A DNA stretch of 64,000 nucleotides from Halalkalibacter oceani (GTDB taxonomy: Bacteria > Bacillota > Bacilli > Bacillales > Bacillaceae_D), in NCBI RefSeq assembly GCF_023715605.1, contig NZ_JAMBOL010000014.1:1-64000 (forward strand), in the 5' to 3' direction. The notes beneath the pieces are model-generated. The model ran no database searches. It was not told where the DNA came from and was given only the letters and a program-made list of their open reading frames with translations. The translations under genes and the position numbers were made by a program. Shown here in pieces: positions 1-64,000 of the stretch. Numbering within the stretch: position 1 is the stretch's first letter; each line of letters opens with the position of its first letter.

Positions 1-56
1 CACTGGTAATGGCCGACATTATGGAAGGCGTCTTTTCCTTTCTTCAGGGTGGTTAA
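1..56 (+). CDS. C-terminal end of an unidentified gene (partial)
   Basis: An open frame enters from the left edge (codons from position 3) and ends with TAA at 54-56, giving a tail ending MEGVFSFLQGG. The two other plus frames are also open or nearly open over this short stretch, so the choice of frame is uncertain. Too little remains to name the protein. Confidence 0.2.
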   Translation, partial: LVMADIMEGVFSFLQGG

Positions 57-496
57 TGACATTATATCCGTCAATCCCTGGACAAACAATACCGTCAACA
101 AGTGGACGTTTTTAACCAGCATTAACAATTATTATTTGTTAAATTAAGAAAAATAAAAGGAAAAACTGTTAATACTAGCAAAAACAAATAAAACATAAAT
201 TCCCACCTCGTAAACTTTTCTTATATTAAACTATATTATAAAGTAATAGAATTTAGTAAACTAGTAAGAATTATACATATTGAAATTTCCTAAAATAATT
301 AATTCATTATCAAGCAACCTCATTTAGATGCATTACGAAGAACCATATCACAAATAGTCATAAAACAAAGGGTAGTTATACTCGATAAACATCCCTCCCT
401 TAAACCAGTCGTCGTTTTACCCCTTCTTCTTTGTTGATCTAACAAGTACTAACCTCTACAGCACTAGAATTTTAGAAAAAGTCCGTCAATGTAAGT
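57..496. other. AT-rich intergenic stretch, no gene seen
   Basis: About 440 bases of strongly AT-rich DNA with stop codons in every frame. I see no convincing coding frame, RNA gene or operator. It may contain the 3' end and terminator of the gene entering from the left. Confidence 0.5.
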
Positions 497-540
497 GAAA
501 AGAAGCTCACATAGGCTTTAACCTATATGAGCTTCTTTTC
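497..540 (-). terminator. Rho-independent terminator of the lacI-type gene
   Basis: A 19-bp inverted repeat (497-515 with 522-540, one G-T mismatch, 6-base loop) has AAAAG and CTTTT at its outer ends, so it can terminate in both directions. It lies just beyond the stop of the minus-strand LacI-family gene. Confidence 0.85.
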
Positions 541-562
541 TCTCCCCATATCTATCACTTCC

Positions 563-1576
563 CTACTTCAAATCCTTAACAGAGCCGTTCTTTAGTAATT
601 CTACGCTGAGGGTGAGTTTTTTTGGGTGTGGGTCTAGTTTGTTTTTGTGTTTCAGTTTGTTAATGAGCATCGTGGCGGCGTGGGTGCCCATTTCGTAGGT
701 GGGGCGCCGGACGACGGTGACTTTTGGGCGGATGAATTGGGCGAGGTCATTTTCGTCGAAGCCGACTAAGGAGATGTCCTCGCCTATGACGAGATTCATA
801 TCACGGATGGCGTTGATGGCGTATGTACATAGGATGTAGCTTGTTGCGAAGATTGCTGTTGGTGGTTGATCCATTCTCATTAAATTGAGTGTCATTTCAT
901 AACCGGAATCCTCTTGCCAGTTTCCTTCTTTCATGTAGGCAGGGTTTGCTTTGATGCCGTGATCCTTTAATGCTTGCTGATAGCCCCAGTATCTTTCTTT
1001 CCAATTGGAATAGATGGTAGGTCCTGAGAGAATCGCGATGTCGGTATGTCCCTTTTCAATCATATGTGTCGTAGCTTCATAGGCGCCGCGAAAATTATCG
1101 ATAACAACGCCGTCTAATCCGCTATTTTCAATGTAGCGGTCAACGAGGACGATCTGTTTATCAATAGTTTTGTAGGCATCGGGATTCGTTTGCGTGCCAA
1201 CTAACACAATGCCCTCAACATTTTTGCTGAGGACACCTTGAAAAAAAGCTTCTTCCTCTTCGACGCTGTCATTTGTCGGGAAGACAAATGTGAAGTATCC
1301 TTCGGCTTTTGCGACATCGGCTGTTGCCTGGATGACGGAGGTGTAGAAGGAGTTTTGGATATTAGGAACAATCGTGGCAATCATCTTTGTTTGTTTTGTG
1401 ATCATGGAGGCTGCTAGCGAATTTGGGACAAATTGAAGCTCTTCAATCGCTTTTTTGACTTTTTTTCTTGTTTTGTCACTGACTCGATCCAAGTTGTTTA
1501 ATACTCTTGAGACAGTGGCAACAGACACGTTGGCATGCTTTGCCACATCCTTGATTGTTTTGTTTAGATGAGACAT
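563..1576 (-). CDS. LacI-family transcriptional regulator
   Basis: DNA-binding repressor of the LacI/GalR family, 337 aa, full family length. An N-terminal helix-turn-helix (about residues 6-28, with VSVATVSRVLNN) and hinge helix (PNSLAASM) are followed by a periplasmic-binding-protein-like effector domain from about residue 62 to the end. The ATG is preceded by AGGAGG with good spacing. The ligand cannot be deduced. Members usually bind a sugar or sugar derivative and control an adjacent catabolic or uptake operon. Here the only candidate partner is the unidentified gene entering at the left edge. The gene ends at a strong hairpin. Confidence 0.93.
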   Translation of the reverse strand: MSHLNKTIKDVAKHANVSVATVSRVLNNLDRVSDKTRKKVKKAIEELQFVPNSLAASMITKQTKMIATIVPNIQNSFYTSVIQATADVAKAEGYFTFVFPTNDSVEEEEAFFQGVLSKNVEGIVLVGTQTNPDAYKTIDKQIVLVDRYIENSGLDGVVIDNFRGAYEATTHMIEKGHTDIAILSGPTIYSNWKERYWGYQQALKDHGIKANPAYMKEGNWQEDSGYEMTLNLMRMDQPPTAIFATSYILCTYAINAIRDMNLVIGEDISLVGFDENDLAQFIRPKVTVVRRPTYEMGTHAATMLINKLKHKNKLDPHPKKLTLSVELLKNGSVKDLK

Positions 1577-1601
1577 ACGTTACCTCCTGATTGGGCTTGC
1601 A

Positions 1602-1895
1602 TTATAACGAATGAAGCAATCCAGTATTCTCCAATGCTTTTTGAGTATGCTCGATAAATAATTGTCCGAGCTCGTTTATGTGGTTACTGCTATGCACAAT
1701 AAATGTTTCCCACTCTGGAAATGGGTTTTTGTCTATTTCCACTTTTACAATATCTTCACTGGCCAGGTATCTGTTCATATACGAAGAGGGGAAGATGGAA
1801 ACAGCAAGATTGTTTTTAATAACTCTATTGAGATTTGAGAGACGGCTTTCCGGCCTGACAATGAGAACCTGAAGTGACCAATGACTTAAGGAACA
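1602..1895 (-). pseudogene. Remnant of a LysR-family regulator (C-terminal part)
   Basis: The minus frame reads without a stop for 97 codons after an in-frame TGA and ends with TAA at 1602-1604. The translation contains NRVIKNNLAVSIFPSSYM followed by a segment with EWETFIVHSS and an FIEHTQKALE end. This matches the last third of a LysR effector-binding domain (the region that normally reads GLGVSLLPSS ... then a beta strand, then a final helix). The helix-turn-helix and first two thirds are missing, so this is a deletion relic. Assignment rests on pattern similarity only. Confidence 0.6.
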
Positions 1896-1960
1896 TCAGG
1901 GGAATAATGACTTGAATTAACTGTCTTAATTTCTAATGGATTTCCGCTATAGATAAAAGA

Positions 1961-1966
1961 TATAAT
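1961..1966 (+). promoter_or_regulatory. Probable -10 box (TATAAT)
   Basis: A perfect TATAAT lies about 115 bases upstream of the HNH nuclease start, in an AT-rich stretch. No good -35 hexamer was found at 16-18 bases, so strength and use are uncertain. Confidence 0.3.
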
Positions 1967-2080
1967 TTAGTTAATGGATGTCATTAGAAAGCTATATGAG
2001 CGTATAACGAGTTAATTTTTTTTTGAAGAATAAGGGAGTTATTTGTATTTATACACGTAGAAATAATTAGGGGTATAGCG

Positions 2081-2947
2081 ATGAAGGAAAATGAGGTAAT
2101 TGAAAAAATAACTAACCTAAGTATATGGAAACGAGGAGACCAACGTGCCCCACATAAACCTCTTCTTCTGTTATATGCACTAGCAAAGTTACAAAGCACT
2201 CAAGAAAGGCTTCTGCTTTATTCAGAGGTAAGAGAGAAATTAACGGAGCTATTAATCGAATTTGGTCCTAAACGGAAATCTTACCACCCAGAGCAGCCAT
2301 TTGTGCGTTTACAGAAGGATGGCATTTGGGAACTTAGTAACCCAGATATAGGACCGAATAATCGGAAGCTATTGATTGGAAATGTTTGGGGTGGATTTAA
2401 TAAATCAGTTTATACATTGTTAGTAAACAATCCAAATTTGATTAGAAAAATAACCGATATTCTACTTCACAATCATTTTCCGGATACTGTTCATGACGAT
2501 ATTCTAATGCATGTAGGTCTTGACATGGATTTCAAAGGAAAGCGATCAAGAGACCCTGATTTTAGGAATAAAATATTACGTGCATATGAATATAGTTGCG
2601 CAATTTGCGGCTTTAATGTACGCCTCGGTAGTAATCTTGTTGGCATTGAAGCAGCTCATATTAAATGGCATCAAGCAGGTGGTCCTGATAAGGAGGAGAA
2701 CGGTATCGCTCTATGCTCGATGCATCACAAATTATTTGATAGAGGGGTCTTTACGTTAACAGATTCCAATATACTGCTTGTTTCTGAAGAAGCACATGGA
2801 ACGAGTGGGTTCAATGAATGGTTGATGAAGTATCATGGGGAATCCATTCGAAAACCAATCCATCCAGACTACCAGCCTGAGCAACAATTCATTAATTGGC
2901 ATGTACGAGAAGTATTTAAAGGGCCTTCACGATACCATGTTGGCTAA
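2081..2947 (+). CDS. HNH endonuclease, phosphorothioate-DNA-binding type IV restriction family
   Basis: A 288-aa protein with two parts. The N-terminal part (about 1-145) carries RAPHKPLLLLYAL (22-34) and YHPEQPF (68-74), a pattern I associate with the sulfur-binding domain (SBD) of ScoMcrA-like enzymes that recognise phosphorothioated DNA. The C-terminal part is an HNH nuclease: CxxC at 173/176, AAHI with H193, NGIALC with N207 and C212, and HH at 215-216. By family, such proteins cut incoming DNA carrying phosphorothioate backbone modification. The gene stands alone, with AGGGG upstream of the ATG. No dnd modification genes are present in the window, as expected for a type IV enzyme. Neighbours are gene remnants, suggesting an acquired defence gene. 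HNH assignment is firm, SBD assignment is good but unverified. Confidence 0.82.
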   Translation: MKENEVIEKITNLSIWKRGDQRAPHKPLLLLYALAKLQSTQERLLLYSEVREKLTELLIEFGPKRKSYHPEQPFVRLQKDGIWELSNPDIGPNNRKLLIGNVWGGFNKSVYTLLVNNPNLIRKITDILLHNHFPDTVHDDILMHVGLDMDFKGKRSRDPDFRNKILRAYEYSCAICGFNVRLGSNLVGIEAAHIKWHQAGGPDKEENGIALCSMHHKLFDRGVFTLTDSNILLVSEEAHGTSGFNEWLMKYHGESIRKPIHPDYQPEQQFINWHVREVFKGPSRYHVG

Positions 2948-3147
2948 AAAGCCTTCTGACTGACGTAATTATAGATTATCAATTCACTTATTGTGGAACT
3001 TCTTATGGGAAATTTCATTTGCAGCTTAAAGGATTCTTTATATAAAGGAAACTATCCTCCGATAAATAATGCAGAAAAAATAAGCGTGTCTGAGTTAGAG
3101 AAATGTAAGTTATAACTAAGTTGAAATTATGAAGGAGTCAACCAACC

Positions 3148-3474
3148 ATGAACGAAATGCCTAACTGTCCTACATGTCATTCAGAATATACGTATGAGGA
3201 TGGGACTTTTTTTGTTTGCCCGGAATGTGGGTTTGAGTGGATGAACAATCAAGAAGCGGAAGATGAAGGAGATAAGGTTATCAAGGACGCAAATGGAAAC
3301 ACGTTAAATGATGGGGATACGGTTACTGTTATTAAAGATCTCAAAGTAAAAGGCAGTTCTTCTGTTCTCAAGCAGGGGACAAAAGTGAAAAGTATCCGCC
3401 TGGTAGATGGTGATCATAATATTGACTGCAAAATCGACGGGTTTGGTGCAATTAAACTAAATCTGGATTTGTGA
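3148..3474 (+). CDS. yjdM: PhnA/YjdM-family zinc-ribbon protein
   Basis: A 108-aa protein matching the YjdM (PhnA) family in length and layout. An N-terminal zinc ribbon has CxxC pairs at C7/C10 and C24/C27. The C-terminal half (about 45-108, with [12 protein letters not shown] and KVKGSS) is the small SH3-like PhnA domain. E. coli phnA was named from alkylphosphonate work, but no phosphonate genes are nearby and the biochemical role of the family is not settled. The start is supported by a GGAG about 10 bases upstream. It appears monocistronic. Confidence 0.88.
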
Positions 3475-3810
3475 AGAAAGTTTAAGCCCTTTTTAATTTC
3501 CTACGTTTATAAACGAACGGCCTTCCTCGCACAGCCCTGCCTCAATTCCTATTGGGTCGGGGCTGCTGGCATGGGTCCTCTCTCAACAGCCTTTTACGAC
3601 TGGAAGCGGTACATAGACCGGCAAAACATGGGTAAATATATATTAGTTGATATTAAGTTTTGCTCGAAAAAAATTCACAGCTTGTAATACAGTTTTTCTG
3701 CTTGCCGTTTAACGGGAAGCTATTTTATGGTGTGTAATACGCAGGAAAGCGCGTCCTTATGAGCACACCGTTATCTGTCTTATTTAATACCATAAAATTG
3801 ATATTGACAT
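3475..3810. other. Intergenic stretch, no gene seen
   Basis: Roughly 340 bases after the yjdM-like gene. There are short GC-rich inverted segments around 3530-3570 (CCTGCCTCAATT / GGGTCGGGGCTGCTGG) but no convincing open frame or terminator with a T-run. Confidence 0.3.
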
Positions 3811-3813
3811 TAG

Positions 3814-4023
3814 TGTCATAAGGAGCGGGGAGAAAAGGTTGGTAAGCTACTTAAGGAAAACGCTGATTTCGGTAATCTGCTTAATCGATTTTGTTGTTTT
3901 ATTGAAGAACAAACCGAACAAAATCGCATAAAGCCATTGGTGTCAATTAACGAATTAGAAAATCTCTCTATACAATATACGTTAGGCGCTGTTCGCAGAC
4001 TGACCTTTGGGGGGACAGAGTGA
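3814..4023 (+). pseudogene. Possible coding remnant, unidentified
   Basis: An uninterrupted 69-codon frame, bounded upstream by TAG at 3811, ends with TGA at 4021-4023. It lacks any ATG, GTG or TTG start in a sensible place. The translation (with EKVGKLLKENADFGNLLNRF and NRIKPLVSINELE) has normal amino acid composition and a helical character, unlike the surrounding noise. It may be the 3' end of a gene whose start was deleted. I cannot assign a family. Confidence 0.25.
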
Positions 4024-4128
4024 GCGGGGCAGAGATGATGAATAAGCTATCCACTATCGTAATTGCCTTATATTGCCGAAGCCACAATAATAGTTTTTCG
4101 CTTTGAAATGGAAAGAGGAGGCATTTTT

Positions 4129-4443
4129 ATGCTGAAAAAGATTGTTTTTTATACAGGAGCCAGCTTTGCAAGTTTGTTTGTAGTACCAACACTTGCTATT
4201 CTCATTCCTGTGTTCCCGATTTTAGGGATTGGACTGGCAGGCTATACGATTTTGCATGTTTTCGGGATGTTTCCTTCGTTGCCGTTAGTTTCATTGGGCG
4301 TCATACCTGTTGCTTATCCGCTTCAGATCATCACCGCGTTTATCGTGAGCGGACTTCTTTTGATCTTAGGGATTGTAAGCTATAAAGGTCTTAAAAAATA
4401 TATTAGACTTCTGGCTAAGAGAAAAGAGCAGGCAAACTATTAG
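4129..4443 (+). CDS. Small membrane protein, unknown function
   Basis: A 104-aa protein with two hydrophobic segments (about residues 4-45, which may be two closely packed helices, and 62-88) and a basic C-terminal tail (KKYIRLLAKRKE). The frame extends upstream to 4063, but the ATG at 4129 has an ideal AGGAGG seven bases before it, so I choose that start. No family was recognised. It sits among remnants, so it could be what is left of a larger membrane protein. Confidence 0.55.
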   Translation: MLKKIVFYTGASFASLFVVPTLAILIPVFPILGIGLAGYTILHVFGMFPSLPLVSLGVIPVAYPLQIITAFIVSGLLLILGIVSYKGLKKYIRLLAKRKEQANY

Positions 4444-4780
4444 CCGAAAAGCTGGCACTTTTGGATAGGATGTTAACGGAACCACTTCCGATCCCCTCCA
4501 TTTAGGTGTTTGAAATGGAAAAAATAATGACTCTGACATCGGAATTGATCAGCCGCAGGCCGGACTTCAGTCAACTTGACGTGAGGAAGAATGATAATCG
4601 GCATATGGAATAAATCCGTGACCAGTGGGATAGAAGCTATGTTCACAAAAACGATGGTTTATAAAAGCCGTCGTCTTCATGCTTTGCTGGGTTTTGACTG
4701 ACCTAACCCTGGTCAGAATCCAAACAGTTGAATTTATATGAAGAGATTTGAATGACATTAATCTAAACGGGTGATGCATA
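4444..4780. other. Intergenic stretch with no supported gene
   Basis: About 340 bases. A 32-codon frame beginning with ATG near 4515 (MEKIMTLTSELISRRPDF...) has no ribosome binding site and no recognisable family. I regard it as noise or relic DNA. Confidence 0.3.
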
Positions 4781-4849
4781 ATGGCAGATACAATCTTGCT
4801 GGTAGAAGATTTTTATACGTATATTCAAGTTCAAGGGTGTTTTGAATAA
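4781..4849 (+). pseudogene. Remnant of a response regulator (N-terminus only)
   Basis: ATG followed by MADTILLVEDFYTY and a stop after 22 codons. MADTILLVED is the typical first beta strand and acidic pair of a CheY-like receiver domain. The ATG is preceded by GGGTGATG. After the acidic motif the frame departs from the family and ends at TAA, so almost all of the gene is lost. Confidence 0.5.
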
Positions 4850-5236
4850 CTGCTCAATTATGAGTGTTCAACAAAAGCTGCTCAACAATTACTTTGTTGT
4901 CGTCGAGACTCATGGTTTACGGGATTGGGGAAGCTGTTGAAGTGACAAGCGAGAAGAGTCGTTAAATGTCTTGACGATCCTTTTTTTTGTTTGTTAAAAT
5001 ACATTCATAAATGTATTTAATTTTATACGCCGTTAAAAAGTTAAAAAAATGATACTTTTATAACTTCTTGGAATTAGAAATGGGGTGAGCTGAAGTGGAC
5101 AGTGGAAATAGTGAAGTGAGGCTGGAATCAAAATCTTCTACGAAAGTGAGGGTACGCAGTTGGGTGTGCTTGGAGGCCTTTACCCTGTCTGCCTCAGCAA
5201 ACGCCAGGAATCTATATTTTAAAGGGAGAGTTGGAG
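4850..5236 (+). promoter_or_regulatory. Promoter region of the RCC1/SLH gene with inverted repeat
   Basis: A candidate promoter has TTGTTA at 4991-4996 and TATTTA at 5014-5019 with a 17-base spacer. A 9-bp perfect inverted repeat (AAATACATT at 4997-5005, AATGTATTT at 5010-5018) fills the spacer and part of the -10 box, the expected place for a dimeric repressor. The remaining ~215 bases up to the start codon would be a long leader. A frame from 5095 overlaps it but has no family and no good ribosome binding site. Confidence 0.4.
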
Positions 5237-7885
5237 ATGGTTGTGTGTCGTTTTATATCCAAAGGGATATTTCGCCAGTTTGTTCAGGTTATAAGCTTGC
5301 TGGCGATGGTGACTGGCGTTGTGCTGCCTTTCAATATTGGCATGGTACATGGCGCAGGAGCGGATATTAGCAGTAGTACGGGGATGCTGGCGATCGCGGG
5401 TGGAGATAATCATACTCTGGCTCTGAAGGCAGATGGCACTGTGGTGGCGTGGGGAGCAAATGAATATGGTCAAATAACAGTGCCAGCAGGAGCAAAATCT
5501 GGAGTGGTGGCGATTGCAGCCGGAGATGATCATTCGCTGGCGCTGAAAGAGAATGGCACCGTGGAGACGTGGGGGTATGGGGATAAATTAGTGATGATTA
5601 ATGTGGTCTTGATTGCTGCAGGAGGTAATCATTCGCTAGCGCTAAGGGAGGATGGTTCGGTTGTAGCGTGGGGAGCAAATGGTGAAGGTCAAACAACGGT
5701 GCCAGCAGAAGCAGAATCTGGAGTGATAGGGATCGCAGCGGGAACGTATCATTCGCTAGCGCTAAAGGAGGATGGTTCGGTTGTAGCGTGGGGAAATAAT
5801 GATTACGGTCAAACAACGGTGCCGGCAGAAGCAGAGTCTGGAGTGATAGCGATCGCAGCGGGAACGTATCATTCGCTAGCGCTAAAGGGGGATGGTTCGG
5901 TTGTAGCGTGGGGAAATAATGCTTACGATCAAACAACGGTGCCGGCAGAAGCAGAGTCTGGAGTGATAGCGATCGCAGCGGGAAATTATCATTCGCTAGC
6001 GCTAAAGGAGGATGGTTCGGTTGTAGCGTGGGGATATGAGTATTACGGTCAAACAACGGTGCCAGCAGAAGCAGAATCTGGAGTGATAGCGATCGCAGCG
6101 GGAACGTATCATTCGCTAGCACTGAAGGAGGATGGTTCTGTTGTAGCATGGGGAGCGAATGAACATGGACAAAGTTCAGTGCCCTACACAGTGACCTTCG
6201 ATAAGAACGGGGGAGATGTGGATGCTAATCCAACGGAAAAGCTGGTGGTCTATGGAGGTAACGTTGAAACTCTGCCGACTCCGCCAACCCGAACGGGGTA
6301 CACGTTCGCAGGCTGGAACACGGCTGCAAATGGGGAAGGAGCTTGGTTCGATGCTACCACAGAAGTAACCGCGGATATCACGGTATATGCCCAGTGGACA
6401 TCAGTGCCCTACACAGTGACCTTCGATAAGAACGGTGGAGATGTGGATGCTAATCCAACGGAAAAGCTGGTGGTCTATGGAGGGAACGTTGGAACTCTGC
6501 CGACTCCGCCAACCCGAACGGGATACACGTTTGCAGGCTGGAACACGGCTGCAAATGGGGAAGGAGCTTGGTTCGATGCTACCACAGAAGTAACCGCGGA
6601 TATCACGGTATATGCCCAGTGGACATCAGGATCCTACACAGTGACCTTCGATAAGAACGGTGGAGATGTGGATGCTAATCCAACGGAAAAGCTGGTGGTC
6701 TATGGAGGGAACGTTGGAACTCTGCCGACTCCGCCAACCCGAACGGGGTACACGTTTGCAGGCTGGAACACGGCTGCAAATGGGGAAGGAGCTTGGTTCG
6801 ATGCTACCACAGAAGTAACCGCGGATATCACGGTATATGCCCAGTGGAAGAGGGTCACTGGAGGAAACAGCGGTGGAGGTATTACGCCTTCACCATCATG
6901 TGATGCCAAAGTTGTTTCCTCAGATGGTCAGTTGACTCTTCCAGCATGTAGAACAGGTGAGGTTAGTTTAGGTGAAGCTGTCACCGTTATTATTCCACCT
7001 AACGCTTTCGACAAAGATTTGATACTCACCATTGAAGAAGTATCGGACACACAACAGTTTTTGACGGAAAGGGATATACTTGCTAGTCCGATCTACGAGA
7101 TATTAAAAAACGCTTCGGAGAATTTCAAAAAACCGATTACACTAATCTTTGCTTTCGATCCGTCCAAGCTAAAGGATCATCAAGCTCCCGCTGTATTCTA
7201 TTATGACGAAGTGAAGAGGAAGTGGGTGGAGGTTGCTGGGGGCAAGATTGAGGGCAATCATATTGCTGTAGAGGTCGATCACTTTACGAAGTTTGCAGTA
7301 TTTGCGATGGATCCAACGGAATCACCACCTATTCAGGATCCGAAGATTGCTTTCAGCGATATTTCTGAACACTGGGCAGAAACCAGCATTAAGCAAGCCG
7401 TAATTGAAGGAATTATTCGCGGTTATCCGGATGGAACGTTCAGACCTGATCATTCGATTACTCGCGCCGAGTTTACAGTTATACTTGCGGACGCATTGAA
7501 ATGGGACGGAACAGGTGAGGTACTTCGCTTCACTGATGAGGACAAGGTTGGCTCCTGGGCCAAAAGCGCGGTCGCTCTTGCTGTGCAAGAGGGGGTCGTC
7601 AATGGGTACGAGGACGGTAGCTTCCGTCCTGATGCGAAGATTACCCGTGCAGAGATGGCATCGATGATTGCCAGAGCGCTGAAGATGCCCGTAGACGCGA
7701 GTGTACCGACTGACTTCGCCGATGATGAGGATATTCCGAACTGGGCGAAAGGAGCAGTGGAAGCACTCCATAAGCTGGGCATCGTCAAGGGACACGGTGG
7801 CCAAACGTTTGCTCCAAACGAGTCAGCGACTCGGGCAGAAGCGGTTGTGATGGTGCTCAGAATGTTAGAGCAAAGTCATGAGTGA
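5237..7885 (+). CDS. Large SLH-anchored surface protein with RCC1 and InlB-B-type repeats
   Basis: An 882-aa exported protein. Residues 1-41 form a signal peptide. About 50-315 are RCC1-type blades (each with HSLALK.DGSVVAWG). 317-538 hold three near-identical 75-residue Listeria-Bacteroides/InlB B-repeats (VTFDKNGG ... GYTFAGW ... ITVYAQW). A ZU5-like segment follows (about 550-690, with VIIPPNAF and VDHFTKFAVF). Three SLH domains at about 702-882 (FSDISEHWAE, GYPDGTFRPD, ITRAE) bind secondary cell-wall polymer. The ATG at 5237 is chosen over a TTG at 5231 because GGGAG lies 8 bases before it. Likely role is display on the cell wall, possibly adhesion; ligand unknown. The repeats are almost identical at DNA level, so copy number may vary between strains. 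Confidence 0.88.
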   Translation: MVVCRFISKGIFRQFVQVISLLAMVTGVVLPFNIGMVHGAGADISSSTGMLAIAGGDNHTLALKADGTVVAWGANEYGQITVPAGAKSGVVAIAAGDDHSLALKENGTVETWGYGDKLVMINVVLIAAGGNHSLALREDGSVVAWGANGEGQTTVPAEAESGVIGIAAGTYHSLALKEDGSVVAWGNNDYGQTTVPAEAESGVIAIAAGTYHSLALKGDGSVVAWGNNAYDQTTVPAEAESGVIAIAAGNYHSLALKEDGSVVAWGYEYYGQTTVPAEAESGVIAIAAGTYHSLALKEDGSVVAWGANEHGQSSVPYTVTFDKNGGDVDANPTEKLVVYGGNVETLPTPPTRTGYTFAGWNTAANGEGAWFDATTEVTADITVYAQWTSVPYTVTFDKNGGDVDANPTEKLVVYGGNVGTLPTPPTRTGYTFAGWNTAANGEGAWFDATTEVTADITVYAQWTSGSYTVTFDKNGGDVDANPTEKLVVYGGNVGTLPTPPTRTGYTFAGWNTAANGEGAWFDATTEVTADITVYAQWKRVTGGNSGGGITPSPSCDAKVVSSDGQLTLPACRTGEVSLGEAVTVIIPPNAFDKDLILTIEEVSDTQQFLTERDILASPIYEILKNASENFKKPITLIFAFDPSKLKDHQAPAVFYYDEVKRKWVEVAGGKIEGNHIAVEVDHFTKFAVFAMDPTESPPIQDPKIAFSDISEHWAETSIKQAVIEGIIRGYPDGTFRPDHSITRAEFTVILADALKWDGTGEVLRFTDEDKVGSWAKSAVALAVQEGVVNGYEDGSFRPDAKITRAEMASMIARALKMPVDASVPTDFADDEDIPNWAKGAVEALHKLGIVKGHGGQTFAPNESATRAEAVVMVLRMLEQSHE
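5632..6171 (+). repeat. Tandem 120-bp repeats encoding RCC1 blades
   Basis: Four to five head-to-tail units of exactly 120 bp (40 codons) with very high identity, for example the block around TCATTCGCTAGCGCTAAAGG that recurs at the same phase about 5630, 5750, 5870 and 5990. Two more divergent units lie upstream (5390-5630). Identity at synonymous positions indicates recent duplication or gene conversion. Confidence 0.9.
6185..6850 (+). repeat. Three tandem 225-bp repeats encoding InlB B-type modules
   Basis: Units begin at 6185, 6410 and 6635, exactly 225 bp (75 codons) apart, each starting TACACAGTGACCTTCGATAA. They differ at only a few positions, so they are recent in-frame duplications. 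Confidence 0.92.
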
Positions 7886-7959
7886 CCCTGAATTTGCATA
7901 AGAAGAGATATTAGGAAACGCCTAGAGGTGTCCCAGATTGTAGAGAAACCCCACTAAAG

Positions 7960-8060
7960 TGAAGTGACCCCTAAAAGTTAGACACTATTATTTCATTAGG
8001 CAGCTTGGGTAAAATGAGTTCGGTATTGCACCGGACTCAATGTTTTATTTTGTAAAGGAG
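7960..8060 (-). mobile_element. IS3-family relic: transposase C-terminus and terminal repeat
   Basis: On the minus strand the frame ending at 7996-7998 (TAA) reads KTLSPVQYRTHFTQAA, the typical C-terminal end of IS3-family transposases (consensus LSPVQYR). Just beyond the stop, 7961-7985 reads TGTCTAACTTTTAGGGGTC on the minus strand, which looks like an IS3-family terminal inverted repeat. Only about 100 bp remain and the rest of the element is absent. Confidence 0.7.
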
Positions 8061-8589
8061 ATTACCAACCTTCTCACCCTCCGTGTCTTTACGTTCACCT
8101 AGAATGAGCGATCCTTGAGGAGTGAAAATCCTAGCGAGCTAGCAGCGAAAGCCCAATGACATCAAATTGGAGATGCTTATACAATGCTTACAAATATAGC
8201 CCTACAAGTAAAGTGCTGTCTGTACTCCCTTGCTACTGAGTAGTAACAACAACCATTACGAATAAAGGAAACTTCCTTCAGTGGAGGTTTTCTTCACTTC
8301 ATACTTGAAGGAGCCTAATTTGAGCTATTTTTTCATATGTGGAAAATCACAATCAGGCATATGTTTAGTATGAAATTAAAATCGCCGTATACGAAGCTGT
8401 ACAGTGGAGTGAGAGGTCACTATACTTTGGTGCATCCGGCTACATTTGAAGTTGGAGCCTATACCTTATGAACTAATGATCGCGTTTAAAAGTAGTTTTG
8501 ACGCTGGTCTTGTAGTCAGGTATTATTACAGAAAGTGATGACTACAGCTTTCCCAATAAATTGTACATCTTAGCGAAGAGGTGAATGAA
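8061..8589. other. Intergenic stretch without a supported gene
   Basis: About 530 bases between the IS relic and the TetR-type gene. A terminator-like hairpin (GGAAACTTCC / GGAGGTTTTC, about 8270-8293) could end readthrough from the left. No other feature is supported. Confidence 0.35.
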
Positions 8590-9186
8590 TTGCATAAAAC
8601 CAAGTTTCAATTGAAACGTGAGGCTACCTACCGTCAACTAATTGAATCAGGGTTGGCTTGTTTTTTGGAAAAAGGCTTTGCGGCAACGAGAATTGAAGAC
8701 ATTGTGGAGCGAGCTGGATTCACGAGAGGTGCGTTTTATTTCCATTTCAATACGAAGGAGGAGGTTTTTTTTCACTTATTGGAGGAGAGGGCTAGGCAGA
8801 GGAGTGGTTGGATAGACCTTCCCCGTAAGTACAACAAAGATGAAACAACGCTGGAGCAAGTATTGGACAAGTGCCTGTTCGAGTTGGAAAGCCGAATGAA
8901 GGATGAGCGAAAATGGTTTTTGGTTCTGATCGATTTCTATTTGCAGACGAAGGAGGATCCAGAAGCCCGTAACAGGCTAAGGAAGTACTATCAGGCTTGG
9001 ATCAATGAGATTGCGATGTTTGTCGATGTTCTGAAAGAAGGCGGTTGGGTTGCAAGCGATAAAGACAGCAGCCTGATTGCGGCGCAAATGTGGGGGTTCA
9101 GCGAAGGTTACTCCGCGACCTCTTTTTTATTTGGTACGTTTGATCCCAACATAATGCTTGAGGGATTCATCAAGCTTTTGAAATAA
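8590..9186 (+). CDS. TetR/AcrR-family transcriptional regulator
   Basis: A 198-aa TetR-family repressor. The N-terminal DNA-binding domain (about 8-55) shows GLACFLEKGFAATRIEDIVERAG and then GAFYFHFNTKEEVF, the family signature. The remaining helical domain binds an unknown ligand. I prefer the TTG at 8590, which has AGAGGTG six bases upstream, over the in-frame GTG at 8581 that overlaps this site. No transporter or enzyme gene lies next to it, so its target may be itself or a lost neighbour. Confidence 0.88.
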   Translation: MHKTKFQLKREATYRQLIESGLACFLEKGFAATRIEDIVERAGFTRGAFYFHFNTKEEVFFHLLEERARQRSGWIDLPRKYNKDETTLEQVLDKCLFELESRMKDERKWFLVLIDFYLQTKEDPEARNRLRKYYQAWINEIAMFVDVLKEGGWVASDKDSSLIAAQMWGFSEGYSATSFLFGTFDPNIMLEGFIKLLK

Positions 9187-9372
9187 AATGAAAGGCGAAG
9201 GAAGGGTAATGGCTAAACGGCATCTATTGTTCATTCGTCTAGTTAAAGTAAATACAAATTTCACTAATTTGTTCAAGTGTTATGCAAGGAACTGCTGTGG
9301 GTCCTGAGCTTTTCACTGTTAGGCGTATCACAAGTGATTGTAAAACGGAGGCAGCAAAAGATGGGAATATGA
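9187..9372. other. Intergenic stretch, no gene seen
   Basis: Short frames only. It precedes a decayed small membrane protein frame; no terminator or promoter is convincing. Confidence 0.3.
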
Positions 9373-9622
9373 TATTCAAGTGAAAACGTATTTGTTAGTC
9401 GAGATTATGAAAAAGAAGGACTCATTAAGGTTATTCCTTACATGGGTTTCTTTATTTCTAGAGTGTTAAGAGTTGTAAGTTTAATTCTTACTGTTATTGC
9501 CGACAAACAAAAAAGAAATAGGGTTTACAAAGAATGTAGCCCCTATTGTGATTGGTCTCATTTTATTGATTTATCTCTTAGCGTTTGTATTAATGATGAT
9601 TGGTTTCTTAGCAAGATCTTAA
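9373..9622 (+). pseudogene. Frameshifted small membrane protein frame
   Basis: The first frame (from 9373, after a TGA) reads ENVFVSRDYEKEGLIKVI then MGFFISRVLRVVSLILTVIADKQ. Skipping one A within the six-A run at about 9509-9515 joins it to a second frame reading KEIGFTKNVAPIVIG, a hydrophobic helix (LILLIYLLAFVLMMIGFL) and a stop at 9620-9622. The join gives a coherent two-helix small protein, suggesting a one-base insertion in a homopolymer. Family unknown. A sequencing error is possible. Confidence 0.35.
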
Positions 9623-9838
9623 CTTCTTTGATGACAATCTATTATCTATCATTTGATTGATGGTAATAGTCAACTAGCTTAGGAGGAGCTCAGATTGCTA
9701 AAAACATAGTCATGCGAGACTCCCACCGATTAGGTCGTAAGTTAGGGCTTGCGGCTTGAGTTGTGGTAGCCTCAATCACATGATAACGAGCTATTAAGAA
9801 AGTGAATGGCATGACTTCGACTTTAAATGATAAAGCGT
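9623..9838. other. Intergenic stretch between convergent ends
   Basis: About 215 bases beyond the decayed frame and the 3' end of the MalT-like gene. No clear terminator hairpin was found. Confidence 0.3.
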
Positions 9839-12427
9839 TTATTCCAGCAGCTTGAGGTTCTGAGCAGCAAGTAAAGCCTGGGTTCTGGAGGAGACTCCGA
9901 GCTTTTCATACAGGCGGGAAAGGTACACCCGCACGGTGCCTGGGGATAAGGCAAGTTCTTCGGCCATTTGCTTGTTGGTTGCCCCTTGGTTCAGCAGACG
10001 GAGAAGATTTATTTCATTGCGGTTCAATGGCTCGGCGAGCTCTTCCTTATGCTGCTTTTGGGACATGATTTCTTTTGGAAATGATGCAACTAACTGGTGG
10101 ACATAGTTCTCAGTCACTTCTGAAGAAGGAAACATGGAAGGTTCGTGCTGTTTCACTTTTAAATAATGCATCAAAACAGCTTTCATGTCAGCTCCATCAT
10201 CCAGAAAGCTTCGTACATATCGATTTTGTTCGCCTAGCATTAGTGCTTCGTGGATGTGTTGCGTAGCTTTGTCCTTTAGTCCTCGCTGGTATTCTAATAA
10301 AGATTGCAAAGCTGAAATTTCCACTAGGCTCGAGATTAGTTGCTCTCTTGCCGCCTGAGGCTTCATTCGCTCCAGAAGGCGGAGCGCTTCCGCTTCCTTG
10401 CGTTGCTTGCCGAGCAGACGCACCAGTGCTATATTAGCATATTCTTGGTTGAAAGCTGGGTACGCCTCGGCGGTTAAGCCTAGTTTTTCGGCTTCTTTTT
10501 TTGCTTGTATGAGCCGGCCTTCGAGCAGGTACAATCGAATTTGAAAAGCATGAAGCAGTCGCAGCCAGTGGGCTTCGGAAGTAGACTGGATCGCATCACG
10601 AATCCGTTCGTGAGCAAGATCAAAATTTTGGTCGACGATGTGGAAGCGTGCTTGCATAATCACCAGTGGAATGAACAATCCGGGAACTGGCATCTGCAAC
10701 GTATTTCTTTCGACCTCATTCAGTAGCTTGCGGCTTTTGTCCAACTCGTTCCATTCGTAATAGCCTTCGCACAAAGATTGTTTCACATATAAGTTAATGA
10801 GCGATTGTGTCCAGCCATGAGATTCCAGAATTTCATTGAACATGCGACCAATGGTGTCTGTATCAGCAGAGAGAACGCCCTTGAGACCGAGTGGTGTGCG
10901 TCTTACTAGAGGCTCTGACAAGTTATAGTTGTAATTGTAAAAAACAGCGTTTTCCGGCAATATGCGGTCTCGTATACCTTCAACGAATTTCAACCACTTT
11001 TTGAAGTCCCCATTTAGAAACATCAAGTTGGCGCGAACAAACAGGATGCCACTTTGTAGCTGTCCTTTGCGACTTGGTTCATCTATTGACGAGCTTTCCT
11101 GCTCCACTTTTTCCAATAACCGGTCCGCTTCAAGAAAGTCGCTGTTTAGCAAGAGTACAAAGGCGTACAAGAGAGACATCTCTGGAGTAAGTAAGGTTTT
11201 ATCCGGTATGCGCTGAAACCAAAGAAGCAAAGTCTTGTGCTCTCCTTGGCGCAGCACATTAGGGAGATTTTGCGCTAAATATCTTTGGGTCAAGTCAAAA
11301 TCTTGTGCTTCCAATGCGTGATGGATGGCCTCGTCCATGAAGCCGTATGAGGCGAGGCATTCACTCGCCATACGATTAGCTCTAAGCCATCCTTCAGGGC
11401 TGTTCTTTTTAAACATTCCCTGTAGAAACTGCGCAAACAAATGATGATAACGGAACCAACTATTTTGATCGTCAAGTGGGATAATGAACAGATTTAATTG
11501 TTTGATCATCTCTAACATATCCCTGCTGTTTGAACGATTTGTGATTGCATCGGTAATCGGAGCATTCATCCTGGAGAGGACCGAACTATCTAACAAAAAC
11601 GTATACAATTCATCAGGGAGACCTGACATTACTTCCTGAAACAAAAAATCTGAAACGTTCCGATGGTCTCCGTTGAACTCTTGAATAAAGTGATCGTAGT
11701 CGGTTTTTGAACGAATCGAGAGTGTTACCAACTGTAAACCTGCCGCCCAGCCACCCGTCTGTTCATGCAGTTTTCCAATTTGTTGGTGCGATAACTCGAG
11801 CTCGTTAACATTTGTGTAAAACAACTCGGCTTCATCCAAGGTAAATTGAAGTTGCTCCATATCGATGCTACTAACTTCGTTTTGAACAGTCCATTTGGCT
11901 GTAGAAAAGGGTAGCTCTTTGCGGGAAGAAATGATCATATGTATCGTAGACGGGAGGTAATGGATGAAATAGGTAATGCTGTCATGGATATGCGCATCAT
12001 TTATGATGTGGTAATCATCTATAAGAATGGCGATTTCTTTGGAAGACGCAAAAAGTTCATTAATAAGCGAATCTAAAAAGCTATATATAGAAGAGCCAGA
12101 TAAGGCTCGCTCCAGATTATAGATATGTTCTCGGTTTAATTGAGGTAGCACAGATGCTATGGCATGAAGGATATAGCGCCAAAACCTGACCGTATCATTA
12201 TCCATCTCATCGAGAGAAAGCCAGACACAAGGTAGCGAATTTGAATCCGCCCATTGAGTCAACAACGTAGTCTTTCCGAAACCAGCGGGAGCCGTTACGA
12301 TTGTCAATCTACCCTTCGATCCAGCATTAAGGGTATCCAATAAACGACTTCGTAAAACACTGCTATCTTTTGGAACAGGCAGGGTGATTTTTGTTTTTAG
12401 AATCGTTGGCTGAATTTGATTGGTCAT
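9839..12427 (-). CDS. MalT-like ATP-dependent LuxR-type transcriptional activator (LAL family)
   Basis: A large STAND-type regulator of 862 aa. An N-terminal P-loop module has Walker A APAGFGKTT (46-54) and an acidic Walker B strand (IAILIDDYH). A long helical, TPR-like middle follows, and the C-terminal LuxR-type helix-turn-helix (about 800-862) has NEINLLRLLNQGATNKQMAEEL in two parts and TVRVYLSRLYEKLGV. MalT-family proteins use ATP binding and an inducer to oligomerise and activate transcription. I take the ATG at 12427, preceded by GGTGAGGTAATC, rather than the upstream in-frame start at 12496. It diverges from the adjacent surface-protein gene, whose promoter has a good -10 but a poor -35, so that gene is the likely target (inference). 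Confidence 0.88.
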   Translation of the reverse strand: MTNQIQPTILKTKITLPVPKDSSVLRSRLLDTLNAGSKGRLTIVTAPAGFGKTTLLTQWADSNSLPCVWLSLDEMDNDTVRFWRYILHAIASVLPQLNREHIYNLERALSGSSIYSFLDSLINELFASSKEIAILIDDYHIINDAHIHDSITYFIHYLPSTIHMIISSRKELPFSTAKWTVQNEVSSIDMEQLQFTLDEAELFYTNVNELELSHQQIGKLHEQTGGWAAGLQLVTLSIRSKTDYDHFIQEFNGDHRNVSDFLFQEVMSGLPDELYTFLLDSSVLSRMNAPITDAITNRSNSRDMLEMIKQLNLFIIPLDDQNSWFRYHHLFAQFLQGMFKKNSPEGWLRANRMASECLASYGFMDEAIHHALEAQDFDLTQRYLAQNLPNVLRQGEHKTLLLWFQRIPDKTLLTPEMSLLYAFVLLLNSDFLEADRLLEKVEQESSSIDEPSRKGQLQSGILFVRANLMFLNGDFKKWLKFVEGIRDRILPENAVFYNYNYNLSEPLVRRTPLGLKGVLSADTDTIGRMFNEILESHGWTQSLINLYVKQSLCEGYYEWNELDKSRKLLNEVERNTLQMPVPGLFIPLVIMQARFHIVDQNFDLAHERIRDAIQSTSEAHWLRLLHAFQIRLYLLEGRLIQAKKEAEKLGLTAEAYPAFNQEYANIALVRLLGKQRKEAEALRLLERMKPQAAREQLISSLVEISALQSLLEYQRGLKDKATQHIHEALMLGEQNRYVRSFLDDGADMKAVLMHYLKVKQHEPSMFPSSEVTENYVHQLVASFPKEIMSQKQHKEELAEPLNRNEINLLRLLNQGATNKQMAEELALSPGTVRVYLSRLYEKLGVSSRTQALLAAQNLKLLE

Positions 12428-12466
12428 GATTACCTCACCGTGTAATTTAGAATATTCGATATACTC

Positions 12467-12532
12467 ATTATACAAAAGTCTGAAAAAAATTAACATTCGT
12501 CAATTTCATTTTTCTCTTTCTTTACTTATAAT
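12467..12532. promoter_or_regulatory. Divergent promoter region between MalT-like regulator and surface protein
   Basis: A -10 box TATAAT lies at 12527-12532 for the rightward gene, with only TTTCAT at the -35 position (17-base spacer). A second TATAAT on the minus strand (12467-12472) serves the regulator. The weak rightward -35 fits activator dependence. Confidence 0.45.
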
Positions 12533-12571
12533 GAGGTGCGACTTAGCTATGGAAAAAAAGGAGAGAGTACT

Positions 12572-15469
12572 GTGAAAATTGTAGAGTATAAAAGGCGAGC
12601 CACAGTAATTGTCCTCATTGTCTTACTGGTGTTCAGTTTCCTCGGTTTTTTGAGGATAGCGAATCAAGAAGTTTATGCCAACACAAACACAAGTTTGTAT
12701 TATACATTGGGTGACCCTGAGTATAGCGTGATGCAAATGAACTTGCAAAATGGTTCCGCTCCTGAGACGCTTGCTAAGCAAGGTGCTTTTTTTGAACCTA
12801 GAGCGATTGCTGTTGATTCAGAAGGTGGATACATCTACTATTCAGCGAGAGATCGTATATACAAAATGAAGCAGGATACATTACAAGAAGTTGCTCAATA
12901 TGACAACCCTAGTGGTTATGTAATAAATGAGTTCGCTTTGGATGCCAGTAATCATAAGTTGTACTTTTCAGATGCCTATGGAGATGGATCAGGAACGTTT
13001 TTTTCAAGAGTGTTAGTCCTAGACTTAACGAATGGTTCCATCGATCTGCTCTATGATACGCCTACCGATGGCTTTGTCTTTCTTTTTGGGCTCTCGGTTT
13101 CCCATAATGGGGACTATCTTTATTTTCAAATAAGGGATTTATATGGTGATTCTAGTATTTATCGCATGGATACAGGGGGATTGAATGTCGAGGAATGGAT
13201 TTCGGATATTGGGAACCCCATTCGTGCAGTTGTTGATCCAACAACCGATGAGCTTTATTTTTCTGATGAGAGGATGATTCGCAAAGCTAGCTTGAGTACA
13301 GGAGCTGTACAGAGTGAGCCTTATTATTCAGGAGAGCACCATATTTCAGCTATTGCGCGAGATCCAAGTGATGGGACGATTTACTTTGGTATATCCGACA
13401 ATACGTTTGTCATCTCTATGTATCGAGTGATTTCAAGTAGTGAGGCAGAACTTGTTGTTGCCGATATAGGTCGTGTCAATGACATGGTCATTGCAGAGGT
13501 GCCCCAGCCCCTCACCTATACCTTAGAGCCGATTGACGATATAAAACTTCCAGATCTTGTTGAAGGGTATAAGCCGGAAGATAAATGGCCTAGAAACATT
13601 CTTCTTAGAAATACTGGAGCGGGTACGTTGAGGAATGTTTATGCAAGTATAGATGGTCCAGGTAAAGATGCTTTTATTTTGCAACAACCTTATTCACCGA
13701 TAGAGACAACGACCAATATGTCAGTAGAAGCGAAGAATGAATTAGCAGCGGGAAACTATAGAGCTACGGTCACGATAACAGCTGACAATATGGAGCCTGT
13801 GAGTTTTCAAGTTACTCAAGAGGTCCATACCTACTCGATAGCGCCAATTAACGATCAGACATTGACGGAGCTTGTGTCTGGATATGCATCGGGAACACAA
13901 GAGACGAGAAGTGTGGAGGTCGTGAGGACGGGTACGGGCATACTTAGAAATGTATCCGCCAACATAAGCGGGACGAATGCAGAGGCCTTTGAGATCACCC
14001 AACCAGCAACCACGATAGTTGGAGAATCTTCCTCATTTACTGTGAAAGCGAAGGATGAGCTAACGTCGGGCTTGTATACAGCAACAATTACGATCACAGC
14101 CGACCATATACAACCAATGAGCTTTCAAGTGACGCAAACTATACTTCCATCGACTGAGGCAAGGTTGGGAGGATTGAGTATAGCTGAGGGCCCGCTCACC
14201 CCTTCCTTTGATCCCGACGTCATGCATTATACATCTCACGTTCCTCATGAACGCGATAGTATAACGCTTGCAGCATCCACACTTCATACACAGGCAACCT
14301 ATACGGTTTACAATGACAAAGGGGAAATCGTGACAGGACCTGCGGTATTAAAGGTTGGAAAGAACCTGTTTGAAATTCACGTAACAGCTGAAGACGGTGA
14401 GGCTACTGAGATTTATGTGATTGAAGTAACACGAGCGCCTTCTAGCAATACGGACATTCATTCACTAAGCTTGCAAGGCATCACACTAAATGAGACGGTA
14501 AGTGCGAATGTGTATCAATATACAGCAACAGTACCCAACGGGGTGGCTGTAACAGATCTTCAGGTGGAGACAGTGGATATGAAAGCCTCGGTCAGTGCTT
14601 TGACCGTTAACGGAGCGTTCGCGGACAATCCAATTCCATTGACAGTAGGCTCCAATAGAATAGAGGTCACCATTCTGGCTCAAGATGGCGTAACCGAGCA
14701 AACCTACACGATCATTGTTACAAGGGTAGCTTCCGATAATGTGCTGTTGAGCAGTCTCGACGTAAACGAAGGTATGCTGTCTCCAACCTTCGACCCGTCA
14801 ATCTACGCCTATTCTATAGAGGTTTCTCATAATACAACGTCAGTGAGTATCACGCCTGTGGTCGATCATAAAAATGCCGAATTAAAGATTAATGGAGAGC
14901 CACAAGCAAGTGGCTCCCCGATCAGGATACCACTAAAGGTCGGAACCACGAACGTGCTTATCGAGATTGAAGCCGAGGACGGGATTCATTCATCGACCTA
15001 CACGCTAGCGATTCAGAGAGCTGCAAGCAGCAATGCTGCACTTGAGGATTTAAAACTAATCGGTGGAACGTTGTCACCGGCTTTCGCTGCCGATCAGTTC
15101 ACCTACGATGTGGTTGTACCTTATTCGGTTTCACAGGTAAGCGTCTTAGCAACAGCTTATGATCCGTATGCTGTCTTAAGGATGAATGGCCATATCGCTT
15201 TAAGCGGTGAACCTTCTGCTCCTATTGAACTTGAAGTGGGAAGCAATATGATTACGGTTGAAGTGACGGCACAAGACGGGATGACAGTGCAGGAATATCA
15301 GATCAACGTCAATCGGTCGAAGAAGTCGAATAACAGCAATCCCCCACAAAGGGATAAGAAAGAAATTCCAGATGACTCTCCAGAATTATTCATAGATGAG
15401 CTCAGAGCACAATTTCAAATGGTGACGGAATTATTTAGGTCTTATTTGAGGTCAATAGGTATCTTTTGA
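12572..15469 (+). CDS. Large exported protein with propeller-like, Ig-like and four cadherin-like domains
   Basis: A 965-aa surface or secreted protein. Residues 10-28 are a signal or anchor helix. About 42-315 are repeated YYTL/LYFSD strands like a beta-propeller. Two related modules follow (TYTLEPIDDIKLPDL, TYSIAPINDQTLTEL). From about 529, 626, 724 and 822 start four cadherin-like beta-sandwich repeats (LS...GTLSPAF....YDVVVPYS), as in many Paenibacillus and Bacillus envelope proteins. The GTG at 12572, with AAAGGAG upstream, is preferred to an earlier in-frame GTG at 12536. The C-terminus (about 916-965) has no SLH or LPXTG anchor, although SLH-coding debris lies just downstream, so the present stop may have cut the protein from its anchor. 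Divergent from the MalT-like regulator. Confidence 0.82.
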   Translation: MKIVEYKRRATVIVLIVLLVFSFLGFLRIANQEVYANTNTSLYYTLGDPEYSVMQMNLQNGSAPETLAKQGAFFEPRAIAVDSEGGYIYYSARDRIYKMKQDTLQEVAQYDNPSGYVINEFALDASNHKLYFSDAYGDGSGTFFSRVLVLDLTNGSIDLLYDTPTDGFVFLFGLSVSHNGDYLYFQIRDLYGDSSIYRMDTGGLNVEEWISDIGNPIRAVVDPTTDELYFSDERMIRKASLSTGAVQSEPYYSGEHHISAIARDPSDGTIYFGISDNTFVISMYRVISSSEAELVVADIGRVNDMVIAEVPQPLTYTLEPIDDIKLPDLVEGYKPEDKWPRNILLRNTGAGTLRNVYASIDGPGKDAFILQQPYSPIETTTNMSVEAKNELAAGNYRATVTITADNMEPVSFQVTQEVHTYSIAPINDQTLTELVSGYASGTQETRSVEVVRTGTGILRNVSANISGTNAEAFEITQPATTIVGESSSFTVKAKDELTSGLYTATITITADHIQPMSFQVTQTILPSTEARLGGLSIAEGPLTPSFDPDVMHYTSHVPHERDSITLAASTLHTQATYTVYNDKGEIVTGPAVLKVGKNLFEIHVTAEDGEATEIYVIEVTRAPSSNTDIHSLSLQGITLNETVSANVYQYTATVPNGVAVTDLQVETVDMKASVSALTVNGAFADNPIPLTVGSNRIEVTILAQDGVTEQTYTIIVTRVASDNVLLSSLDVNEGMLSPTFDPSIYAYSIEVSHNTTSVSITPVVDHKNAELKINGEPQASGSPIRIPLKVGTTNVLIEIEAEDGIHSSTYTLAIQRAASSNAALEDLKLIGGTLSPAFAADQFTYDVVVPYSVSQVSVLATAYDPYAVLRMNGHIALSGEPSAPIELEVGSNMITVEVTAQDGMTVQEYQINVNRSKKSNNSNPPQRDKKEIPDDSPELFIDELRAQFQMVTELFRSYLRSIGIF

Positions 15470-15860
15470 AGTTAGGTCTTGAACAAGCGGAAGAAACCTC
15501 GGCTGATGTTACGATTAATTTTTCACCTGGGGAGTACCATGTAATTAAACACGTGAGCTCAAAAGGGATTAAGAATGAAAAAGGGAAGTATGGAGCAAAA
15601 TTTTCTTTCCTTGAGAGGAGAAAGTAAAAAAATGTGTCGTTTGCTGAAGAAACAATTGTTGCTCGGATTAGCTTTCCAAAGCGTTGAGCAAGAGGTGGGT
15701 GTAGCCTCTCAGTCTTTTTCCTTTGGTGATGGTTCAGCTGATGGCCCTTTTCTTATTGAACCGCAGAGCAGCTGAATGCTGTAAATGGGGAAAAGGAGCG
15801 ACTCGCGCAGAGACGGCGGTTCTTCTTAGCCGAATGTTAGAAAGCATTGGTTCGAATTGA
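15439..15860 (+). pseudogene. Debris of an SLH-domain protein downstream of the cadherin-like gene
   Basis: Three overlapping broken frames. The first (15439-15627) reads VTINFSPGEYHVIKHVSSKG and ends in FLERRK, with no start codon and no recognised family. The last (15789-15860) reads GKGATRAETAVLLSRMLESI, an unmistakable end of an SLH domain (TRAE...LLSRML). Stops and frame changes separate them. Either the upstream surface protein once ran into this SLH anchor, or another SLH gene was deleted here. Confidence 0.6.
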
Positions 15861-15882
15861 CGAAAAATATGTTACAAAATAA

Positions 15883-15930
15883 AATCTCCATCGTGCCACT
15901 ATCTAAGGTGGTATCGATGGAGGTTTTTTT
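15883..15930 (+). terminator. Rho-independent terminator
   Basis: Stem CTCCATCG(TG)CCAC / GTGG(TAT)CGATGGAG with an 8-base loop, followed by TTTTTTT. It closes the surface-protein transcription unit. Confidence 0.85.
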
Positions 15931-16014
15931 GGCAGAAGGATCTTATAACGGTGTTTCGCTGGAATTTCCAAGATCGACTGAAATTGCGGGATAACAGCTT
16001 AACTAGTTTTTGGT

Positions 16015-16161
16015 ATGATAATCAAAAATGTAGAAGAAATGGGCTGGCGTCTTTTTGTTCAAGTCATGACAGATGAAGAAGGCAACCACTTTACCAAAAA
16101 AGACAACCCTAATAGTGAAATTCGCATGATCTCTTCTTCTGCGTACATACTATCCTTATAA
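16015..16161 (+). CDS. Small hypothetical ORF or gene remnant
   Basis: A 48-codon frame starting at ATG 16015 (MIIKNVEEMGWRLFVQV ...) and ending at TAA 16159. Composition is protein-like, but no ribosome binding site is evident and no family is recognised. It may be the surviving end of a deleted gene. Confidence 0.25.
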   Translation: MIIKNVEEMGWRLFVQVMTDEEGNHFTKKDNPNSEIRMISSSAYILSL

Positions 16162-16175
16162 ATGACTGGGCGGAG

Positions 16176-17024
16176 ATGAGGAAAATGACGGAAAACCAAC
16201 TTAAACATACATATTTGGTCATCGATCATCTTCGCGTCTATTGTGAGTATTGGATCGATCAGAGCAAGCCGGCGATGTTTCTGATTCACGGCTTTGCCTC
16301 TTCCACCTATACATTTCACCGTTTGATACCCCTGCTTAAGGAGCATTTTTCAATTTTCGCGATTGACCTTCCGGGGTTTGGCCGGAGTGACAAATCAACC
16401 TCATTTACCTATTCGTTTCAAAATTATGCGCAACTTGTAGCGAAGTGCCTGAAATATTTCGGCCTAGAGCGGGTCATTATCGTCGGTCATTCGATGGGCG
16501 GGCAGATCGCCTTGTATACGGCGAAATTAGTTCCGGATCAAGTCGATAAATTGGTGCTGCTAAATAGTTCCGGCTATTTGAAAAAAGTAAAGAAATCCCT
16601 GATGTACAGTTCATATATGCCCTTTTTTCCTGCTTTCGTTCAGTGGTATGTCGGACGGAAGGAAGTAAAGGACTATTTGGAAAATGTGCTGTATAACAAA
16701 GCACTAATTACCGCAGACATGATTGAGGAGTTCGGCCGACCGCTTAAGGAAAGAAACTTCTATAAATCACTCGTCCGGCTGGCGCGCCATCGTGAGGGTG
16801 ACCTGACGACGGAACAGCTGCGCGACATTAGAAAACCGACCTTGCTTTTGTGGGGCGAAGAGGATAAGGTCGTCCCTGTGGCGGTTGGCAGACGCCTTGT
16901 GAAGGAACTGCCTGAAGCGGAGCTGATTACTTACAAGCACACAGGTCATCTGCTTTCGATTGAAAAGCCGCTTGATGTTGTGACGGATATAGTAAGGTAT
17001 ACATGTAGAACCAATTTAGTCTAA
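16176..17024 (+). CDS. Alpha/beta hydrolase
   Basis: A 282-aa serine hydrolase of the alpha/beta fold. The oxyanion segment IHGFASS (37-43), nucleophile elbow GHSMGG with S106, acid D230 in WGEEDKVVP and H258 in HTGHLLSIEKP form a complete catalytic triad. Full length for a YugF/MhpC-like hydrolase. GGCGGAG precedes the start; an ATG at 16185 is an alternative. It is the first gene of a same-strand cluster with UTP-glucose uridylyltransferase, UDP-glucose dehydrogenase and a glycosyltransferase, though 117 bases separate it from gtaB. Substrate unknown; an ester in lipid or envelope metabolism is possible. Confidence 0.85.
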   Translation: MRKMTENQLKHTYLVIDHLRVYCEYWIDQSKPAMFLIHGFASSTYTFHRLIPLLKEHFSIFAIDLPGFGRSDKSTSFTYSFQNYAQLVAKCLKYFGLERVIIVGHSMGGQIALYTAKLVPDQVDKLVLLNSSGYLKKVKKSLMYSSYMPFFPAFVQWYVGRKEVKDYLENVLYNKALITADMIEEFGRPLKERNFYKSLVRLARHREGDLTTEQLRDIRKPTLLLWGEEDKVVPVAVGRRLVKELPEAELITYKHTGHLLSIEKPLDVVTDIVRYTCRTNLV

Positions 17025-17141
17025 AGTTTTCGTAAAAGTCGGGTAAAAAGCGGGGCCTGGATCTTTAAAAAAGCTGTACAGTCCCTTAATATTCACCTGT
17101 TACACTAAAACCTATAAGACGTATGGAATGGGGGTAATGAG

Positions 17142-18023
17142 GTGAAAGTGCGAAAAGCGATCATCCCTGCGGGGGGATTGGGGACCCGGTTTTTACCTGC
17201 TACGAAAGCCCAGCCGAAGGAAATGCTGCCGATCGTCGATAAGCCTACGATTCAATATATTGTCGAGGAAGCTGCCGAGTCCGGCATCGAGGATATTATT
17301 ATTGTCAGTGGACGCGGCAAAAGAGCGATTGAGGATCACTTTGACAGCTCCTACGAATTAGAGAGCGTGCTCGCCGGCAAGGAAAAATGGCGGCAGCTTG
17401 AAGAAGTGAAAACCATTTCGAGCCTGGCCAACATTCATTATATCCGTCAAAAAGAGCCGTTAGGACTCGGTCATGCGATTGCGTGCTGCCAGTCATTTAT
17501 TGGCGATGAGCCGTTTGCTGTACTGCTCGGGGATGATATTGTCCGTTCGGCTATCCCATGTACGAAGCAATTAATGACGATTTATGAGCGCTATCAATCT
17601 CCTGTTGTCGGCGTTCAGCCTGTCCGTGACGAAGAAGTATCGAGATACGGAATTGTCGCACCGGCAGGTTTGGAAATCGAACAAGGTGTGATCGGCGTAT
17701 CAGACCTGGTTGAAAAACCTTCTCTCCACCACGCGCCATCGAACTATGCACTTATGGGACGTTACATCCTCTTACCCGACATCTTCCCACTTCTACACAC
17801 AATTACGCCTGGTGCAGGAGGCGAAATCCAGTTAACTGACGCTTTGAAACAACTGAATCAATCCCATCATGTGCTTGCTTATCACTTCCAGGGAAAACGC
17901 TATGACATTGGCGATAAGCTCGGCTTTCTGAAAGCAACATTGGACTTTGCCATGGAGCGAGAGGGGCTCAGTCAAGAGTTGAGAGCCTACATGGAAGAAC
18001 TGATGAACGTCACAATCGCGTAA
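17142..18023 (+). CDS. gtaB: UTP-glucose-1-phosphate uridylyltransferase
   Basis: Makes UDP-glucose from UTP and glucose-1-phosphate in the cytoplasm. The 293-aa length is typical of GalU/GtaB. The nucleotidyltransferase signature GGLGTRFLPATKAQPKEMLP spans residues 11-30, and VEKP and GGEIQLTDAL occur where expected. It starts with GTG and a GGGGG-rich ribosome site. It is followed 24 bases later by ugd, which oxidises its product, so the pair supplies UDP-glucose and UDP-glucuronate for envelope polymers or glycolipids. An additional copy elsewhere in the genome is common and cannot be excluded. Confidence 0.95.
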   Translation: MKVRKAIIPAGGLGTRFLPATKAQPKEMLPIVDKPTIQYIVEEAAESGIEDIIIVSGRGKRAIEDHFDSSYELESVLAGKEKWRQLEEVKTISSLANIHYIRQKEPLGLGHAIACCQSFIGDEPFAVLLGDDIVRSAIPCTKQLMTIYERYQSPVVGVQPVRDEEVSRYGIVAPAGLEIEQGVIGVSDLVEKPSLHHAPSNYALMGRYILLPDIFPLLHTITPGAGGEIQLTDALKQLNQSHHVLAYHFQGKRYDIGDKLGFLKATLDFAMEREGLSQELRAYMEELMNVTIA

Positions 18024-18047
18024 AGGCGATGAAGGGAGGGGGTCCGC

Positions 18048-19376
18048 ATGCAAATTACCGTTGTTGGGACTGGGTATGTCGGCTTAGTCACCGGTGTGAC
18101 CTTTGCCGAGGTTGGCCATGAAGTCATTTGTATCGACGTTGACAGTACGAAAATCAAGATGCTGAAACGGGGCGAGGTGCCGTTTTATGAGCCTGGTCTT
18201 CAGCAGCTTCTTGTTCATAATCTCGCAAACGGCCGACTGACGTTTACGACTGATGGCGATGAAGCGTATCGCTTGAGAGATGTGATTTATGTAGCGGTCG
18301 GAACGCCCTCAAAGGCGGATGGCGCAGTGGATGTGAGCTATATGGAGCAGGCCGTAGTTGACGTCGCGAAAGCAATTGAAGAATATACGGTCATTGTTAT
18401 TAAAAGCACTGTACCTGTCGGAACGAATGAACGTGTTCGCGCTATGGTCGCCCAGCATACAAGCTGTCCATTTGATCTTGTCTCCAATCCAGAGTTTTTA
18501 CGGGAAGGCTCGGCGATTTACGATATTTATCATGGGGACCGGATCGTCATTGGCGCAGAACATGAGCGGGCCGCCGAAACGGTGGCGATGCTGCACAAGC
18601 CGTTTGGCACGCCGATTTTTCATACCGACCCGCGCAGTGCCGAGCTGATCAAATATGCGGCGAACGCTTTTTTGGCGACGAAGATCAGCTATATCAATGA
18701 AATTGCGAATCTATGTGAAAGGCTTGGAGCAAATGTCGACGCTGTCGCGCATGGCATCGGCTTGGACCGGCGGATCGGCGCGCAATTTTTACAGGCAGGT
18801 TTGGGCTACGGCGGCTCCTGTTTTCCGAAGGATACAAGAGCGCTTCTTCATATGGCAGAAACCGCTCAGTCTGATTTGCGGGTGCTCGCCGCTGCCAGTA
18901 CCGTAAACGAGCGCCAGCCTTACGTCGTGATCGAGAAATTGAAAAAACGGTTTTCATCATTACGAGGGCTGCGAATCGCCTTATTGGGATTGAGCTTCAA
19001 ACCGAATACAGATGATCTTCGTGAAGCTGTCTCGCTTGTCATTTTGCAGGAATTACAGGCGGCGGGAGCGTCGCTGATCGTGTATGATCCGGTCGTCGAT
19101 CATCCGAAAGGAAACCGTGTTCTCGAACAAGTAATGTTTGCCGGCAGCATCGACGAAGCGCTGTCCGGGGCCGAGGCGAGCATCATCGTCACGGAGTGGG
19201 AGGAAATTAAGGCATTTCCACTTGCCAGGTATAAAGTGTTGATGAAAGAGGCAGTTGTTATCGATGGGCGGAATTGTTATCCTCTGGCGAAGGCGGAAAA
19301 AGCGGGGGTAGAGTATTACTCCATTGGCCGGCCGGCGGTCAATGAGCAGCAGCCGAGCCAGCTGCTGAAGCAATGA
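18048..19376 (+). CDS. ugd: UDP-glucose 6-dehydrogenase
   Basis: Oxidises UDP-glucose to UDP-glucuronate with two NAD+. A 442-aa member of the UDP-glucose/GDP-mannose dehydrogenase family. The N-terminal Rossmann motif is GTGYVGLVTG (7-16). The catalytic cysteine C258 lies in GYGGSCFPKD, with IKYAANAFLA (K202, N206) in the central dimerisation helix, and the C-terminal UDP-binding domain contains GLSFKPNTDDLREA. GGGAGGG precedes the ATG. In Bacillus the homologue TuaD feeds teichuronic acid synthesis; no tua genes are visible here, so the product may instead go to a glucuronic-acid glycolipid or another polymer made with the next gene. Confidence 0.95.
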   Translation: MQITVVGTGYVGLVTGVTFAEVGHEVICIDVDSTKIKMLKRGEVPFYEPGLQQLLVHNLANGRLTFTTDGDEAYRLRDVIYVAVGTPSKADGAVDVSYMEQAVVDVAKAIEEYTVIVIKSTVPVGTNERVRAMVAQHTSCPFDLVSNPEFLREGSAIYDIYHGDRIVIGAEHERAAETVAMLHKPFGTPIFHTDPRSAELIKYAANAFLATKISYINEIANLCERLGANVDAVAHGIGLDRRIGAQFLQAGLGYGGSCFPKDTRALLHMAETAQSDLRVLAAASTVNERQPYVVIEKLKKRFSSLRGLRIALLGLSFKPNTDDLREAVSLVILQELQAAGASLIVYDPVVDHPKGNRVLEQVMFAGSIDEALSGAEASIIVTEWEEIKAFPLARYKVLMKEAVVIDGRNCYPLAKAEKAGVEYYSIGRPAVNEQQPSQLLKQ

Positions 19377-19422
19377 GAGAGAGGCAGGCAGTGGTGCCAC
19401 TATAGATAGGGGGAGTCAAAAG

Positions 19423-20565
19423 ATGAGAATCGCGATTTTTTCTGACACATACGCACCGGAAGTGAACGGGGTCGCCCGTACGCTGAAGCGTTACACCAAT
19501 TATCTTGACACGAAAGGCATTGAATACCGTCTGTTTGTTCCGGAAAGCCGCACACCGGTGCCGAAGGTTCCTCACATCGAGCGGTTTATGAGCATCCCGT
19601 TTTTATTCTATCCGGACTGTCGTCTGGCACTGCCGAATCCACTCTACATCCGGCAAACGCTCGATGAATTCAAGCCGACATTGATTCATGTCGCCACACC
19701 GTTTAATCTAGGACTCTTTGGTCTTCATTATGGCAAAAAGCATCACATTCCGATGGTCGCTTCCTATCATACTCACTTCGATGATTATTTAGCCTATTAT
19801 CATGCCACCTTATTCAAAAAATGGATCTGGAAATATTTGCATTGGTTTCATCACTCGTTTGACCGCGTCTTTGTTCCGTCAGAAAGCACAAAACAAAAGC
19901 TGATCGACCGCGATTTTCACCCTTCGATCGACATTTGGGGCCGGGGGGTGAACCACCAGTTCTTTTCGCCGGCAAAAAAATCGAGCGACGTCAGAAAAAA
20001 GTACCGGATCAAAGAAAAGAACATTCTGCTCTATGTTGGCCGCATCGCCCCGGAAAAAGATGTCCATATCGTGCTGGAGACGTTTCATGCTTTGCCGCCG
20101 CATATGAAAGAGCAAACACATTTGCTGCTAGTCGGCGACGGCCCGCTGTTTCAGACGCTGTCAGCTAAACCCCACCCGCAAATTACATGGACCGGTTTTT
20201 TAGAAGGGGAAGCTTTGTCCGAAGTGTATGCGTCGTCTGATCTTTTTCTTTTCCCATCTCCGACCGAGACGTTTGGCAATGTCGTCCTGGAAGCCCAGGC
20301 TTCCGGTCTTCCAGTTATCGGCGCAAAAGCAGGAGGCGTGCAGCACCTCGTTTCCCATGGAGTGAACGGCTTTTTATGCGAGCCGAAAAGCACAAAGGCC
20401 TTTGCTCACTATACGGCCTTTCTTTTAGAGCAAAAAAGCCTGCGCCGTTCCTTTTCGGAAAAATCGCGTGCATTTGCCTTAACGCTGTCATGGGAAGAAA
20501 TATTCAATGGATTACTTTACAGTTTTTATCAGATTGCGAGTCAGAAGCAGGAGATTTCGGCATAA
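19423..20565 (+). CDS. GT4-family glycosyltransferase
   Basis: A 380-aa retaining glycosyltransferase of the GT-B fold. The N-terminus MRIAIFSDTYAPEVNGVART is typical of lipid-linked GT4 enzymes that act on diacylglycerol or phosphatidylinositol. The C-terminal donor domain has LYVGRIAPEKDV, then FPSPTETFGNVVLEAQASGL with the E(x7)E motif. AGGGGGAG precedes the ATG. Co-orientation with gtaB and ugd suggests it uses UDP-glucose or UDP-glucuronate to make a membrane glycolipid, but the acceptor is not known. A strong terminator follows. Confidence 0.88.
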   Translation: MRIAIFSDTYAPEVNGVARTLKRYTNYLDTKGIEYRLFVPESRTPVPKVPHIERFMSIPFLFYPDCRLALPNPLYIRQTLDEFKPTLIHVATPFNLGLFGLHYGKKHHIPMVASYHTHFDDYLAYYHATLFKKWIWKYLHWFHHSFDRVFVPSESTKQKLIDRDFHPSIDIWGRGVNHQFFSPAKKSSDVRKKYRIKEKNILLYVGRIAPEKDVHIVLETFHALPPHMKEQTHLLLVGDGPLFQTLSAKPHPQITWTGFLEGEALSEVYASSDLFLFPSPTETFGNVVLEAQASGLPVIGAKAGGVQHLVSHGVNGFLCEPKSTKAFAHYTAFLLEQKSLRRSFSEKSRAFALTLSWEEIFNGLLYSFYQIASQKQEISA

Positions 20566-20600
20566 TTGCGATTTGATCAGCCATGATTTAAAACGTTTCA

Positions 20601-20648
20601 GGGAGTGTATTAAAAGGAGTATCATCTCTTTTGATACACTCCCTTTCT
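20601..20648 (+). terminator. Rho-independent terminator of the envelope sugar cluster
   Basis: A perfect 16-bp stem (20601-20616 with 20628-20643, GGGAGTGTATTAAAAG / its complement) is followed by TTTCT. Confidence 0.85.
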
Positions 20649-20825
20649 GATTGAGGGGGGGAGGACAAAAGAGACCGTCCAAATTAGCGGATGGTCCATA
20701 TTGAAGTTGTACAAGCTATGTGAAGGAATGAACGAAATCAGCTTGGGCAGATGAAGCCACTTTTTTACGAGCGTAAAATAGCTTATAATGATTAGTTAGA
20801 GATAGATTGATTCATCTATAGATAA

Positions 20826-20853
20826 TTGTCCTACATGATGATAAGGTTATAAT
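20826..20853 (+). promoter_or_regulatory. Candidate SigA promoter of mqo with structured leader
   Basis: TTGTCC (20826-20831) and TATAAT (20848-20853) with a 16-base spacer. About 95 bases of leader follow, containing an imperfect hairpin (TTGGTGT/ACACCTA core, about 20898-20912) of unknown role. Confidence 0.5.
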
Positions 20854-20957
20854 GGAAACAGACAAGTTTTGTAATAGGTCGCGCCTTGCTTGGTGTGACA
20901 CCTAGGCAGGAGCGTATACATCCTTCCTGCAAATTTTAGAGTATAGGGATGGTAAAA

Positions 20958-22457
20958 ATGAGCAACGGAGAAACAAAAACAGATGTCATCTTAATTGGTG
21001 CTGGTATCATGAGTGCGACGTTAGGGACACTTTTGAAAGAATTAGTACCAGAATGGGAAATTACTGTGTTTGAGAAGCTCGAAAAGGCAGGTGAGGAGAG
21101 CTCCAATGAATGGAATAATGCCGGGACAGGGCATGCGGCACTATGCGAGCTTAATTACACAACGGAAAGGTCGGACGGATCGATTGACATTAGTAAAGCG
21201 ATTAACGTGAATGAGCAGTTTCAGCTTTCGATGCAGTTCTGGTCTTATCTTGTTAACCGTCAGCTAATCCAGCATCCGCAGGACTTTATTATGCCATTGC
21301 CTCATATGAGTATGGTGCAAGGGGAGCAGAATGTGACATTTTTAAAGAAACGGTTTGAAGCGCTCACAGGAAATCCCCTTTTTCAAGGAATGGAATTTTC
21401 TGAGGATCCTGAAAAATTGAAGGAATGGATTCCGCTTATTATGGAGGATCGGGAAACGGACGTGCCGATTGCTGCAACGAAGATCGATTCTGGAACCGAT
21501 GTCAATTTCGGCGCGTTGACGCGGATGCTGTTCGATCATTTAGCAAGTCAGGGCGTCGAAATCCGTTACAAGCACAGTGTAGATGATTTGAATCGTACCG
21601 CGGACGGCTTGTGGGAATTAAATGTACGGAATGTCGAGAGCGGTACAGTCGAGCGTCATACGGCAAAGTTTGTTTTCATCGGCGGCGGGGGAGGAAGTTT
21701 GCATTTGCTGCAAAAGTCCGGTATTCCTGAAGGAAAACATATTGGCGGATTCCCGGTAAGCGGCATTTTCATGGTCTGTCATAATCCGGAAGTGATTGAG
21801 CGGCACCACGCGAAAGTATACGGCAAGGCGAAGGTTGGAGCACCGCCGATGTCGGTTCCGCATCTCGATACCCGCTTTATCGAAGGACAGAAATCGCTGT
21901 TGTTTGGTCCGTTTGCCGGATTCTCACCAAAGTTTTTGAAAACAGGCTCGATGCTTGATTTATTGACTTCTGTAAAACCGAATAACCTTGTTACGATGCT
22001 GGCGGCAGGAGCAAAAAATCTCTCCTTGACTAAATACTTGATCGAACAGGTAATGCTGTCAAAAGAAAAGCGGATGGAAGAGCTACGGGAGTTTATTCCG
22101 AATGCGAAAGACGAGGATTGGGATTTAGTCGTAGCGGGCCAGCGTGTACAGGTGATTAAAGACACGGATGCCGGAAAAGGAACGCTTCAATTTGGAACGG
22201 AAGTGATTACTGGCGCAGATGGTACGATTGCGGCTTTATTAGGGGCGTCCCCGGGAGCGTCAACTGCTGTTCATGTCATGCTTGAGGTGATCAGAAATTG
22301 CTTCCCGCAGCATTTGGCCCAGTGGGAGCCGAAGATTAAAGAAATGATTCCTTCTTATGGGGTGTCGCTCGCGGAAAACCGAGAGCTTCTGCACGACATT
22401 CATACTTCGACAGCGAAGACGCTTGGCTTAAGTGAAAAAGAGCTGGTTCACAGCTAA
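20958..22457 (+). CDS. mqo: Malate:quinone oxidoreductase
   Basis: Membrane-associated FAD enzyme that oxidises malate to oxaloacetate and passes electrons to quinone, a bypass of NAD-malate dehydrogenase. 499 aa, full family length. The FAD-binding motif [13 protein letters not shown] (11-23), the [19 protein letters not shown] segment split over 44-62, and GASPGAST near the C-terminus are diagnostic of Mqo. The ATG at 20958 is preferred because AGGGATGG lies before it and the sequence then begins [10 protein letters not shown] as in homologues; an in-frame ATG at 20949 is the alternative. It is monocistronic with a terminator downstream. Confidence 0.95.
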
Positions 22458-22503
22458 AGGAAGGCAGCGGCGTTGTCTTGCTGTGACAAAACTAGTTAGC
22501 AGG

Positions 22504-22548
22504 GGCTGGGAAAAAGGTGAAAAACAACCTTTTACTCAGCCTCTTATT
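22504..22548. terminator. Bidirectional terminator between mqo and a minus-strand gene
   Basis: Stem GGCTGGG(A)AAAAGGT / AACCTTTT(A)CTCAGCC (22504-22541) with a T-rich 3' side and an A-rich 5' side on the opposite strand. It can stop both convergent transcripts. Confidence 0.8.
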
Positions 22549-22737
22549 TTAAAATAAAAAGAACCAACCGAGAACTAACACAATTACGATAACCGGAATG
22601 AGGCCAAGATAAATAATTAATTGATTGCCAATACTGCGTTGGCTGCTATAATTCGAGTCTTCTGTTTTTGTCAATGATAATGTAATGACAAGGGCTGCTA
22701 CGCAAACAATAGCGGCAAAAATAATTAAGATTGTCAT
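22549..22737 (-). CDS. Small two-helix membrane protein, unknown function
   Basis: A 62-aa protein with two hydrophobic helices (about 2-23 and 39-61) joined by a short polar stretch (TKTEDSNYSSQRS). Its ATG has AGGAGAG seven bases upstream, which makes translation likely. I do not recognise a named family with confidence. A short coding fragment precedes it on the same strand. Confidence 0.65.
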   Translation of the reverse strand: MTILIIFAAIVCVAALVITLSLTKTEDSNYSSQRSIGNQLIIYLGLIPVIVIVLVLGWFFLF

Positions 22738-22770
22738 TGTTTCTCTCCTTCAGGGATTGCATGATGATGT

Positions 22771-22860
22771 CTATGTTCTTTTATTAAACCCGATCATGAC
22801 AAAATTGGCACCATCCAATTTGCCATTAATTTTCTCATCCACTTTGTAGCGTTGGGACAA
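22771..22860 (-). pseudogene. Short coding remnant after the MocR gene
   Basis: Directly after the MocR stop a different frame reads SQRYKVDEKINGKLDGANF and ends in MIGFNKRT, then TAG at 22771-22773. It looks protein-like but has no ribosome binding site for its TTG at 22860. Probably the end of a gene whose body has been deleted; family unknown. Confidence 0.3.
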
Positions 22861-22867
22861 GGTGATG

Positions 22868-24310
22868 TTATGTCATCGTTGACTCGATAAGAGCTTCCTT
22901 AAATCGTTTAATCCCCTCACGGATTTGCTGCTCATTTCCTCTCCCATATGTAAAGCGGACAAAGCCCGATTCGGAACCCATTATGCGCCCTGGGGTGAAG
23001 ATGACGCCTTTTTTTATCGCCTCTTCGATCAGCCGATTTTCATTAGATAAGCCGTTAATTTTGCACCATAAATGAATGCCGCCCTGAGGGGTCTCGTATT
23101 CGACCTGCTCGGGTAAGAGCGCTTGTAAGCTTGTGACCATCTCTTGTTTGCGGCGTTCCAGCTTTTGTCTGAGCAAGCTGATATGGTGCGGGAAGTAGGC
23201 AGAGTCAAGAAACTCTTTTGCCACCCACTGCGGAAAAATGCTGTGTCCGAAATCAACCTGCTGCTTAATATCAGCCAGACGCTGGATAACGGGGTGGGGA
23301 CCGATCACCCAGCCGACCCGCAATCCGGAGGCAACGATTTTTGAAAGTGAGCTAATATAGAGCACATTGCCGTTCAAGCCCAATGACTTTAAAGTAGGCT
23401 GATTAAATTCCCCTGCTGACGTAAGGCTGTATGGGTCATCCTCAATGACCGGAATGCCGAACTCGGATGAAATATCTAAAATTTTCTTGCGGCGCTCCAG
23501 GCTAAGCACCGTCCCGGTAGGATTCTGAAAATCGGGATTTAAAAAGATCATGCGAATGCGATGCTTTTTATGCAGCTCAATCAGATCAGCGGGCCGGATC
23601 CCATTGTTATCGGGCTTTACTAAATGGACATGTAATCCGGCTGAGCGGAAAAGCGGTAACGTATAGCAGCAATAGGATGGATCTTCGATTGCTACGGCAT
23701 CGCCTTGTTGGAGCAGCCCCTGGACGATAAGATGGAGGGCCTGCTGCGCTCCGGATGTGATCAGAATCGACGAAGCATCCGTCTGAATATTTCGATATGC
23801 TTGGACATGCTCGGCAATGACGGCCCTTAACCTTTCATTCCCTTGCGGTTCGTCGTAGCCAAGGTTCTCGGTAAAGCGATGGCTGGAAAGGATTGTCTGA
23901 AACTGTTCTGTCGGGAATAAATCACTCGATAATTCTCCGCTCATGAAGTTAATGATGCGATCATCCTTTGATTGCTCTCTCAATCTTTGAACAATCGGGA
24001 AATTAGGTAAAACTGAACCTGCCTCTACATAGTGATTCCAGTTCGGCATCCGTTTATTGAGCAAGCCCCAAATATCACTGCTGACTTTTGTGCCGCTTCC
24101 TTTTTGCCTCGTCACTAGCCCCATCGATTCAAGCTCGGCGTAAGCGGCGACAATCGTACTCCGGTTGACAGCGTATGTTGCTGCTAACGCTCTTTCGGAG
24201 GGCAATGTGCTGGCAGGAGGGAGGTGGCCGGAAGAAATCTCAGCTTCAAAATAGGCTGCAATTTGTTTATATAAAGGTTTTTGATCGTCGCGGTTCGGTT
24301 TCCACTCCAT
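22868..24310 (-). CDS. MocR-type regulator (GntR HTH fused to PLP aminotransferase fold)
   Basis: A 480-aa transcription factor. The N-terminal GntR winged helix (about 11-77) has LPSERALAATYAVNRSTIVA. The C-terminal class I aminotransferase-like domain has NPTG (263-266), EDDPY (290-294) and the PLP-binding lysine K324 in SSLSKIVASGLRVGW. All PLP ligands appear intact. MocR proteins respond to PLP adducts of amino-acid-like effectors and often control vitamin B6, GABA or amino acid genes. Its own target is not obvious: the divergent DNA carries only a 53-aa gene on the same strand and a dehydrogenase beyond. Confidence 0.92.
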   Translation of the reverse strand: MEWKPNRDDQKPLYKQIAAYFEAEISSGHLPPASTLPSERALAATYAVNRSTIVAAYAELESMGLVTRQKGSGTKVSSDIWGLLNKRMPNWNHYVEAGSVLPNFPIVQRLREQSKDDRIINFMSGELSSDLFPTEQFQTILSSHRFTENLGYDEPQGNERLRAVIAEHVQAYRNIQTDASSILITSGAQQALHLIVQGLLQQGDAVAIEDPSYCCYTLPLFRSAGLHVHLVKPDNNGIRPADLIELHKKHRIRMIFLNPDFQNPTGTVLSLERRKKILDISSEFGIPVIEDDPYSLTSAGEFNQPTLKSLGLNGNVLYISSLSKIVASGLRVGWVIGPHPVIQRLADIKQQVDFGHSIFPQWVAKEFLDSAYFPHHISLLRQKLERRKQEMVTSLQALLPEQVEYETPQGGIHLWCKINGLSNENRLIEEAIKKGVIFTPGRIMGSESGFVRFTYGRGNEQQIREGIKRFKEALIESTMT

Positions 24311-24378
24311 GTGTCCCCCTCATTTCTTTTACCCATTTTCGCCTGTCGGGGCGGGGCGTCGGCTTCGCGCGCCGCTTC

Positions 24379-24406
24379 TAAGAAAGGACGCTACGCGTAT
24401 TTCTTA
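24379..24406. repeat. Dispersed hairpin repeat (TAAGAAA family)
   Basis: An inverted repeat beginning TAAGAAAGGACGC and ending in TTTCTTA, preceded by GGCGTCGGCTTCGCGCG. The same two modules occur at 49,863-49,982 within the urease operon, so this is a dispersed element and not only a terminator. Confidence 0.6.
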
Positions 24407-24526
24407 CCGTGTATTGTCACTATAACGAATGATGGACGGGAAGGTCAAGTTTGGATGTTTTGCCCGGGAACGATGGGCTGAAACAATACTAGCTTCAACA
24501 GATCGTGGCGGTTCCGCTCATTGCTT

Positions 24527-24572
24527 AGAGGCCGGACAAAAGGTAATGAAACAACCTTCTGACCAGGCCTCT
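24527..24572 (-). terminator. Terminator-like hairpin after the 53-aa gene
   Basis: AGAGGCC(GG)ACAAAAGGT / AACCTTCTG(ACC)AGGCCTCT forms a long imperfect stem just after the stop of the small minus-strand gene. No strong T-run follows, so efficiency is uncertain. Confidence 0.55.
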
Positions 24573-24583
24573 GACTGTCCTGC

Positions 24584-24745
24584 CTATAATGCCGGGTAAT
24601 AAGGCTCGTAAACAGGGTTGCTGTAATAAGGCGGTCGCACAGCGATCGTTGGCAGATCCCAGCTGTATGTCATATAGTCCATTGTCACCTTTTCTTCCTC
24701 ATTTTGCAAAAGCCTTGTCGCTTCTGGAAAAAATTCAATATTCAA
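24584..24745 (-). CDS. Small 53-aa protein with a Tyr/Pro-rich C-terminus (TTG start)
   Basis: On the minus strand a TTG at 24745 is preceded by GGAGG with a 7-base gap and opens a frame of 53 codons ending in TAG. The product begins [19 protein letters not shown] and ends in [18 protein letters not shown]. The ideal ribosome site, the normal composition and the hairpin behind the stop support a real gene. No function is known to me; the Y/P-rich tail recalls small Bacillus spore or stress proteins. It diverges from the adjacent dehydrogenase. Confidence 0.6.
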
Positions 24746-24831
24746 ATGTCATTCCTCCCGATTTTTTTATTAGCATTCTTCACATAAGCAAATGCCTAGA
24801 CATAGCATATGTTATCTGGGAGGGAGACGTT

Positions 24832-25824
24832 ATGAAAAATAAAGATGAGCGCAATCAGCCAACGAATGAAGAGCTTGAAAGAATCAGAGTGTATCAGCAA
24901 TGGTTTGAAGAGAACAAGAAGGATGATCCGTATCCTCAATACCCGATTTACGGCAAAATCACAAAAACGGAAGAAGTCCCGATGGCTCAGCCTGAGCAAA
25001 GGCAGCTTCGGCAACCGGGCCTTGAGAGCTTGATGGTTCCAAAGCCGATTATCGAAAACCCGCATTATCTCGGCAGCGGGAAATTAACCGGTAAAACAGC
25101 ACTCATTACCGGGGGAGACAGCGGCATGGGCGCTGCAGCAGCGATTGCCTTCGCGAAGGAAGGCGCCGACGTAGCGATTTCGTACTTAGATGAACACGAA
25201 GATGCGAACCGGACAAAAGACCGGGTCGAAGAGCTTGGCCGAAGATGCTTAGTGCTGCCGGGTGACTTGAGGGAAAAGGAGCAATGTGAACATATCGTAT
25301 ATGAAACGATCAACACATTTGGCCGGTTGGATGTACTATGCAATCATGTCGGCATCCAGTTTCAGCAAAACGACATAACGGAAATTACCGATGAACAGTT
25401 TGATGAAACGTTTAAACTCAATGTATACTCGCACTTTTATACGACGCGGGCGGCGATGCCGTACCTCGAAGCGGGCAGCTCGATCATTGGCACGGCATCT
25501 GTCGTGGCCTACGAAGGGGAGCCGCTGTTAATGGATTATTCCGCGACAAAGGCGGCGATTGTCGGATGGACCCGCGCATTGGCGAGAAATGTTGCCAAAC
25601 GGAAAATCCGCGTCAACGCGGTTGCACCCGGCCGTATCTGGACTCCTCTTATTCCGGCTAGTTTTTCGTCCGATGAAAACGCGCTCCACGGCGGAAATCT
25701 TTTTAATCGGATGGCCCATCCGTTTGAGGTGGCACCGACATTTGTCTATCTGGCTTCGGATGATTCGCGCCATGTCACCGGTCAGGTTCTTCATGTTGAC
25801 GGTGGGGAGTCGACGCAATCCTGA
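24832..25824 (+). CDS. Short-chain dehydrogenase/reductase, YhdF/YdaD-like
   Basis: A 330-aa NAD(P)-dependent oxidoreductase. It has the extended N-terminus (about 1-85, with [16 protein letters not shown]) seen in Bacillus general-stress SDRs, then the Rossmann motif TGGDSGMG (93-100), a NHVG in place of the usual NNAG, and catalytic YSATK. The frame is open upstream to 24589, but the ATG at 24832 has GGGAGGGAG before it and starts the conserved part. Substrate unknown. Homologues in B. subtilis belong to the SigB stress regulon, but I found no SigB promoter here. Confidence 0.88.
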
Positions 25825-25873
25825 TCGTGAAAAAAGGTGGCACTCCCGTCGATTGGACGTCTATGAAAAGGAG

Positions 25874-25908
25874 GCTGCTGAAAAAGCGAAACACACTTTT
25901 TCAGCAGC
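25874..25908. terminator. Bidirectional terminator between convergent genes
   Basis: A perfect 13-bp stem GCTGCTGAAAAAG / CTTTTTCAGCAGC lies between the SDR (+) and TauE-like (-) genes, with a 9-base loop. Confidence 0.75.
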
Positions 25909-25909
25909 T

Positions 25910-26653
25910 TCATGAAAAGAGGGCTTTATAAAGGAGCAGCAAGCCGCTTATCCCGATTAAGGACAGGACGGAATACTTGAACACGCTGTCGGTGATAGAT
26001 TTTTGGATTTTCATTGCCAGGGCAAGGCCGAGAAATGACGGAATGATCGCCAGAAGAGCGTAGAGGAAAAGCGTGTTTCCTTGATAAAAGCCAAGCGAGC
26101 TAATCGTAATTAGCTGCGTGATATCAATAACGACAAAATAACAGTTAATCAAAAATAAAAACTGATAGCGGCTGACGTTCATCTGCAAAAAATATAAACT
26201 GATCAACGGTCCGCTCGCTCCTGCTGCTCCCTGAAGAGTACCACCGATAAGACCAACGGCGCCATCGACCCATTGCGGCGGCTTCGTAAATTGAGGCAGG
26301 AAGGATGTCAGTGAACTAATGACGAAGAAAATAATGACGACGCCGAGCAGGCCGGTCAAAAGGTTGGAGTCGGTCATGACTAAAATGGTTGAACCGATAA
26401 TCATACCGCCGATTCCCATTAAGGTGAGGACGGCGGCTTTTTTTAATGTGCTCCACTTCTCAAATGTTTTGACGAGCATAAAGCAGTCGGTCGCCACCGT
26501 CGCCGGGACGGTTAAGGCTATCGCTGTCTGTAGGTCGAACATCACCGTTAAAATCGGAGTGGCGACCAGAGGCAGGCCCATTCCACTAATTCCTTTTGAT
26601 ACCCCGGCCAATAGAAAAACAAAAAGAGCGATAAGAATGACGGATAGCTGCAA
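25910..26653 (-). CDS. TauE/SafE-family membrane transporter (sulfite/organosulfur exporter family)
   Basis: A 247-aa polytopic membrane protein with about eight hydrophobic segments in two related halves. The first repeat begins GVSKGISGMGLPLVATPIL, the family hallmark, and the second has LIGGTLQGAAGASGPLISLY. It starts with TTG, preceded by GGAGG at 10 bases. Members export sulfite, sulfoacetate or other small anions; the substrate here is unknown. A truncated TRAP permease gene lies directly upstream on the same strand, so the two may once have formed an anion transport operon. Confidence 0.87.
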   Translation of the reverse strand: MQLSVILIALFVFLLAGVSKGISGMGLPLVATPILTVMFDLQTAIALTVPATVATDCFMLVKTFEKWSTLKKAAVLTLMGIGGMIIGSTILVMTDSNLLTGLLGVVIIFFVISSLTSFLPQFTKPPQWVDGAVGLIGGTLQGAAGASGPLISLYFLQMNVSRYQFLFLINCYFVVIDITQLITISSLGFYQGNTLFLYALLAIIPSFLGLALAMKIQKSITDSVFKYSVLSLIGISGLLLLYKALFS

Positions 26654-26680
26654 CGGATTTAATCCTCCTATTGTCAGGTT

Positions 26681-27014
26681 CTATTTCGCGACCATCTCCG
26701 GGATCCATAGATAGATCTGTGGAAGATAGGTGACGATCAGCAAGGAGATCGCGTACCAAATCCAAAAAGGGGATAAGCTCTTTACAATGTCATGAATCGG
26801 CTTCTTGAAGACACCTTGGCTGACAAATAAGTTTAACCCGAATGGCGGCGTGAACATCCCGATGGCAATATTCATTGTCATAATCAAACCTAAATGGATC
26901 AGGTCAATCCCCAGACTTTGCGCGACGGGCACAAGCAGAGGAGTTAATACTAAAATAGCAGAAGTCGGATCGAAAAACATCCCGACGATGATTAATAGAA
27001 GATTAAATTTTTAG
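26681..27014 (-). pseudogene. dctM: Truncated TRAP transporter large permease (DctM C-terminus)
   Basis: The frame encodes FNLLLIIVGMFFDPTSAILVL in two parts and runs through GLIMTMNIAIGMFTPPFGLNLF to the normal C-terminal end. This is the last ~108 residues of a DctM permease, which normally exceeds 420. The reading frame begins right after a stop (TAA, about 27015) with no start codon, so the first three quarters are deleted. No dctP or dctQ accompanies it. Confidence 0.85.
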
Positions 27015-27124
27015 ACACACAAACCTCATTTTGACAAATTCTATAAAGCGGATGTTTCTAAATTGATAGGTGTATAATGAAGTTGTAAGGAAAAGCATGA
27101 AAAAACGAATGGAGGGATCAGGAA

Positions 27125-27883
27125 ATGAGACTTCAGGACAAAGTAGCTGTTATTACCGGGGCCGCGTCAGGAATGGGAAAAGCGATTGCTAACGTTTATG
27201 CAAAAGAGGGTGCGAAGGTAGTCGTGTCTGATATTAATGCCGAAGCGGCAAACCAGACGGTGGACGTGATTAAGTCGGCTGGTGGCGAGGCAATCGCTGT
27301 TGTCGCCAATGTTGCGAAGGAAGAGGATATTCAAAATTTGATTGACACAGCTGTCAACAGCTACGGCACGCTTGATATTTTAGTTAATAACGCCGGCATT
27401 ATGGATAACTTCGAGGCTGCCGCCGACATTCAAGATGAGTCATGGGAAAAAATCTTTGCGATCAATACGACGAGCGTAATGCGGGCAACGCGCAAGGCTC
27501 TTCCAATATTTTTAGAAAAGCAAAAAGGGGTCATTATTAATATCGCTTCGGCAGGGGGATTACAAGGTGCCCGAGCAGGAGCAACCTATACAGCTTCAAA
27601 GCATGCTGTCGTCGGCTTTACGAAGAACACCGGCTTTATGTATGCACAAAAAGGGATTCGCTGCAACGCGATTGCCCCCGGAGCTGTGGAAACGAATATT
27701 GGCACGTCGATGACTAATATAAATGAATTCGGCATCGGCCGGACACAGCCGGGTCTGGCGATCAATCCGCGTACCGGAAAGCCGGAGGACATTGCCAATA
27801 TTGCCTTGTTCCTTGCTTCTGATGAAGCAGATTTTGTGAATGGAACAGTCATCACGGCCGACGCGGGCTGGACGGCATATTAA
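27125..27883 (+). CDS. Short-chain dehydrogenase/reductase (classical SDR)
   Basis: A 252-aa classical SDR of the glucose/3-oxoacyl reductase type. Cofactor motif TGAASGMG (11-18), NNAG in DILVNNAGIM, catalytic Ser in INIASAGG and YTASK, and the C-terminal GTVITADAGWTAY fit the family. GGAGGGATCAGGAA precedes the ATG. A TATAAT at 27073-27078 may be its -10 box. Substrate is not predictable from sequence. Monocistronic with a terminator 15 bases after the stop. Confidence 0.9.
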   Translation: MRLQDKVAVITGAASGMGKAIANVYAKEGAKVVVSDINAEAANQTVDVIKSAGGEAIAVVANVAKEEDIQNLIDTAVNSYGTLDILVNNAGIMDNFEAAADIQDESWEKIFAINTTSVMRATRKALPIFLEKQKGVIINIASAGGLQGARAGATYTASKHAVVGFTKNTGFMYAQKGIRCNAIAPGAVETNIGTSMTNINEFGIGRTQPGLAINPRTGKPEDIANIALFLASDEADFVNGTVITADAGWTAY

Positions 27884-27898
27884 GTGAATAGAGAGAAA

Positions 27899-27927
27899 GG
27901 GCTGGGCAAAAGGTGTTTGCCCAGCCC
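27899..27927 (+). terminator. Terminator after the SDR gene
   Basis: A 12-bp stem GGGCTGGGCAAA / TTTGCCCAGCCC with a short loop. The T-tract is poor (TATATG). Confidence 0.7.
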
Positions 27928-27968
27928 TATATGTTCTAAACCATTTGATGGAATGTCACATGTCTCCT

Positions 27969-28358
27969 TTAACTGTTATTTATAACAGAACTGGTGTAAT
28001 CGGTTATATTATCCTGTGAAAAATAATGACTAGTATCGTAAGCTAATTTGTAAGTCACATTATTTATGGAAAAAGAATGGATAATATACATACCATCCTG
28101 CTCGACTGTAACTTCAGTGCCATTACTATTTATAGTATGTTCTTTTGCTGGAGCAATTCCGTTATAATCTAAAGTGACAAGTAGTACATTTTCAGTATCA
28201 TAAGGCCCTACAATCGTTTTAGCATGATGGGCTTCTTCCCATTCTGTCACATTATTTTGATCTGCAAAAAAAGGCTTTATGTCATCTGAAGGCTCGGGCG
28301 TATATAGCGAATAGAGGAGAAACTTCCCTTTTCGCGTGTAGGATAGTCGACTTTCCTG
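27969..28358 (-). pseudogene. 5'-truncated hypothetical gene
   Basis: An open minus-strand frame of 130 codons runs from just after a TAG (28359-28361) to 27969. The usable GTG at 28250 is internal and has no ribosome site, while protein-like sequence (LSYTRKGKFLLYSLYTPEP) extends upstream of it. The C-terminal part (NGTEVTVEQDGMYIIHSFS) resembles a small beta-rich secreted domain. I interpret it as a gene that lost its 5' end; function unknown. Confidence 0.4.
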
Positions 28359-28408
28359 CTACTATAAAAAAATAGTAGCACGAACCAAGGCCATGGTTTG
28401 TGCTACTA
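28358..28408 (-). terminator. Terminator of the NmrA-like gene, with alternative pairing
   Basis: Read on the minus strand, TAGTAGCACAAACCA pairs with TGGTTCGTGCTACTA and is followed by TTTTTTT, an intrinsic terminator. The 3' arm can also pair with a third segment (GCTACTAT at 28358-28365 against ATAGTAGC at 28372-28379 on plus), giving two mutually exclusive hairpins. Confidence 0.8.
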
Positions 28409-28444
28409 ATGGTAGTATGTTTAGTCTTGCTGAAATGAGATTGT

Positions 28445-29308
28445 CTATCCGTTCGCGTTCACGATTTGTGAAAGTCCATCCTCGATTGGAGTAGCCGGTC
28501 GTCCGAGAAGCTTTTCCAGATCATTGCTTTCAATGTCGAGCGTCCCTTCGCGAATGTCTTTTTGAATGTTGACTAAGAAAGGTAAAAACGATTCCGGTAC
28601 CCCGGCCTGTTTCATTACATCGGCATACGTCTCGTCATCAACCTGCTGGACGGTGATGTCCTTTTTGATCACCTTGCTCAGCGTTGCTACAAGCTCTTCC
28701 TGCGTCAGCGGTTTACCGGCAAGCTCATAGATTGTATTGTCATGCCCTTGACCGGCGAGAACGGCCGCCGCGGCTTCTGCATAATCCTGCTGCACAGCCC
28801 AGCCGACTTTTCCATCAGCGGCAGAGGTCACCCAAGGGGCGCCAGCCAGCACACCTTGAATACTTGAGCTTTCATTTTCCAAATACCAGTTGTTGCGCAA
28901 AAAGGAATACGGGATGCCTGTTTCCAAGATCGCATTTTCGGTCGCTTTATGAGTCGGAGCGAGAAAATTACTGCTTTCCTGAGCATTCGTGATGCTTGTA
29001 TAAGCGATGAAGCGTACGCCTGCCCGTGCCGCTGCGGAGACGGCGTTGCCATGCTGTTTAATTCTCGTTTCATTGTCACCGTCAGCTGAGATAATCAGCA
29101 ATCTGTCGACGCCGGCAAAAGCCGTATCCAATGTAGCCGGATGGTCGAAATTGCCCTGGCGCACTTCGACACCGCGTGCTTGCAAGCTTTCAGCTTTCTG
29201 AGGATCGCGGACACTGACAGCCAGCTGACTGGCCGGTACGGTTTTCAACAGCGTTTCTACCACTTTTGTCCCTAATTTCCCTGTTGCACCCGTTACTAAA
29301 AGTTTCAT
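28445..29308 (-). CDS. NmrA-like NAD(P)H-binding oxidoreductase
   Basis: A 287-aa atypical SDR. The N-terminal MKLLVTGATGKLGTKVVETL is the Rossmann cofactor site. Later SLRNNWYLEN and YELAGKPLTQEEL match the NmrA/QorB quinone oxidoreductase group. GGGAGGGATCATCG precedes the ATG. It diverges from an Rrf2-type regulator, an arrangement like ywnB/ywnA of B. subtilis. Likely role is redox or quinone/electrophile detoxification controlled by that regulator (inference). Confidence 0.88.
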   Translation of the reverse strand: MKLLVTGATGKLGTKVVETLLKTVPASQLAVSVRDPQKAESLQARGVEVRQGNFDHPATLDTAFAGVDRLLIISADGDNETRIKQHGNAVSAAARAGVRFIAYTSITNAQESSNFLAPTHKATENAILETGIPYSFLRNNWYLENESSSIQGVLAGAPWVTSAADGKVGWAVQQDYAEAAAAVLAGQGHDNTIYELAGKPLTQEELVATLSKVIKKDITVQQVDDETYADVMKQAGVPESFLPFLVNIQKDIREGTLDIESNDLEKLLGRPATPIEDGLSQIVNANG

Positions 29309-29346
29309 CGATGATCCCTCCCGTTTCGTTTTTTAATGATTAACTT

Positions 29347-29382
29347 GTATTTATTTCAGATACATGTATTTATCATAGATAC
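29347..29382. promoter_or_regulatory. Tandem palindromic operators between NmrA-like and Rrf2 genes
   Basis: Two 17-bp imperfect palindromes, GTATTTATTTCAGATAC (29347-29363) and GTATTTATCATAGATAC (29366-29382), are identical at 14 of 17 positions and start 19 bases apart, about two helical turns. They lie upstream of the NmrA-like start, probably over its promoter, and are good candidates for binding by the divergent Rrf2 protein. Confidence 0.6.
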
Positions 29383-29459
29383 TCCTTGTTATCCTGTCAA
29401 TCAATTTGAGGTATAATACGGTATTGTAGTCATGACAAAGAAAAAGGCAGGTGATTGAT

Positions 29460-29897
29460 GTGGCGATAAGCAGCCGCTTTGCCGTAGGCATTCATATTTT
29501 AGCTCTGATTGAATTAAATAAAGACGGAATAAGCTCGTCCGAATATTTGGCAGGAAGCGTCAATACGAACCCGACCTTAATTAGAAAAATTATGGGCATG
29601 CTGAAAAAAGCCGATTTACTTATCGTACAGCCGGGAGTCGCCGGGGCGAGGCTTGCTAAGGAGCCGGCTTCAATTACTTTGCTGGACGTCTATAAGGCAG
29701 TCGATGTCGTAAAGGAAAAAGAATTGTTTAGTATACATGACCACCCCCATCCGGATTGTGTCGTAGGACGCAACATTCAGGAGGCGATTCTCCCCGTATT
29801 GGCCGCTGCCCAATTTGCGCTTGAAAAGGTGTTAGAACAGGTGACGGTGAAAGATATTATCGAGGAGATTGTGATGAAGGAGAGGGGCTCGTTTTGA
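29460..29897 (+). CDS. ywnA: Rrf2-family transcriptional regulator
   Basis: A 145-aa Rrf2-type winged-helix regulator. The sequence MAISSRFAVGIHILALIE and the wing GVAGARLAKEPASITLLDVY are typical. Only one cysteine (in HPDCVVGRN) is seen, not the three that ligate an iron-sulfur cluster in IscR or NsrR, so it resembles the YwnA group. GTG at 29460 is chosen because AGGTGAT precedes it and the protein then starts like homologues; the GTG at 29451 overlaps that site. Divergent from the NmrA-like gene and tandem palindromes. Confidence 0.85.
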   Translation: MAISSRFAVGIHILALIELNKDGISSSEYLAGSVNTNPTLIRKIMGMLKKADLLIVQPGVAGARLAKEPASITLLDVYKAVDVVKEKELFSIHDHPHPDCVVGRNIQEAILPVLAAAQFALEKVLEQVTVKDIIEEIVMKERGSF

Positions 29898-30064
29898 GTA
29901 GACTATTGCTTCACCATAGTTTGAGTTCAGCTGGCTCAGTTTTTTCATCTCATTATCGATATCGGCTTTAAGAAACTGGCTGATAGAGCAAAATATCTCA
30001 TAAAAAAAGACAATAATGGAAAGCTTTACTGTGACTCTAAAAAGCAAAAGGTGATGGTTCTAAA

Positions 30065-30967
30065 TTGGAAATGAAGCATTTGCAGTTCTTTCTTGAAGTG
30101 GCGCGTACGGGCAGCTTTACGCAGGCAGCTGAGAATCTGTATATTACGCAGCCGGCGCTCAGCCGGATTATTAAATCAATGGAGGATGAGCTTGGCCTGC
30201 CATTGTTTATCCGTTCGCGGAAAAAGGTAATCCTGACAGATGCCGGGCATGTTTTAAATAAGCATGCGCAGGTGATGGATAAGCAATGGCAGCGGCTGTA
30301 TGCAGAATTGGATAAGATGAAAACAGTGAAAACGGGGCAGATCCGGATCGGGCTGCCGACGATTGTGAATTCATTCTTCTTTTCGCAGCTGCTTGCTTCC
30401 TTTCATAAAGAGTACCCGGAAGTAACCTTTCAATTAGAAGAAGCCGGGTCCAAGAAGATTGAAGAAGAGATTACAAATGATAAGCTGGATTTCGGCGTAG
30501 TCGTGCTTCCCGATAAGCATGATATGCTCGATTATTATATGTTTGAAACGGACAAGCTGAAGCTCGTTGTCCCGCCTTCCCATCGTCTTGTCGGCAGAGA
30601 AGCGGTGGCGTTATCGGAGCTGAAGGATGAGTCATTTATTATGTTTAATCGTGAGTTTGAGCTGAGAAGGCTTGTGCTGGCGGCATGTCGGGAAGCCGGC
30701 TTTGAGCCGGGCATTATTTCGGAGACATCGCAATTGGACTTCATTGAAGAAATGGTCGCCTATAATTTAGGAATCACGCTCTTGCCGGAAAGCACGTGCA
30801 CAGAGCTGAAGCGGGATGTCCATACGATCGCCGTTACGAATCCGACGATTGAATGGAGGCTGGCGATGATTTGGAAAAAAGAAGCGTATTTATCGCATGT
30901 TGCCACGGAATTCATTCATTTTGCAAAAGGAAAGCTGCCGAAAAGCAGACCGGATCAAAAAGGGTAA
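30065..30967 (+). CDS. LysR-family transcriptional regulator
   Basis: A 300-aa LysR-type regulator. The helix-turn-helix region (about 18-40) reads FTQAAENLYITQPALSRIIK, and the C-terminal effector domain (about 90-295) includes LGITLLPEST. It starts at TTG 30065, or at ATG 30071, after AGGTGATGG. Similar in type to CynR/CatM-like regulators, effector unknown. There is no divergent partner gene: the upstream neighbour is the Rrf2 gene on the same strand and a terminator follows. Confidence 0.92.
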   Translation: MEMKHLQFFLEVARTGSFTQAAENLYITQPALSRIIKSMEDELGLPLFIRSRKKVILTDAGHVLNKHAQVMDKQWQRLYAELDKMKTVKTGQIRIGLPTIVNSFFFSQLLASFHKEYPEVTFQLEEAGSKKIEEEITNDKLDFGVVVLPDKHDMLDYYMFETDKLKLVVPPSHRLVGREAVALSELKDESFIMFNREFELRRLVLAACREAGFEPGIISETSQLDFIEEMVAYNLGITLLPESTCTELKRDVHTIAVTNPTIEWRLAMIWKKEAYLSHVATEFIHFAKGKLPKSRPDQKG

Positions 30968-31010
30968 AACAGCAAGCAGAGAAGCGGACTTCCTGTTTGC
31001 TGTTTTGTGG
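30966..31010 (+). terminator. Terminator after the LysR gene
   Basis: AAAACAGCAAGCAG / CTGTTTGCTGTTTT stem (30966-30979 with 30993-31006). Confidence 0.8.
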
Positions 31011-31309
31011 TCTGATGGTAAGCAGCTGTTGCCTCGTAGAATTATTCCCGATGCTAGGATTGTACCATTACACCATGCATCTTTCCCCTTTGTCAGTGCT
31101 ATGATAGAAAACATCAATCTTACAAAGAAAATGTCATTCCGCTTTCCAACCTCTATTTTTCACATGGAAATCCTCCTACAAAACGCTTTCATAAGCGATC
31201 AGTATAGAGCGTATGTAGGATCGGCATTGTATTTTACCGTTGTCTTTAACCTATAATAGGAAATGAGCGAATTCTACTCAGAATATGCATCTAGAAATAA
31301 GGTGAGATA
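31011..31309 (+). promoter_or_regulatory. Upstream region of the thioesterase operon
   Basis: About 300 bases with no supported gene. A TATAAT at 31252-31257 is a probable -10 box; the nearest -35-like hexamer, TTGTAT at 31227-31232, is 19 bases away. Confidence 0.35.
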
Positions 31310-31825
31310 ATGGAAGCAAAAAAAATGAAAGAAACTCGTGTTGTTCAAACTGATCAAGTATTGATTAACGATTTGAACAATTACTATACATTGTTTGGTG
31401 GCGTTCTAATGAAAAAGATGGATGCCTGTGCGACTCTTTCCGCCCGCAGACATTCAAGAGTGAAGGAGTGTGTCACGGCTTCAACCGATTCTGTGCATTT
31501 CCTTCAGCCGATCAGACAGAGTGATTCGGTCTGTATTGAATCATTTGTCAGCTATACAGGGAAGACATCAATGGAAATCTTTTGTAAGGTGATCGCTGAG
31601 GATCTTGAAACGGCGGAACGTAAAATCGCCGCGACCGCCTTTTTGACATTTGTTCCATTGGATGAGAATAAGCGGCCAAAGGAAGTGCCGGGCGTCATTC
31701 CGGAATCAGAGGAAGAAAAATATCTCTATGAGACTGGAAAGGAACGTGAAAGAATTCGTAAGCTGAAGCGTCAGCAAAATAAAGAGCTTGTCGCGAACCT
31801 TGAGTTGAAAAAGCCTTGGGATTAA
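31310..31825 (+). CDS. Acyl-CoA thioesterase (hotdog fold, YkhA-like)
   Basis: A 171-aa hotdog-fold thioesterase that hydrolyses acyl-CoA. After a short N-terminus it reads NNYYTLFGGVLMKKMDACAT, where N and the following GG/D region match the YkhA/BACH catalytic helix, and later SVCIESFVSYTGKTSMEI. Length agrees with YkhA-like enzymes. AAGGTGAGATA precedes the ATG. A 123-aa helical protein follows 21 bases later, so they are probably cotranscribed. Confidence 0.88.
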   Translation: MEAKKMKETRVVQTDQVLINDLNNYYTLFGGVLMKKMDACATLSARRHSRVKECVTASTDSVHFLQPIRQSDSVCIESFVSYTGKTSMEIFCKVIAEDLETAERKIAATAFLTFVPLDENKRPKEVPGVIPESEEEKYLYETGKERERIRKLKRQQNKELVANLELKKPWD

Positions 31826-31846
31826 TTTAGAAAAAGGAGAGATGAC

Positions 31847-32218
31847 ATGCTGACCGCATCAAGTTATCAGGAAGTCCAAACGGCGAAAGAGGCGGTGGAA
31901 CAGTTCCGTCGGACGAAGCCGGTACTTTTCCAAAAGTTTCTCAATGTCGTCCAATTGACCCGTCAGCTCCAATATGGTTATCAATATATGGGAGCCTTAC
32001 TCATGGAAGAGGATGCTGACAAGTTTCAGCCTCAGGCTCAGGCGGACTATGTACTGGCTGTCTACAAGCGAGAAATTGAGCAATTAAAAGCAGACAGCAA
32101 AATTGAAGAACTGAAGCAATTTCTCGCAGCAAATCGACAGGTTAGCTATGCCCATCTTAGTAAACTGGCGCTGGGAATGAAGCCGGAAGGATTGATTGGG
32201 CCGATTTGGGTACGTTAG
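31847..32218 (+). CDS. Helical protein of unknown function
   Basis: A 123-aa, almost entirely helical, charged protein with no signal peptide or membrane segment. It has strong AAGGAGAG seven bases before the ATG and lies 21 bases after the thioesterase gene, ahead of a common terminator. I do not recognise its family. The composition (long helix, EIEQLKADSKIEELKQFL) suggests a small helical bundle. Confidence 0.7.
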   Translation: MLTASSYQEVQTAKEAVEQFRRTKPVLFQKFLNVVQLTRQLQYGYQYMGALLMEEDADKFQPQAQADYVLAVYKREIEQLKADSKIEELKQFLAANRQVSYAHLSKLALGMKPEGLIGPIWVR

Positions 32219-32248
32219 AGTCACGGAATGAAAGATGATAGCCATCAG

Positions 32249-32286
32249 CCTTGTGAGGATCGGATCTCCTCACAGGGTTTTTATTT
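32249..32286 (+). terminator. Terminator of the thioesterase operon
   Basis: CCTTGTGAGGA / TCCTCACAGGG stem followed by TTTTTATTTG. Confidence 0.9.
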
Positions 32287-32315
32287 GTTTATTAAGTAAA
32301 ACAACAGTTGAAATC

Positions 32316-32334
32316 GATAATGAGAATTGTTATC
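32316..32334. promoter_or_regulatory. Fur box
   Basis: GATAATGAGAATTGTTATC matches the 19-bp Fur consensus GATAATGATAATCATTATC at 16 positions. It lies 59 bases before the start of a siderophore-binding lipoprotein gene, so iron repression is expected. Confidence 0.82.
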
Positions 32335-32392
32335 ATTTAATCGGATGCAAAATTTGAGTAAGGTGTTTCTTAACCGTGAAGGAGAATAGAAG

Positions 32393-33409
32393 ATGAAGAC
32401 ATATGTAAGACAAAGTGAACGGAAGCAGAGCATATTCCTTTTTGTTTTCTTATTAATTGCGATCATGGCTTTAAGTGCTTGCGGAGGTGCGGCGCCGGAA
32501 GAGGGACAAAGTGAAGAGAATCCTGAAGAGGCCCCTGCCGAAGAAACGCCGGCGGGGGAAGAGAGTGACGAATCGTTTACTTTAACGGACGGAATGGGTC
32601 ATGAGGTGACCGTACCGGCGAATCCTCAGCGGATTATCGCTTCCTATCTTGAAGATCCTCTTGTCGCACTTGGTTTTACTCCTGTCGCGCAATGGACGGT
32701 AGGAGAGGGCAGCATTCAGCACTATTTACAGGATTATTTGCAGGATGTGCCAACGATTCCATGGGATTTGCCATTTGAAACGGTCATCGAGTTTGATCCG
32801 GACTTATTGATTATTGGTTCAGAGTCCACGGTAGGAGAAGGCAAGTACAGTCAGTATGAGAAAATCGCCCCGACTTATGTACTCGGCGATGAGGTCAATG
32901 ATGACTGGCGCGAGGCGCTGCGGGCAGTCGGAAAAGTGTTAAATAAAGAAGAGGAAGCGGAACAGATTCTTACTGAATATACGGAGGTCGCCGAAGAAGC
33001 GCAACAGACGCTGCAGGAAGCGATTGGTGAGGAATCCGTAGCGGCGATCTGGCTTGTCTCGAAGCAATTTTATATTGTAAGTGAAGACCTATCCAGCGGG
33101 GCGGTCTTGTATGAGGATCTTGGATTGACAGCTCCTGATTTAGTCAAGGAGGTGTCGGCTACAGGATCGGGAAACTGGAACCCTGTTTCGCTGGAGGAAT
33201 TGGCGAATATGGATGTTGATCACCTGTTTTTGGTCAACAGTGATGGCGATGAAGGCAGAGAGATGCTGCAGGAGCCTTTATGGCAAAGCATTCCGGCTGT
33301 GAAAAATGATCATTTGTATGAGTTCGACAGTACGACGAGCTGGCTGTACGGCGGGCCAATCGCCAACGAGCAGATTATTGAGCATGTGTTAACTAGTTTG
33401 GTCAAGTAA
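32393..33409 (+). CDS. Iron-siderophore ABC transporter substrate-binding lipoprotein
   Basis: A 338-aa extracellular lipoprotein of the FhuD/YxeB helical-backbone class. The signal peptide ends in LSAC (C30), followed by a long acidic linker (about 32-60, EE-rich), then a TroA-like fold with VTVPANPQRIIASY and FDPDLLIIGS. It should deliver a ferric (hydroxamate-type) siderophore to a permease. No permease or ATPase gene is adjacent; it must share a transporter encoded elsewhere. Fur box upstream, terminator downstream. The acidic linker fits a salt- or alkali-tolerant host. Confidence 0.9.
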   Translation: MKTYVRQSERKQSIFLFVFLLIAIMALSACGGAAPEEGQSEENPEEAPAEETPAGEESDESFTLTDGMGHEVTVPANPQRIIASYLEDPLVALGFTPVAQWTVGEGSIQHYLQDYLQDVPTIPWDLPFETVIEFDPDLLIIGSESTVGEGKYSQYEKIAPTYVLGDEVNDDWREALRAVGKVLNKEEEAEQILTEYTEVAEEAQQTLQEAIGEESVAAIWLVSKQFYIVSEDLSSGAVLYEDLGLTAPDLVKEVSATGSGNWNPVSLEELANMDVDHLFLVNSDGDEGREMLQEPLWQSIPAVKNDHLYEFDSTTSWLYGGPIANEQIIEHVLTSLVK

Positions 33410-33466
33410 GCGGCGACGAGCGCAAGGGAGCCCTGAAGCAGTGAAAGAGGCTTATGGGGAAAACGG

Positions 33467-33512
33467 GAGCTTGAGATAAAAGGAAAAGCCAGCCTTTTTC
33501 TCAAGCTCTTGC
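33467..33512. terminator. Bidirectional terminator
   Basis: GAGCTTGAGATAAAAGG / CCTTTTTCTCAAGCTC stem between the binding-protein gene (+) and the usp gene (-). Confidence 0.85.
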
Positions 33513-33532
33513 TATGGTAAAGGGACGATTGC

Positions 33533-33973
33533 TTATTCGGAAGCGGCATTCTTCACAATCATGACATCACAAGGGGCCTGACGGACGGAAGCTTCTGCGA
33601 CACTGCCGATTAACAGACGCTCAACTCTGTTGCGGCCGGTTGCTGCGGTGACGAGCAGATCAATGTGATAAGTCTTTGGCAGCTCTTCCGCGATTAAAAA
33701 GCGAGGGTTGCCTGATTTTAGCACGGTTTCAACCTTGGTTAGCCCTTTTGCTTCCGCCAGCTCTTTGTAGCGCGCCAGCATTTCTTTCGCATCATTTTCA
33801 ATCCGGACGAACCAGGAATCGTGGAAGCCGACCGCTCCGGTAACATTTCGGAGGTCAATAATATGGGCGATGACTAAGGAAGATTTGTGAAACTCCGCTA
33901 CTTGAATAGCCTTCGCTAAAGCTTGCTCTGATTGCTGTGAACCGTCGACTGCGACTAAGATATGGTTATACAT
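33533..33973 (-). CDS. Universal stress protein (UspA family)
   Basis: A 146-aa UspA-type cytoplasmic protein, full length. It starts MYNHILVAVDGSQQSEQAL and ends with the nucleotide-loop-like ATGRNRVERLLIGSVAE and VMIVKNA. AAAGGAGAGG precedes the ATG. A cre-like sequence (AAGAAAGCGTTTGCT, 34014-34028, 14 of 15 to the CcpA consensus) sits in its upstream region and could mediate catabolite control. Physiological role unspecified in this family. Confidence 0.92.
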   Translation of the reverse strand: MYNHILVAVDGSQQSEQALAKAIQVAEFHKSSLVIAHIIDLRNVTGAVGFHDSWFVRIENDAKEMLARYKELAEAKGLTKVETVLKSGNPRFLIAEELPKTYHIDLLVTAATGRNRVERLLIGSVAEASVRQAPCDVMIVKNAASE

Positions 33974-34013
33974 ACGATCCTCTCCTTTAAACAGCCAGGA
34001 TTAACAACGAAAA

Positions 34014-34028
34014 AAGAAAGCGTTTGCT
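34014..34028. promoter_or_regulatory. cre-like site upstream of usp
   Basis: AAGAAAGCGTTTGCT differs from the CcpA consensus WTGNAANCGNWNNCW at one defined position. About 40 bases before the usp start on the minus strand. Confidence 0.35.
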
Positions 34029-34107
34029 GTTTATGTCTCTATTATCTCATGATTCTTGTGAAATTGTGAGCAAGAATGTGACGAATTTTTTCTGATTTTT
34101 TGAGGTT

Positions 34108-35559
34108 TTATTGACGAAAGTCCTCTTTTATCATCTTGGCCAAACTTTGCATGCCCTGGATAAGCTCCGACTCAGAAGGATAGGCATAAGACAGACGAAG
34201 ATGGCTGTCGTCAAATTTATCGTAGATCGTGCCCGGGTTAAGCAAGATTCCTTTCTGTAAGACGTGCTGAAATAATTTTCGCGCGGAGATCCCTTTTTGT
34301 AGCTGCAGCCAAATGTAAAAACCTCCGTCCGGAATGTTCCACGTGCAACAATCGGAAAAGGAGTGCTTCAGGATATCGAGCATTAAATCGCGGCGTCTCA
34401 GAAGGCTTGCTCGGAGACGTGCCAGATGGGCCTCATATTTTCCACTTCGTATCCATTGGTTGACGACAGCTTGAGAGAGCGAGCTTGAGCCGTAGTCGGT
34501 CTGCATCTTAATATCGGCCAACCGGTCAATCACCTGCTCAGGGCCAACGAGCCAGCCAATCCGCAAGCCCGGGCTTAATGCCTTCGACACACTTCCTAAA
34601 TAGAGAACGTTACCACCCCTGTCATCAGCCTTTAAGGGTGGTGGAGGGGCATTCTCGAACCAAAGATCGCCGTAGACGTCATCCTCGATAAGAGGCAGCG
34701 TTTCACGGTGGGCTATTTCGGTTAGCTGTTTGCGTCGTTCCTCTGACATGACCGCCCCTGTAGGATTATGGAAAGAAGGGATCGTATAAAGCAAGGCAGC
34801 GTCATGCTGGCGCTTCAGTTGGACGAGTCTTTCCATTTGCAGGCCTTGACTGTCGAGCGGGATGCCGACTCCGCGTATTCCGACCGATTCAAACATAGAA
34901 AGAGAATTAAGATAAGACGGCGCTTCGTGCAAGATAACGGAGCCCTTTCGTAAAAGACCCCAGGCAATTAATTGCAGTGCCTGAAGACCACCGGAAACGA
35001 TTAAAATCGATGACGGCGAGGCGTAGATTCCCTTATTCCGCAAATAACCGGATAGCGTTTCCCTCAATTGCATATTCCCTTTCGGCTCTTCATAGCCGAG
35101 GGAAAGCGGCTCGTGCTGAAGTGAGGTCAGTATCTGTTGCATGGCATCAGCGGGAATCAGCTCAGAGCCGAGTTCCCCGGTGCCAAGCCGCAAAATGGCG
35201 GGTTCCGCTTCGGCCTTATTGATTTGCTGGATCAGCGATTTGTTTGGCTGATGAATCCCGGCCTGGACGTATTCCGGCCAATTCGGTGATGAGGCGGCCA
35301 GGACATTCCACGTATTGTTGGCGACGATCGTCCTGCTGCCGGCTTTTGCTTCGAGCAGTCCCTCTGCGATAAGCTCCTGCAGGGCGGTGATGACAGTGCT
35401 TCTGTTCACCTCAAAGCTGGTTGCTAACTGCCGTTGGGAGGGGAGCTTTGTTCCGATCGTCCATTCCCCACTCATGATCTTATTTCGAATAAAATTGACA
35501 ATTTGCAAATACAAGGGGATTGAGGATGATTTCACAGGCTTCCAATTGATTTCTGACAA
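34108..35559 (-). CDS. MocR-type regulator divergent from a LysE exporter
   Basis: A 483-aa GntR/aminotransferase fusion, second of its kind in the window. The winged helix (about 15-75) has LPSQRQLATSFEVNRSTVIT and the PLP domain has NPTG, EDDVYGDLWF and the lysine motif LGSVSKALSPGLRIGW. The start is TTG at 35559, since AAGGAGGGAAACG lies immediately upstream; the frame also runs to an ATG at 35583 without such a site. It diverges from a LysE-family amino acid exporter, a common MocR arrangement, so it probably regulates that exporter in response to an amino acid or its PLP adduct. Confidence 0.92.
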   Translation of the reverse strand: MSEINWKPVKSSSIPLYLQIVNFIRNKIMSGEWTIGTKLPSQRQLATSFEVNRSTVITALQELIAEGLLEAKAGSRTIVANNTWNVLAASSPNWPEYVQAGIHQPNKSLIQQINKAEAEPAILRLGTGELGSELIPADAMQQILTSLQHEPLSLGYEEPKGNMQLRETLSGYLRNKGIYASPSSILIVSGGLQALQLIAWGLLRKGSVILHEAPSYLNSLSMFESVGIRGVGIPLDSQGLQMERLVQLKRQHDAALLYTIPSFHNPTGAVMSEERRKQLTEIAHRETLPLIEDDVYGDLWFENAPPPPLKADDRGGNVLYLGSVSKALSPGLRIGWLVGPEQVIDRLADIKMQTDYGSSSLSQAVVNQWIRSGKYEAHLARLRASLLRRRDLMLDILKHSFSDCCTWNIPDGGFYIWLQLQKGISARKLFQHVLQKGILLNPGTIYDKFDDSHLRLSYAYPSESELIQGMQSLAKMIKEDFRQ

Positions 35560-35593
35560 TACGTTTCCCTCCTTCGCTTGCATTTGTAGATAA

Positions 35594-35643
35594 AGTATAG
35601 CGTAAATTGGTTGGATAGTCAGCGAACCAATTGGTTGCAGACA
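35594..35643. promoter_or_regulatory. MocR/LysE divergent promoter and operator
   Basis: AATTGGTT occurs at 35605-35612 and 35629-35636, 24 bases apart, and the second copy is part of a perfect 12-bp palindrome AACCAATTGGTT (35625-35636). A minus-strand promoter for the regulator (CTGACT at 35617-35622, TATACT at 35594-35599, 17-base spacer) overlaps it. Repeated half sites of this type fit MocR binding. Confidence 0.55.
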
Positions 35644-35690
35644 GGATTTTTTCTATCCGTTATGCTACCTTTAGTAAGGGAGGAGAGACG

Positions 35691-36311
35691 ATGTTAGAAG
35701 CAATTGTTCACGGGCTGATTTTATCATTTGGATTAATTTTGCCATTAGGGGCGCAGAATATTTTTATTTTCAATCAAGGGGTGACACAGCATAGCTTCAG
35801 GGCGGCGCTCCCTGTAGTGATTACGGCCTCTGTATGTGATGCGATTTTAATCGCGCTGGCGGTAGCCGGGCTTTCTGTAATTGTGCTGCAATTTACGTGG
35901 ATGAACCAATTATTACTGGCGATTGGCTGTCTGTTTTTACTCTATATGGGCTGGTCGATATGGAAGAGTGTCCCGGATGATAGCAAGGAGGAGCCGAGTG
36001 GCCCTATTTCACCGAGACAGCAAATCCTTTTTGCGGTTTCCGTTTCCTTGTTCAACCCTCACGCCATCATTGATACGATTGGAGTCGTTGGAACGAGTTC
36101 CTTGGCGTATCAGGGAATTGACAAGCTGCTGTTCGCCGGAGCATGCGTGGCTGTTTCTTTTATTTGGTTTTTCATGCTGGCCGCAGCGGGCCGCAAACTG
36201 GGTCATTACGACAAAGATGGACGAAAAATAAGGAAATTGAATCAGGCGTCAGCCCTTTTTATGTGGGGGATGGCCGTTTTCTTAGCCTATCAGCTTTTTC
36301 GTCAATTGTAA
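35691..36311 (+). CDS. LysE/ArgO-family amino acid exporter
   Basis: A 206-aa membrane protein with about six helices. PLGAQNIFIFNQG near the N-terminus and FNPHAIIDTIGVVG in the middle are the LysE/ArgO signatures, so export of lysine or arginine is likely. The ATG at 35691 has AAGGGAGGAGAG upstream, and an earlier in-frame start at 35631 is rejected. Divergent from the MocR regulator. Confidence 0.92.
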   Translation: MLEAIVHGLILSFGLILPLGAQNIFIFNQGVTQHSFRAALPVVITASVCDAILIALAVAGLSVIVLQFTWMNQLLLAIGCLFLLYMGWSIWKSVPDDSKEEPSGPISPRQQILFAVSVSLFNPHAIIDTIGVVGTSSLAYQGIDKLLFAGACVAVSFIWFFMLAAAGRKLGHYDKDGRKIRKLNQASALFMWGMAVFLAYQLFRQL

Positions 36312-36374
36312 GAAAAGGACTTGCAAAAATAAAATACGAAAGAGTCGCTCGAAATGTGTTTTTCTGGCAAATAA

Positions 36375-36406
36375 CTATGATATAATTCCTATGGGTCATA
36401 TCATAG
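36375..36406 (+). promoter_or_regulatory. Extended -10 promoter overlapped by an inverted repeat
   Basis: TGATATAAT (36378-36386) is an extended -10 element. A perfect 9-bp inverted repeat, CTATGATAT (36375-36383) and ATATCATAG (36398-36406), has its left arm on this element and its right arm just after the expected start of transcription, an operator-like layout. Confidence 0.5.
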
Positions 36407-36424
36407 AAAAAGGGGTTGGAACGA

Positions 36425-37423
36425 GTGGAGGAAACGGCTGAGAAAAGTCTGAATGTTTCGGTATTGATGAATGAATTAAAGAAAGACAACGATGAAATGC
36501 AAGTAGTCATGAAACAAATCCAGGACATATCGACAAAATCAAATATTCTTGCCTTGAATTCAGGGATTGAAGCAGCCAGAGCCGGAGAAGCGGGACGCGG
36601 CTTTTCCGTTGTGGCGACAGAGATAAAAAAATTCGCTGAGGAAAGCTTGCAGGCGAGCAGACAAAGTGAAGAGATCATTACTAGCATCCAGAATAAGGCC
36701 AATGAAATTATTGCCGTCCGGACGGTTGATATTGCTTATGATACGATTGACAAAATTGACCGCAATTTATTTGAGCGCAACTGCGATGTCCAGGCGTGGG
36801 CCACGTTTGATGCGATTAAGCAATGTTTGCTTGCGCCTTCTCCGGAAACGGTCCAACATGCTGAGGCTTTTCTGAAAAATATCCATGCGATTTATGAGGT
36901 ATATTTTGATCTGTTTGTCGTCGACCTGTCAGGCAAAATTGTTGCCTCGGCACAGCACCCGAATCAGGTAGGCAAGGATATGTCGAAGCGTACATGGTTT
37001 AAGGAAACGGTGCGCACCAATCAGGTTTATGTAACGGACATGTATTATTCGGATGTCGTGGAAGGACATACGATGAGCTATTCCAGTCCTGTTCATGATG
37101 ATCAGGGCAACATCATCGGTGTCTTTACGACGAGATTTAACTGGGAATTTATTTATGACATCATCGACCGGGTCAAGATTGATGAGACGAGCAAGCTTTA
37201 TGTCATCAATTCAGAGGGCTATGTCATTGCGTCAAAGGACCGCTCTGACGTGTTAAATACAAAGCTGAACCATCTGAGAGCGGTTGAGCTGCTGCTTTCC
37301 GGCCGGGAAACACGCGGCTATACGATTGAGCAGAATCATATTTACGCCTACTGTTTAACGGAAGGCTACAATGCGTATAAAGGAAAAGGCTGGTCCGTTG
37401 TCGTAATGGAGTCGATCGTTTAG
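36425..37423 (+). CDS. Soluble MCP-like protein with C-terminal Cache-type sensor domain
   Basis: A 332-aa protein without membrane segments. Residues about 1-95 are a chemoreceptor signalling hairpin: [21 protein letters not shown] (split at 40-60) is the conserved tip that binds CheA and CheW. About 100-330 resemble a Cache/PAS-like sensor ([39 protein letters not shown]). In ordinary receptors the sensor precedes the signalling domain; here the order is reversed and the signalling part is short. GTG at 36425 follows AGGGG by 9 bases; the TTG at 36416 is too close to it. It could be a cytoplasmic redox/ligand receptor or a diguanylate-type scaffold; function unverified. Confidence 0.8.
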
Positions 37424-37552
37424 CCGGGTAGAGAGCTGAGATCGTTTAAAGGGGACCAGATTTGGTAACACTGGAAAACAAACCGTTTGCTTGTTTTGCT
37501 TTCTTTGGGTAGAATAAAGGGATACATTTCAAGCTTGAAAAGAGGGTATTAC

Positions 37553-38626
37553 ATGAGTAAACAATCCATTTATGGATTAACCTTTGAACAATTGACGTCT
37601 TGGCTTTTGGAACATGGACATAAAAAATTTCGCGCTTCTCAAGTATGGGACTGGCTTTATCAAAAGCGGGTAACGACGTTTTTCGAGATGACGAATATTA
37701 ATAAAGAATGCCTGCAACTGCTGGAGGATCATTTTGAATTCCAGACGCTGACTGAGCATATAAAGCAGGAGTCGGCAGACGGGACGATTAAATTTCTCTT
37801 TAAGCTGAACGATGGCAATTTAATTGAGACAGTATTAATGCGTCAGAAATACGGCCTGTCCGTCTGTGTAACAACGCAGGTCGGCTGTAACATTGGCTGC
37901 AGCTTCTGCGCGAGCGGCCTGTTGACGAAGGATCGTGATCTGTCCAGTGGTGAAATTGTTGAGCAGATTATGAAAGTCCAGCTTTATTTGGATTCGGTTG
38001 GCAAGGGCGAACGGGTCAGTCACATTGTCATCATGGGAATCGGGGAACCATTTGATAATTTTGAGAACATGGTGGACTTCCTTGATATTATGAAGGATCA
38101 GAAGGGGCTGGCGATTGGCGCGAGACATATTACTGTTTCAACAAGTGGCCTTGTCAACAAAATTTATGAGTTTGCTGATTTGCAGTCACAGGTCAATTTG
38201 GCGATTTCCCTTCATGCACCGAATGACGAGCTGCGTACCCGGATTATGAAAATTAACCGTGCTTATCCGATTAAGAAGCTGATGGAAGCGATCGACTATT
38301 ATATCGAGAAGACAAATCGGCGTATAACGTTGGAGTATATTTTGCTGAAGGATGTTAATGATCATAAGGAGCATGCTCTTGAGCTTGCTGAGCTGATTGC
38401 TGATAAACGAAAGCTGGCGTACGTCAACTTAATTCCGTATAACCCGGTTAGTGAGCACAGTCAATATCAGCGAAGCACGAAGGAAGCGATCCGCACCTTC
38501 TATGATACATTGAAGAAAAAAGGAATTAACTGCGTCGTCCGGATGGAGCACGGCACTGATATTGATGCCGCCTGCGGTCAGCTTCGCAGTAAGCAAATGA
38601 AGAAAAAGCAAAAGCAGAAGGTTTAG
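37553..38626 (+). CDS. RlmN-like radical SAM 23S rRNA methyltransferase paralogue
   Basis: A 357-aa radical SAM enzyme of the RlmN/Cfr family, which methylates A2503 of 23S rRNA (RlmN also acts on tRNA). The cluster motif CNIGCSFC places C112, C116 and C119; MGIGEPFDN and DIDAACGQL with C341, the methyl-transfer cysteine, are present. After the cluster it reads [16 protein letters not shown], unlike the ASTLGGLKRNL of housekeeping Bacillus RlmN, so this is probably a second, diverged copy. It is not close to Cfr in its N-terminus ([14 protein letters not shown] is RlmN-like). ATG 37553 has AGAGGG upstream. Not linked to prpC/prkC as B. subtilis rlmN is. Confidence 0.88.
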
Positions 38627-38635
38627 GCAATCATA

Positions 38636-38703
38636 AAAATCGCTTCGTTCTATAGCTTGGGGTGTAGTCACTCCATTTTATAGGAACGAGCGATTTTTTT
38701 TAG
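38636..38703 (+). terminator. Terminator of the RlmN-like gene
   Basis: AAAATCGCTTCGTTCTATA and TATAGGAACGAGCGATTTT form a long imperfect stem, followed by TTTTTTTT. Confidence 0.85.
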
Positions 38704-38762
38704 ATGAAATGCGTGCCCCCATCCCGGTAGCGGATTCGAAGCGACTGCTTTCTTCAACTTAC

Positions 38763-38795
38763 AAAAAAGCCTGCCGACTTTGTCGACAGACTCGA
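38763..38795 (-). terminator. Terminator of the petrobactin-type binding protein gene
   Basis: On the minus strand CTGTCGACAAAGTCGGCAG forms a short stem and is followed by GCTTTTTT. Confidence 0.7.
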
Positions 38796-38816
38796 GGCGC
38801 CCTTAGGCGTCATTTC

Positions 38817-39824
38817 TTATTGAATGCCTTCGTGGATTTCCTTCACCATTTCCGATACGGAGATTAATCCACCGCCGGATAGGTACCAAACACTTGGGTT
38901 CAGGAAGACAATGTTGTCATTTTGCGCAGCGTTTGTGCTGTCGATAATTTCATTGTTAATTAATGGATTTTCACTGCCTGCCTCATCAATCGCCTGATCA
39001 CGGTCGATCACGAAGAGGTAATCAGGATTTGTTTCGGCAATGTATTCGTACGAAACGCTCATTCCATGAGTTGATGCTTCAATGTTTTCATCAGCTGCCG
39101 GGATGCCGAATACGTCGTGAAGGATCCCGAATCTTGAGCCGTTTCCGTATGCGCTAATATTTCCACTTGTCGTCAAAACGATGAGTCCAGTTCCGTCCAG
39201 TTCAGCAACTTCTTCATTTAAAGCTGCAATCGCATCATTGATTTTTGTTAACTCTGCTTCTGCTTCTTCCTCTTTGTTGAAGATTTCTCCTAACAATTCA
39301 ACATTGTGGGTGAACGACTCCATGTAGTTCGTTGTATCGACTCCGACAAAAATGGTAGGAGCGATTTCACTTAATTCTTCATACGCTTCAGACTGTCTGC
39401 CGGAAATAATGATTAAATCCGGATTTAAACCATAAATTGTTTCGAAGTCAAGCTCTTTCAAGCTTCCGACATTCGTATATTCATCGCCCTCATACTTTGA
39501 TAAATAATCCGGCAGCGAGCTTCCTTTTGCGACACCTGCGACTTCGACTCCAAGTGTATCTAATGTCTCAAGAGCACCGTAATCAAAGACAACAACCGTT
39601 TCCGGTTCTTTCTGAACAACTGTTTCGCCAAGATCATGAGTAACGGTAATTTCAGCTGCTTCGGACTCTGCTTCCGCTCCGCTGCCGTCCTCTTCAGTCG
39701 CTTCCTCAGTTGTAGCCGGGCTTTCCTCTTCACCTGTATCTGCATCATTTGATGAGTCTGTTCCGCATGCGGCTAATGTAACAACCAGCACGAGAAGAAT
39801 AAGAAAGGATAAATATTTCTTCAT
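38817..39824 (-). CDS. YclQ-like (petrobactin-type) siderophore-binding lipoprotein
   Basis: A 335-aa ABC substrate-binding lipoprotein. The lipobox is LAAC (C20), then an acidic linker (about 25-58). The fold contains ITVTHDLGETVV, VVVFDYGALETLDTLG, LNPDLIIISGRQ and YGNGSRFGILHDVFG, the pattern of YclQ of B. subtilis, which binds petrobactin and related catecholates. No permease or ATPase gene is linked. AGGAGTGAGATAAC precedes the ATG. A near-perfect Fur box lies 115 bases upstream. Confidence 0.9.
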   Translation of the reverse strand: MKKYLSFLILLVLVVTLAACGTDSSNDADTGEEESPATTEEATEEDGSGAEAESEAAEITVTHDLGETVVQKEPETVVVFDYGALETLDTLGVEVAGVAKGSSLPDYLSKYEGDEYTNVGSLKELDFETIYGLNPDLIIISGRQSEAYEELSEIAPTIFVGVDTTNYMESFTHNVELLGEIFNKEEEAEAELTKINDAIAALNEEVAELDGTGLIVLTTSGNISAYGNGSRFGILHDVFGIPAADENIEASTHGMSVSYEYIAETNPDYLFVIDRDQAIDEAGSENPLINNEIIDSTNAAQNDNIVFLNPSVWYLSGGGLISVSEMVKEIHEGIQ

Positions 39825-39938
39825 GTTATCTCACTCCTAATCGTATAGTTTATCTATTTTTAAATTATGTAGCATAATTTAAAACCTGTCGCTATCCAAC
39901 AAATTTGCTGATTAAACAGAAAACAGCCATAAACAAAT

Positions 39939-39957
39939 GATAACAATTATCATTATC
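39939..39957. promoter_or_regulatory. Fur box
   Basis: On the minus strand GATAATGATAATTGTTATC matches the 19-bp Fur consensus at 17 positions. It precedes the YclQ-like gene, so iron repression is expected. Confidence 0.87.
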
Positions 39958-39999
39958 ATAAGTCAAGTAAGAATTTAAAAATAGTGCTTTATCATGCTG

Positions 40000-40028
40000 T
40001 TGACGCAGCCAGTTGATGGGCATATAAT
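40000..40028 (+). promoter_or_regulatory. SigA promoter of the BenE-like gene
   Basis: TTGACG (40000-40005) and TATAAT (40023-40028) with an ideal 17-base spacer, about 120 bases before the start codon. Confidence 0.75.
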
Positions 40029-40083
40029 TAACACAATTGTTTGAAAAGAATGCAAGCTGTCAACAAATATTTCGGTTTCCTAA

Positions 40084-40099
40084 TGTTTCATGTGAAACA
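40084..40099. other. parS: parS-like ParB (Spo0J) binding site
   Basis: TGTTTCATGTGAAACA differs from the bacterial chromosomal parS sequence TGTTTCACGTGAAACA at one central base. The arms are perfect (ATGTTTCA / TGAAACAT, 40083-40100). It lies in the leader of the BenE-like gene. parS sites nucleate ParB for origin segregation and normally cluster in the origin-proximal part of the chromosome. Confidence 0.8.
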
Positions 40100-40150
40100 T
40101 GATCATGGGAGTGAAAAGCCGAATTTTAGCAGCGTAGGGAAGGGTTTTTT

Positions 40151-41383
40151 ATGGCAGGATGGAATGTTTTTTTTGGACGGAAGAATAATACAAATCCATT
40201 TACAGATTTTAATGGAAAAAATATAACCGCGGGCTGTGTTTCCGGACTATTGGCCATTATCAGCGTGCCTGTCATTATTCTGCAGGCAGCTGAAAACGGT
40301 AGTTTTACAAATGAACAAACCATTTCATGGATGCTGGCGATGTATATTTTCGGCGGGCTATTCAGCGTTTTAGTACCACTTTATTACCGGATGCCGATTG
40401 TCGGAGCGAGTTCCATCACAGGGATCGCTTTTTTAGCTACAGTCACGGGGCAATTTTCTTATCACGAGCTTGTTGGAGCTTATGTGCTGACCGGATTATT
40501 AATGCTTATTGTCGGTTATTTCGGTTTTTTTAAAAAGTTGATTGAATATGTGCCGAAGGAAATTATCGCGGCGATGCTTGCCGGAATGATTATGAAATAT
40601 ATGACGAATTTCATTGTTTCGATTAGTCAGATGGCGTTGATCGGCATTCTTTCATTAGTAGTGTTTTTTGTTTTCAGCTATAAAAAAATGAGGGTACCTC
40701 CGTTGATTGCTGCTGTGGGGACGGCCTTTATTCTGTTGCTCGTAACTTATCCGCTTCATGTAAGCGGGGGCGCTTCGGCTTTTGTCGTTCCGGCTGTTCA
40801 GATGCCGTCTTTCAGCGTTTTAGGGTTTTTGTCAGTTGCGATCCCGCTGGCATTATTAATTTTAAGTAATGATGCTGCGGTCGGGATTGGAGCAATTGAG
40901 CAGAACGATTATCATCTGCCGGTTAATCAATTGGTTTCACTTGGTGGGATTTTTACAATTTGCGCCGGCTTCTTTGGCGGAATCAGTGCCAATGTCGCGG
41001 GAATGATGTCGGCGATTTGTGCTGATGAAGAAGCGGGGCCTTACGAGAAGAGGTATATTGGCGCTGTCATCTCTGGCTTGATTTTGATTACATTCGGTCT
41101 TCTGTCCTGGAAGCTCGTTCCGTTTATTCAAGCTTTGCCGGCTGATTTTGTCGCGATTTTAGTTGGGCTTTCACTGCTTGGTGTGTTCGGGAACAGCCTG
41201 CATATCAGCTTTTCAAAGCCAGAGCTGAAAATGAGCGCTGCTTTTGCGTTTATTATTGCCGCCTCCGGTATTACATTATTTAATATCAGTGCACCAGTCT
41301 GGTCATTGCTTGTTGGAACGTTCATTGCCCGCAAAATGGAAACGAAGCGAGGAAAGGCAGAACTGAGAAAGCAAACCGCGTAG
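40151..41383 (+). CDS. benE: BenE-family transporter (benzoate/H+ symporter family)
   Basis: A 410-aa integral membrane protein with about 11-12 hydrophobic helices. It matches the BenE family: VGASSITGIAFLATVTGQFS, VPKEIIAAMLAGM, LALLILSNDAAVGIGAIEQN and GGIFTICAGFFGGISANVAG correspond to its conserved segments. The fold is that of the nucleobase/ascorbate transporters. Substrate may be benzoate or another small organic acid; no aromatic catabolism genes are nearby. GGGAAGGG lies 7 bases before the ATG. Transcription should start from 40,035 or so, through the parS-like site. Confidence 0.87.
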   Translation: MAGWNVFFGRKNNTNPFTDFNGKNITAGCVSGLLAIISVPVIILQAAENGSFTNEQTISWMLAMYIFGGLFSVLVPLYYRMPIVGASSITGIAFLATVTGQFSYHELVGAYVLTGLLMLIVGYFGFFKKLIEYVPKEIIAAMLAGMIMKYMTNFIVSISQMALIGILSLVVFFVFSYKKMRVPPLIAAVGTAFILLLVTYPLHVSGGASAFVVPAVQMPSFSVLGFLSVAIPLALLILSNDAAVGIGAIEQNDYHLPVNQLVSLGGIFTICAGFFGGISANVAGMMSAICADEEAGPYEKRYIGAVISGLILITFGLLSWKLVPFIQALPADFVAILVGLSLLGVFGNSLHISFSKPELKMSAAFAFIIAASGITLFNISAPVWSLLVGTFIARKMETKRGKAELRKQTA

Positions 41384-41505
41384 CTGACGCTGAGATTCAT
41401 CTAAAGAAAGCCGGATGAGGTTTTCCTCAAGGGAGATGAAACTTTTTTAAGTTTGCTGACGTTCCTGTATATATGAAGCGAAAAAAATGATGGAGGTTTT
41501 CTAAG

Positions 41506-43296
41506 ATGCGAAGCAAAAAGGGAATCATCCTAGCTAGTTGTATGACAACGATTTTTTTATTGGCAGGCATTGTAGCTGTAACCGCTTCTGATTCGATTAA
41601 GCTGGAAGTGAACGGCCATATGATTCAAACCGATGTACCTCCGCAAATTATTAACAACCGCATGATGGTGCCAGTGCGTTCAATTAGCGAGGCGTTAGGG
41701 GCAAAAGTCAATTGGAACAAAGAGGGAAATAAAGTGGAAGTCGATATGACGGATGTCGACTCACCCCAAGAGGAAGATAAGTCGCTCCAGCGTCAGGTAG
41801 AACTGCTGCGAAACTGGATTGCGCCGGTCAGCGCCAATAAGGCGGTGGAAACATGGGCAGAAGCGGTGAAGCAGAGAAACGGTGCTGTGCAATATGCGAT
41901 GTTCGCTCCGGACGTCCAAGAGCAGACACGAGAACAGTTGAAGCGGTTCAACTGGGTCACCGGTGTATCAAGTCCATGGGTCGAGCGTTACGAGATCAAT
42001 GAGCAGAAGGTTTCGGCTGAAGATGCGGTAAAATATGAAGTTATCTTTCATATGGCAACGTCAACGGGAAGTGCCGGTACCGCTCATGCGAGCTTGACGG
42101 TAAGCAAAGGAGATGGCGGCTGGCTGATTACCGAGTTACTTAATGACGGCTCGTCTAATATACCGGGAGTGAATGATAAGGCTGGCGATGGTTCTACTGA
42201 TTCGACGACGGGGGAGGTGCTGAAGCATCCGCAAGCTGTACAGATGATAAATGATAAAATCGGTTGGGCCTGGGAGTCCGATCCGTTGAAGGTGGTTAAG
42301 ACGATAGACGGGGGGCAGCACTGGAAAGAGGTTCCTCTAACAGGGCTGGACGATGAATCCACTGCTAGCATTTCCCAGCCAGCGTTTGAGTTTCTCGATG
42401 CAGACCATGGCTGGATTAGCTGGACGAATGACAAGGAAATGGTAATCGCCTATACAGCTGATGGAGGGCGACATTGGAGCCAAACTTCAATTCCTGGCTA
42501 TAATATGGCTGTGGATTTTACCTTCCTCAATGATCAGGAAGGCTGGTTGTTAACGGTCGGAGATGCCGCGATGATGAAGAGTGAGAAAAGAGTGTTTCGG
42601 ACGATAGATGGGGGAGAAACGTGGGAGCTATTATCCAGCAACACCGATTACTTGGAGTCCGATGAGGCAACGAGGAATGCTCTTTCGTTAACCGGAACGG
42701 CCAATGGTATCATTTTCAGCGACGCAGAGCATGGATGGGTTTCGCTGGACAATCCGGTCAGTGATGAATTGTTGTTTTATCAGACTGTAGATGGTGGCAA
42801 GAGCTGGAGTCCGGTTGAGCTTAACGTGCCTGAAGAGGTTGAAGGTGAAGAGTTCATTACATCTTTTTCCGTGCCGCAATTTTTTGGCTCGCAAAAGAAA
42901 GAAGGAATTGTGATTGCCCGCTTTGCGTATCGTGACGAGCAATCAACCGTTGCGTTTCGCACAATGAACGGGGGGGAATCATGGGATGGTGAACTTCTAC
43001 CAGCCGAAGTGAATGTAGAAAATGTCAGCGATATGACCTTCGCTGCTCGCGATAGGGGCTGGGCTATTGTTGACGATGGATTGTACCGCACAAGAGATGG
43101 CTTAGAGTGGGAAAAGGTGTCCACCAATAAGACGTTCAACGAAACGCTGAAAACAAATTCGGTGCTCAAACAGATCGTCTTTGTTGATAACATGGAGGGC
43201 TGGATCTTGGCAGCGTCGGAAGACTTGGAGGATGAAATACTTTTAAAGACCGAAGACGGCGGAGAAACATGGAAGCAAGCGCCGATCAAGGGATAG
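41506..43296 (+). CDS. Exported protein with copper-amine-oxidase-like N-domain and Asp-box propeller
   Basis: A 596-aa secreted protein. Residues 1-28 form a signal peptide. About 30-83 is a stalk domain (IKLEVNGHMIQTD, NNRMMVPVRSISEALGAKV). About 95-225 is a small alpha/beta domain seen in Bacillus lipoprotein-like proteins (WAEAVKQRNGAVQYAMFAP). About 235-596 is a beta-propeller with repeated Asp-box-like turns (TIDGGQHWKE, TADGGRHWSQ, TIDGGETWEL, TEDGGETWKQ). Propellers of this type bind carbohydrate or other ligands; no enzyme active site is evident. GGAGG precedes the ATG. A terminator follows directly. Confidence 0.85.
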   Translation: MRSKKGIILASCMTTIFLLAGIVAVTASDSIKLEVNGHMIQTDVPPQIINNRMMVPVRSISEALGAKVNWNKEGNKVEVDMTDVDSPQEEDKSLQRQVELLRNWIAPVSANKAVETWAEAVKQRNGAVQYAMFAPDVQEQTREQLKRFNWVTGVSSPWVERYEINEQKVSAEDAVKYEVIFHMATSTGSAGTAHASLTVSKGDGGWLITELLNDGSSNIPGVNDKAGDGSTDSTTGEVLKHPQAVQMINDKIGWAWESDPLKVVKTIDGGQHWKEVPLTGLDDESTASISQPAFEFLDADHGWISWTNDKEMVIAYTADGGRHWSQTSIPGYNMAVDFTFLNDQEGWLLTVGDAAMMKSEKRVFRTIDGGETWELLSSNTDYLESDEATRNALSLTGTANGIIFSDAEHGWVSLDNPVSDELLFYQTVDGGKSWSPVELNVPEEVEGEEFITSFSVPQFFGSQKKEGIVIARFAYRDEQSTVAFRTMNGGESWDGELLPAEVNVENVSDMTFAARDRGWAIVDDGLYRTRDGLEWEKVSTNKTFNETLKTNSVLKQIVFVDNMEGWILAASEDLEDEILLKTEDGGETWKQAPIKG

Positions 43297-43329
43297 AAGC
43301 TTAGGGATATGTCGCCCACAATTTTAGGC

Positions 43330-43366
43330 GGTGTGTCAAAGGGTCGCAGTTCCTTTGACACACCTC
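43330..43366 (+). terminator. Terminator of the propeller gene
   Basis: A perfect 13-bp stem GGTGTGTCAAAGG / CCTTTGACACACC with a 9-base loop and a T-rich tail (TCTCTTTGTTTT). Confidence 0.85.
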
Positions 43367-43371
43367 TCTTT

Positions 43372-43397
43372 GTTTTAGCAGCCGACAAAACGGGTAC
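43372..43397 (+). promoter_or_regulatory. SigB-type promoter of katE
   Basis: GTTTTA (43372-43377) and GGGTAC (43392-43397) with a 14-base spacer, close to the SigB consensus GTTTAA-N13-15-GGGTAT. It lies 35 bases before the catalase start. B. subtilis katE is a SigB regulon member. Confidence 0.75.
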
Positions 43398-43431
43398 TCA
43401 ACCTGCAAAGCATGATAAAGGAGGAGTACTG

Positions 43432-45471
43432 ATGAGTGATAAACCGAACAAAAAAGATGAACAACTGGAGCAGTTTCGCGTTGAAGATGAGGGCAAAAAG
43501 CTGACGACGAATCAGGGGTTGAAAGTCGCGGAGGATGAATTCTCCCTCAAAGCGGGAGAACGGGGCCCGACATTAATGGAAGATTTTCATTTCCGTGAAA
43601 AAATGACGCACTTTGATCATGAGCGTATTCCGGAACGGATCGTGCACGCCCGTGGTTTTGCGGCTCATGGTGAGTTTCAAGTATATGAATCGATGAGGAA
43701 ATATACGAAGGCGAAATTCCTGCACGATCCAGCGGTGAAGACGCCTGTTTTTGTGCGGTTTTCGACCGTTGCGGGCTCCAAGGGCTCAGCAGAGACGGTC
43801 CGTGACGCGCGCGGGTTCGCGACGAAATTTTATACGGAGGAAGGAAATTATGATTTAGTCGGAAATAATATTCCGGTTTTCTTCATTCAGGATGCGATGA
43901 AATTCCCCGATTTGATTCATGCGGTGAAGCCGGAGCCGCATAATGAGATGCCGCAGGCTGCTTCCGCGCATGATACATTTTGGGATTTTGTCGCCAACAA
44001 TCAAGAGTCGGCCCATATGGTCATGTGGACGATGTCTGACCGCGCCATTCCGCGTAGCTTTCGGATGATGGAAGGGTTTGGCGTGCATACGTTCCGTTTT
44101 GTGAATGAAGAGGGCGAGGCGTTTTTTGTGAAATTCCATTGGAAGCCGGTTCTCGGCACCCATTCTTTAGTATGGGATGAAGCGCAAAAGATTTCAGGGA
44201 AGGACCCGGATTTTCACCGCCGTGATTTGTGGGAGGCGATTGAAAATGGGGATTACCCGGAATATGAGCTGGGCGTCCAAATTGTTGAGGAGAAGGACGA
44301 ATTCTCTTTTGACTTCGACATTCTTGATCCGACGAAAATATGGCCGGAAGAGGACATCCCTGTCAAAATCATCGGGAAGATGACATTGAACCGCAACGTT
44401 GACAATGTCTTTGCGGAAACGGAACAGGTCGCCTTCCATCCAGGTCATGTCGTGCCGGGCATTGATTTTACAAATGACCCGCTGCTACAGGGACGGTTAT
44501 TTTCCTACACAGATACGCAGCTTATTCGCTTAGGCGGGCCGAATTTCCATGAGCTGCCGATCAACCGCCCGGTCTGTCCGTTCCATAACAATCAGCGCGA
44601 TGGCTATGGCAGACAGACGATCAACAAGGGGCAGGTCAGCTATCATAAAAATTCTCTCGCCGGGAACACGCCAGCGCCGGCCAGTGAGGCAGAAGGCGGC
44701 TATGTTCACTATCAGGAAAAGATAGATGGGCGCAAAATCCGGGCTCGCAGCGAAAGCTTTAAGGATCATTTTTCACAGGCGACGTTATTTTGGAACAGCA
44801 TGAGCGAGCCGGAGAAGCAGCATCTTATTGAGGCATTCAGCTTTGAGCTTGGAAAGGTGGAAAGCAAATCCGTTCAACGGCAGGTTGTCGAGATGTTTGC
44901 CAATGTCAGTCTCGATCTGGCAAAAGGGTTTGCTGAAGCGATTGGAGTCGAGGCTCCGAAAGGCGGAGGCTCTTCTGTAACGAAGTCATCACCAGCTTTA
45001 AGCCAGGAAAATACAATAAAAAAGGTCGATACACGTAAAGTTGGTGTTATTATTGATGACGGCTTTAATGGCCAGGATGTAATGGCCGTACTGGACCGCT
45101 TAAAGCAGGAGGGCGCGAAGCCGGAGATTGTCAGTGACCGGCTTGGAAAGAAAACGGGCTCGGACGGCAGCGAGCTGGAAGTGGATCATACATTCTTGAC
45201 CGGGGAGTCCGTGCTGTTCGATGCGCTTTATCTGGTCGGAGGTAACAACGTTGACCGCTCGTTTATTAAGGACGCCTTGTATTTTCTCCATGAAGCGTAT
45301 GATCACTTTAAGCCGATCGGCGCCACCCATCAAGGACTGACATGGGTGAAAGAAGCCGGCATGGAAAACAGCGCGGGTGTTGTCACAGCTGAACAGAACA
45401 TCGAGACATTTACTACGCAGTTTCTCGAAGCAATCGCCGCTCACCGGCATTGGGCTCGGCAAGTAAAGTAA
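43432..45471 (+). CDS. katE: Large-subunit (KatE-type) catalase
   Basis: A 679-aa monofunctional heme catalase. The catalytic histidine H72 is in RIVHARGFAAHG, asparagine N145 in VGNNIPVFFIQDAMKFPD, and the proximal heme tyrosine in RLFSYTDTQLIRLG. After about residue 520 comes the flavodoxin/DJ-1-like C-terminal domain (VGVIIDDGFNGQDVMAVL) found only in large-subunit clade 2 catalases. The frame is open upstream to 43309, but ATG 43432 has AAAGGAGGAG before it and follows the SigB-type promoter. Role: hydrogen peroxide removal in stressed or stationary cells. Monocistronic with a terminator. Confidence 0.96.
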   Translation: MSDKPNKKDEQLEQFRVEDEGKKLTTNQGLKVAEDEFSLKAGERGPTLMEDFHFREKMTHFDHERIPERIVHARGFAAHGEFQVYESMRKYTKAKFLHDPAVKTPVFVRFSTVAGSKGSAETVRDARGFATKFYTEEGNYDLVGNNIPVFFIQDAMKFPDLIHAVKPEPHNEMPQAASAHDTFWDFVANNQESAHMVMWTMSDRAIPRSFRMMEGFGVHTFRFVNEEGEAFFVKFHWKPVLGTHSLVWDEAQKISGKDPDFHRRDLWEAIENGDYPEYELGVQIVEEKDEFSFDFDILDPTKIWPEEDIPVKIIGKMTLNRNVDNVFAETEQVAFHPGHVVPGIDFTNDPLLQGRLFSYTDTQLIRLGGPNFHELPINRPVCPFHNNQRDGYGRQTINKGQVSYHKNSLAGNTPAPASEAEGGYVHYQEKIDGRKIRARSESFKDHFSQATLFWNSMSEPEKQHLIEAFSFELGKVESKSVQRQVVEMFANVSLDLAKGFAEAIGVEAPKGGGSSVTKSSPALSQENTIKKVDTRKVGVIIDDGFNGQDVMAVLDRLKQEGAKPEIVSDRLGKKTGSDGSELEVDHTFLTGESVLFDALYLVGGNNVDRSFIKDALYFLHEAYDHFKPIGATHQGLTWVKEAGMENSAGVVTAEQNIETFTTQFLEAIAAHRHWARQVK

Positions 45472-45477
45472 AACCAG

Positions 45478-45512
45478 AAGGGGGTGGCACATGGGCCCAC
45501 CCTCTTTTTTTG
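45478..45512 (+). terminator. Terminator of katE
   Basis: GGGGGTGG / CCCACCCTC stem followed by TTTTTTT. Confidence 0.9.
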
Positions 45513-45711
45513 TCTGTCATCCTCTTTGGTAGGTGCATCACGCTTAAAATCGCGGTAAGAAATTAGCATACATGTCCGAATCATGCATAATTTTGTCACG
45601 AAATATAGCTTACTTTTTCTTATCAGATCAACTATACTTAAGTTAGAGAATAGATCTGGCTCAATTCGGAATCCATTCTTTATTCAAATTTTCGAAGAGA
45701 GTAGGTCGTCT

Positions 45712-46734
45712 ATGAATAACCAAAAAAAAGCGAAAGAAAATCTTAGAAAGAATATCGTACCGTTTGAAAAATCCAATACGAAAGCTAGCGTATTGCAATT
45801 GATAAATACGATGGTGCCCTTTGTGGTGCTGTGGTTTTTGGCTTACTTATCCCTCTCCGTTTCTTACTGGCTCACATTGGCCATAGCGATCCCGACTGCA
45901 GGCTTGCTTGTCAGAATTTTTATTATCTTCCATGATTGCTGTCACCAATCCTTTTTCTCCAACCGTAAAGCAAATACGATTGTCGGAACGATAACCGGCA
46001 TTTTAACGTTTACTCCGTTTCATCAATGGCGTTATACGCATAATGTTCACCACGCGACGAACGGAAAGCTCGATAACCGCGGTGTCGGTGATGTCTGGAC
46101 GATGACGGTGGAGGAATATGTAGCGGCTTCCCGTCTGAAGAAGCTGATGTATCGCCTTTATCGCAATCCGGTTTGCATGTTTGGCATCGGGCCATTTTAT
46201 ATTTTCCTGATTGATTACCGGTTTAACCGTCCGGGCGCGCGGATGAAGGAACGTCTTAACACGTATTTAACGAATAGTGGCATTGCGGCGATCATTGTCG
46301 GCCTGTCCTTTTTAATCGGCTGGCAACAATTTTTGCTCGTGCACGGTCCGATCTTTTTCTTTTCGGCTGCTGCCGGCATTTGGTTATTTTATGTCCAGCA
46401 TCAGTTCGAGGACTCCTATTTTGAACGTAATGACAAATGGGATTATATTAGAGCGGCTGTACACGGGAGTTCGTTTTACGAACTGCCGCACGTCCTCCGC
46501 TGGATGACGGGCAATATTGGCTACCACCATGTGCATCATCTCAGCCCGAAGCTGCCGAACTATCATTTGCAAAAAGTGCATACGAACAATCCTGATTTGC
46601 AGAAGGTGACGACGATTAATTTGCTGACGAGTCTCAGATCGTTGCGGCACCGTTTGTGGGATGAAGAGAACCGAACATTTGTCAGCTTCGGCGAATTAAA
46701 AAGACGAGAACGGGCAAAGAAAAAAGCGAGCTGA
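45712..46734 (+). CDS. des: Membrane fatty acid desaturase
   Basis: A 340-aa di-iron acyl-lipid desaturase. Three histidine boxes bind the iron pair: HDCCH (74-78), HNVHH (110-114) and HHVHH near residue 270. Four to six hydrophobic helices surround them. It is of the B. subtilis Des type, which introduces a double bond into membrane phospholipid acyl chains at low temperature. The ATG at 45712 starts the conserved sequence (MNNQKKAKENLRKNIVPFEK); the longer frame from 45583 has no homologous content. The ribosome site (GAGAGTAGG) is mediocre. No desKR two-component pair is adjacent. Confidence 0.9.
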   Translation: MNNQKKAKENLRKNIVPFEKSNTKASVLQLINTMVPFVVLWFLAYLSLSVSYWLTLAIAIPTAGLLVRIFIIFHDCCHQSFFSNRKANTIVGTITGILTFTPFHQWRYTHNVHHATNGKLDNRGVGDVWTMTVEEYVAASRLKKLMYRLYRNPVCMFGIGPFYIFLIDYRFNRPGARMKERLNTYLTNSGIAAIIVGLSFLIGWQQFLLVHGPIFFFSAAAGIWLFYVQHQFEDSYFERNDKWDYIRAAVHGSSFYELPHVLRWMTGNIGYHHVHHLSPKLPNYHLQKVHTNNPDLQKVTTINLLTSLRSLRHRLWDEENRTFVSFGELKRRERAKKKAS

Positions 46735-46761
46735 TTTGATTTTGTAAAGATGGAAGTCAAG

Positions 46762-46805
46762 GAGCCTGAGACAAAGGTTGGTGCCTTCGTTCTCAGGCTT
46801 TGTTT
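46762..46805 (+). terminator. Terminator of des
   Basis: AGCCTGAGA(CA)AAGG / CCTT(CGT)TCTCAGGCT stem followed by TTGTTTT. Confidence 0.75.
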
Positions 46806-46847
46806 TCGCTTTTCGAGGGAAGCAATCTTGCCGGAGGAGGATGCCTT

Positions 46848-47255
46848 ATGGAAGGGAAGCGATTATTTTTTGATTCTGTGCTCACATCCTTTGTCGTAAG
46901 TGTTATTGTTTCGATTTCGGTTAAGATCATTGTCGCTTATGAATTGAAGCGCAACCCAATAGGATTTGATTTTGAATGGCTGATGGTCTTTACCGCATTT
47001 GCGGTATGCTTTTTTGGCCTCTCAGTGTTTGCCGCACCTCTTTACTACTTTATTAGAAAATTACCGCTCCACCCTTTTTTAAAGATCGCCGTTTTTAATA
47101 GTGTTGGCATTCTGTTTGTTTCGGTCAGCTTTTTTAACGCCAAGATGACCGGGGACGTCATTTTCCTGCCTTTTTTAGCTGCGATCCCTTTGTTTACGCT
47201 GATGTCCGAATGGGTGGGGCGTTTTGCCGGAGTAAGCTGTTCCGGTCAGGCTTAA
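46848..47255 (+). CDS. Four-helix membrane protein of unknown function
   Basis: A 135-aa protein with four hydrophobic segments (about 8-30, 41-65, 77-95, 103-125). ATG 46848 follows GGAGGAGG closely, so I prefer it to the earlier in-frame ATG at 46800, which lies in the des terminator. No family recognised. Downstream lies a small hairpin (GGAGCATGAG region) and a dispersed repeat. Confidence 0.65.
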   Translation: MEGKRLFFDSVLTSFVVSVIVSISVKIIVAYELKRNPIGFDFEWLMVFTAFAVCFFGLSVFAAPLYYFIRKLPLHPFLKIAVFNSVGILFVSVSFFNAKMTGDVIFLPFLAAIPLFTLMSEWVGRFAGVSCSGQA

Positions 47256-47300
47256 TAAGGAGCATGAGAACAATTTCTTTGCTCCTTTTTTAAAAGACTT

Positions 47301-47351
47301 GGCTTCGCGCGTTACACGTCAGTTTGAAAGAACCCCACTTTTAGACTGACT
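47301..47351. repeat. Copy 1 of a 51-bp dispersed hairpin repeat
   Basis: Begins GGCTTCGCGCGTTACACGTC and contains a 13-bp stem around the loop AACCCCA. The second copy lies at 49,869-49,919, in the urease operon. The differences between copies in the stem are compensatory. Confidence 0.8.
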
Positions 47352-47420
47352 CAAAAGATTGTCAAAAAAGGTGGCAGTAGCTTCGTTCTGCGCAAAGTTC
47401 ATCCCGAAGAAACCTGCTTC

Positions 47421-47464
47421 GAGCTTAAGAAAAAAGATAAAAGCAAACCTTTTTTCTCAAGCTC
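47421..47464. terminator. Terminator hairpin after the hydrolase gene
   Basis: GAGCTT(A)AGAAAAAAG / CTTTTTTCT(C)AAGCTC stem abutting the stop codon of the minus-strand hydrolase gene. Confidence 0.75.
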
Positions 47465-48267
47465 TATAAAACCCGTTTGAAGAATGCTTTTACCGGATCG
47501 AGCAGCTTGAATGGCTCGTGCCCTGCTCCGGGGACTTCGACATATTCGACTTCGATCGAGTGGGCTTCGTAGTTGTCACGCAGAGATTGCAGGCGTTCGA
47601 TGCGGGTGTGGCCGATTTGGCTTGTGTCAAGCGTCGCTGTCGGATCGGAGAGCGGTTTGGCGCTGCCGTGGTCTTCGCTGCCGATCACGAGCTGGACCGG
47701 TACTTGTTTTAATTGAGCGAAATTAATTGCCTGACCGAAGCGCGCTTCGAAATCCTGGATGCCGGCATACCACACTTTTGACTCGTCCAAGTACGTCAGG
47801 CGGCCGGGGGCGCCGATTGAGAGGCCGAGCAGCCTATCGGGATGGAGATAATAGAAACGGTGAACGAACTGACCGCCGCCTGAGAAGCCGTGGAGGAGAA
47901 ATTTGTCCTTGGCGATCGAATATTTGGAAGCGATTTCATCGATCATCGCCAATAGGACGTGATCGAAGCGGATGTCATGAAAGGCGATGAATTTATAATT
48001 GTCGGTATCATCTGGTTCAATAATGCCAGATGGGAAGAGGGGTGCCAAAATAATGGTATCGGTTTCTTCGGCGAAGTCTTTAAAAGAGCCTCTGAATTTT
48101 TGCGCGGCGCGCTCATCGCCGTGAACGATAACAGCTAATGAATAGGTTGTGCCTTCCTCGCGTTTTGGGATATAGGCATAGTAGGAAAAACGCTGGTCGT
48201 ATTGACAGGCAAAAAGACTAACAGAGCCATACTTGTTACTGTAGACAGGTGTCGTTTGTTTACTCAT
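47464..48267 (-). CDS. Alpha/beta hydrolase (esterase-like)
   Basis: A 267-aa hydrolase with the nucleophile elbow GFSGGG (S129), a probable oxyanion region VIVHGDERAA (47-56), an acid in IGSEDHGSA and the histidine in PGAGHEPFK. The fold resembles feruloyl/polyhydroxybutyrate-depolymerase-like esterases without a signal peptide. GGGGAC precedes the ATG. It is transcribed with the same polarity as the urease operon, but a 96-base gap and no shared function argue against real coupling. Substrate unknown. Confidence 0.83.
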   Translation of the reverse strand: MSKQTTPVYSNKYGSVSLFACQYDQRFSYYAYIPKREEGTTYSLAVIVHGDERAAQKFRGSFKDFAEETDTIILAPLFPSGIIEPDDTDNYKFIAFHDIRFDHVLLAMIDEIASKYSIAKDKFLLHGFSGGGQFVHRFYYLHPDRLLGLSIGAPGRLTYLDESKVWYAGIQDFEARFGQAINFAQLKQVPVQLVIGSEDHGSAKPLSDPTATLDTSQIGHTRIERLQSLRDNYEAHSIEVEYVEVPGAGHEPFKLLDPVKAFFKRVL

Positions 48268-48363
48268 TGAAAAGTCCCCTTCACATTAGTGATTTTGAAA
48301 AGAATAAGTGCTTCACCACTTATTTTATCACTATACGCAAAGGGGATGGATGTCTTTTGTCGA

Positions 48364-49164
48364 TTATAATGTGCTAATGTGCTGAAAAAAGCTTTTCATA
48401 TGTGCTTTTAGTAAGCAAAGATCGCGGCTTAGCCAGCGGGCATGAAAGCCGACCGGATCAAGCGATGTCACCGCAAAGCGGCAATCTTGATCAATCGGAC
48501 AGGCTTCCTGCAGCTCGGCTGCGGATTCACCAAAGTCCGGGGAAAAGAACCAGGCGCTCCCGTAATAATAGTCATCGAGCATGCCGAGCTGGGGCGTAGC
48601 GTCCGGTTGGAAGCGGAGCCGGTCGTAGGCGATTTGCCGGCCTTCGTACGCAACCGACAGCTTTAAATCGAGTGACTCATACTGGAAGCTTTCGGCATGC
48701 TCCAGCCGACCAGGTGATAAAATTTCGGCAAAATAGCAGGTGGAGCTGGAATCAAGCGCGATCTCGATCGTTTGCACGAAACGCGAGCCGGCAAACGGGA
48801 TCGTCGTTTCCGGATGCCAGTAAAGGCTGCTCTCTTCGCTAATATCAAAGCTCAGACTTTGCTTGCTTACTTCTCCATCCAGCCGGGCCGGGTAAATCTT
48901 TGTGGATGACTGCTGGATCAGATGAACCTTGGCGGCGGCAGAGGCCGAGATCGTCATCCGGTTCTCGTCGCCGCTCGCGATCCCGCCCGATGTATCGACC
49001 AAATAAACAGTCGCAGCTCCATCATCATCCGGGTAAAGAGCGCGGCTCGCTTTCAGCGGCGGCAGCTGATAGCAGCTCATCATTCTCGTTTTGCCGCGAT
49101 GATGGGCGAAGCTGAGGTCAAGCCGGCCTTGCAGTGTCTGGAAGGCGGCAGCGGCGTGGCTCAT
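48364..49164 (-). CDS. ureD: Urease accessory protein UreD (UreH)
   Basis: A 266-aa chaperone that, with UreF and UreG, delivers nickel to apo-urease. [20 protein letters not shown] (split at 51-70) and [15 protein letters not shown] are the UreD signatures. Last gene of the operon. Its start overlaps the ureG stop by 4 bases, so it is translationally coupled. Length is typical. Confidence 0.95.
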
Positions 49165-49790
49165 GTATTAGCCGGCTCCTCGGCAAAGTCCTCCAGCAGC
49201 AGTTGCGATTGTATCCATTTGATGATCTCATCAATGCCAATATCCTTTTTTTGATTGGCAAATACGAAAGGACGCTCGCCTCTTGCCCGGCTCGTATCTG
49301 ATTTCATTAAGTCGAGGTCGACATCGACGTAAGGTGCCAGGTCGATTTTGTTAATGACAAGCAAGTCGGAACGAGTGACGCCAGGCCCGCCTTTGCGGGG
49401 AATATCCTGCCCTTCGGCGACGTCGATCACGTAAATAAAGCCGTCGACGAGCTCGGGACTGAATGTCGCTGAGAGATTATCGCCACCGCTCTCGACAAAA
49501 ATGATATCGAGGCTGGAAAAGCGTTGCTTTAATTCATGGATCGCCTCAAAATTCATCGAAGCATCTTCTCTAATAGCGGTATGCGGGCAGCCACCGGTTT
49601 CAACACCGATAATGCGGTCGGCTTCAAGTACTCCATGTGTCGTTAAAAACTGGGCATCCTCTTTCGTATAAATATCATTTGTAATGACGGCCAGCTCGTA
49701 TGTCTCATGCAGCTTGCGCGTCAATCGTTCGACCAACGATGTTTTCCCTGAGCCGACCGGACCGCCGATTCCAATTCGTACGGGCTTCAT
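49161..49790 (-). CDS. ureG: Urease accessory GTPase UreG
   Basis: A 209-aa SIMIBI-class GTPase that powers nickel insertion. P-loop GPVGSGKT (10-17), the metal-binding Cys-Pro-His of [13 protein letters not shown], and the switch [15 protein letters not shown] are intact, with NKIDLAPYV as the G4-type motif. AAGGAGATGAT precedes the ATG. It is separated from ureF by about 190 bases of dispersed hairpin repeats, unusual for this operon. Confidence 0.96.
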
Positions 49791-49807
49791 CCTATCATCT
49801 CCTTTTT

Positions 49808-49982
49808 GAAAAGCCGCCTGTGGCGCTTTTTATGATCAAAATTTTCGGGTTACTCGTGGAAGGGCGTCGGCTTCGCTCGTTACACGTCTATCTGAAAGAA
49901 CCCCACTTTCAGATAGACTTATAGAAATGGTAACGGCGCCGCCCGACGCTTCTAAGAAAAGTCGCCTGTGGCGCTTTTCTTA
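49808..49982. repeat. Composite dispersed repeat within the urease operon
   Basis: Fills the ureF-ureG gap. It contains a GAAAAGCCGCCTGTGGCGCT hairpin (49808-49832), the second copy of the 51-bp hairpin (49869-49919, a perfect 13-bp stem), and a second TAAGAAAAGTCGCC / GGCGCTTTTCTTA hairpin (49953-49982). The last three bases of the final hairpin form the ureF stop codon. Confidence 0.75.
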
Positions 49983-50666
49983 GGAAATAAATAAGCGTGA
50001 GAATAAAAATTCATGCTCCATTGAGGCGAGTTCAATTCCGATTGCCTGGTTGGAGACATCGTCAAGCGTGCGGGCCAATACTTGGGTCGTGACCTGTTCA
50101 CAGTCGGGCAAAATTGCGTGGATCGCCTGAACGCCGGTTGTTTGCCCAAGTGGGACGGCACGGACAGCATTATGGATCAGGTTGGCGACCGAGGAATAAA
50201 GAAAGCTGCAAATCGTTACCGCTAACGGCATTCCTTCGGTATATGCATAGAGCGTATAAGAGAGCGCATGGTGCCCATGGGTTCGTTTTTCTTTGATGTC
50301 CTCTCTCCATTGTGGAAGCAGTGGAGAAGAGGAGAGGGGGCAGACCGTTTCAAGAAACTGACGCCCCATTTTGGTGCTGCCGATCCGTGATTCCTTTGCC
50401 AGCTTTTGTGCGTGACAGAACGAATCTAGCTCGTAAAGAGTCGTCAGACCTGGGACTGCGGCAAGGCTTTGCCAAGCTTCCTTCACAAAGATCGCGTCGC
50501 CTGTGCCGAGATTGCCGTGAAGGTAGCTGCGGCAATACGTGAGCAGCGTCTCTTTGTCGTGGATCTTTCCTTGCTGAATATAGGTTTCCATCCCAAAGGA
50601 ATGGGTGTATGAACCGATCGGAAAAGCGGAATCATGAATGTGCATGAGCTGCAGAAGCTGATTCAT
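49980..50666 (-). CDS. ureF: Urease accessory protein UreF
   Basis: A 228-aa nickel-delivery chaperone and GTPase-activating partner of UreG. Begins [20 protein letters not shown], then [13 protein letters not shown], the diagnostic UreF N-terminus. The open frame extends upstream to 50738 but the family start is the ATG at 50666, within the end of ureE (35-base overlap). Its TAA lies in a dispersed hairpin, so the C-terminal end (FSRLFIS) may have been set by repeat insertion. Confidence 0.93.
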
Positions 50667-51114
50667 CTGGATCGTGATGGTGGTGTCCTTTGTATTTGAA
50701 AGGCTCGTTAAATCGTTTCTCTGCTTCGACATAGGCAACCCCCGTTTCGCGAAAGATCACTTCAAGTGTCTGGTCGTAGCGGACGATAATCTCATCGTCT
50801 TCGATAATACAAGGGGTGTGGCGGTTGCCAAGCTCAAAGGCGACCTTTCCCATCTCGGTAAGCGTGGCAGGCTTAATGACGTAAGCCGGCTCAAGCTTCG
50901 TCCGGATGGCGATCGTTGAAGTATCGTTATGGAAAAGCACGTCGCCATAGCGCAAGCCCTGCTCATCGAGGACGATCGCCACCTCGCGGCCAGTTGTTGT
51001 CGTTTTGCGCAGGATTCGCTTGTTCAGTTCCTCCCAATCGAGCTCAATCCATTCGACCTTCTCTTTGTCATGCTGCATATCTTCAAGGTTGCCAATCACT
51101 TTTGTCATTCGCAT
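50632..51114 (-). CDS. ureE: Urease accessory nickel metallochaperone UreE
   Basis: A 160-aa nickel carrier. The N-terminal peptide-binding domain and the C-terminal metal-binding domain ([19 protein letters not shown]) are clear, and the tail is histidine rich (HHHHDPDES ... AHAHS), as in nickel-storing UreE. GAGGAGG lies upstream of the ATG. It lies 23 bases after ureC and overlaps ureF. Confidence 0.95.
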
Positions 51115-51137
51115 CGTTGCTCGCCTCCTCGATAAAA

Positions 51138-52853
51138 TTAAAATAAGAAATAACGCTGAGCCATCGCCACTGTTTCAAACGGCTCGCATGTGACTAGTTT
51201 GCCATCAACCTTAACCTCATACGTTTCCGGATTGACCTCAATATCCGGCGTCGCGTCGTTCAGCTTCATGTCCGCTTTTGCCAGGTTACGGCAGCCATGG
51301 GCGACGGCAATCTTCTTTTGCAGCCCAAGCTGTTTATGGACACCTTGGTCGTAGGCCGCTTGTGACAGGAACGTCAGGCTTGTCGCCTGGACGGCTTTGC
51401 CGAAGCTGGCGAACATCGGCCGCTGCATCACCGGCTGCGGCGTCGGAATCGAAGCGTTCGGATCTCCCATCTGGGCGTGGGCAATCATTCCGCCTTTAAG
51501 CGTCAGTTCAGGTTTGACCCCAAAGAAGCGCGGGTCCCACAGGACAAGGTCGGCGAGCTTTCCGACTTCAATAGAGCCAACCTCATGGGCAATGCCGTGC
51601 GTAATCGCCGGATTGATCGTGTATTTCGCGATATAGCGCTTAATGCGGAAATTATCATGGTCATAAGGGGCATCCTCTTCAAGCGGCCCGAACTGTTTTT
51701 TCATCTTATCGGCCGTCTGCCATGTTCTCAGAACAACTTCGCCGACTCTGCCCATCGCCTGGGAGTCGGAGGAAATCATGCTAATAATCCCAAGATCGTG
51801 AAACACATCCTCGGCTGCGATCGTTTCCGGCCGAATCCGCGAATCGGCAAAAGCGACATCTTCTGGCACACGAGGATCAAGATGATGACAGACCATCAGC
51901 ATATCGAGATGTTCATCGATCGTGTTGATCGTAAATGGCCGCGTTGGATTCGTTGAGGACGGCAGAATATTGGCCAGGCCGGCAATTTTAATAATATCGG
52001 GGGCATGTCCGCCACCGGCTCCTTCGGTATGATACGTATGAATTACCCGATCGCCGATTGCCGCCACGGTTTCCTCCAAGAAGCCGGCTTCATTTAATGT
52101 ATCGGTATGGATGGCGACCTGTACGTCCATCTCATCAGCAACATCGAGACAGGTGCGGATCGTCGCCGGGGTCGTCCCCCAATCCTCATGAAGCTTCAGG
52201 CCGATTGCTCCGGCTGCAATCTGTTCGCGCAACGGAGCGTGGCTGGCGCTGTTGCCCTTGCCGAGAAAGCCGATGTTAACCGGGAAGGCTTCGGCAGCTT
52301 CTAGCATCCGGTGAATATTCCAGCTTCCGGGTGTGCAGGTCGTTGCCTTCGTGCCGGTAGCTGGACCTGTTCCGCCGCCGAGCATCGTTGTTACCCCGGA
52401 GGAAATCGCCGTCTCGATTTGCTGCGGGCTGATGAAATGGATATGAGCGTCAATTCCGCCAGCTGTGACGATCAAGCCTTCCGCGGCAATCGCTTCGGTG
52501 CTGGCGCCGACGATCATATTGTCAGCGACGCCATCCATCACAGTCGGGTTTCCGCCTTTGCCGATGCCGACGATCCGTCCATCTTTAATTCCGATATCCG
52601 CTTTAATAATTCCGGTATAGTCGACGATGGTCGCGTTTGTAATAATCAGATCAAGCACGCCGTCATCGCGAGAATGGATGCCGCTTTGCCCCATCCCATC
52701 GCGCAGCACTTTGCCGCCGCCGAATTTGCATTCATCGCCATAAACGGTAAAGTCCTGCTCGATTTCAAGCCAAAGCTCCGTATCGGCGAGCCTGACTTTG
52801 TCACCGGTCGTCGGGCCGTACAGGCTTGCATATTGTGGACGTGTCAGTTTCAA
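51138..52853 (-). CDS. ureC: Urease alpha subunit
   Basis: The 571-aa catalytic subunit that hydrolyses urea to ammonia and carbamate. Nickel ligands are H137 and H139 (DAHIHF), the carbamylated lysine K220 (GLKLHEDWG), H249, H275 ([10 protein letters not shown]) and D363 (SSDSQAMGR). The mobile flap has C322 and H323 (MVCHHLD). All are intact, so the enzyme should be active. Start overlaps ureB by 4 bases. Confidence 0.98.
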
Positions 52854-53221
52854 GTTGTTTCGCCTCCTTGCCGGGCAAATGCGTCAATCTTTTTCAAAAA
52901 AGCCGTTTCTTCTGTTGCGAGACTTCCTTCTGTTAATTGGTTTAAGCCATAAATTTCCTTTAAACCGCCGAACTCAACGAGCTCAATGATTTTTTCCTCG
53001 CCCGGCTCAAAGCGAACGGCCGTACCCGCGGCAATGTCAAGACGCATGCCATAAGCGGCTTTGCGATCAAAGACGAGCTCGCGATTAACCTCGGCAAAGT
53101 GATAGTGGGAGCCGATTTGAACGGGTCGGTCTCCACTATTGGCGACGCGTATCGAGATTGTTTTTCTTCCTTCATTTAATTCAATCGAACCTTTCGCAGT
53201 CCGAATTTCTCCTGGTATCAA
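52850..53221 (-). CDS. ureB: Urease beta subunit
   Basis: A small structural subunit of urease, 123 aa. Starts at TTG 53221 (reading [18 protein letters not shown]), with GGGAGGG just upstream, the position homologues use. The frame also runs to a TTG at 53254 without a better site. [14 protein letters not shown] and [18 protein letters not shown] are family signatures. Its stop overlaps the ureC start. Confidence 0.95.
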
Positions 53222-53310
53222 GGCAATCCCTCCCATTGTATGAGCTTTAGACAAAAGGGTAGGCTTTTTCCCTTTGCTCTTCCTCTTAACGTCAACTTCT
53301 GTCCCAGCCG

Positions 53311-53613
53311 CTATTGTATAGGGTCATGAATCGTTACAAGCTTTGTTCCATCCGGGAAGGTAGCCTCGACCTGGATGTGATCCAGCATTTCCGGAATTCC
53401 TTCCATAACATCATCGGCGGTCAGCACATGCTTTCCTTCTTTCATTAACGTAGCAACCGATTTCCCTTCTCTTGCTCCTTCAAGAATAAAGCAGCTAAGG
53501 ATAGCGGCAGCTTCGGGGTAGTTTAGCTTCAGTCCTTTTTCCTTGCGCTGTTTTGCCAGCTCACCTGCCATAAATAGAAACAGTTTTTCTTTTTCGATTG
53601 GGTTAAGAATCAT
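53311..53613 (-). CDS. ureA: Urease gamma subunit
   Basis: A 100-aa structural subunit, first gene of the operon. Sequence [40 protein letters not shown] and [12 protein letters not shown] fit UreA at full length. GAGGTGAAA lies upstream of the ATG. The ~90-base gap to ureB has no obvious terminator. Confidence 0.96.
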
Positions 53614-53711
53614 GTATGTTTCACCTCACATCTCATGTAAGCTTTTGCTGCTGAATATTCCAAAAGTCATATATGAACTGTAACTTGTAAAAAAAGCGGC
53701 TGCAATAATGT

Positions 53712-53728
53712 TGTTAAATAATCTGACA
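53712..53728. promoter_or_regulatory. TnrA/GlnR box between urease and urea transporter operons
   Basis: TGTTAAATAATCTGACA fits the 17-bp consensus TGTNANAWWWTNTNACA at every defined position. It lies about 100 bases upstream of ureA and 158 upstream of urtA, so it can control both divergent operons by nitrogen status. A partial second site, TGTGAGAAAATGT, lies at about 53780-53792. Confidence 0.87.
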
Positions 53729-53885
53729 TGGAAGTTGGATAGTAAAAATGACATACAGTTGTTAGATATTCAGCCATTTTGTGAGAAAATGTTCTGTCAG
53801 CTTTCCTGACATAAATGCTGTACTTGAGTTAGAAACTTGGTATTATCGGAATTGTTCGAAAAAGATAATAACTGGGAGGTCAAAC

Positions 53886-55169
53886 ATGTTACGGAAAAAG
53901 AAGTGGTTAGCTGGAGTGGTAGGACTGACAATGCTTGCCTTAACGGCTTGTGGCGGAGGAAGTGATGAGCCGACGACAGGAACTGAGGGCGGCACGGCTT
54001 CGGAGGCAGAACCCGGAGAAGAGGTTGAAATTGATGAAAGTGAACAAATTGCTGTAGGAATCCTTCATTCTTTAAGCGGAACAATGGCGATGAGTGAAAC
54101 GTCCGTAAGGGATGCCGAGCTGTTGGCCATCGAGGAAATTAACGAAGCTGGCGGCGTATTGGGAAAAGAAATCGTCCCGATCATTGAAGATGGTGCCTCA
54201 GAGCCTAATATTTTCTCTGAACGCGCGACGAAGCTGTTGCAGCAGGACGGGGTCGATGTCATCTTTGGCGGATGGACGTCAGCGAGCCGAAAAGCGATGC
54301 TGCCGGTAGTCGAGGACAACAACGGACTGCTTTTCTATCCGGTTCAATATGAAGGTATGGAAGCTTCTCCGAATATTTTTTATGCAGGAGCAGCACCGAA
54401 TCAGCAAATTGTGCCGGCGGTTGACTGGCTGCTTGAGAATGAAGGGACAGAGTTCTTCCTATTAGGCTCTGACTATGTGTTCCCGCGTCTGGCGAACCAG
54501 ATCATTAAAGCGCAGCTTGAAGAAAATGGTGCAACATTAGTTGACGAGCAGTACACGCCGCTTGGTCATACTGATTATAATACAATTATTTCCAGGATCC
54601 GTGAGTCTCAGCCGCAAGTTATCTTCAACACATTAAATGGCGACAGTAATGTAGCTTTCTTTAAACAGCTGTCAGATGCCGGAATTACAGCCGATGATGT
54701 GACGATTCTTTCTGTCAGTGTAGCCGAAGAAGAAATTCGCGGTATTGGAGCTGACGTTCTGGAAGGTCATTATGCAAGCTGGAATTATTATCAAACTACG
54801 GACACACCGGAAAATGAAACATTTGTTGCGAAGTATAAGGAAGCATACGGTGAGGATCGAGTGACGGGCGATCCGATCGAAGCAGGATATTTCATGGTTC
54901 ATTTATGGGCCCAGGCTGTAGAAGCAGCAGGAACGACTGACGTTGACGCAGTTCGGGAAGCGGCAGCCGGCATTGAGTTTAATGCGCCTGGCGGACCTGT
55001 TGTTGTCGATGGCGATAATCAGCATGTTTATAAAACGGTGCGGATTGGTCAAATCGGAGCAGATGGTCAATTTACGGAAGTATGGAATTCCGGAGAGCCG
55101 GTTAAACCAGATCCTTATTTAGAAGGGTATGACTGGGCGAGTGAAATCAGCAGCACATTAGCTCAATAG
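53886..55169 (+). CDS. urtA: Urea ABC transporter substrate-binding lipoprotein UrtA
   Basis: A 427-aa extracellular lipoprotein with lipobox LTAC (C22) and an acidic linker. It belongs to the type 1 amide-binding (Leu/Ile/Val) family: [49 protein letters not shown] and [11 protein letters not shown] are UrtA signatures. ATG 53886 follows GGGAGG; the upstream in-frame region to 53781 is leader. First gene of urtABCDE, divergent from urease. Shares the TnrA/GlnR box. Confidence 0.96.
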
Positions 55170-55188
55170 CAAATACATCATGGAGGCA

Positions 55189-55234
55189 ATGCGGCAGCTG
55201 CTGCCAGTTCAAAGGAGGCAGCAGCTGCCTGCAT
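55189..55234 (+). promoter_or_regulatory. Stable hairpin between urtA and urtB
   Basis: GCGGCAGCTGCTGCC (55191-55205) pairs with GGCAGCAGCTGCCTGC (55217-55232) around an 11-base loop. There is no T-run, so rather than a full terminator it probably protects the urtA message 3' end or attenuates, giving excess UrtA over permease. Confidence 0.7.
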
Positions 55235-55274
55235 ATGCTGATTCTGATTGAGGAAAAAAAGGATGTGATTCACG

Positions 55275-56177
55275 GTGGAAGCACTACTTATCCAGGCGTT
55301 TAATGGGATCAGTTTAGGATCGATTTTGTTGCTGATCGCCCTCGGTTTGGCAATAACATTTGGATTAATGAAAGTAATCAATATGGCACATGGGGAACTG
55401 ATTATGATTGGCGCTTATACGACCTATGTGGTCCAGTCGATCTTTACGCAATACGTCCCTGCGCATTTATTCGATCTTTATTTCGTGTTGGCTATTCCCA
55501 TCGCTTTTATTGTTGCAGCATTAATCGGAATGTTATTAGAATATACGATCATTCGTCATCTCTATGGCCGACCGCTTGACAGTTTACTGGCGACATTTGG
55601 TGTTGGTCTCATTCTTCAGCAAACAGCCCGTTCTATTTTTGGAGCGCCGAACGTCGGTGTCGAGGCGCCGTCGTTTCTTAGAGGCGGAGTGGAGATCATG
55701 TCTGTGACATTGCCAGTTTCACGACTTTTTATTATTGCGCTCGTTCTCGTCTGTTTTGCGATTCTATCGTTTTATCTTTATAAAATGAACAATGGTCGAA
55801 AGATACGGGCGGTCATGCAAAACCGGCAAATGGCGATGTGTGTCGGGATTTCGACGCGGCGCGTGGATGCGACGACCTTTGCGATCGGCGCCGGTATCGC
55901 CGGGATTGCCGGTGCGGCTTTAACGTTAATTGGGCCGATCGGGCCGACGATCGGTACGTACTATATTGTCGATGCCTTTATGGTCGTTGTCGTCGGCGGT
56001 GTCGGGATGCTGCTCGGAACGGTCGCCGGTGCAATGGGGATCGGCGTCTTCAATACAGTATTTGAATACTGGACCAATGCTTCAATGGGAAAGGTGCTTA
56101 TTTTCGCCTTAATTGTCCTGTTCCTGCAATGGCGTCCATCGGGAATGTTTTCATTGCGCACCCGTTCCCTCGATTAA
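55275..56177 (+). CDS. urtB: Urea ABC transporter permease UrtB
   Basis: A 300-aa LivH-type permease with about eight hydrophobic helices. Begins MEALLIQAFNGISLGSILLL, with MKVINMAHGELIMIGAY and IGPTIGTYYIVDAFMVVVVG typical of UrtB. Starts with GTG after AAAGGA at a longer than usual spacing. It forms the transmembrane channel with UrtC. Confidence 0.94.
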   Translation: MEALLIQAFNGISLGSILLLIALGLAITFGLMKVINMAHGELIMIGAYTTYVVQSIFTQYVPAHLFDLYFVLAIPIAFIVAALIGMLLEYTIIRHLYGRPLDSLLATFGVGLILQQTARSIFGAPNVGVEAPSFLRGGVEIMSVTLPVSRLFIIALVLVCFAILSFYLYKMNNGRKIRAVMQNRQMAMCVGISTRRVDATTFAIGAGIAGIAGAALTLIGPIGPTIGTYYIVDAFMVVVVGGVGMLLGTVAGAMGIGVFNTVFEYWTNASMGKVLIFALIVLFLQWRPSGMFSLRTRSLD

Positions 56178-56262
56178 ACAGGAGGATACGGGCCGGTGCC
56201 TGCTGAGGATATGGAGGCTTACGACCTATCAGCAGGATTGATAGAAGGGAGAACAACATATT

Positions 56263-57354
56263 ATGAAGCTATCAATTGCCAATTATTTGATCAGCCGAAA
56301 GTGGCTGTTTCTGATCTTGACGATTATTTTAATCATACTGCCATTTTTTCTGTCAGACTTTCGTGTCAACCTGTTAGGCCGCTATTTGGCATTTGCGATT
56401 CTTGTCATTGGACTTGATTTATTATGGGGCTATATGGGGGTACTCAGTCTCGGACACGGGATTTTCTTCGGACTCGGAGCCTATATTATGGCGATCTATT
56501 TGACGATGGAATCATCAAACGGTGTACCTGACTTTATGATGTGGAACGGCATTACCGAGCTTCCCTGGTTCTGGGCAGTGCTGCAAAATCCGGCTGTCGC
56601 GATTCTCGCCGCTATTTTTGTTCCAATGATACTGGCGACAATCCTTGGATTCTTTACATTCCGCAATCGGATTCAGGACGTCTATTTTACCATTTTGACA
56701 CAGGCTCTTGTGATGGTTACCGTGACGCTGATTATTAGTCAGCAGGATGTAACAGGCGGAACAAACGGGTTAACAGGTTTCTCGACGATATTTGGCTATT
56801 CACTGTCCAACCCGGCGACGCAAAAAGCGCTCTATTATATAACGCTTGCCTGCCTGGTTATCGTTTTTCTCATCTGCACCCGTCTCGTAAACAGCCGCTT
56901 TGGGAAGGCGTTAATCGCTATTCGCGACGGGGAGAATCGCCTGCGTTTCTCCGGTTATGATACGTCGATGTTCAAAGTGCTTGTGTTCTCCATCTCGGCT
57001 GGAATTGCCGGTTTGGCCGGCATGCTGTTTGTTACGCAAGTCGGCATCATTTCGCCGACGATGATCGGCATTATCCCGTCGATTGAAATGATTTTATGGG
57101 TGGCGATCGGTGGACGGGGCACGCTTGTCGGCCCGGTTATTGGAGCGGTTTTAACAAACAGTGCCAAGACGTTTTTCAGTGAGTCGTATCCCGATATTTG
57201 GCTTTATTTTCTTGGTGCCGTGTTTGTGATTGTCGTCATTTTCTTACCTGGAGGCCTGATGAGCCTGCTGGACAAATTAAAAAGGAGAGGAAATGCAAAT
57301 GAAAAACGAACAGTCAACAAAGAAAGCAAAGAAGCGGACTATCCTGCAAGCTGA
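56263..57354 (+). CDS. urtC: Urea ABC transporter permease UrtC
   Basis: A 363-aa LivM-type permease with about ten helices. LGLDLLWGYMGVLSLGHGIF (split at 47-66), GGTNGLTGF and WVAIGGRGTLVGPVIGA are conserved UrtC motifs. GGGAGA lies upstream. Its last 20 codons overlap the start of urtD by 62 bases. Confidence 0.94.
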   Translation: MKLSIANYLISRKWLFLILTIILIILPFFLSDFRVNLLGRYLAFAILVIGLDLLWGYMGVLSLGHGIFFGLGAYIMAIYLTMESSNGVPDFMMWNGITELPWFWAVLQNPAVAILAAIFVPMILATILGFFTFRNRIQDVYFTILTQALVMVTVTLIISQQDVTGGTNGLTGFSTIFGYSLSNPATQKALYYITLACLVIVFLICTRLVNSRFGKALIAIRDGENRLRFSGYDTSMFKVLVFSISAGIAGLAGMLFVTQVGIISPTMIGIIPSIEMILWVAIGGRGTLVGPVIGAVLTNSAKTFFSESYPDIWLYFLGAVFVIVVIFLPGGLMSLLDKLKRRGNANEKRTVNKESKEADYPAS

Positions 57355-58105
57355 ACATACATCGGTTGCCTTTGGTGGATTTTATGCGATTAACGATTTT
57401 TCGATTGAAATCATGGAAGGGGAGCTTCACTTCCTAATCGGGCCGAATGGCGCCGGTAAAACAACCTTTCTTGACGTCGTCTGTGGAAAAACAAAGCAAA
57501 GTCAGGGGACGCTGATGTTTAAAGAAAAGCATGACCTGACAAAGTTGAAGGAATTTGAAATTGTCCGCGAAGGGATCGGCCGCAAATTTCAAGCTCCCTC
57601 CGTGTTTCCGAATTTAACTGTCTGGGAAAATCTTGAGCTTTCGATGAAGCAGGATAAGCGGCTATTTAGCATTTTAAAGGCGAAGTCAACAAAGGAAGAG
57701 AGGGCGCAAATTACGGAAATGCTCGAGCTGATTGGGTTGCTTCCTCATAAAGACGAAATGGCGAGGCTGCTTTCCCACGGCCAGAAGCAATGGCTGGAAA
57801 TCGGGATGGTGATGATGCAGAAGCCCGATCTTCTGATGCTCGATGAACCGATTGCCGGCATGACGGAGGAGGAGGAAGAGAAGACAGGCGAATTGCTGCT
57901 GAAATTAAAGGAGCAGTGCGCGATCATCGTCGTCGAGCATGATATGGAGTTTGTCCGCAAGTATTCAGAAAAGGTGACGGTGATGCATGAAGGGCAGCTG
58001 CTTTGCGACGGGCCGATGGAAATCGTCCAGGCAAATGAGCGCGTAATGGAAGTATATCTTGGACGTAAGGGTGAGGCGAAGGATGTTGCAACTACAACAG
58101 CTTGA
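57293..58105 (+). CDS. urtD: Urea ABC transporter ATPase UrtD
   Basis: A 270-aa ABC ATPase of the LivG type. Walker A GPNGAGKTT (50-58), signature LLSHGQKQWLEIG, and Walker B LLMLDEPIAGM are intact. AGGAGAGG lies just upstream of the ATG. The start lies within urtC and the end overlaps urtE by 23 bases, so translation is coupled. Confidence 0.95.
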   Translation: MQMKNEQSTKKAKKRTILQAEHTSVAFGGFYAINDFSIEIMEGELHFLIGPNGAGKTTFLDVVCGKTKQSQGTLMFKEKHDLTKLKEFEIVREGIGRKFQAPSVFPNLTVWENLELSMKQDKRLFSILKAKSTKEERAQITEMLELIGLLPHKDEMARLLSHGQKQWLEIGMVMMQKPDLLMLDEPIAGMTEEEEEKTGELLLKLKEQCAIIVVEHDMEFVRKYSEKVTVMHEGQLLCDGPMEIVQANERVMEVYLGRKGEAKDVATTTA

Positions 58106-58775
58106 AGTAGCTTATGATGATAGTATCGTCATTCGTGATGTATCGCTTGAAATCAAACAGGGCCAGGTCGTTTGTCTGATGGGACGAAACGGCGTTGGCA
58201 AAACGACGATTATCAAAACGATTATGGGCGTTTTGGCGAATCGAAAAGGAACGATCACGTATAAAGGGGAGGATGTTACGAGTAAAAATCCGACCTATCG
58301 GGCGAAAAAAGGCTTCGGCTTTGTTCCGCAGGGCAGAGAAATTTTCTCCAATCTGACGGTTTATGAAAACATGCTATTAGGGCTTGAGGCGAGAAGCGAC
58401 AAGAAGCGGACGATTGATGAAACGATCTATCAGTATTTTCCTGTATTAAAGGAAATGAAGGACCGCCCCGGCGGTGACCTGAGCGGCGGGCAGCAGCAGC
58501 AGCTTGCGTTTGCCAGAGCGCTTGTGTCCGAGCCTGAACTGCTGTTGCTTGATGAGCCGACCGAAGGAATCCAGCCGAATATCGTCGAGGATATTCAAAA
58601 AGTTATCAAGGACATTAAGGAAAACCAAAAGGAAACATCAATCTTGCTCGTTGAGCAAAGCTTCGATTTCGCCAAAAGTGTCGCCGATTACTTCTATATC
58701 GTCGACAAAGGAAGAATCGTCTATGAAGGCGAGGAGCTAATTGAAGAAGAGGTCAGCCGGCTGCTCAGTGTATAA
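58083..58775 (+). CDS. urtE: Urea ABC transporter ATPase UrtE
   Basis: A 230-aa LivF-type ABC ATPase. Walker A GRNGVGKTT (34-42), signature LSGGQQQQLA, Walker B LLLLDEPTEGIQPN. The ATG at 58083, preceded by GGGTGAGGCGAAGG, starts the conserved MLQLQQLEVAYDD; the upstream GTG at 58059 is rejected. Last gene of the operon, followed by a terminator. Confidence 0.95.
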   Translation: MLQLQQLEVAYDDSIVIRDVSLEIKQGQVVCLMGRNGVGKTTIIKTIMGVLANRKGTITYKGEDVTSKNPTYRAKKGFGFVPQGREIFSNLTVYENMLLGLEARSDKKRTIDETIYQYFPVLKEMKDRPGGDLSGGQQQQLAFARALVSEPELLLLDEPTEGIQPNIVEDIQKVIKDIKENQKETSILLVEQSFDFAKSVADYFYIVDKGRIVYEGEELIEEEVSRLLSV

Positions 58776-58778
58776 GAA

Positions 58779-58845
58779 AAAAAGCAGGGAGAGCCTGACA
58801 GGGGATTGTTCATCACCTGTCGGGTTCACCTGCTTTTTCTTATAT
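58779..58845 (+). terminator. Terminator of the urt operon
   Basis: AAAAAGCAGG(GAGAG)CCTGACAGG pairs with CCTGTCGGG(TTCA)CCTGCTTTTT in a long stem with symmetric bulge, then TCTTATA. Confidence 0.85.
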
Positions 58846-58972
58846 AAAAAATCGGAAAATCGTTTACAGGGTGATTCGAAGTGTAGAGCTCGAGACGGAC
58901 CTATTGGCAATGGATTCACACGCCACAAGCCTGTTTTGAGACCCCCTTCACAACGAAACCTCTGAAAAAGCT

Positions 58973-59003
58973 GCTGAAAAAGTGAAAATCGTACTTTTTC
59001 AGC
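58973..59003 (-). terminator. Terminator of the LLM oxidoreductase gene
   Basis: GCTGAAAAAGT / ACTTTTTCAGC stem (9-base loop) immediately after the stop of the minus-strand gene. Same core as the hairpin at 25874-25908. Confidence 0.75.
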
Positions 59004-59006
59004 CCC

Positions 59007-60026
59007 TTATACTTCAAGCAGCTCTGCGACAATTTCATAGGAGCGCAAACGGTCCTGCTGATCATAGATTTGTGAATTAATGATCATCTCATCAGCTTCG
59101 GTTTCAGCAAGGAATTGCTCAAGCTTCTTCTTGACGGTTTCCTTCGTACCGACAAGGGTCGTACGGGAATCGAGCGATTGCGATAAGCTGGCAAGCTCAT
59201 AGCTGCTAACGACTTCCTCCAAGTTCTCAACCGGCGGCTTCAATGGTGTCGGAGCACCGCGACGCAGGCTCAGGAACTGCTGTTGCTGAGAGGTGGCAAG
59301 AAACTGGGCCTTCTCCTCTGTATCGGCGGCAATTACATTAACGCCGACCATCGCATAAGGCTTCTTTAAAATTTCCGAAGGCTTAAAGTTATCGCGATAA
59401 AGCCGGAGGGCCGGCAACGTATACTCCGCAGCAAAATGGCTGGCAAAGGCGAACGGCAAGCCTTTATGAGCGGCGAGCTGAGCGCTGAAGCCACTGGAGC
59501 CCAGCAGCCAAATCGGAATATCAGCTCCCTCGCCTGGAAACGCGCGCACGCGGGCCGACTCGCCACCGGCAAAATAGCCTTCCAACTCCTCGACAAGCTC
59601 AGGAAAATCTTCTCCCCGGCTCTGCAAAGTGCGACGAAGCGCATAAGCTGTCGCCTGATCACTTCCCGGCGCCCGTCCGAGCCCGAGATCAATCCGACCC
59701 GGATACATCGCTTCAAGCGTGCCGAACTGCTCGGCGATCATTAGCGGCGCGTGGTTTGGCAGCATAATACCGCCTGAGCCGACGCGAATATGCTTCGTTG
59801 CTCCGGCAATATGGCCAATCACGACCGAAGTAGCTGAACTGGCAATACCGGGCATATTATGATGCTCCGCCAGCCAATAGCGGTGAAAGCCCCATTCCTC
59901 TGTATGCTGGGCCAGTTCAACGCTGTTTTTAAACGACTGACTCGCGTCGCTGCCTTCCGTAATCGGAGCAAGATCCAAAACGGATAATGGTATATTATGA
60001 AAATGTTTAGGGGTAAATGAGGTCAA
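59007..60026 (-). CDS. LLM-class flavin-dependent oxidoreductase (luciferase-like)
   Basis: A 339-aa FMN-dependent TIM-barrel monooxygenase of the YceB/YhbW type. It has [19 protein letters not shown] near the N-terminus, [38 protein letters not shown] and [11 protein letters not shown], the family hallmarks. Starts with TTG after AAGGAGG (8-base gap). Substrate unknown; no linked flavin reductase gene. Divergence-free, monocistronic. Confidence 0.92.
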
Positions 60027-60362
60027 GGTCTTTTCCTCCTTAGAAATACATCCTTCCTAAAAATGATACGGCTTTTTTTCTGCATCGTCCAATTAAACGG
60101 CTTGAGGCAGATGATTCTTTTGTAGCTTGCCCTGTATAAGGAGAATTTAGCGGATATCGGCGAAGAGTGATTTTAGTTTTTGTCATAGGAGGGGGGAATT
60201 GGGAGGAACTCGCATGAATGAGATGGGAAAAGCTACCGTTAAGAAAAAGAAAGGGGGTATGATTGGTTTCCCCCGAAAAGCTTAGAAAGAAAATAAATGC
60301 TTTATGGATCTATTTCTAATATGGGGCGGGATCCTCGGTTATTAATAAAGTGTTCGAATATA
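60027..60362. other. Intergenic region with a possible 23-aa ORF
   Basis: About 335 bases. Besides the short frame at 60214, no gene, terminator with T-run or operator is convincing. A GGGGG / CCCCC hairpin occurs at about 60254-60274 inside that frame. Confidence 0.3.
60214..60285 (+). CDS. Possible 23-aa small protein
   Basis: ATG 60214 is preceded by GGGAGGAACTCGC, a good ribosome site, and opens 23 codons (MNEMGKATVKKKKGGMIGF, then PRKA) before TAG. Basic and short. It may be a leader peptide or chance. Confidence 0.3.
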   Translation: MNEMGKATVKKKKGGMIGFPRKA

Positions 60363-61367
60363 TTAATGAGAACCGCAGGATTTCCGCACAATTAATGAGG
60401 TCGGAAGTTGAATGTGGCGGTTGTACTGAGGATTGCTCATTTTATTTAGTAAGGCATCAAAGGCGGTTTTTCCAATCGTGTCCGGTGGCAAATTGACATT
60501 TGTAATCGGCGGCTCAATAATTTCGGAAGCCTCAAAGTCACCAAATCCAATTAATGAAATGTCATCAGGCCATTTCAATGATAAATTCTTTAAGGCGGAA
60601 ATCGCCCCAATTGTCATCAGGTCACTCTGGATGAATAAAGCAGTTACCTCGGGCTTGCTCTTTAATAGTCGTTCAGTTGCTCTCATTCCACCTTCGACAG
60701 TTCCGAAGCCTTGGGCAAAGTAATCCTCCCTATATGGGATACCGGCTAACTGCAGAGCTTCTTTGTAACCGTTGAGGCGGTCAATTGTCGTGGTAACATT
60801 CGGAAAGTTATAAACGACCCCTATATGCTTATGTCCGTGAGAGAGCAGATGATTAGTTGCATCAAAGCCGGCCTGGTAGTCATCGGCTGTAACACGGGGG
60901 ATAGTCTCCAATTTAGGGTCGTAACGGTTGACTAAAACAATCGGAAACTGTTTGTCAATTAATGGTTGGAGGTAATCAATATTATTTGACGTTGGTGATA
61001 AAATTAATCCGTCCACCATTTGTGAAGAAGTTAGAAGCTGAATAGACTCCTGCTCATAATCAGCCTGCTCGTTTGTATCGATAAAAAGTAATCTATATCC
61101 ATACTCTCGTGCTCGCTGACCAACAGCCTTCGTGATGTTCGTGATATAAGAATCTGGAAAACTTGAAACGATTAAAGCGGCTGTTTTTGTATTTTTCTGG
61201 CGCAGATTTTGAGCAGAAGAATTAGGCACGTAATTATATTTTTTAATCACATCCATGATTTTTTTGTAAGTTTCCTCTGAGGTAGGTTTTGTTCCATTAA
61301 TGACTCGAGAGACTGTAGCTACTGAAACATTTGCTTCCTTTGCAATATCTTTCATTGTGACCTTCAT
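60363..61367 (-). CDS. LacI-family regulator divergent from the TRAP operon
   Basis: A 334-aa LacI/GalR-type repressor. Helix-turn-helix at about 5-26 (MKDIAKEANVSVATVSRVIN), hinge with VPNSSAQNLRQ, and a sugar-binding-like effector domain from about 62. AAGGAGTC precedes the ATG. It diverges from a TRAP transporter operon whose promoter carries a LacI-type palindrome, so it most likely represses that operon until a carboxylic or sugar acid ligand is present. A cre-like sequence lies in its own upstream region. Confidence 0.93.
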   Translation of the reverse strand: MKVTMKDIAKEANVSVATVSRVINGTKPTSEETYKKIMDVIKKYNYVPNSSAQNLRQKNTKTAALIVSSFPDSYITNITKAVGQRAREYGYRLLFIDTNEQADYEQESIQLLTSSQMVDGLILSPTSNNIDYLQPLIDKQFPIVLVNRYDPKLETIPRVTADDYQAGFDATNHLLSHGHKHIGVVYNFPNVTTTIDRLNGYKEALQLAGIPYREDYFAQGFGTVEGGMRATERLLKSKPEVTALFIQSDLMTIGAISALKNLSLKWPDDISLIGFGDFEASEIIEPPITNVNLPPDTIGKTAFDALLNKMSNPQYNRHIQLPTSLIVRKSCGSH

Positions 61368-61384
61368 TTTTTTGACTCCTTATG

Positions 61385-61399
61385 GGTAATCGTTTGCAT
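61385..61399 (-). promoter_or_regulatory. cre/LacI-type site upstream of the lacI-like gene
   Basis: On the minus strand ATGCAAACGATTACC matches the CcpA cre consensus WTGNAANCGNWNNCW except at the last position. It lies 18 bases before the regulator start codon, where bound protein would block transcription. Confidence 0.5.
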
Positions 61400-61537
61400 A
61401 AAATGCTGGAAGATATCCTAATTAGTGCAATAAACTAATTCTAGTATATATGTATATTCTAACATAACTTTTAATAAAAGTGGTAAATTTAGTGCGAAAT
61501 CAAGCGAATTTTGAAAAAAATAATTATCTAAAAATTC

Positions 61538-61566
61538 TTGACTTTATGAAAATAGCAGATTATGAT
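61538..61566 (+). promoter_or_regulatory. SigA promoter of the TRAP operon
   Basis: TTGACT (61538-61543) and TATGAT (61561-61566) with a 17-base spacer, giving an expected start near 61573 and a leader of about 170 bases. Confidence 0.7.
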
Positions 61567-61574
61567 TGTTCCTG

Positions 61575-61590
61575 AGGAAAACGATTTCCT
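61575..61590. promoter_or_regulatory. LacI-family operator of the TRAP operon
   Basis: AGGAAAACGATTTCCT is a palindrome with 6-bp perfect arms around a central ACGA, typical of LacI-family operators with a central CG. It starts at about +2 of the predicted transcript, an ideal repression position. Confidence 0.7.
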
Positions 61591-61683
61591 GAAAAGTGTG
61601 TTCTTATAACATCTACGATTGGGAATGAATTAATTTGATTAAGGAGGCTTGGTTTATTGATCAGCTATTTTTATTTCACTTAA

Positions 61684-61697
61684 TTTAAGCGCTTTCA
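61684..61697. promoter_or_regulatory. cre-like site in the TRAP operon leader
   Basis: On the minus strand TGAAAGCGCTTAAA is very close to the strong cre sequence TGAAAGCGCTTTCA. It lies in the transcribed leader, where CcpA roadblocks are known in Bacillus. It could also bind the divergent LacI protein. Confidence 0.6.
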
Positions 61698-61741
61698 TCA
61701 TCTGGTTCTTAAAAACAAAATCAAAGAAGGAGTGAATAAGG

Positions 61742-62788
61742 GTGAAGAAAATTTTTTTCCTGTTGTTGCTTAGCCTTAGTATGATGCTCGTAGGTTGCGG
61801 TTCTTCCGAAACAAGTGATGACGCAGAAAGCGCTGCGGAGCAATCTGGTCGAGAAGGAGACTCAAAGGATGTGGGAGGTGAAAGTATTGAATTTGGATTT
61901 GGTCATGCGATGGCTCCTGATCACCCAGAGCATTTAGCTGCCATTCGGATGGGAGAAATACTGGATGAGGAAACTGATGGACGGATCAAAGTAAATGTAT
62001 ATCCATCTGCTCAACTGGGTGGATCGCGTGAATTAATGACTGGAGTGCAAAATGGCAGTGTAGAAATGGTAGCAACGTCGACCTTTGGGACGGTAGATCA
62101 GCAACAGTTAGTTGTAAATCTTCCTTATTTGTTTGAAGATTTCGATCATATTAACCGCTTTGTTAATAGTGATATTTCCAAGGATTTGCTTGCGAGATTG
62201 CAGGATCATAATGTTTATGGTTTAGGTTTTTGGACAGTCGGATTTCGTAATATCGGGAATCGACATCAACCGCTTGAAACTCCAGCAGATTTAGATGGCT
62301 TGCTCATTCGTGCGTTTGAGGATGAAATGCTGAAGGACACACTTGAAGCTCTCGGTGCTGATGTAACTGTAATGCCGATTACAGAAGTCTATACTGCTTT
62401 GCAAACGGGCGCGATTGATGGAGAAGAAAATCCATACGTTATTACGGCCACTCAGAAGTTTCAAGAGGGTTACGACTACAAAACAGAAACAAGACACTTG
62501 AACAACTTTGAAATTGTGGCTGCCAATCTCGATTGGTGGAATGGTTTAGCAGAAGAAGATCAGGAAGTGATTCTCACTGCTTACAGCCAGGCGACGGAGT
62601 ATTACAATCAGTTGCAACAAGAGGCAGATGAAACTTATAAGCAAGAGCTGATTGATGAAGGATTACAAATAAATGAAATTGAAGATTACCAGCCATGGAT
62701 TGATGCGGTGCAGCCTGTGTATGAAAAGTGGGAAGGTACTTTTGGTCCTGATTTGATCAACTCTATTAGAGAACTGGGATGGGAGTAA
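61742..62788 (+). CDS. dctP: TRAP transporter substrate-binding lipoprotein DctP
   Basis: A 348-aa DctP-family solute-binding protein. Lipobox LVGC (C19), an acidic linker, then FGFGHAMAPDHPEHLAAIRM, GRIKVNVYPSAQLGGSRELM and the substrate-contact region GFWTVGFRNIGNRHQPLETP in order. Ligands of this family are C4-dicarboxylates, sugar acids or keto acids; LacI and cre control points to a sugar acid. Starts with GTG after AAGGAG. First gene of the TRAP operon. Confidence 0.93.
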   Translation: MKKIFFLLLLSLSMMLVGCGSSETSDDAESAAEQSGREGDSKDVGGESIEFGFGHAMAPDHPEHLAAIRMGEILDEETDGRIKVNVYPSAQLGGSRELMTGVQNGSVEMVATSTFGTVDQQQLVVNLPYLFEDFDHINRFVNSDISKDLLARLQDHNVYGLGFWTVGFRNIGNRHQPLETPADLDGLLIRAFEDEMLKDTLEALGADVTVMPITEVYTALQTGAIDGEENPYVITATQKFQEGYDYKTETRHLNNFEIVAANLDWWNGLAEEDQEVILTAYSQATEYYNQLQQEADETYKQELIDEGLQINEIEDYQPWIDAVQPVYEKWEGTFGPDLINSIRELGWE

Positions 62789-62803
62789 AAATCGTTATAC
62801 GCG

Positions 62804-62852
62804 CTGGGACCAGTTGTTCCAAAGGTTAGCAACTTTCTTGGAACATTCCCAG
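62804..62852 (+). promoter_or_regulatory. Stable hairpin between dctP and dctQ
   Basis: CTGGGA(CCAGT)TGTTCCAA pairs with TTGGAACA(T)TCCCAG. No T-run follows. Likely an mRNA stabiliser or attenuator that raises DctP relative to the permease. Confidence 0.65.
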
Positions 62853-62875
62853 TCAGATTTTAGGGAGGTTTCCAA

Positions 62876-63409
62876 ATGTGGATTAGGTATCTGAGCGGTA
62901 AGCTTGATAGCCTTACAAGGATTATCACAATGATTCTACTAGTGATTATGTTTATAAATGTATTTAGTACGGCTGCCTTGCGGTATGTGCTTGGAATTAG
63001 CTTTGTCGGTTCCTATGATTTTGCTCGTATCTTTTTTCTGTGGTGCACCTTTTTTGGAGCCTGCATTGTTTTTAAACAAAAGGAGCATTCACGTTTTGAG
63101 TTTTTTTACATTAAGACAAACAGAATGATCAGAAGAGCAATCGATCTGCTCTCTAATTTATTGTATGTAGGCTTTTTTTGCATGATTCTAGTTGTCGGGA
63201 CACGACTGACGGTGTCCATATCCACCCAAGTGCTTCCAGCTTCAGGGGTTTCGGCTATTTGGCTTTATTTGCCGATTGTACTCTCAGCTTTTGTTATGCT
63301 AGTTCACGTTTTGAATTTTCTATATGACGATTTTTTCGGACCGAGAAATGAAGAAGAGGACGAAGATGAAGAGGACATGAATCGTCTAAGTAAGGGGATG
63401 AAGGCATGA
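62876..63409 (+). CDS. dctQ: TRAP transporter small permease DctQ
   Basis: A 177-aa membrane protein with four helices, full DctQ length. VFSTAALRYVLGISFVGSYD and FFLWCTFFGACIVFKQKEH are DctQ signatures. The C-terminal tail is very acidic (NEEEDEDEEDMN). GGGAGG lies before the ATG. Its stop overlaps the dctM start (ATGA). Confidence 0.92.
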   Translation: MWIRYLSGKLDSLTRIITMILLVIMFINVFSTAALRYVLGISFVGSYDFARIFFLWCTFFGACIVFKQKEHSRFEFFYIKTNRMIRRAIDLLSNLLYVGFFCMILVVGTRLTVSISTQVLPASGVSAIWLYLPIVLSAFVMLVHVLNFLYDDFFGPRNEEEDEDEEDMNRLSKGMKA

Positions 63410-64000
63410 CACTCATTTTGGTGATTGTTTTATTTGCTGGTCTATCATTCGTTGGTATGCCACTGGCGTTTTCGCTTGGTATTGCCACTACGATCTCTGT
63501 GTTTTTTACAATGGATGTGCCGCTTCATATCATTGTTGAAAGAATGCTGCTTGGGGTGGACTCCTTCCTCTTTCTGGCTGTCCCTTTGTTTATTATGGCC
63601 GCAGGCATTATGAATCGGGCAGGAATTACGACAAGAATCTTTTCATTTGCAAGAGCGTTAGTTGGTCAGGTGCCTGGGGCTTTAGGTCATTCAAATGTTT
63701 TAGCGAGTATTATTTTTGCTGGGATTTCCGGCTCGGCTGTGGCTGACAGTGCATCATTAGGTAAGGTAGAAATTAAAGCAATGGAGGAACAAGGTTATCC
63801 TAAACCGTTTTCTGCAGCTGTAACTTGTGCCTCTTCTACAATTGGGCCTATTTTCCCACCAAGTATTCCGATGGTTATTTTCGGTGGAATTGCCGGTGTC
63901 TCTGTTGGTGAGCTTTTTTTGGGTGGTGTTATCCCTGGACTATTGATTGCAGTCTGTCTAATGGTGCTTATATACGTTATATCGGTGAGGGAAAACTATC
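63406..64000 (+). CDS. dctM: TRAP transporter large permease DctM (partial, cut by window end)
   Basis: The first 198 residues of the DctM ion-coupled permease. Begins MTLILVIVLFAGLSFVGMPL, contains AVPLFIMAAGIMNRAG, ISGSAVADSASLGKVEIKAM and SSTIGPIFPPSIPMVIFGG, the most conserved DctM segments. Coupled to dctQ by an ATGA overlap. It continues beyond 64,000. Confidence 0.95.
   Translation, partial: MTLILVIVLFAGLSFVGMPLAFSLGIATTISVFFTMDVPLHIIVERMLLGVDSFLFLAVPLFIMAAGIMNRAGITTRIFSFARALVGQVPGALGHSNVLASIIFAGISGSAVADSASLGKVEIKAMEEQGYPKPFSAAVTCASSTIGPIFPPSIPMVIFGGIAGVSVGELFLGGVIPGLLIAVCLMVLIYVISVRENY

Follow-up and report, generated by a model that had tools for sequence, protein, structure and literature searches.

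The 16-mer TGTTTCATGTGAAACA at positions 40,084 to 40,099 is very probably a chromosomal parS site of the Soj/Spo0J (ParABS) system, placed on the left arm of the chromosome, some 74 kb or more from dnaA; we put the probability of this sequence-based reading at roughly 0.8. The window analyzed here is a stretch of 64,000 nucleotides, the first 64 kb of a 117.6-kb contig (C30) in a 4.47-Mb genome assembled into 124 contigs. The 16-mer differs from the parS consensus, TGTTTCACGTGAAACA, by a single C-to-T change at position 8 (the T8 variant), as an earlier note on this DNA had recognized in describing a site one central base off canonical parS. The same note credited the site with perfect 8-bp arms; the 16-mer proper has perfect arms of 7 bp around a TG center, and a length of 8 bp requires inclusion of the adjoining A (40083) and T (40100). 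The available text of PMC4333373 gives TGTTTCACGTGAAACA as the optimal sequence. We found two parS matches with three or fewer mismatches in the 64-kb window versus 0.31 expected, and two or more such matches arose in 3 of 100 shuffled windows. We found no mention of the exact T8 16-mer in the open-licence PMC literature. Coordinates are collected in Table 1; the labels rlmN, BenE, periplasmic binding protein, ParB, and Noc are backed by family searches, and yaaC, guaB, GNAT, L,D-transpeptidase, MocR, SDR, topB, mqo, urease, and urt were read from translations.

Table 1. Candidate parS sites and neighboring features (window positions unless a contig is named)
Feature	Position	Strand	Basis or remark
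Possible weaker second parS-like site TGTTCCACGTGCAACA, 2 mismatches	34335..34350	+	Inside MocR-type regulator gene
rlmN, conserved origin-proximal anchor	37553..38626	+	Pfam RlmN_N, Radical_SAM; 1.5 kb before the site
Predicted sigma-A-type promoter TTGACG-17-TATAAT	40000..40028	+	11/12 bases, consensus match only
37-bp run holding the site, identical in source genome and H. oceani	40067..40103	+	Alignment
parS-like site TGTTTCATGTGAAACA (T8 variant)	40084..40099	+	Consensus match; recurs in H. oceani
BenE-family transporter gene	40151..41383	+	Pfam BenE, 233.5 bits
Perfect 16-mer	C42:26761		7 kb from dnaA
TGTTTCACGTGGAACA	C42:23957		10 kb from dnaA; inside ParB-family gene
Mirror form of the T8 variant	C62:19399 (L052:19399-19414)		Inside yaaC-type gene beside guaB

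The parS interpretation of the earlier note holds up in the light of a genome-wide excess of sites, an origin-proximal location, and recurrence in H. oceani. Searching the whole genome, as the note had proposed, yielded three further sites with at most one mismatch, making four versus 0.07 expected under a first-order Markov model trained on three contigs. Sites with at most two mismatches number seven versus 1.6 expected, and a reversed control pattern gave no match at two or fewer mismatches in the same search. Because the latter total is only 7 versus 1.6, the clear excess is confined to the class with at most one mismatch, and the three sites with exactly two mismatches (C30:34335, C52, and C69) may have arisen by chance. 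The first of these, TGTTCCACGTGCAACA, is kept in H. oceani, yet the surrounding codons are all kept too; a weak parS and a chance match are both conceivable readings. All four sites with at most one mismatch fall in origin-region segments (C42, C62, and C30). Contig C42 carries dnaA (start at C42:33976) along with the ParB-family and Noc genes, and C62 matches the complete congener G006 at +15.6 to +26 kb in 9 of 18 ORFs, with the yaaC-type/guaB locus of its site corresponding to +16 kb. The earlier note had counted other origin-proximal perfect parS sites, together with a window far from the origin and no ParB at this site, as evidence against its reading. One of these points is half borne out, in that a perfect parS near dnaA does exist; since multiple parS sites are normal, it is no argument against the site at 40084.

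The window itself, which the earlier note had judged to be probably origin-proximal, maps to the left of dnaA when read via relatives across a contig gap. As dnaA is on a different contig from the site, the order in which C42 and C30 join was inferred from G006, and the minimum distance of about 74 kb is composed of 34 kb on C42 and 40 kb on C30, plus an unsequenced gap. Among the 13 genus genomes searched, rlmN lies 57 to 103 kb left of dnaA in all eight in which the two share a contig, and topB, which here is on the same contig as the window, lies 77 to 144 kb from dnaA in all seven that were readable. The G006 counterparts are at -80 kb (rlmN) and -102 kb (topB). We compared C30 with G006 over 303 kb left of the origin, 26 kb right of it, and a 20-kb stretch around benE: 22 of 102 ORFs matched, 21 of them within the left-of-origin stretch at -58 to -172 kb, versus 0 of 101 control ORFs from a same-sized stretch of contig C69. 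The same locus is carried in H. oceani by a 319-kb contig (C80), for which 86 of 278 ORFs matched G006 in an order broadly that of its left arm, from about -93 to -214 kb. GC skew is positive in 11 of the 12 10-kb blocks of C30 (-0.001 in the remaining block), as expected if the plus strand runs away from the origin. Half-parS heptamers showed no enrichment on C30 over C69. Judged by these shared genes and anchors, the site is origin-proximal and on the left arm. At 70 to 100 kb from the origin it would be unremarkable, since, according to the available text of PMC8357415, B. subtilis has eight parS sites spread over about 0.75 Mb, with that at -304 kb relatively strong, and a weak site at +1058 kb.

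Gene order near the site is not identical to that of G006. One difference is an SDR-type gene, 55.6% identical and possibly paralogous, which precedes rlmN here and comes after it in G006. Another concerns the urease and urt genes (window 49161-58775), which are near benE both here and in H. oceani and at -162 to -172 kb in G006; their placement is a left-arm rearrangement common to the source genome and H. oceani. We also considered mqo as a position anchor and gave it little weight, as it is near rlmN only in some genomes (the source genome, G008, G003 with one of two copies, G006, G007, and G012) and lies at a greater distance or on a separate contig in G001, G002, G004, G005, G009, G010, and G011.

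Genes for the corresponding machinery are present. The ParB/Spo0J domain model TIGR00180 scores 214 bits (cut-off 58) in the ParB-family gene, whose top-scoring model is Noc, below the Noc cut-off; the neighboring Noc gene scores 382 (cut-off 315). The ParA-type neighbor matches ParA-family models, all below their cut-offs among the 25 of 31 matches listed. In established ParABS systems, parS-bound Spo0J forms a closed CTP clamp, which travels over several kilobases and loads SMC. By analogy, the 16-mer would be recognized by the Spo0J (ParB) that the dnaA contig encodes; the protein would then form a CTP-closed sliding clamp, move out onto neighboring DNA including benE, and recruit SMC, and in this way would serve origin segregation and arm alignment. 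That the site falls in the leader of benE is most likely coincidental. As in the B. subtilis Soj/Spo0J system, the candidate is a 16-bp palindrome near TGTTTCACGTGAAACA and one of several sites scattered around oriC, but it has T at position 8 and sits in a transporter leader. A related palindrome is bound by the ParB paralogue Noc, also encoded here; we rejected a Noc-binding site (NBS) identity, since NBS-type bases are absent and the sole departure from parS is at position 8. In the available text of PMC7383237, NBS and parS differ by two bases, at positions 1 and 6, and, with the numbering as we interpret it, the change in the 16-mer falls at neither.

To place the site in its genus, we surveyed 13 Halalkalibacter genomes, all of which contain parS-like sites with at most one mismatch. 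In 11 of the 13, the source genome included, such a site falls in the zone between rlmN and topB, at several addresses, with rlmN and topB being on different contigs in two of the genomes (G009 and G012). The zones of G005 and G010 hold no site with at most one mismatch, so a distal left-arm site is dispensable. One address, some 80 to 340 bp upstream of topB, recurs in G001, G002, G003, G004, G006, G007, G009, and G012; a second is beside a GNAT gene in G001, G003, G004, and G006 and beside the neighbor of that gene in G002, G009, and G012. The zone site of G011 is inside an ABC-transporter-like gene (a label read from the translation). The source genome and H. oceani carry the benE-leader site and are without both other common zone sites: the topB parS is absent from each, and the GNAT gene has no match at E 0.001 in either. 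A degenerate remnant of the topB parS was also sought in these two genomes, and nothing under 6 mismatches was found in 600 bp. Orthologues of benE with 56 to 62% identity occupy other locations, such as 1.05 Mb in G006 or a point about 361 kb from dnaA in G007, and the copy in G004 is interrupted by a stop. In 330 bp upstream of four diverged orthologues (G004, G006, G007, and G012), there is nothing nearer to the site than 5 mismatches. These diverged benE genes without the site, together with the occupancy of the zone, indicate that the site goes with the chromosomal zone and not with the transporter gene. A wider proposal, which we regard as doubtful, is that most Halalkalibacter species retain, within one fixed zone, a distal left-arm site for ParB/SMC loading whose exact address changes over time; the benE-leader site would then be the replacement here, with clamps also meeting benE transcription.

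The T8 form recurs within the genus and beyond it. All 13 genus genomes have, in a yaaC-type gene, a parS-like site exactly one mismatch from consensus (seven CAC-ATG, five CAT-GTG, and CAC-GTA in G001). T8 or its mirror is the form in 12 of the 13, and this one orthologous site accounts for 12 of the 16 copies of T8 in the genus. In the five CAT-GTG genomes, a single synonymous change in this gene would give a perfect parS, yet the site is imperfect. In a codon alignment of the gene that left out G005, G010, and G011 (read separately), all 10 aligned sequences agree at the two other informative codons, a test of low power given that 13 of the 93 two-fold columns are invariant in any case. At the left-arm junction of the GNAT and L,D-transpeptidase genes, T8 occurs in G004, the perfect 16-mer in G003 and G006, and a different one-base parS variant in G001; G002 and G009 have T8 plus a change of the first base beside the same GNAT gene. 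A further T8 copy is inside an unrelated gene on contig C14 of G007, at an unmapped position. Across 41 family genomes, the base at position 8, when not C, is T in 34 copies, A in 3, and G in 0, the 34 including 18 copies from outside the genus that enter as a bare count. Mutation of C to T in CpG is common; T8 is a CpG-to-TpG change, and the excess of T over A and G may be partly mutational. From the GNAT junction and the position-8 counts, the T8 form is credible as a parS. A doubly changed center, TGTTTCATATGAAACA, is seen in another genus of the family (G013:C21:151510 and G017:C1:3751879), about 123 to 130 kb from perfect parS copies among the matches listed. Likewise among the matches listed, T8 appears a second time in G024, 68 kb away from the perfect site of that genome.

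At the benE locus, the site falls between a predicted promoter and the ATG, in agreement with the earlier note, which had assigned it to the 5' leader of a BenE-like gene. Its start is 56 nt past the -10 box and its end 51 nt ahead of the benE start codon, and it would therefore lie inside the predicted transcribed leader. Both promoter hexamers are identical in H. oceani, and promoter-like matches in the region number 9 versus 6.3 in shuffles. The BenE-family gene scores 180 bits against NCBIfam TIGR00843, below the cut-off of 203.4. In H. oceani the same 16-mer is found 50 nt from benE versus 51 nt here; conservation at this locus rests on a single relative, as our entries L010 and G008 are both H. 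oceani P106. The spacer between the periplasmic binding protein (SBP) gene and benE is 84.8% identical to that of H. oceani over 328 columns; at 85% background identity, an unchanged 16-base stretch would be expected in about 7% of cases. The identical run that holds the site is longer than parS, which alone does not explain it, and two runs are longer still: one of 41 bp with a Fur-box-like sequence and one of 45 bp upstream of the SBP gene.

This long run, together with the location in the predicted leader, led us to weigh whether the palindrome is a benE-specific element, either the operator of a regulator or part of a leader-RNA hairpin, which we consider unlikely. For a 60-nt leader RNA of the source genome, few shuffles fold as well (z -2.68, 3 of 200), but H. 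oceani gives a different fold (z -1.43, 19 of 200). The 42-nt folds of both species (z -1.38 and -1.99) have in common an outer five-pair stem, UCCUA/UGGGA, around the palindrome, but their inner pairing differs, and the shared stem, compared in two sequences only, is without sequence change and hence without covariation evidence. The 130-nt leader fold is unremarkable (z -0.48), and no Rfam family exceeds its cut-off in 39800-40300. A leader-RNA role is thus weakly supported. An operator is difficult to reconcile with the four diverged benE orthologues that have no 16-mer upstream, and either version with the presence of the same 16-mer at unrelated loci, which in the genus are mostly near the origin where mapped.

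Alternatively, the sequence could be a parS retained for regulation of benE by ParB clamps, through a roadblock or silencing, and not for segregation. Such a role would suit a site between promoter and start codon, and it has a precedent in the intergenic parS3 and parS4 of P. aeruginosa, which resemble our candidate in standing upstream of a gene and at which, according to the available text of PMC7022226, ParB represses two genes downstream. The same text states that loss of Spo0J in B. subtilis leaves genes adjoining parS unchanged, and the other zone sites of the genus adjoin unrelated genes, and we judge regulation of this kind very unlikely. A chance match without function would fit the one mismatch and the occurrence at benE in a single relative only. 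However, about 0.004 copies of the variant, in either orientation, are expected genome-wide under the Markov model and two are present, both in origin-region segments, and occupancy of the rlmN-topB zone in 11 of 13 genomes is also hard to square with chance, which we therefore regard as extremely unlikely.

Read as a parS, the site at 40084 would be newly found and otherwise ordinary: it adds one well-placed parS and by itself does not change the understanding of ParABS. The genus series, in which 11 of 13 genomes have a zone parS at differing addresses and in differing one-base forms, is natural material that could serve to ask how strongly ParB and SMC loading depend on sequence and position. 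A separate observation concerns the divergent side of the spacer. Upstream of the Peripla_BP_2 lipoprotein gene (38817-39824, minus strand), for which the best NCBIfam model is SstD, below its cut-off, the sequence TGATAACAATTATCA at 39938-39952, which we take to be close to the Fur box consensus, lies inside the 41-bp run identical with H. oceani.
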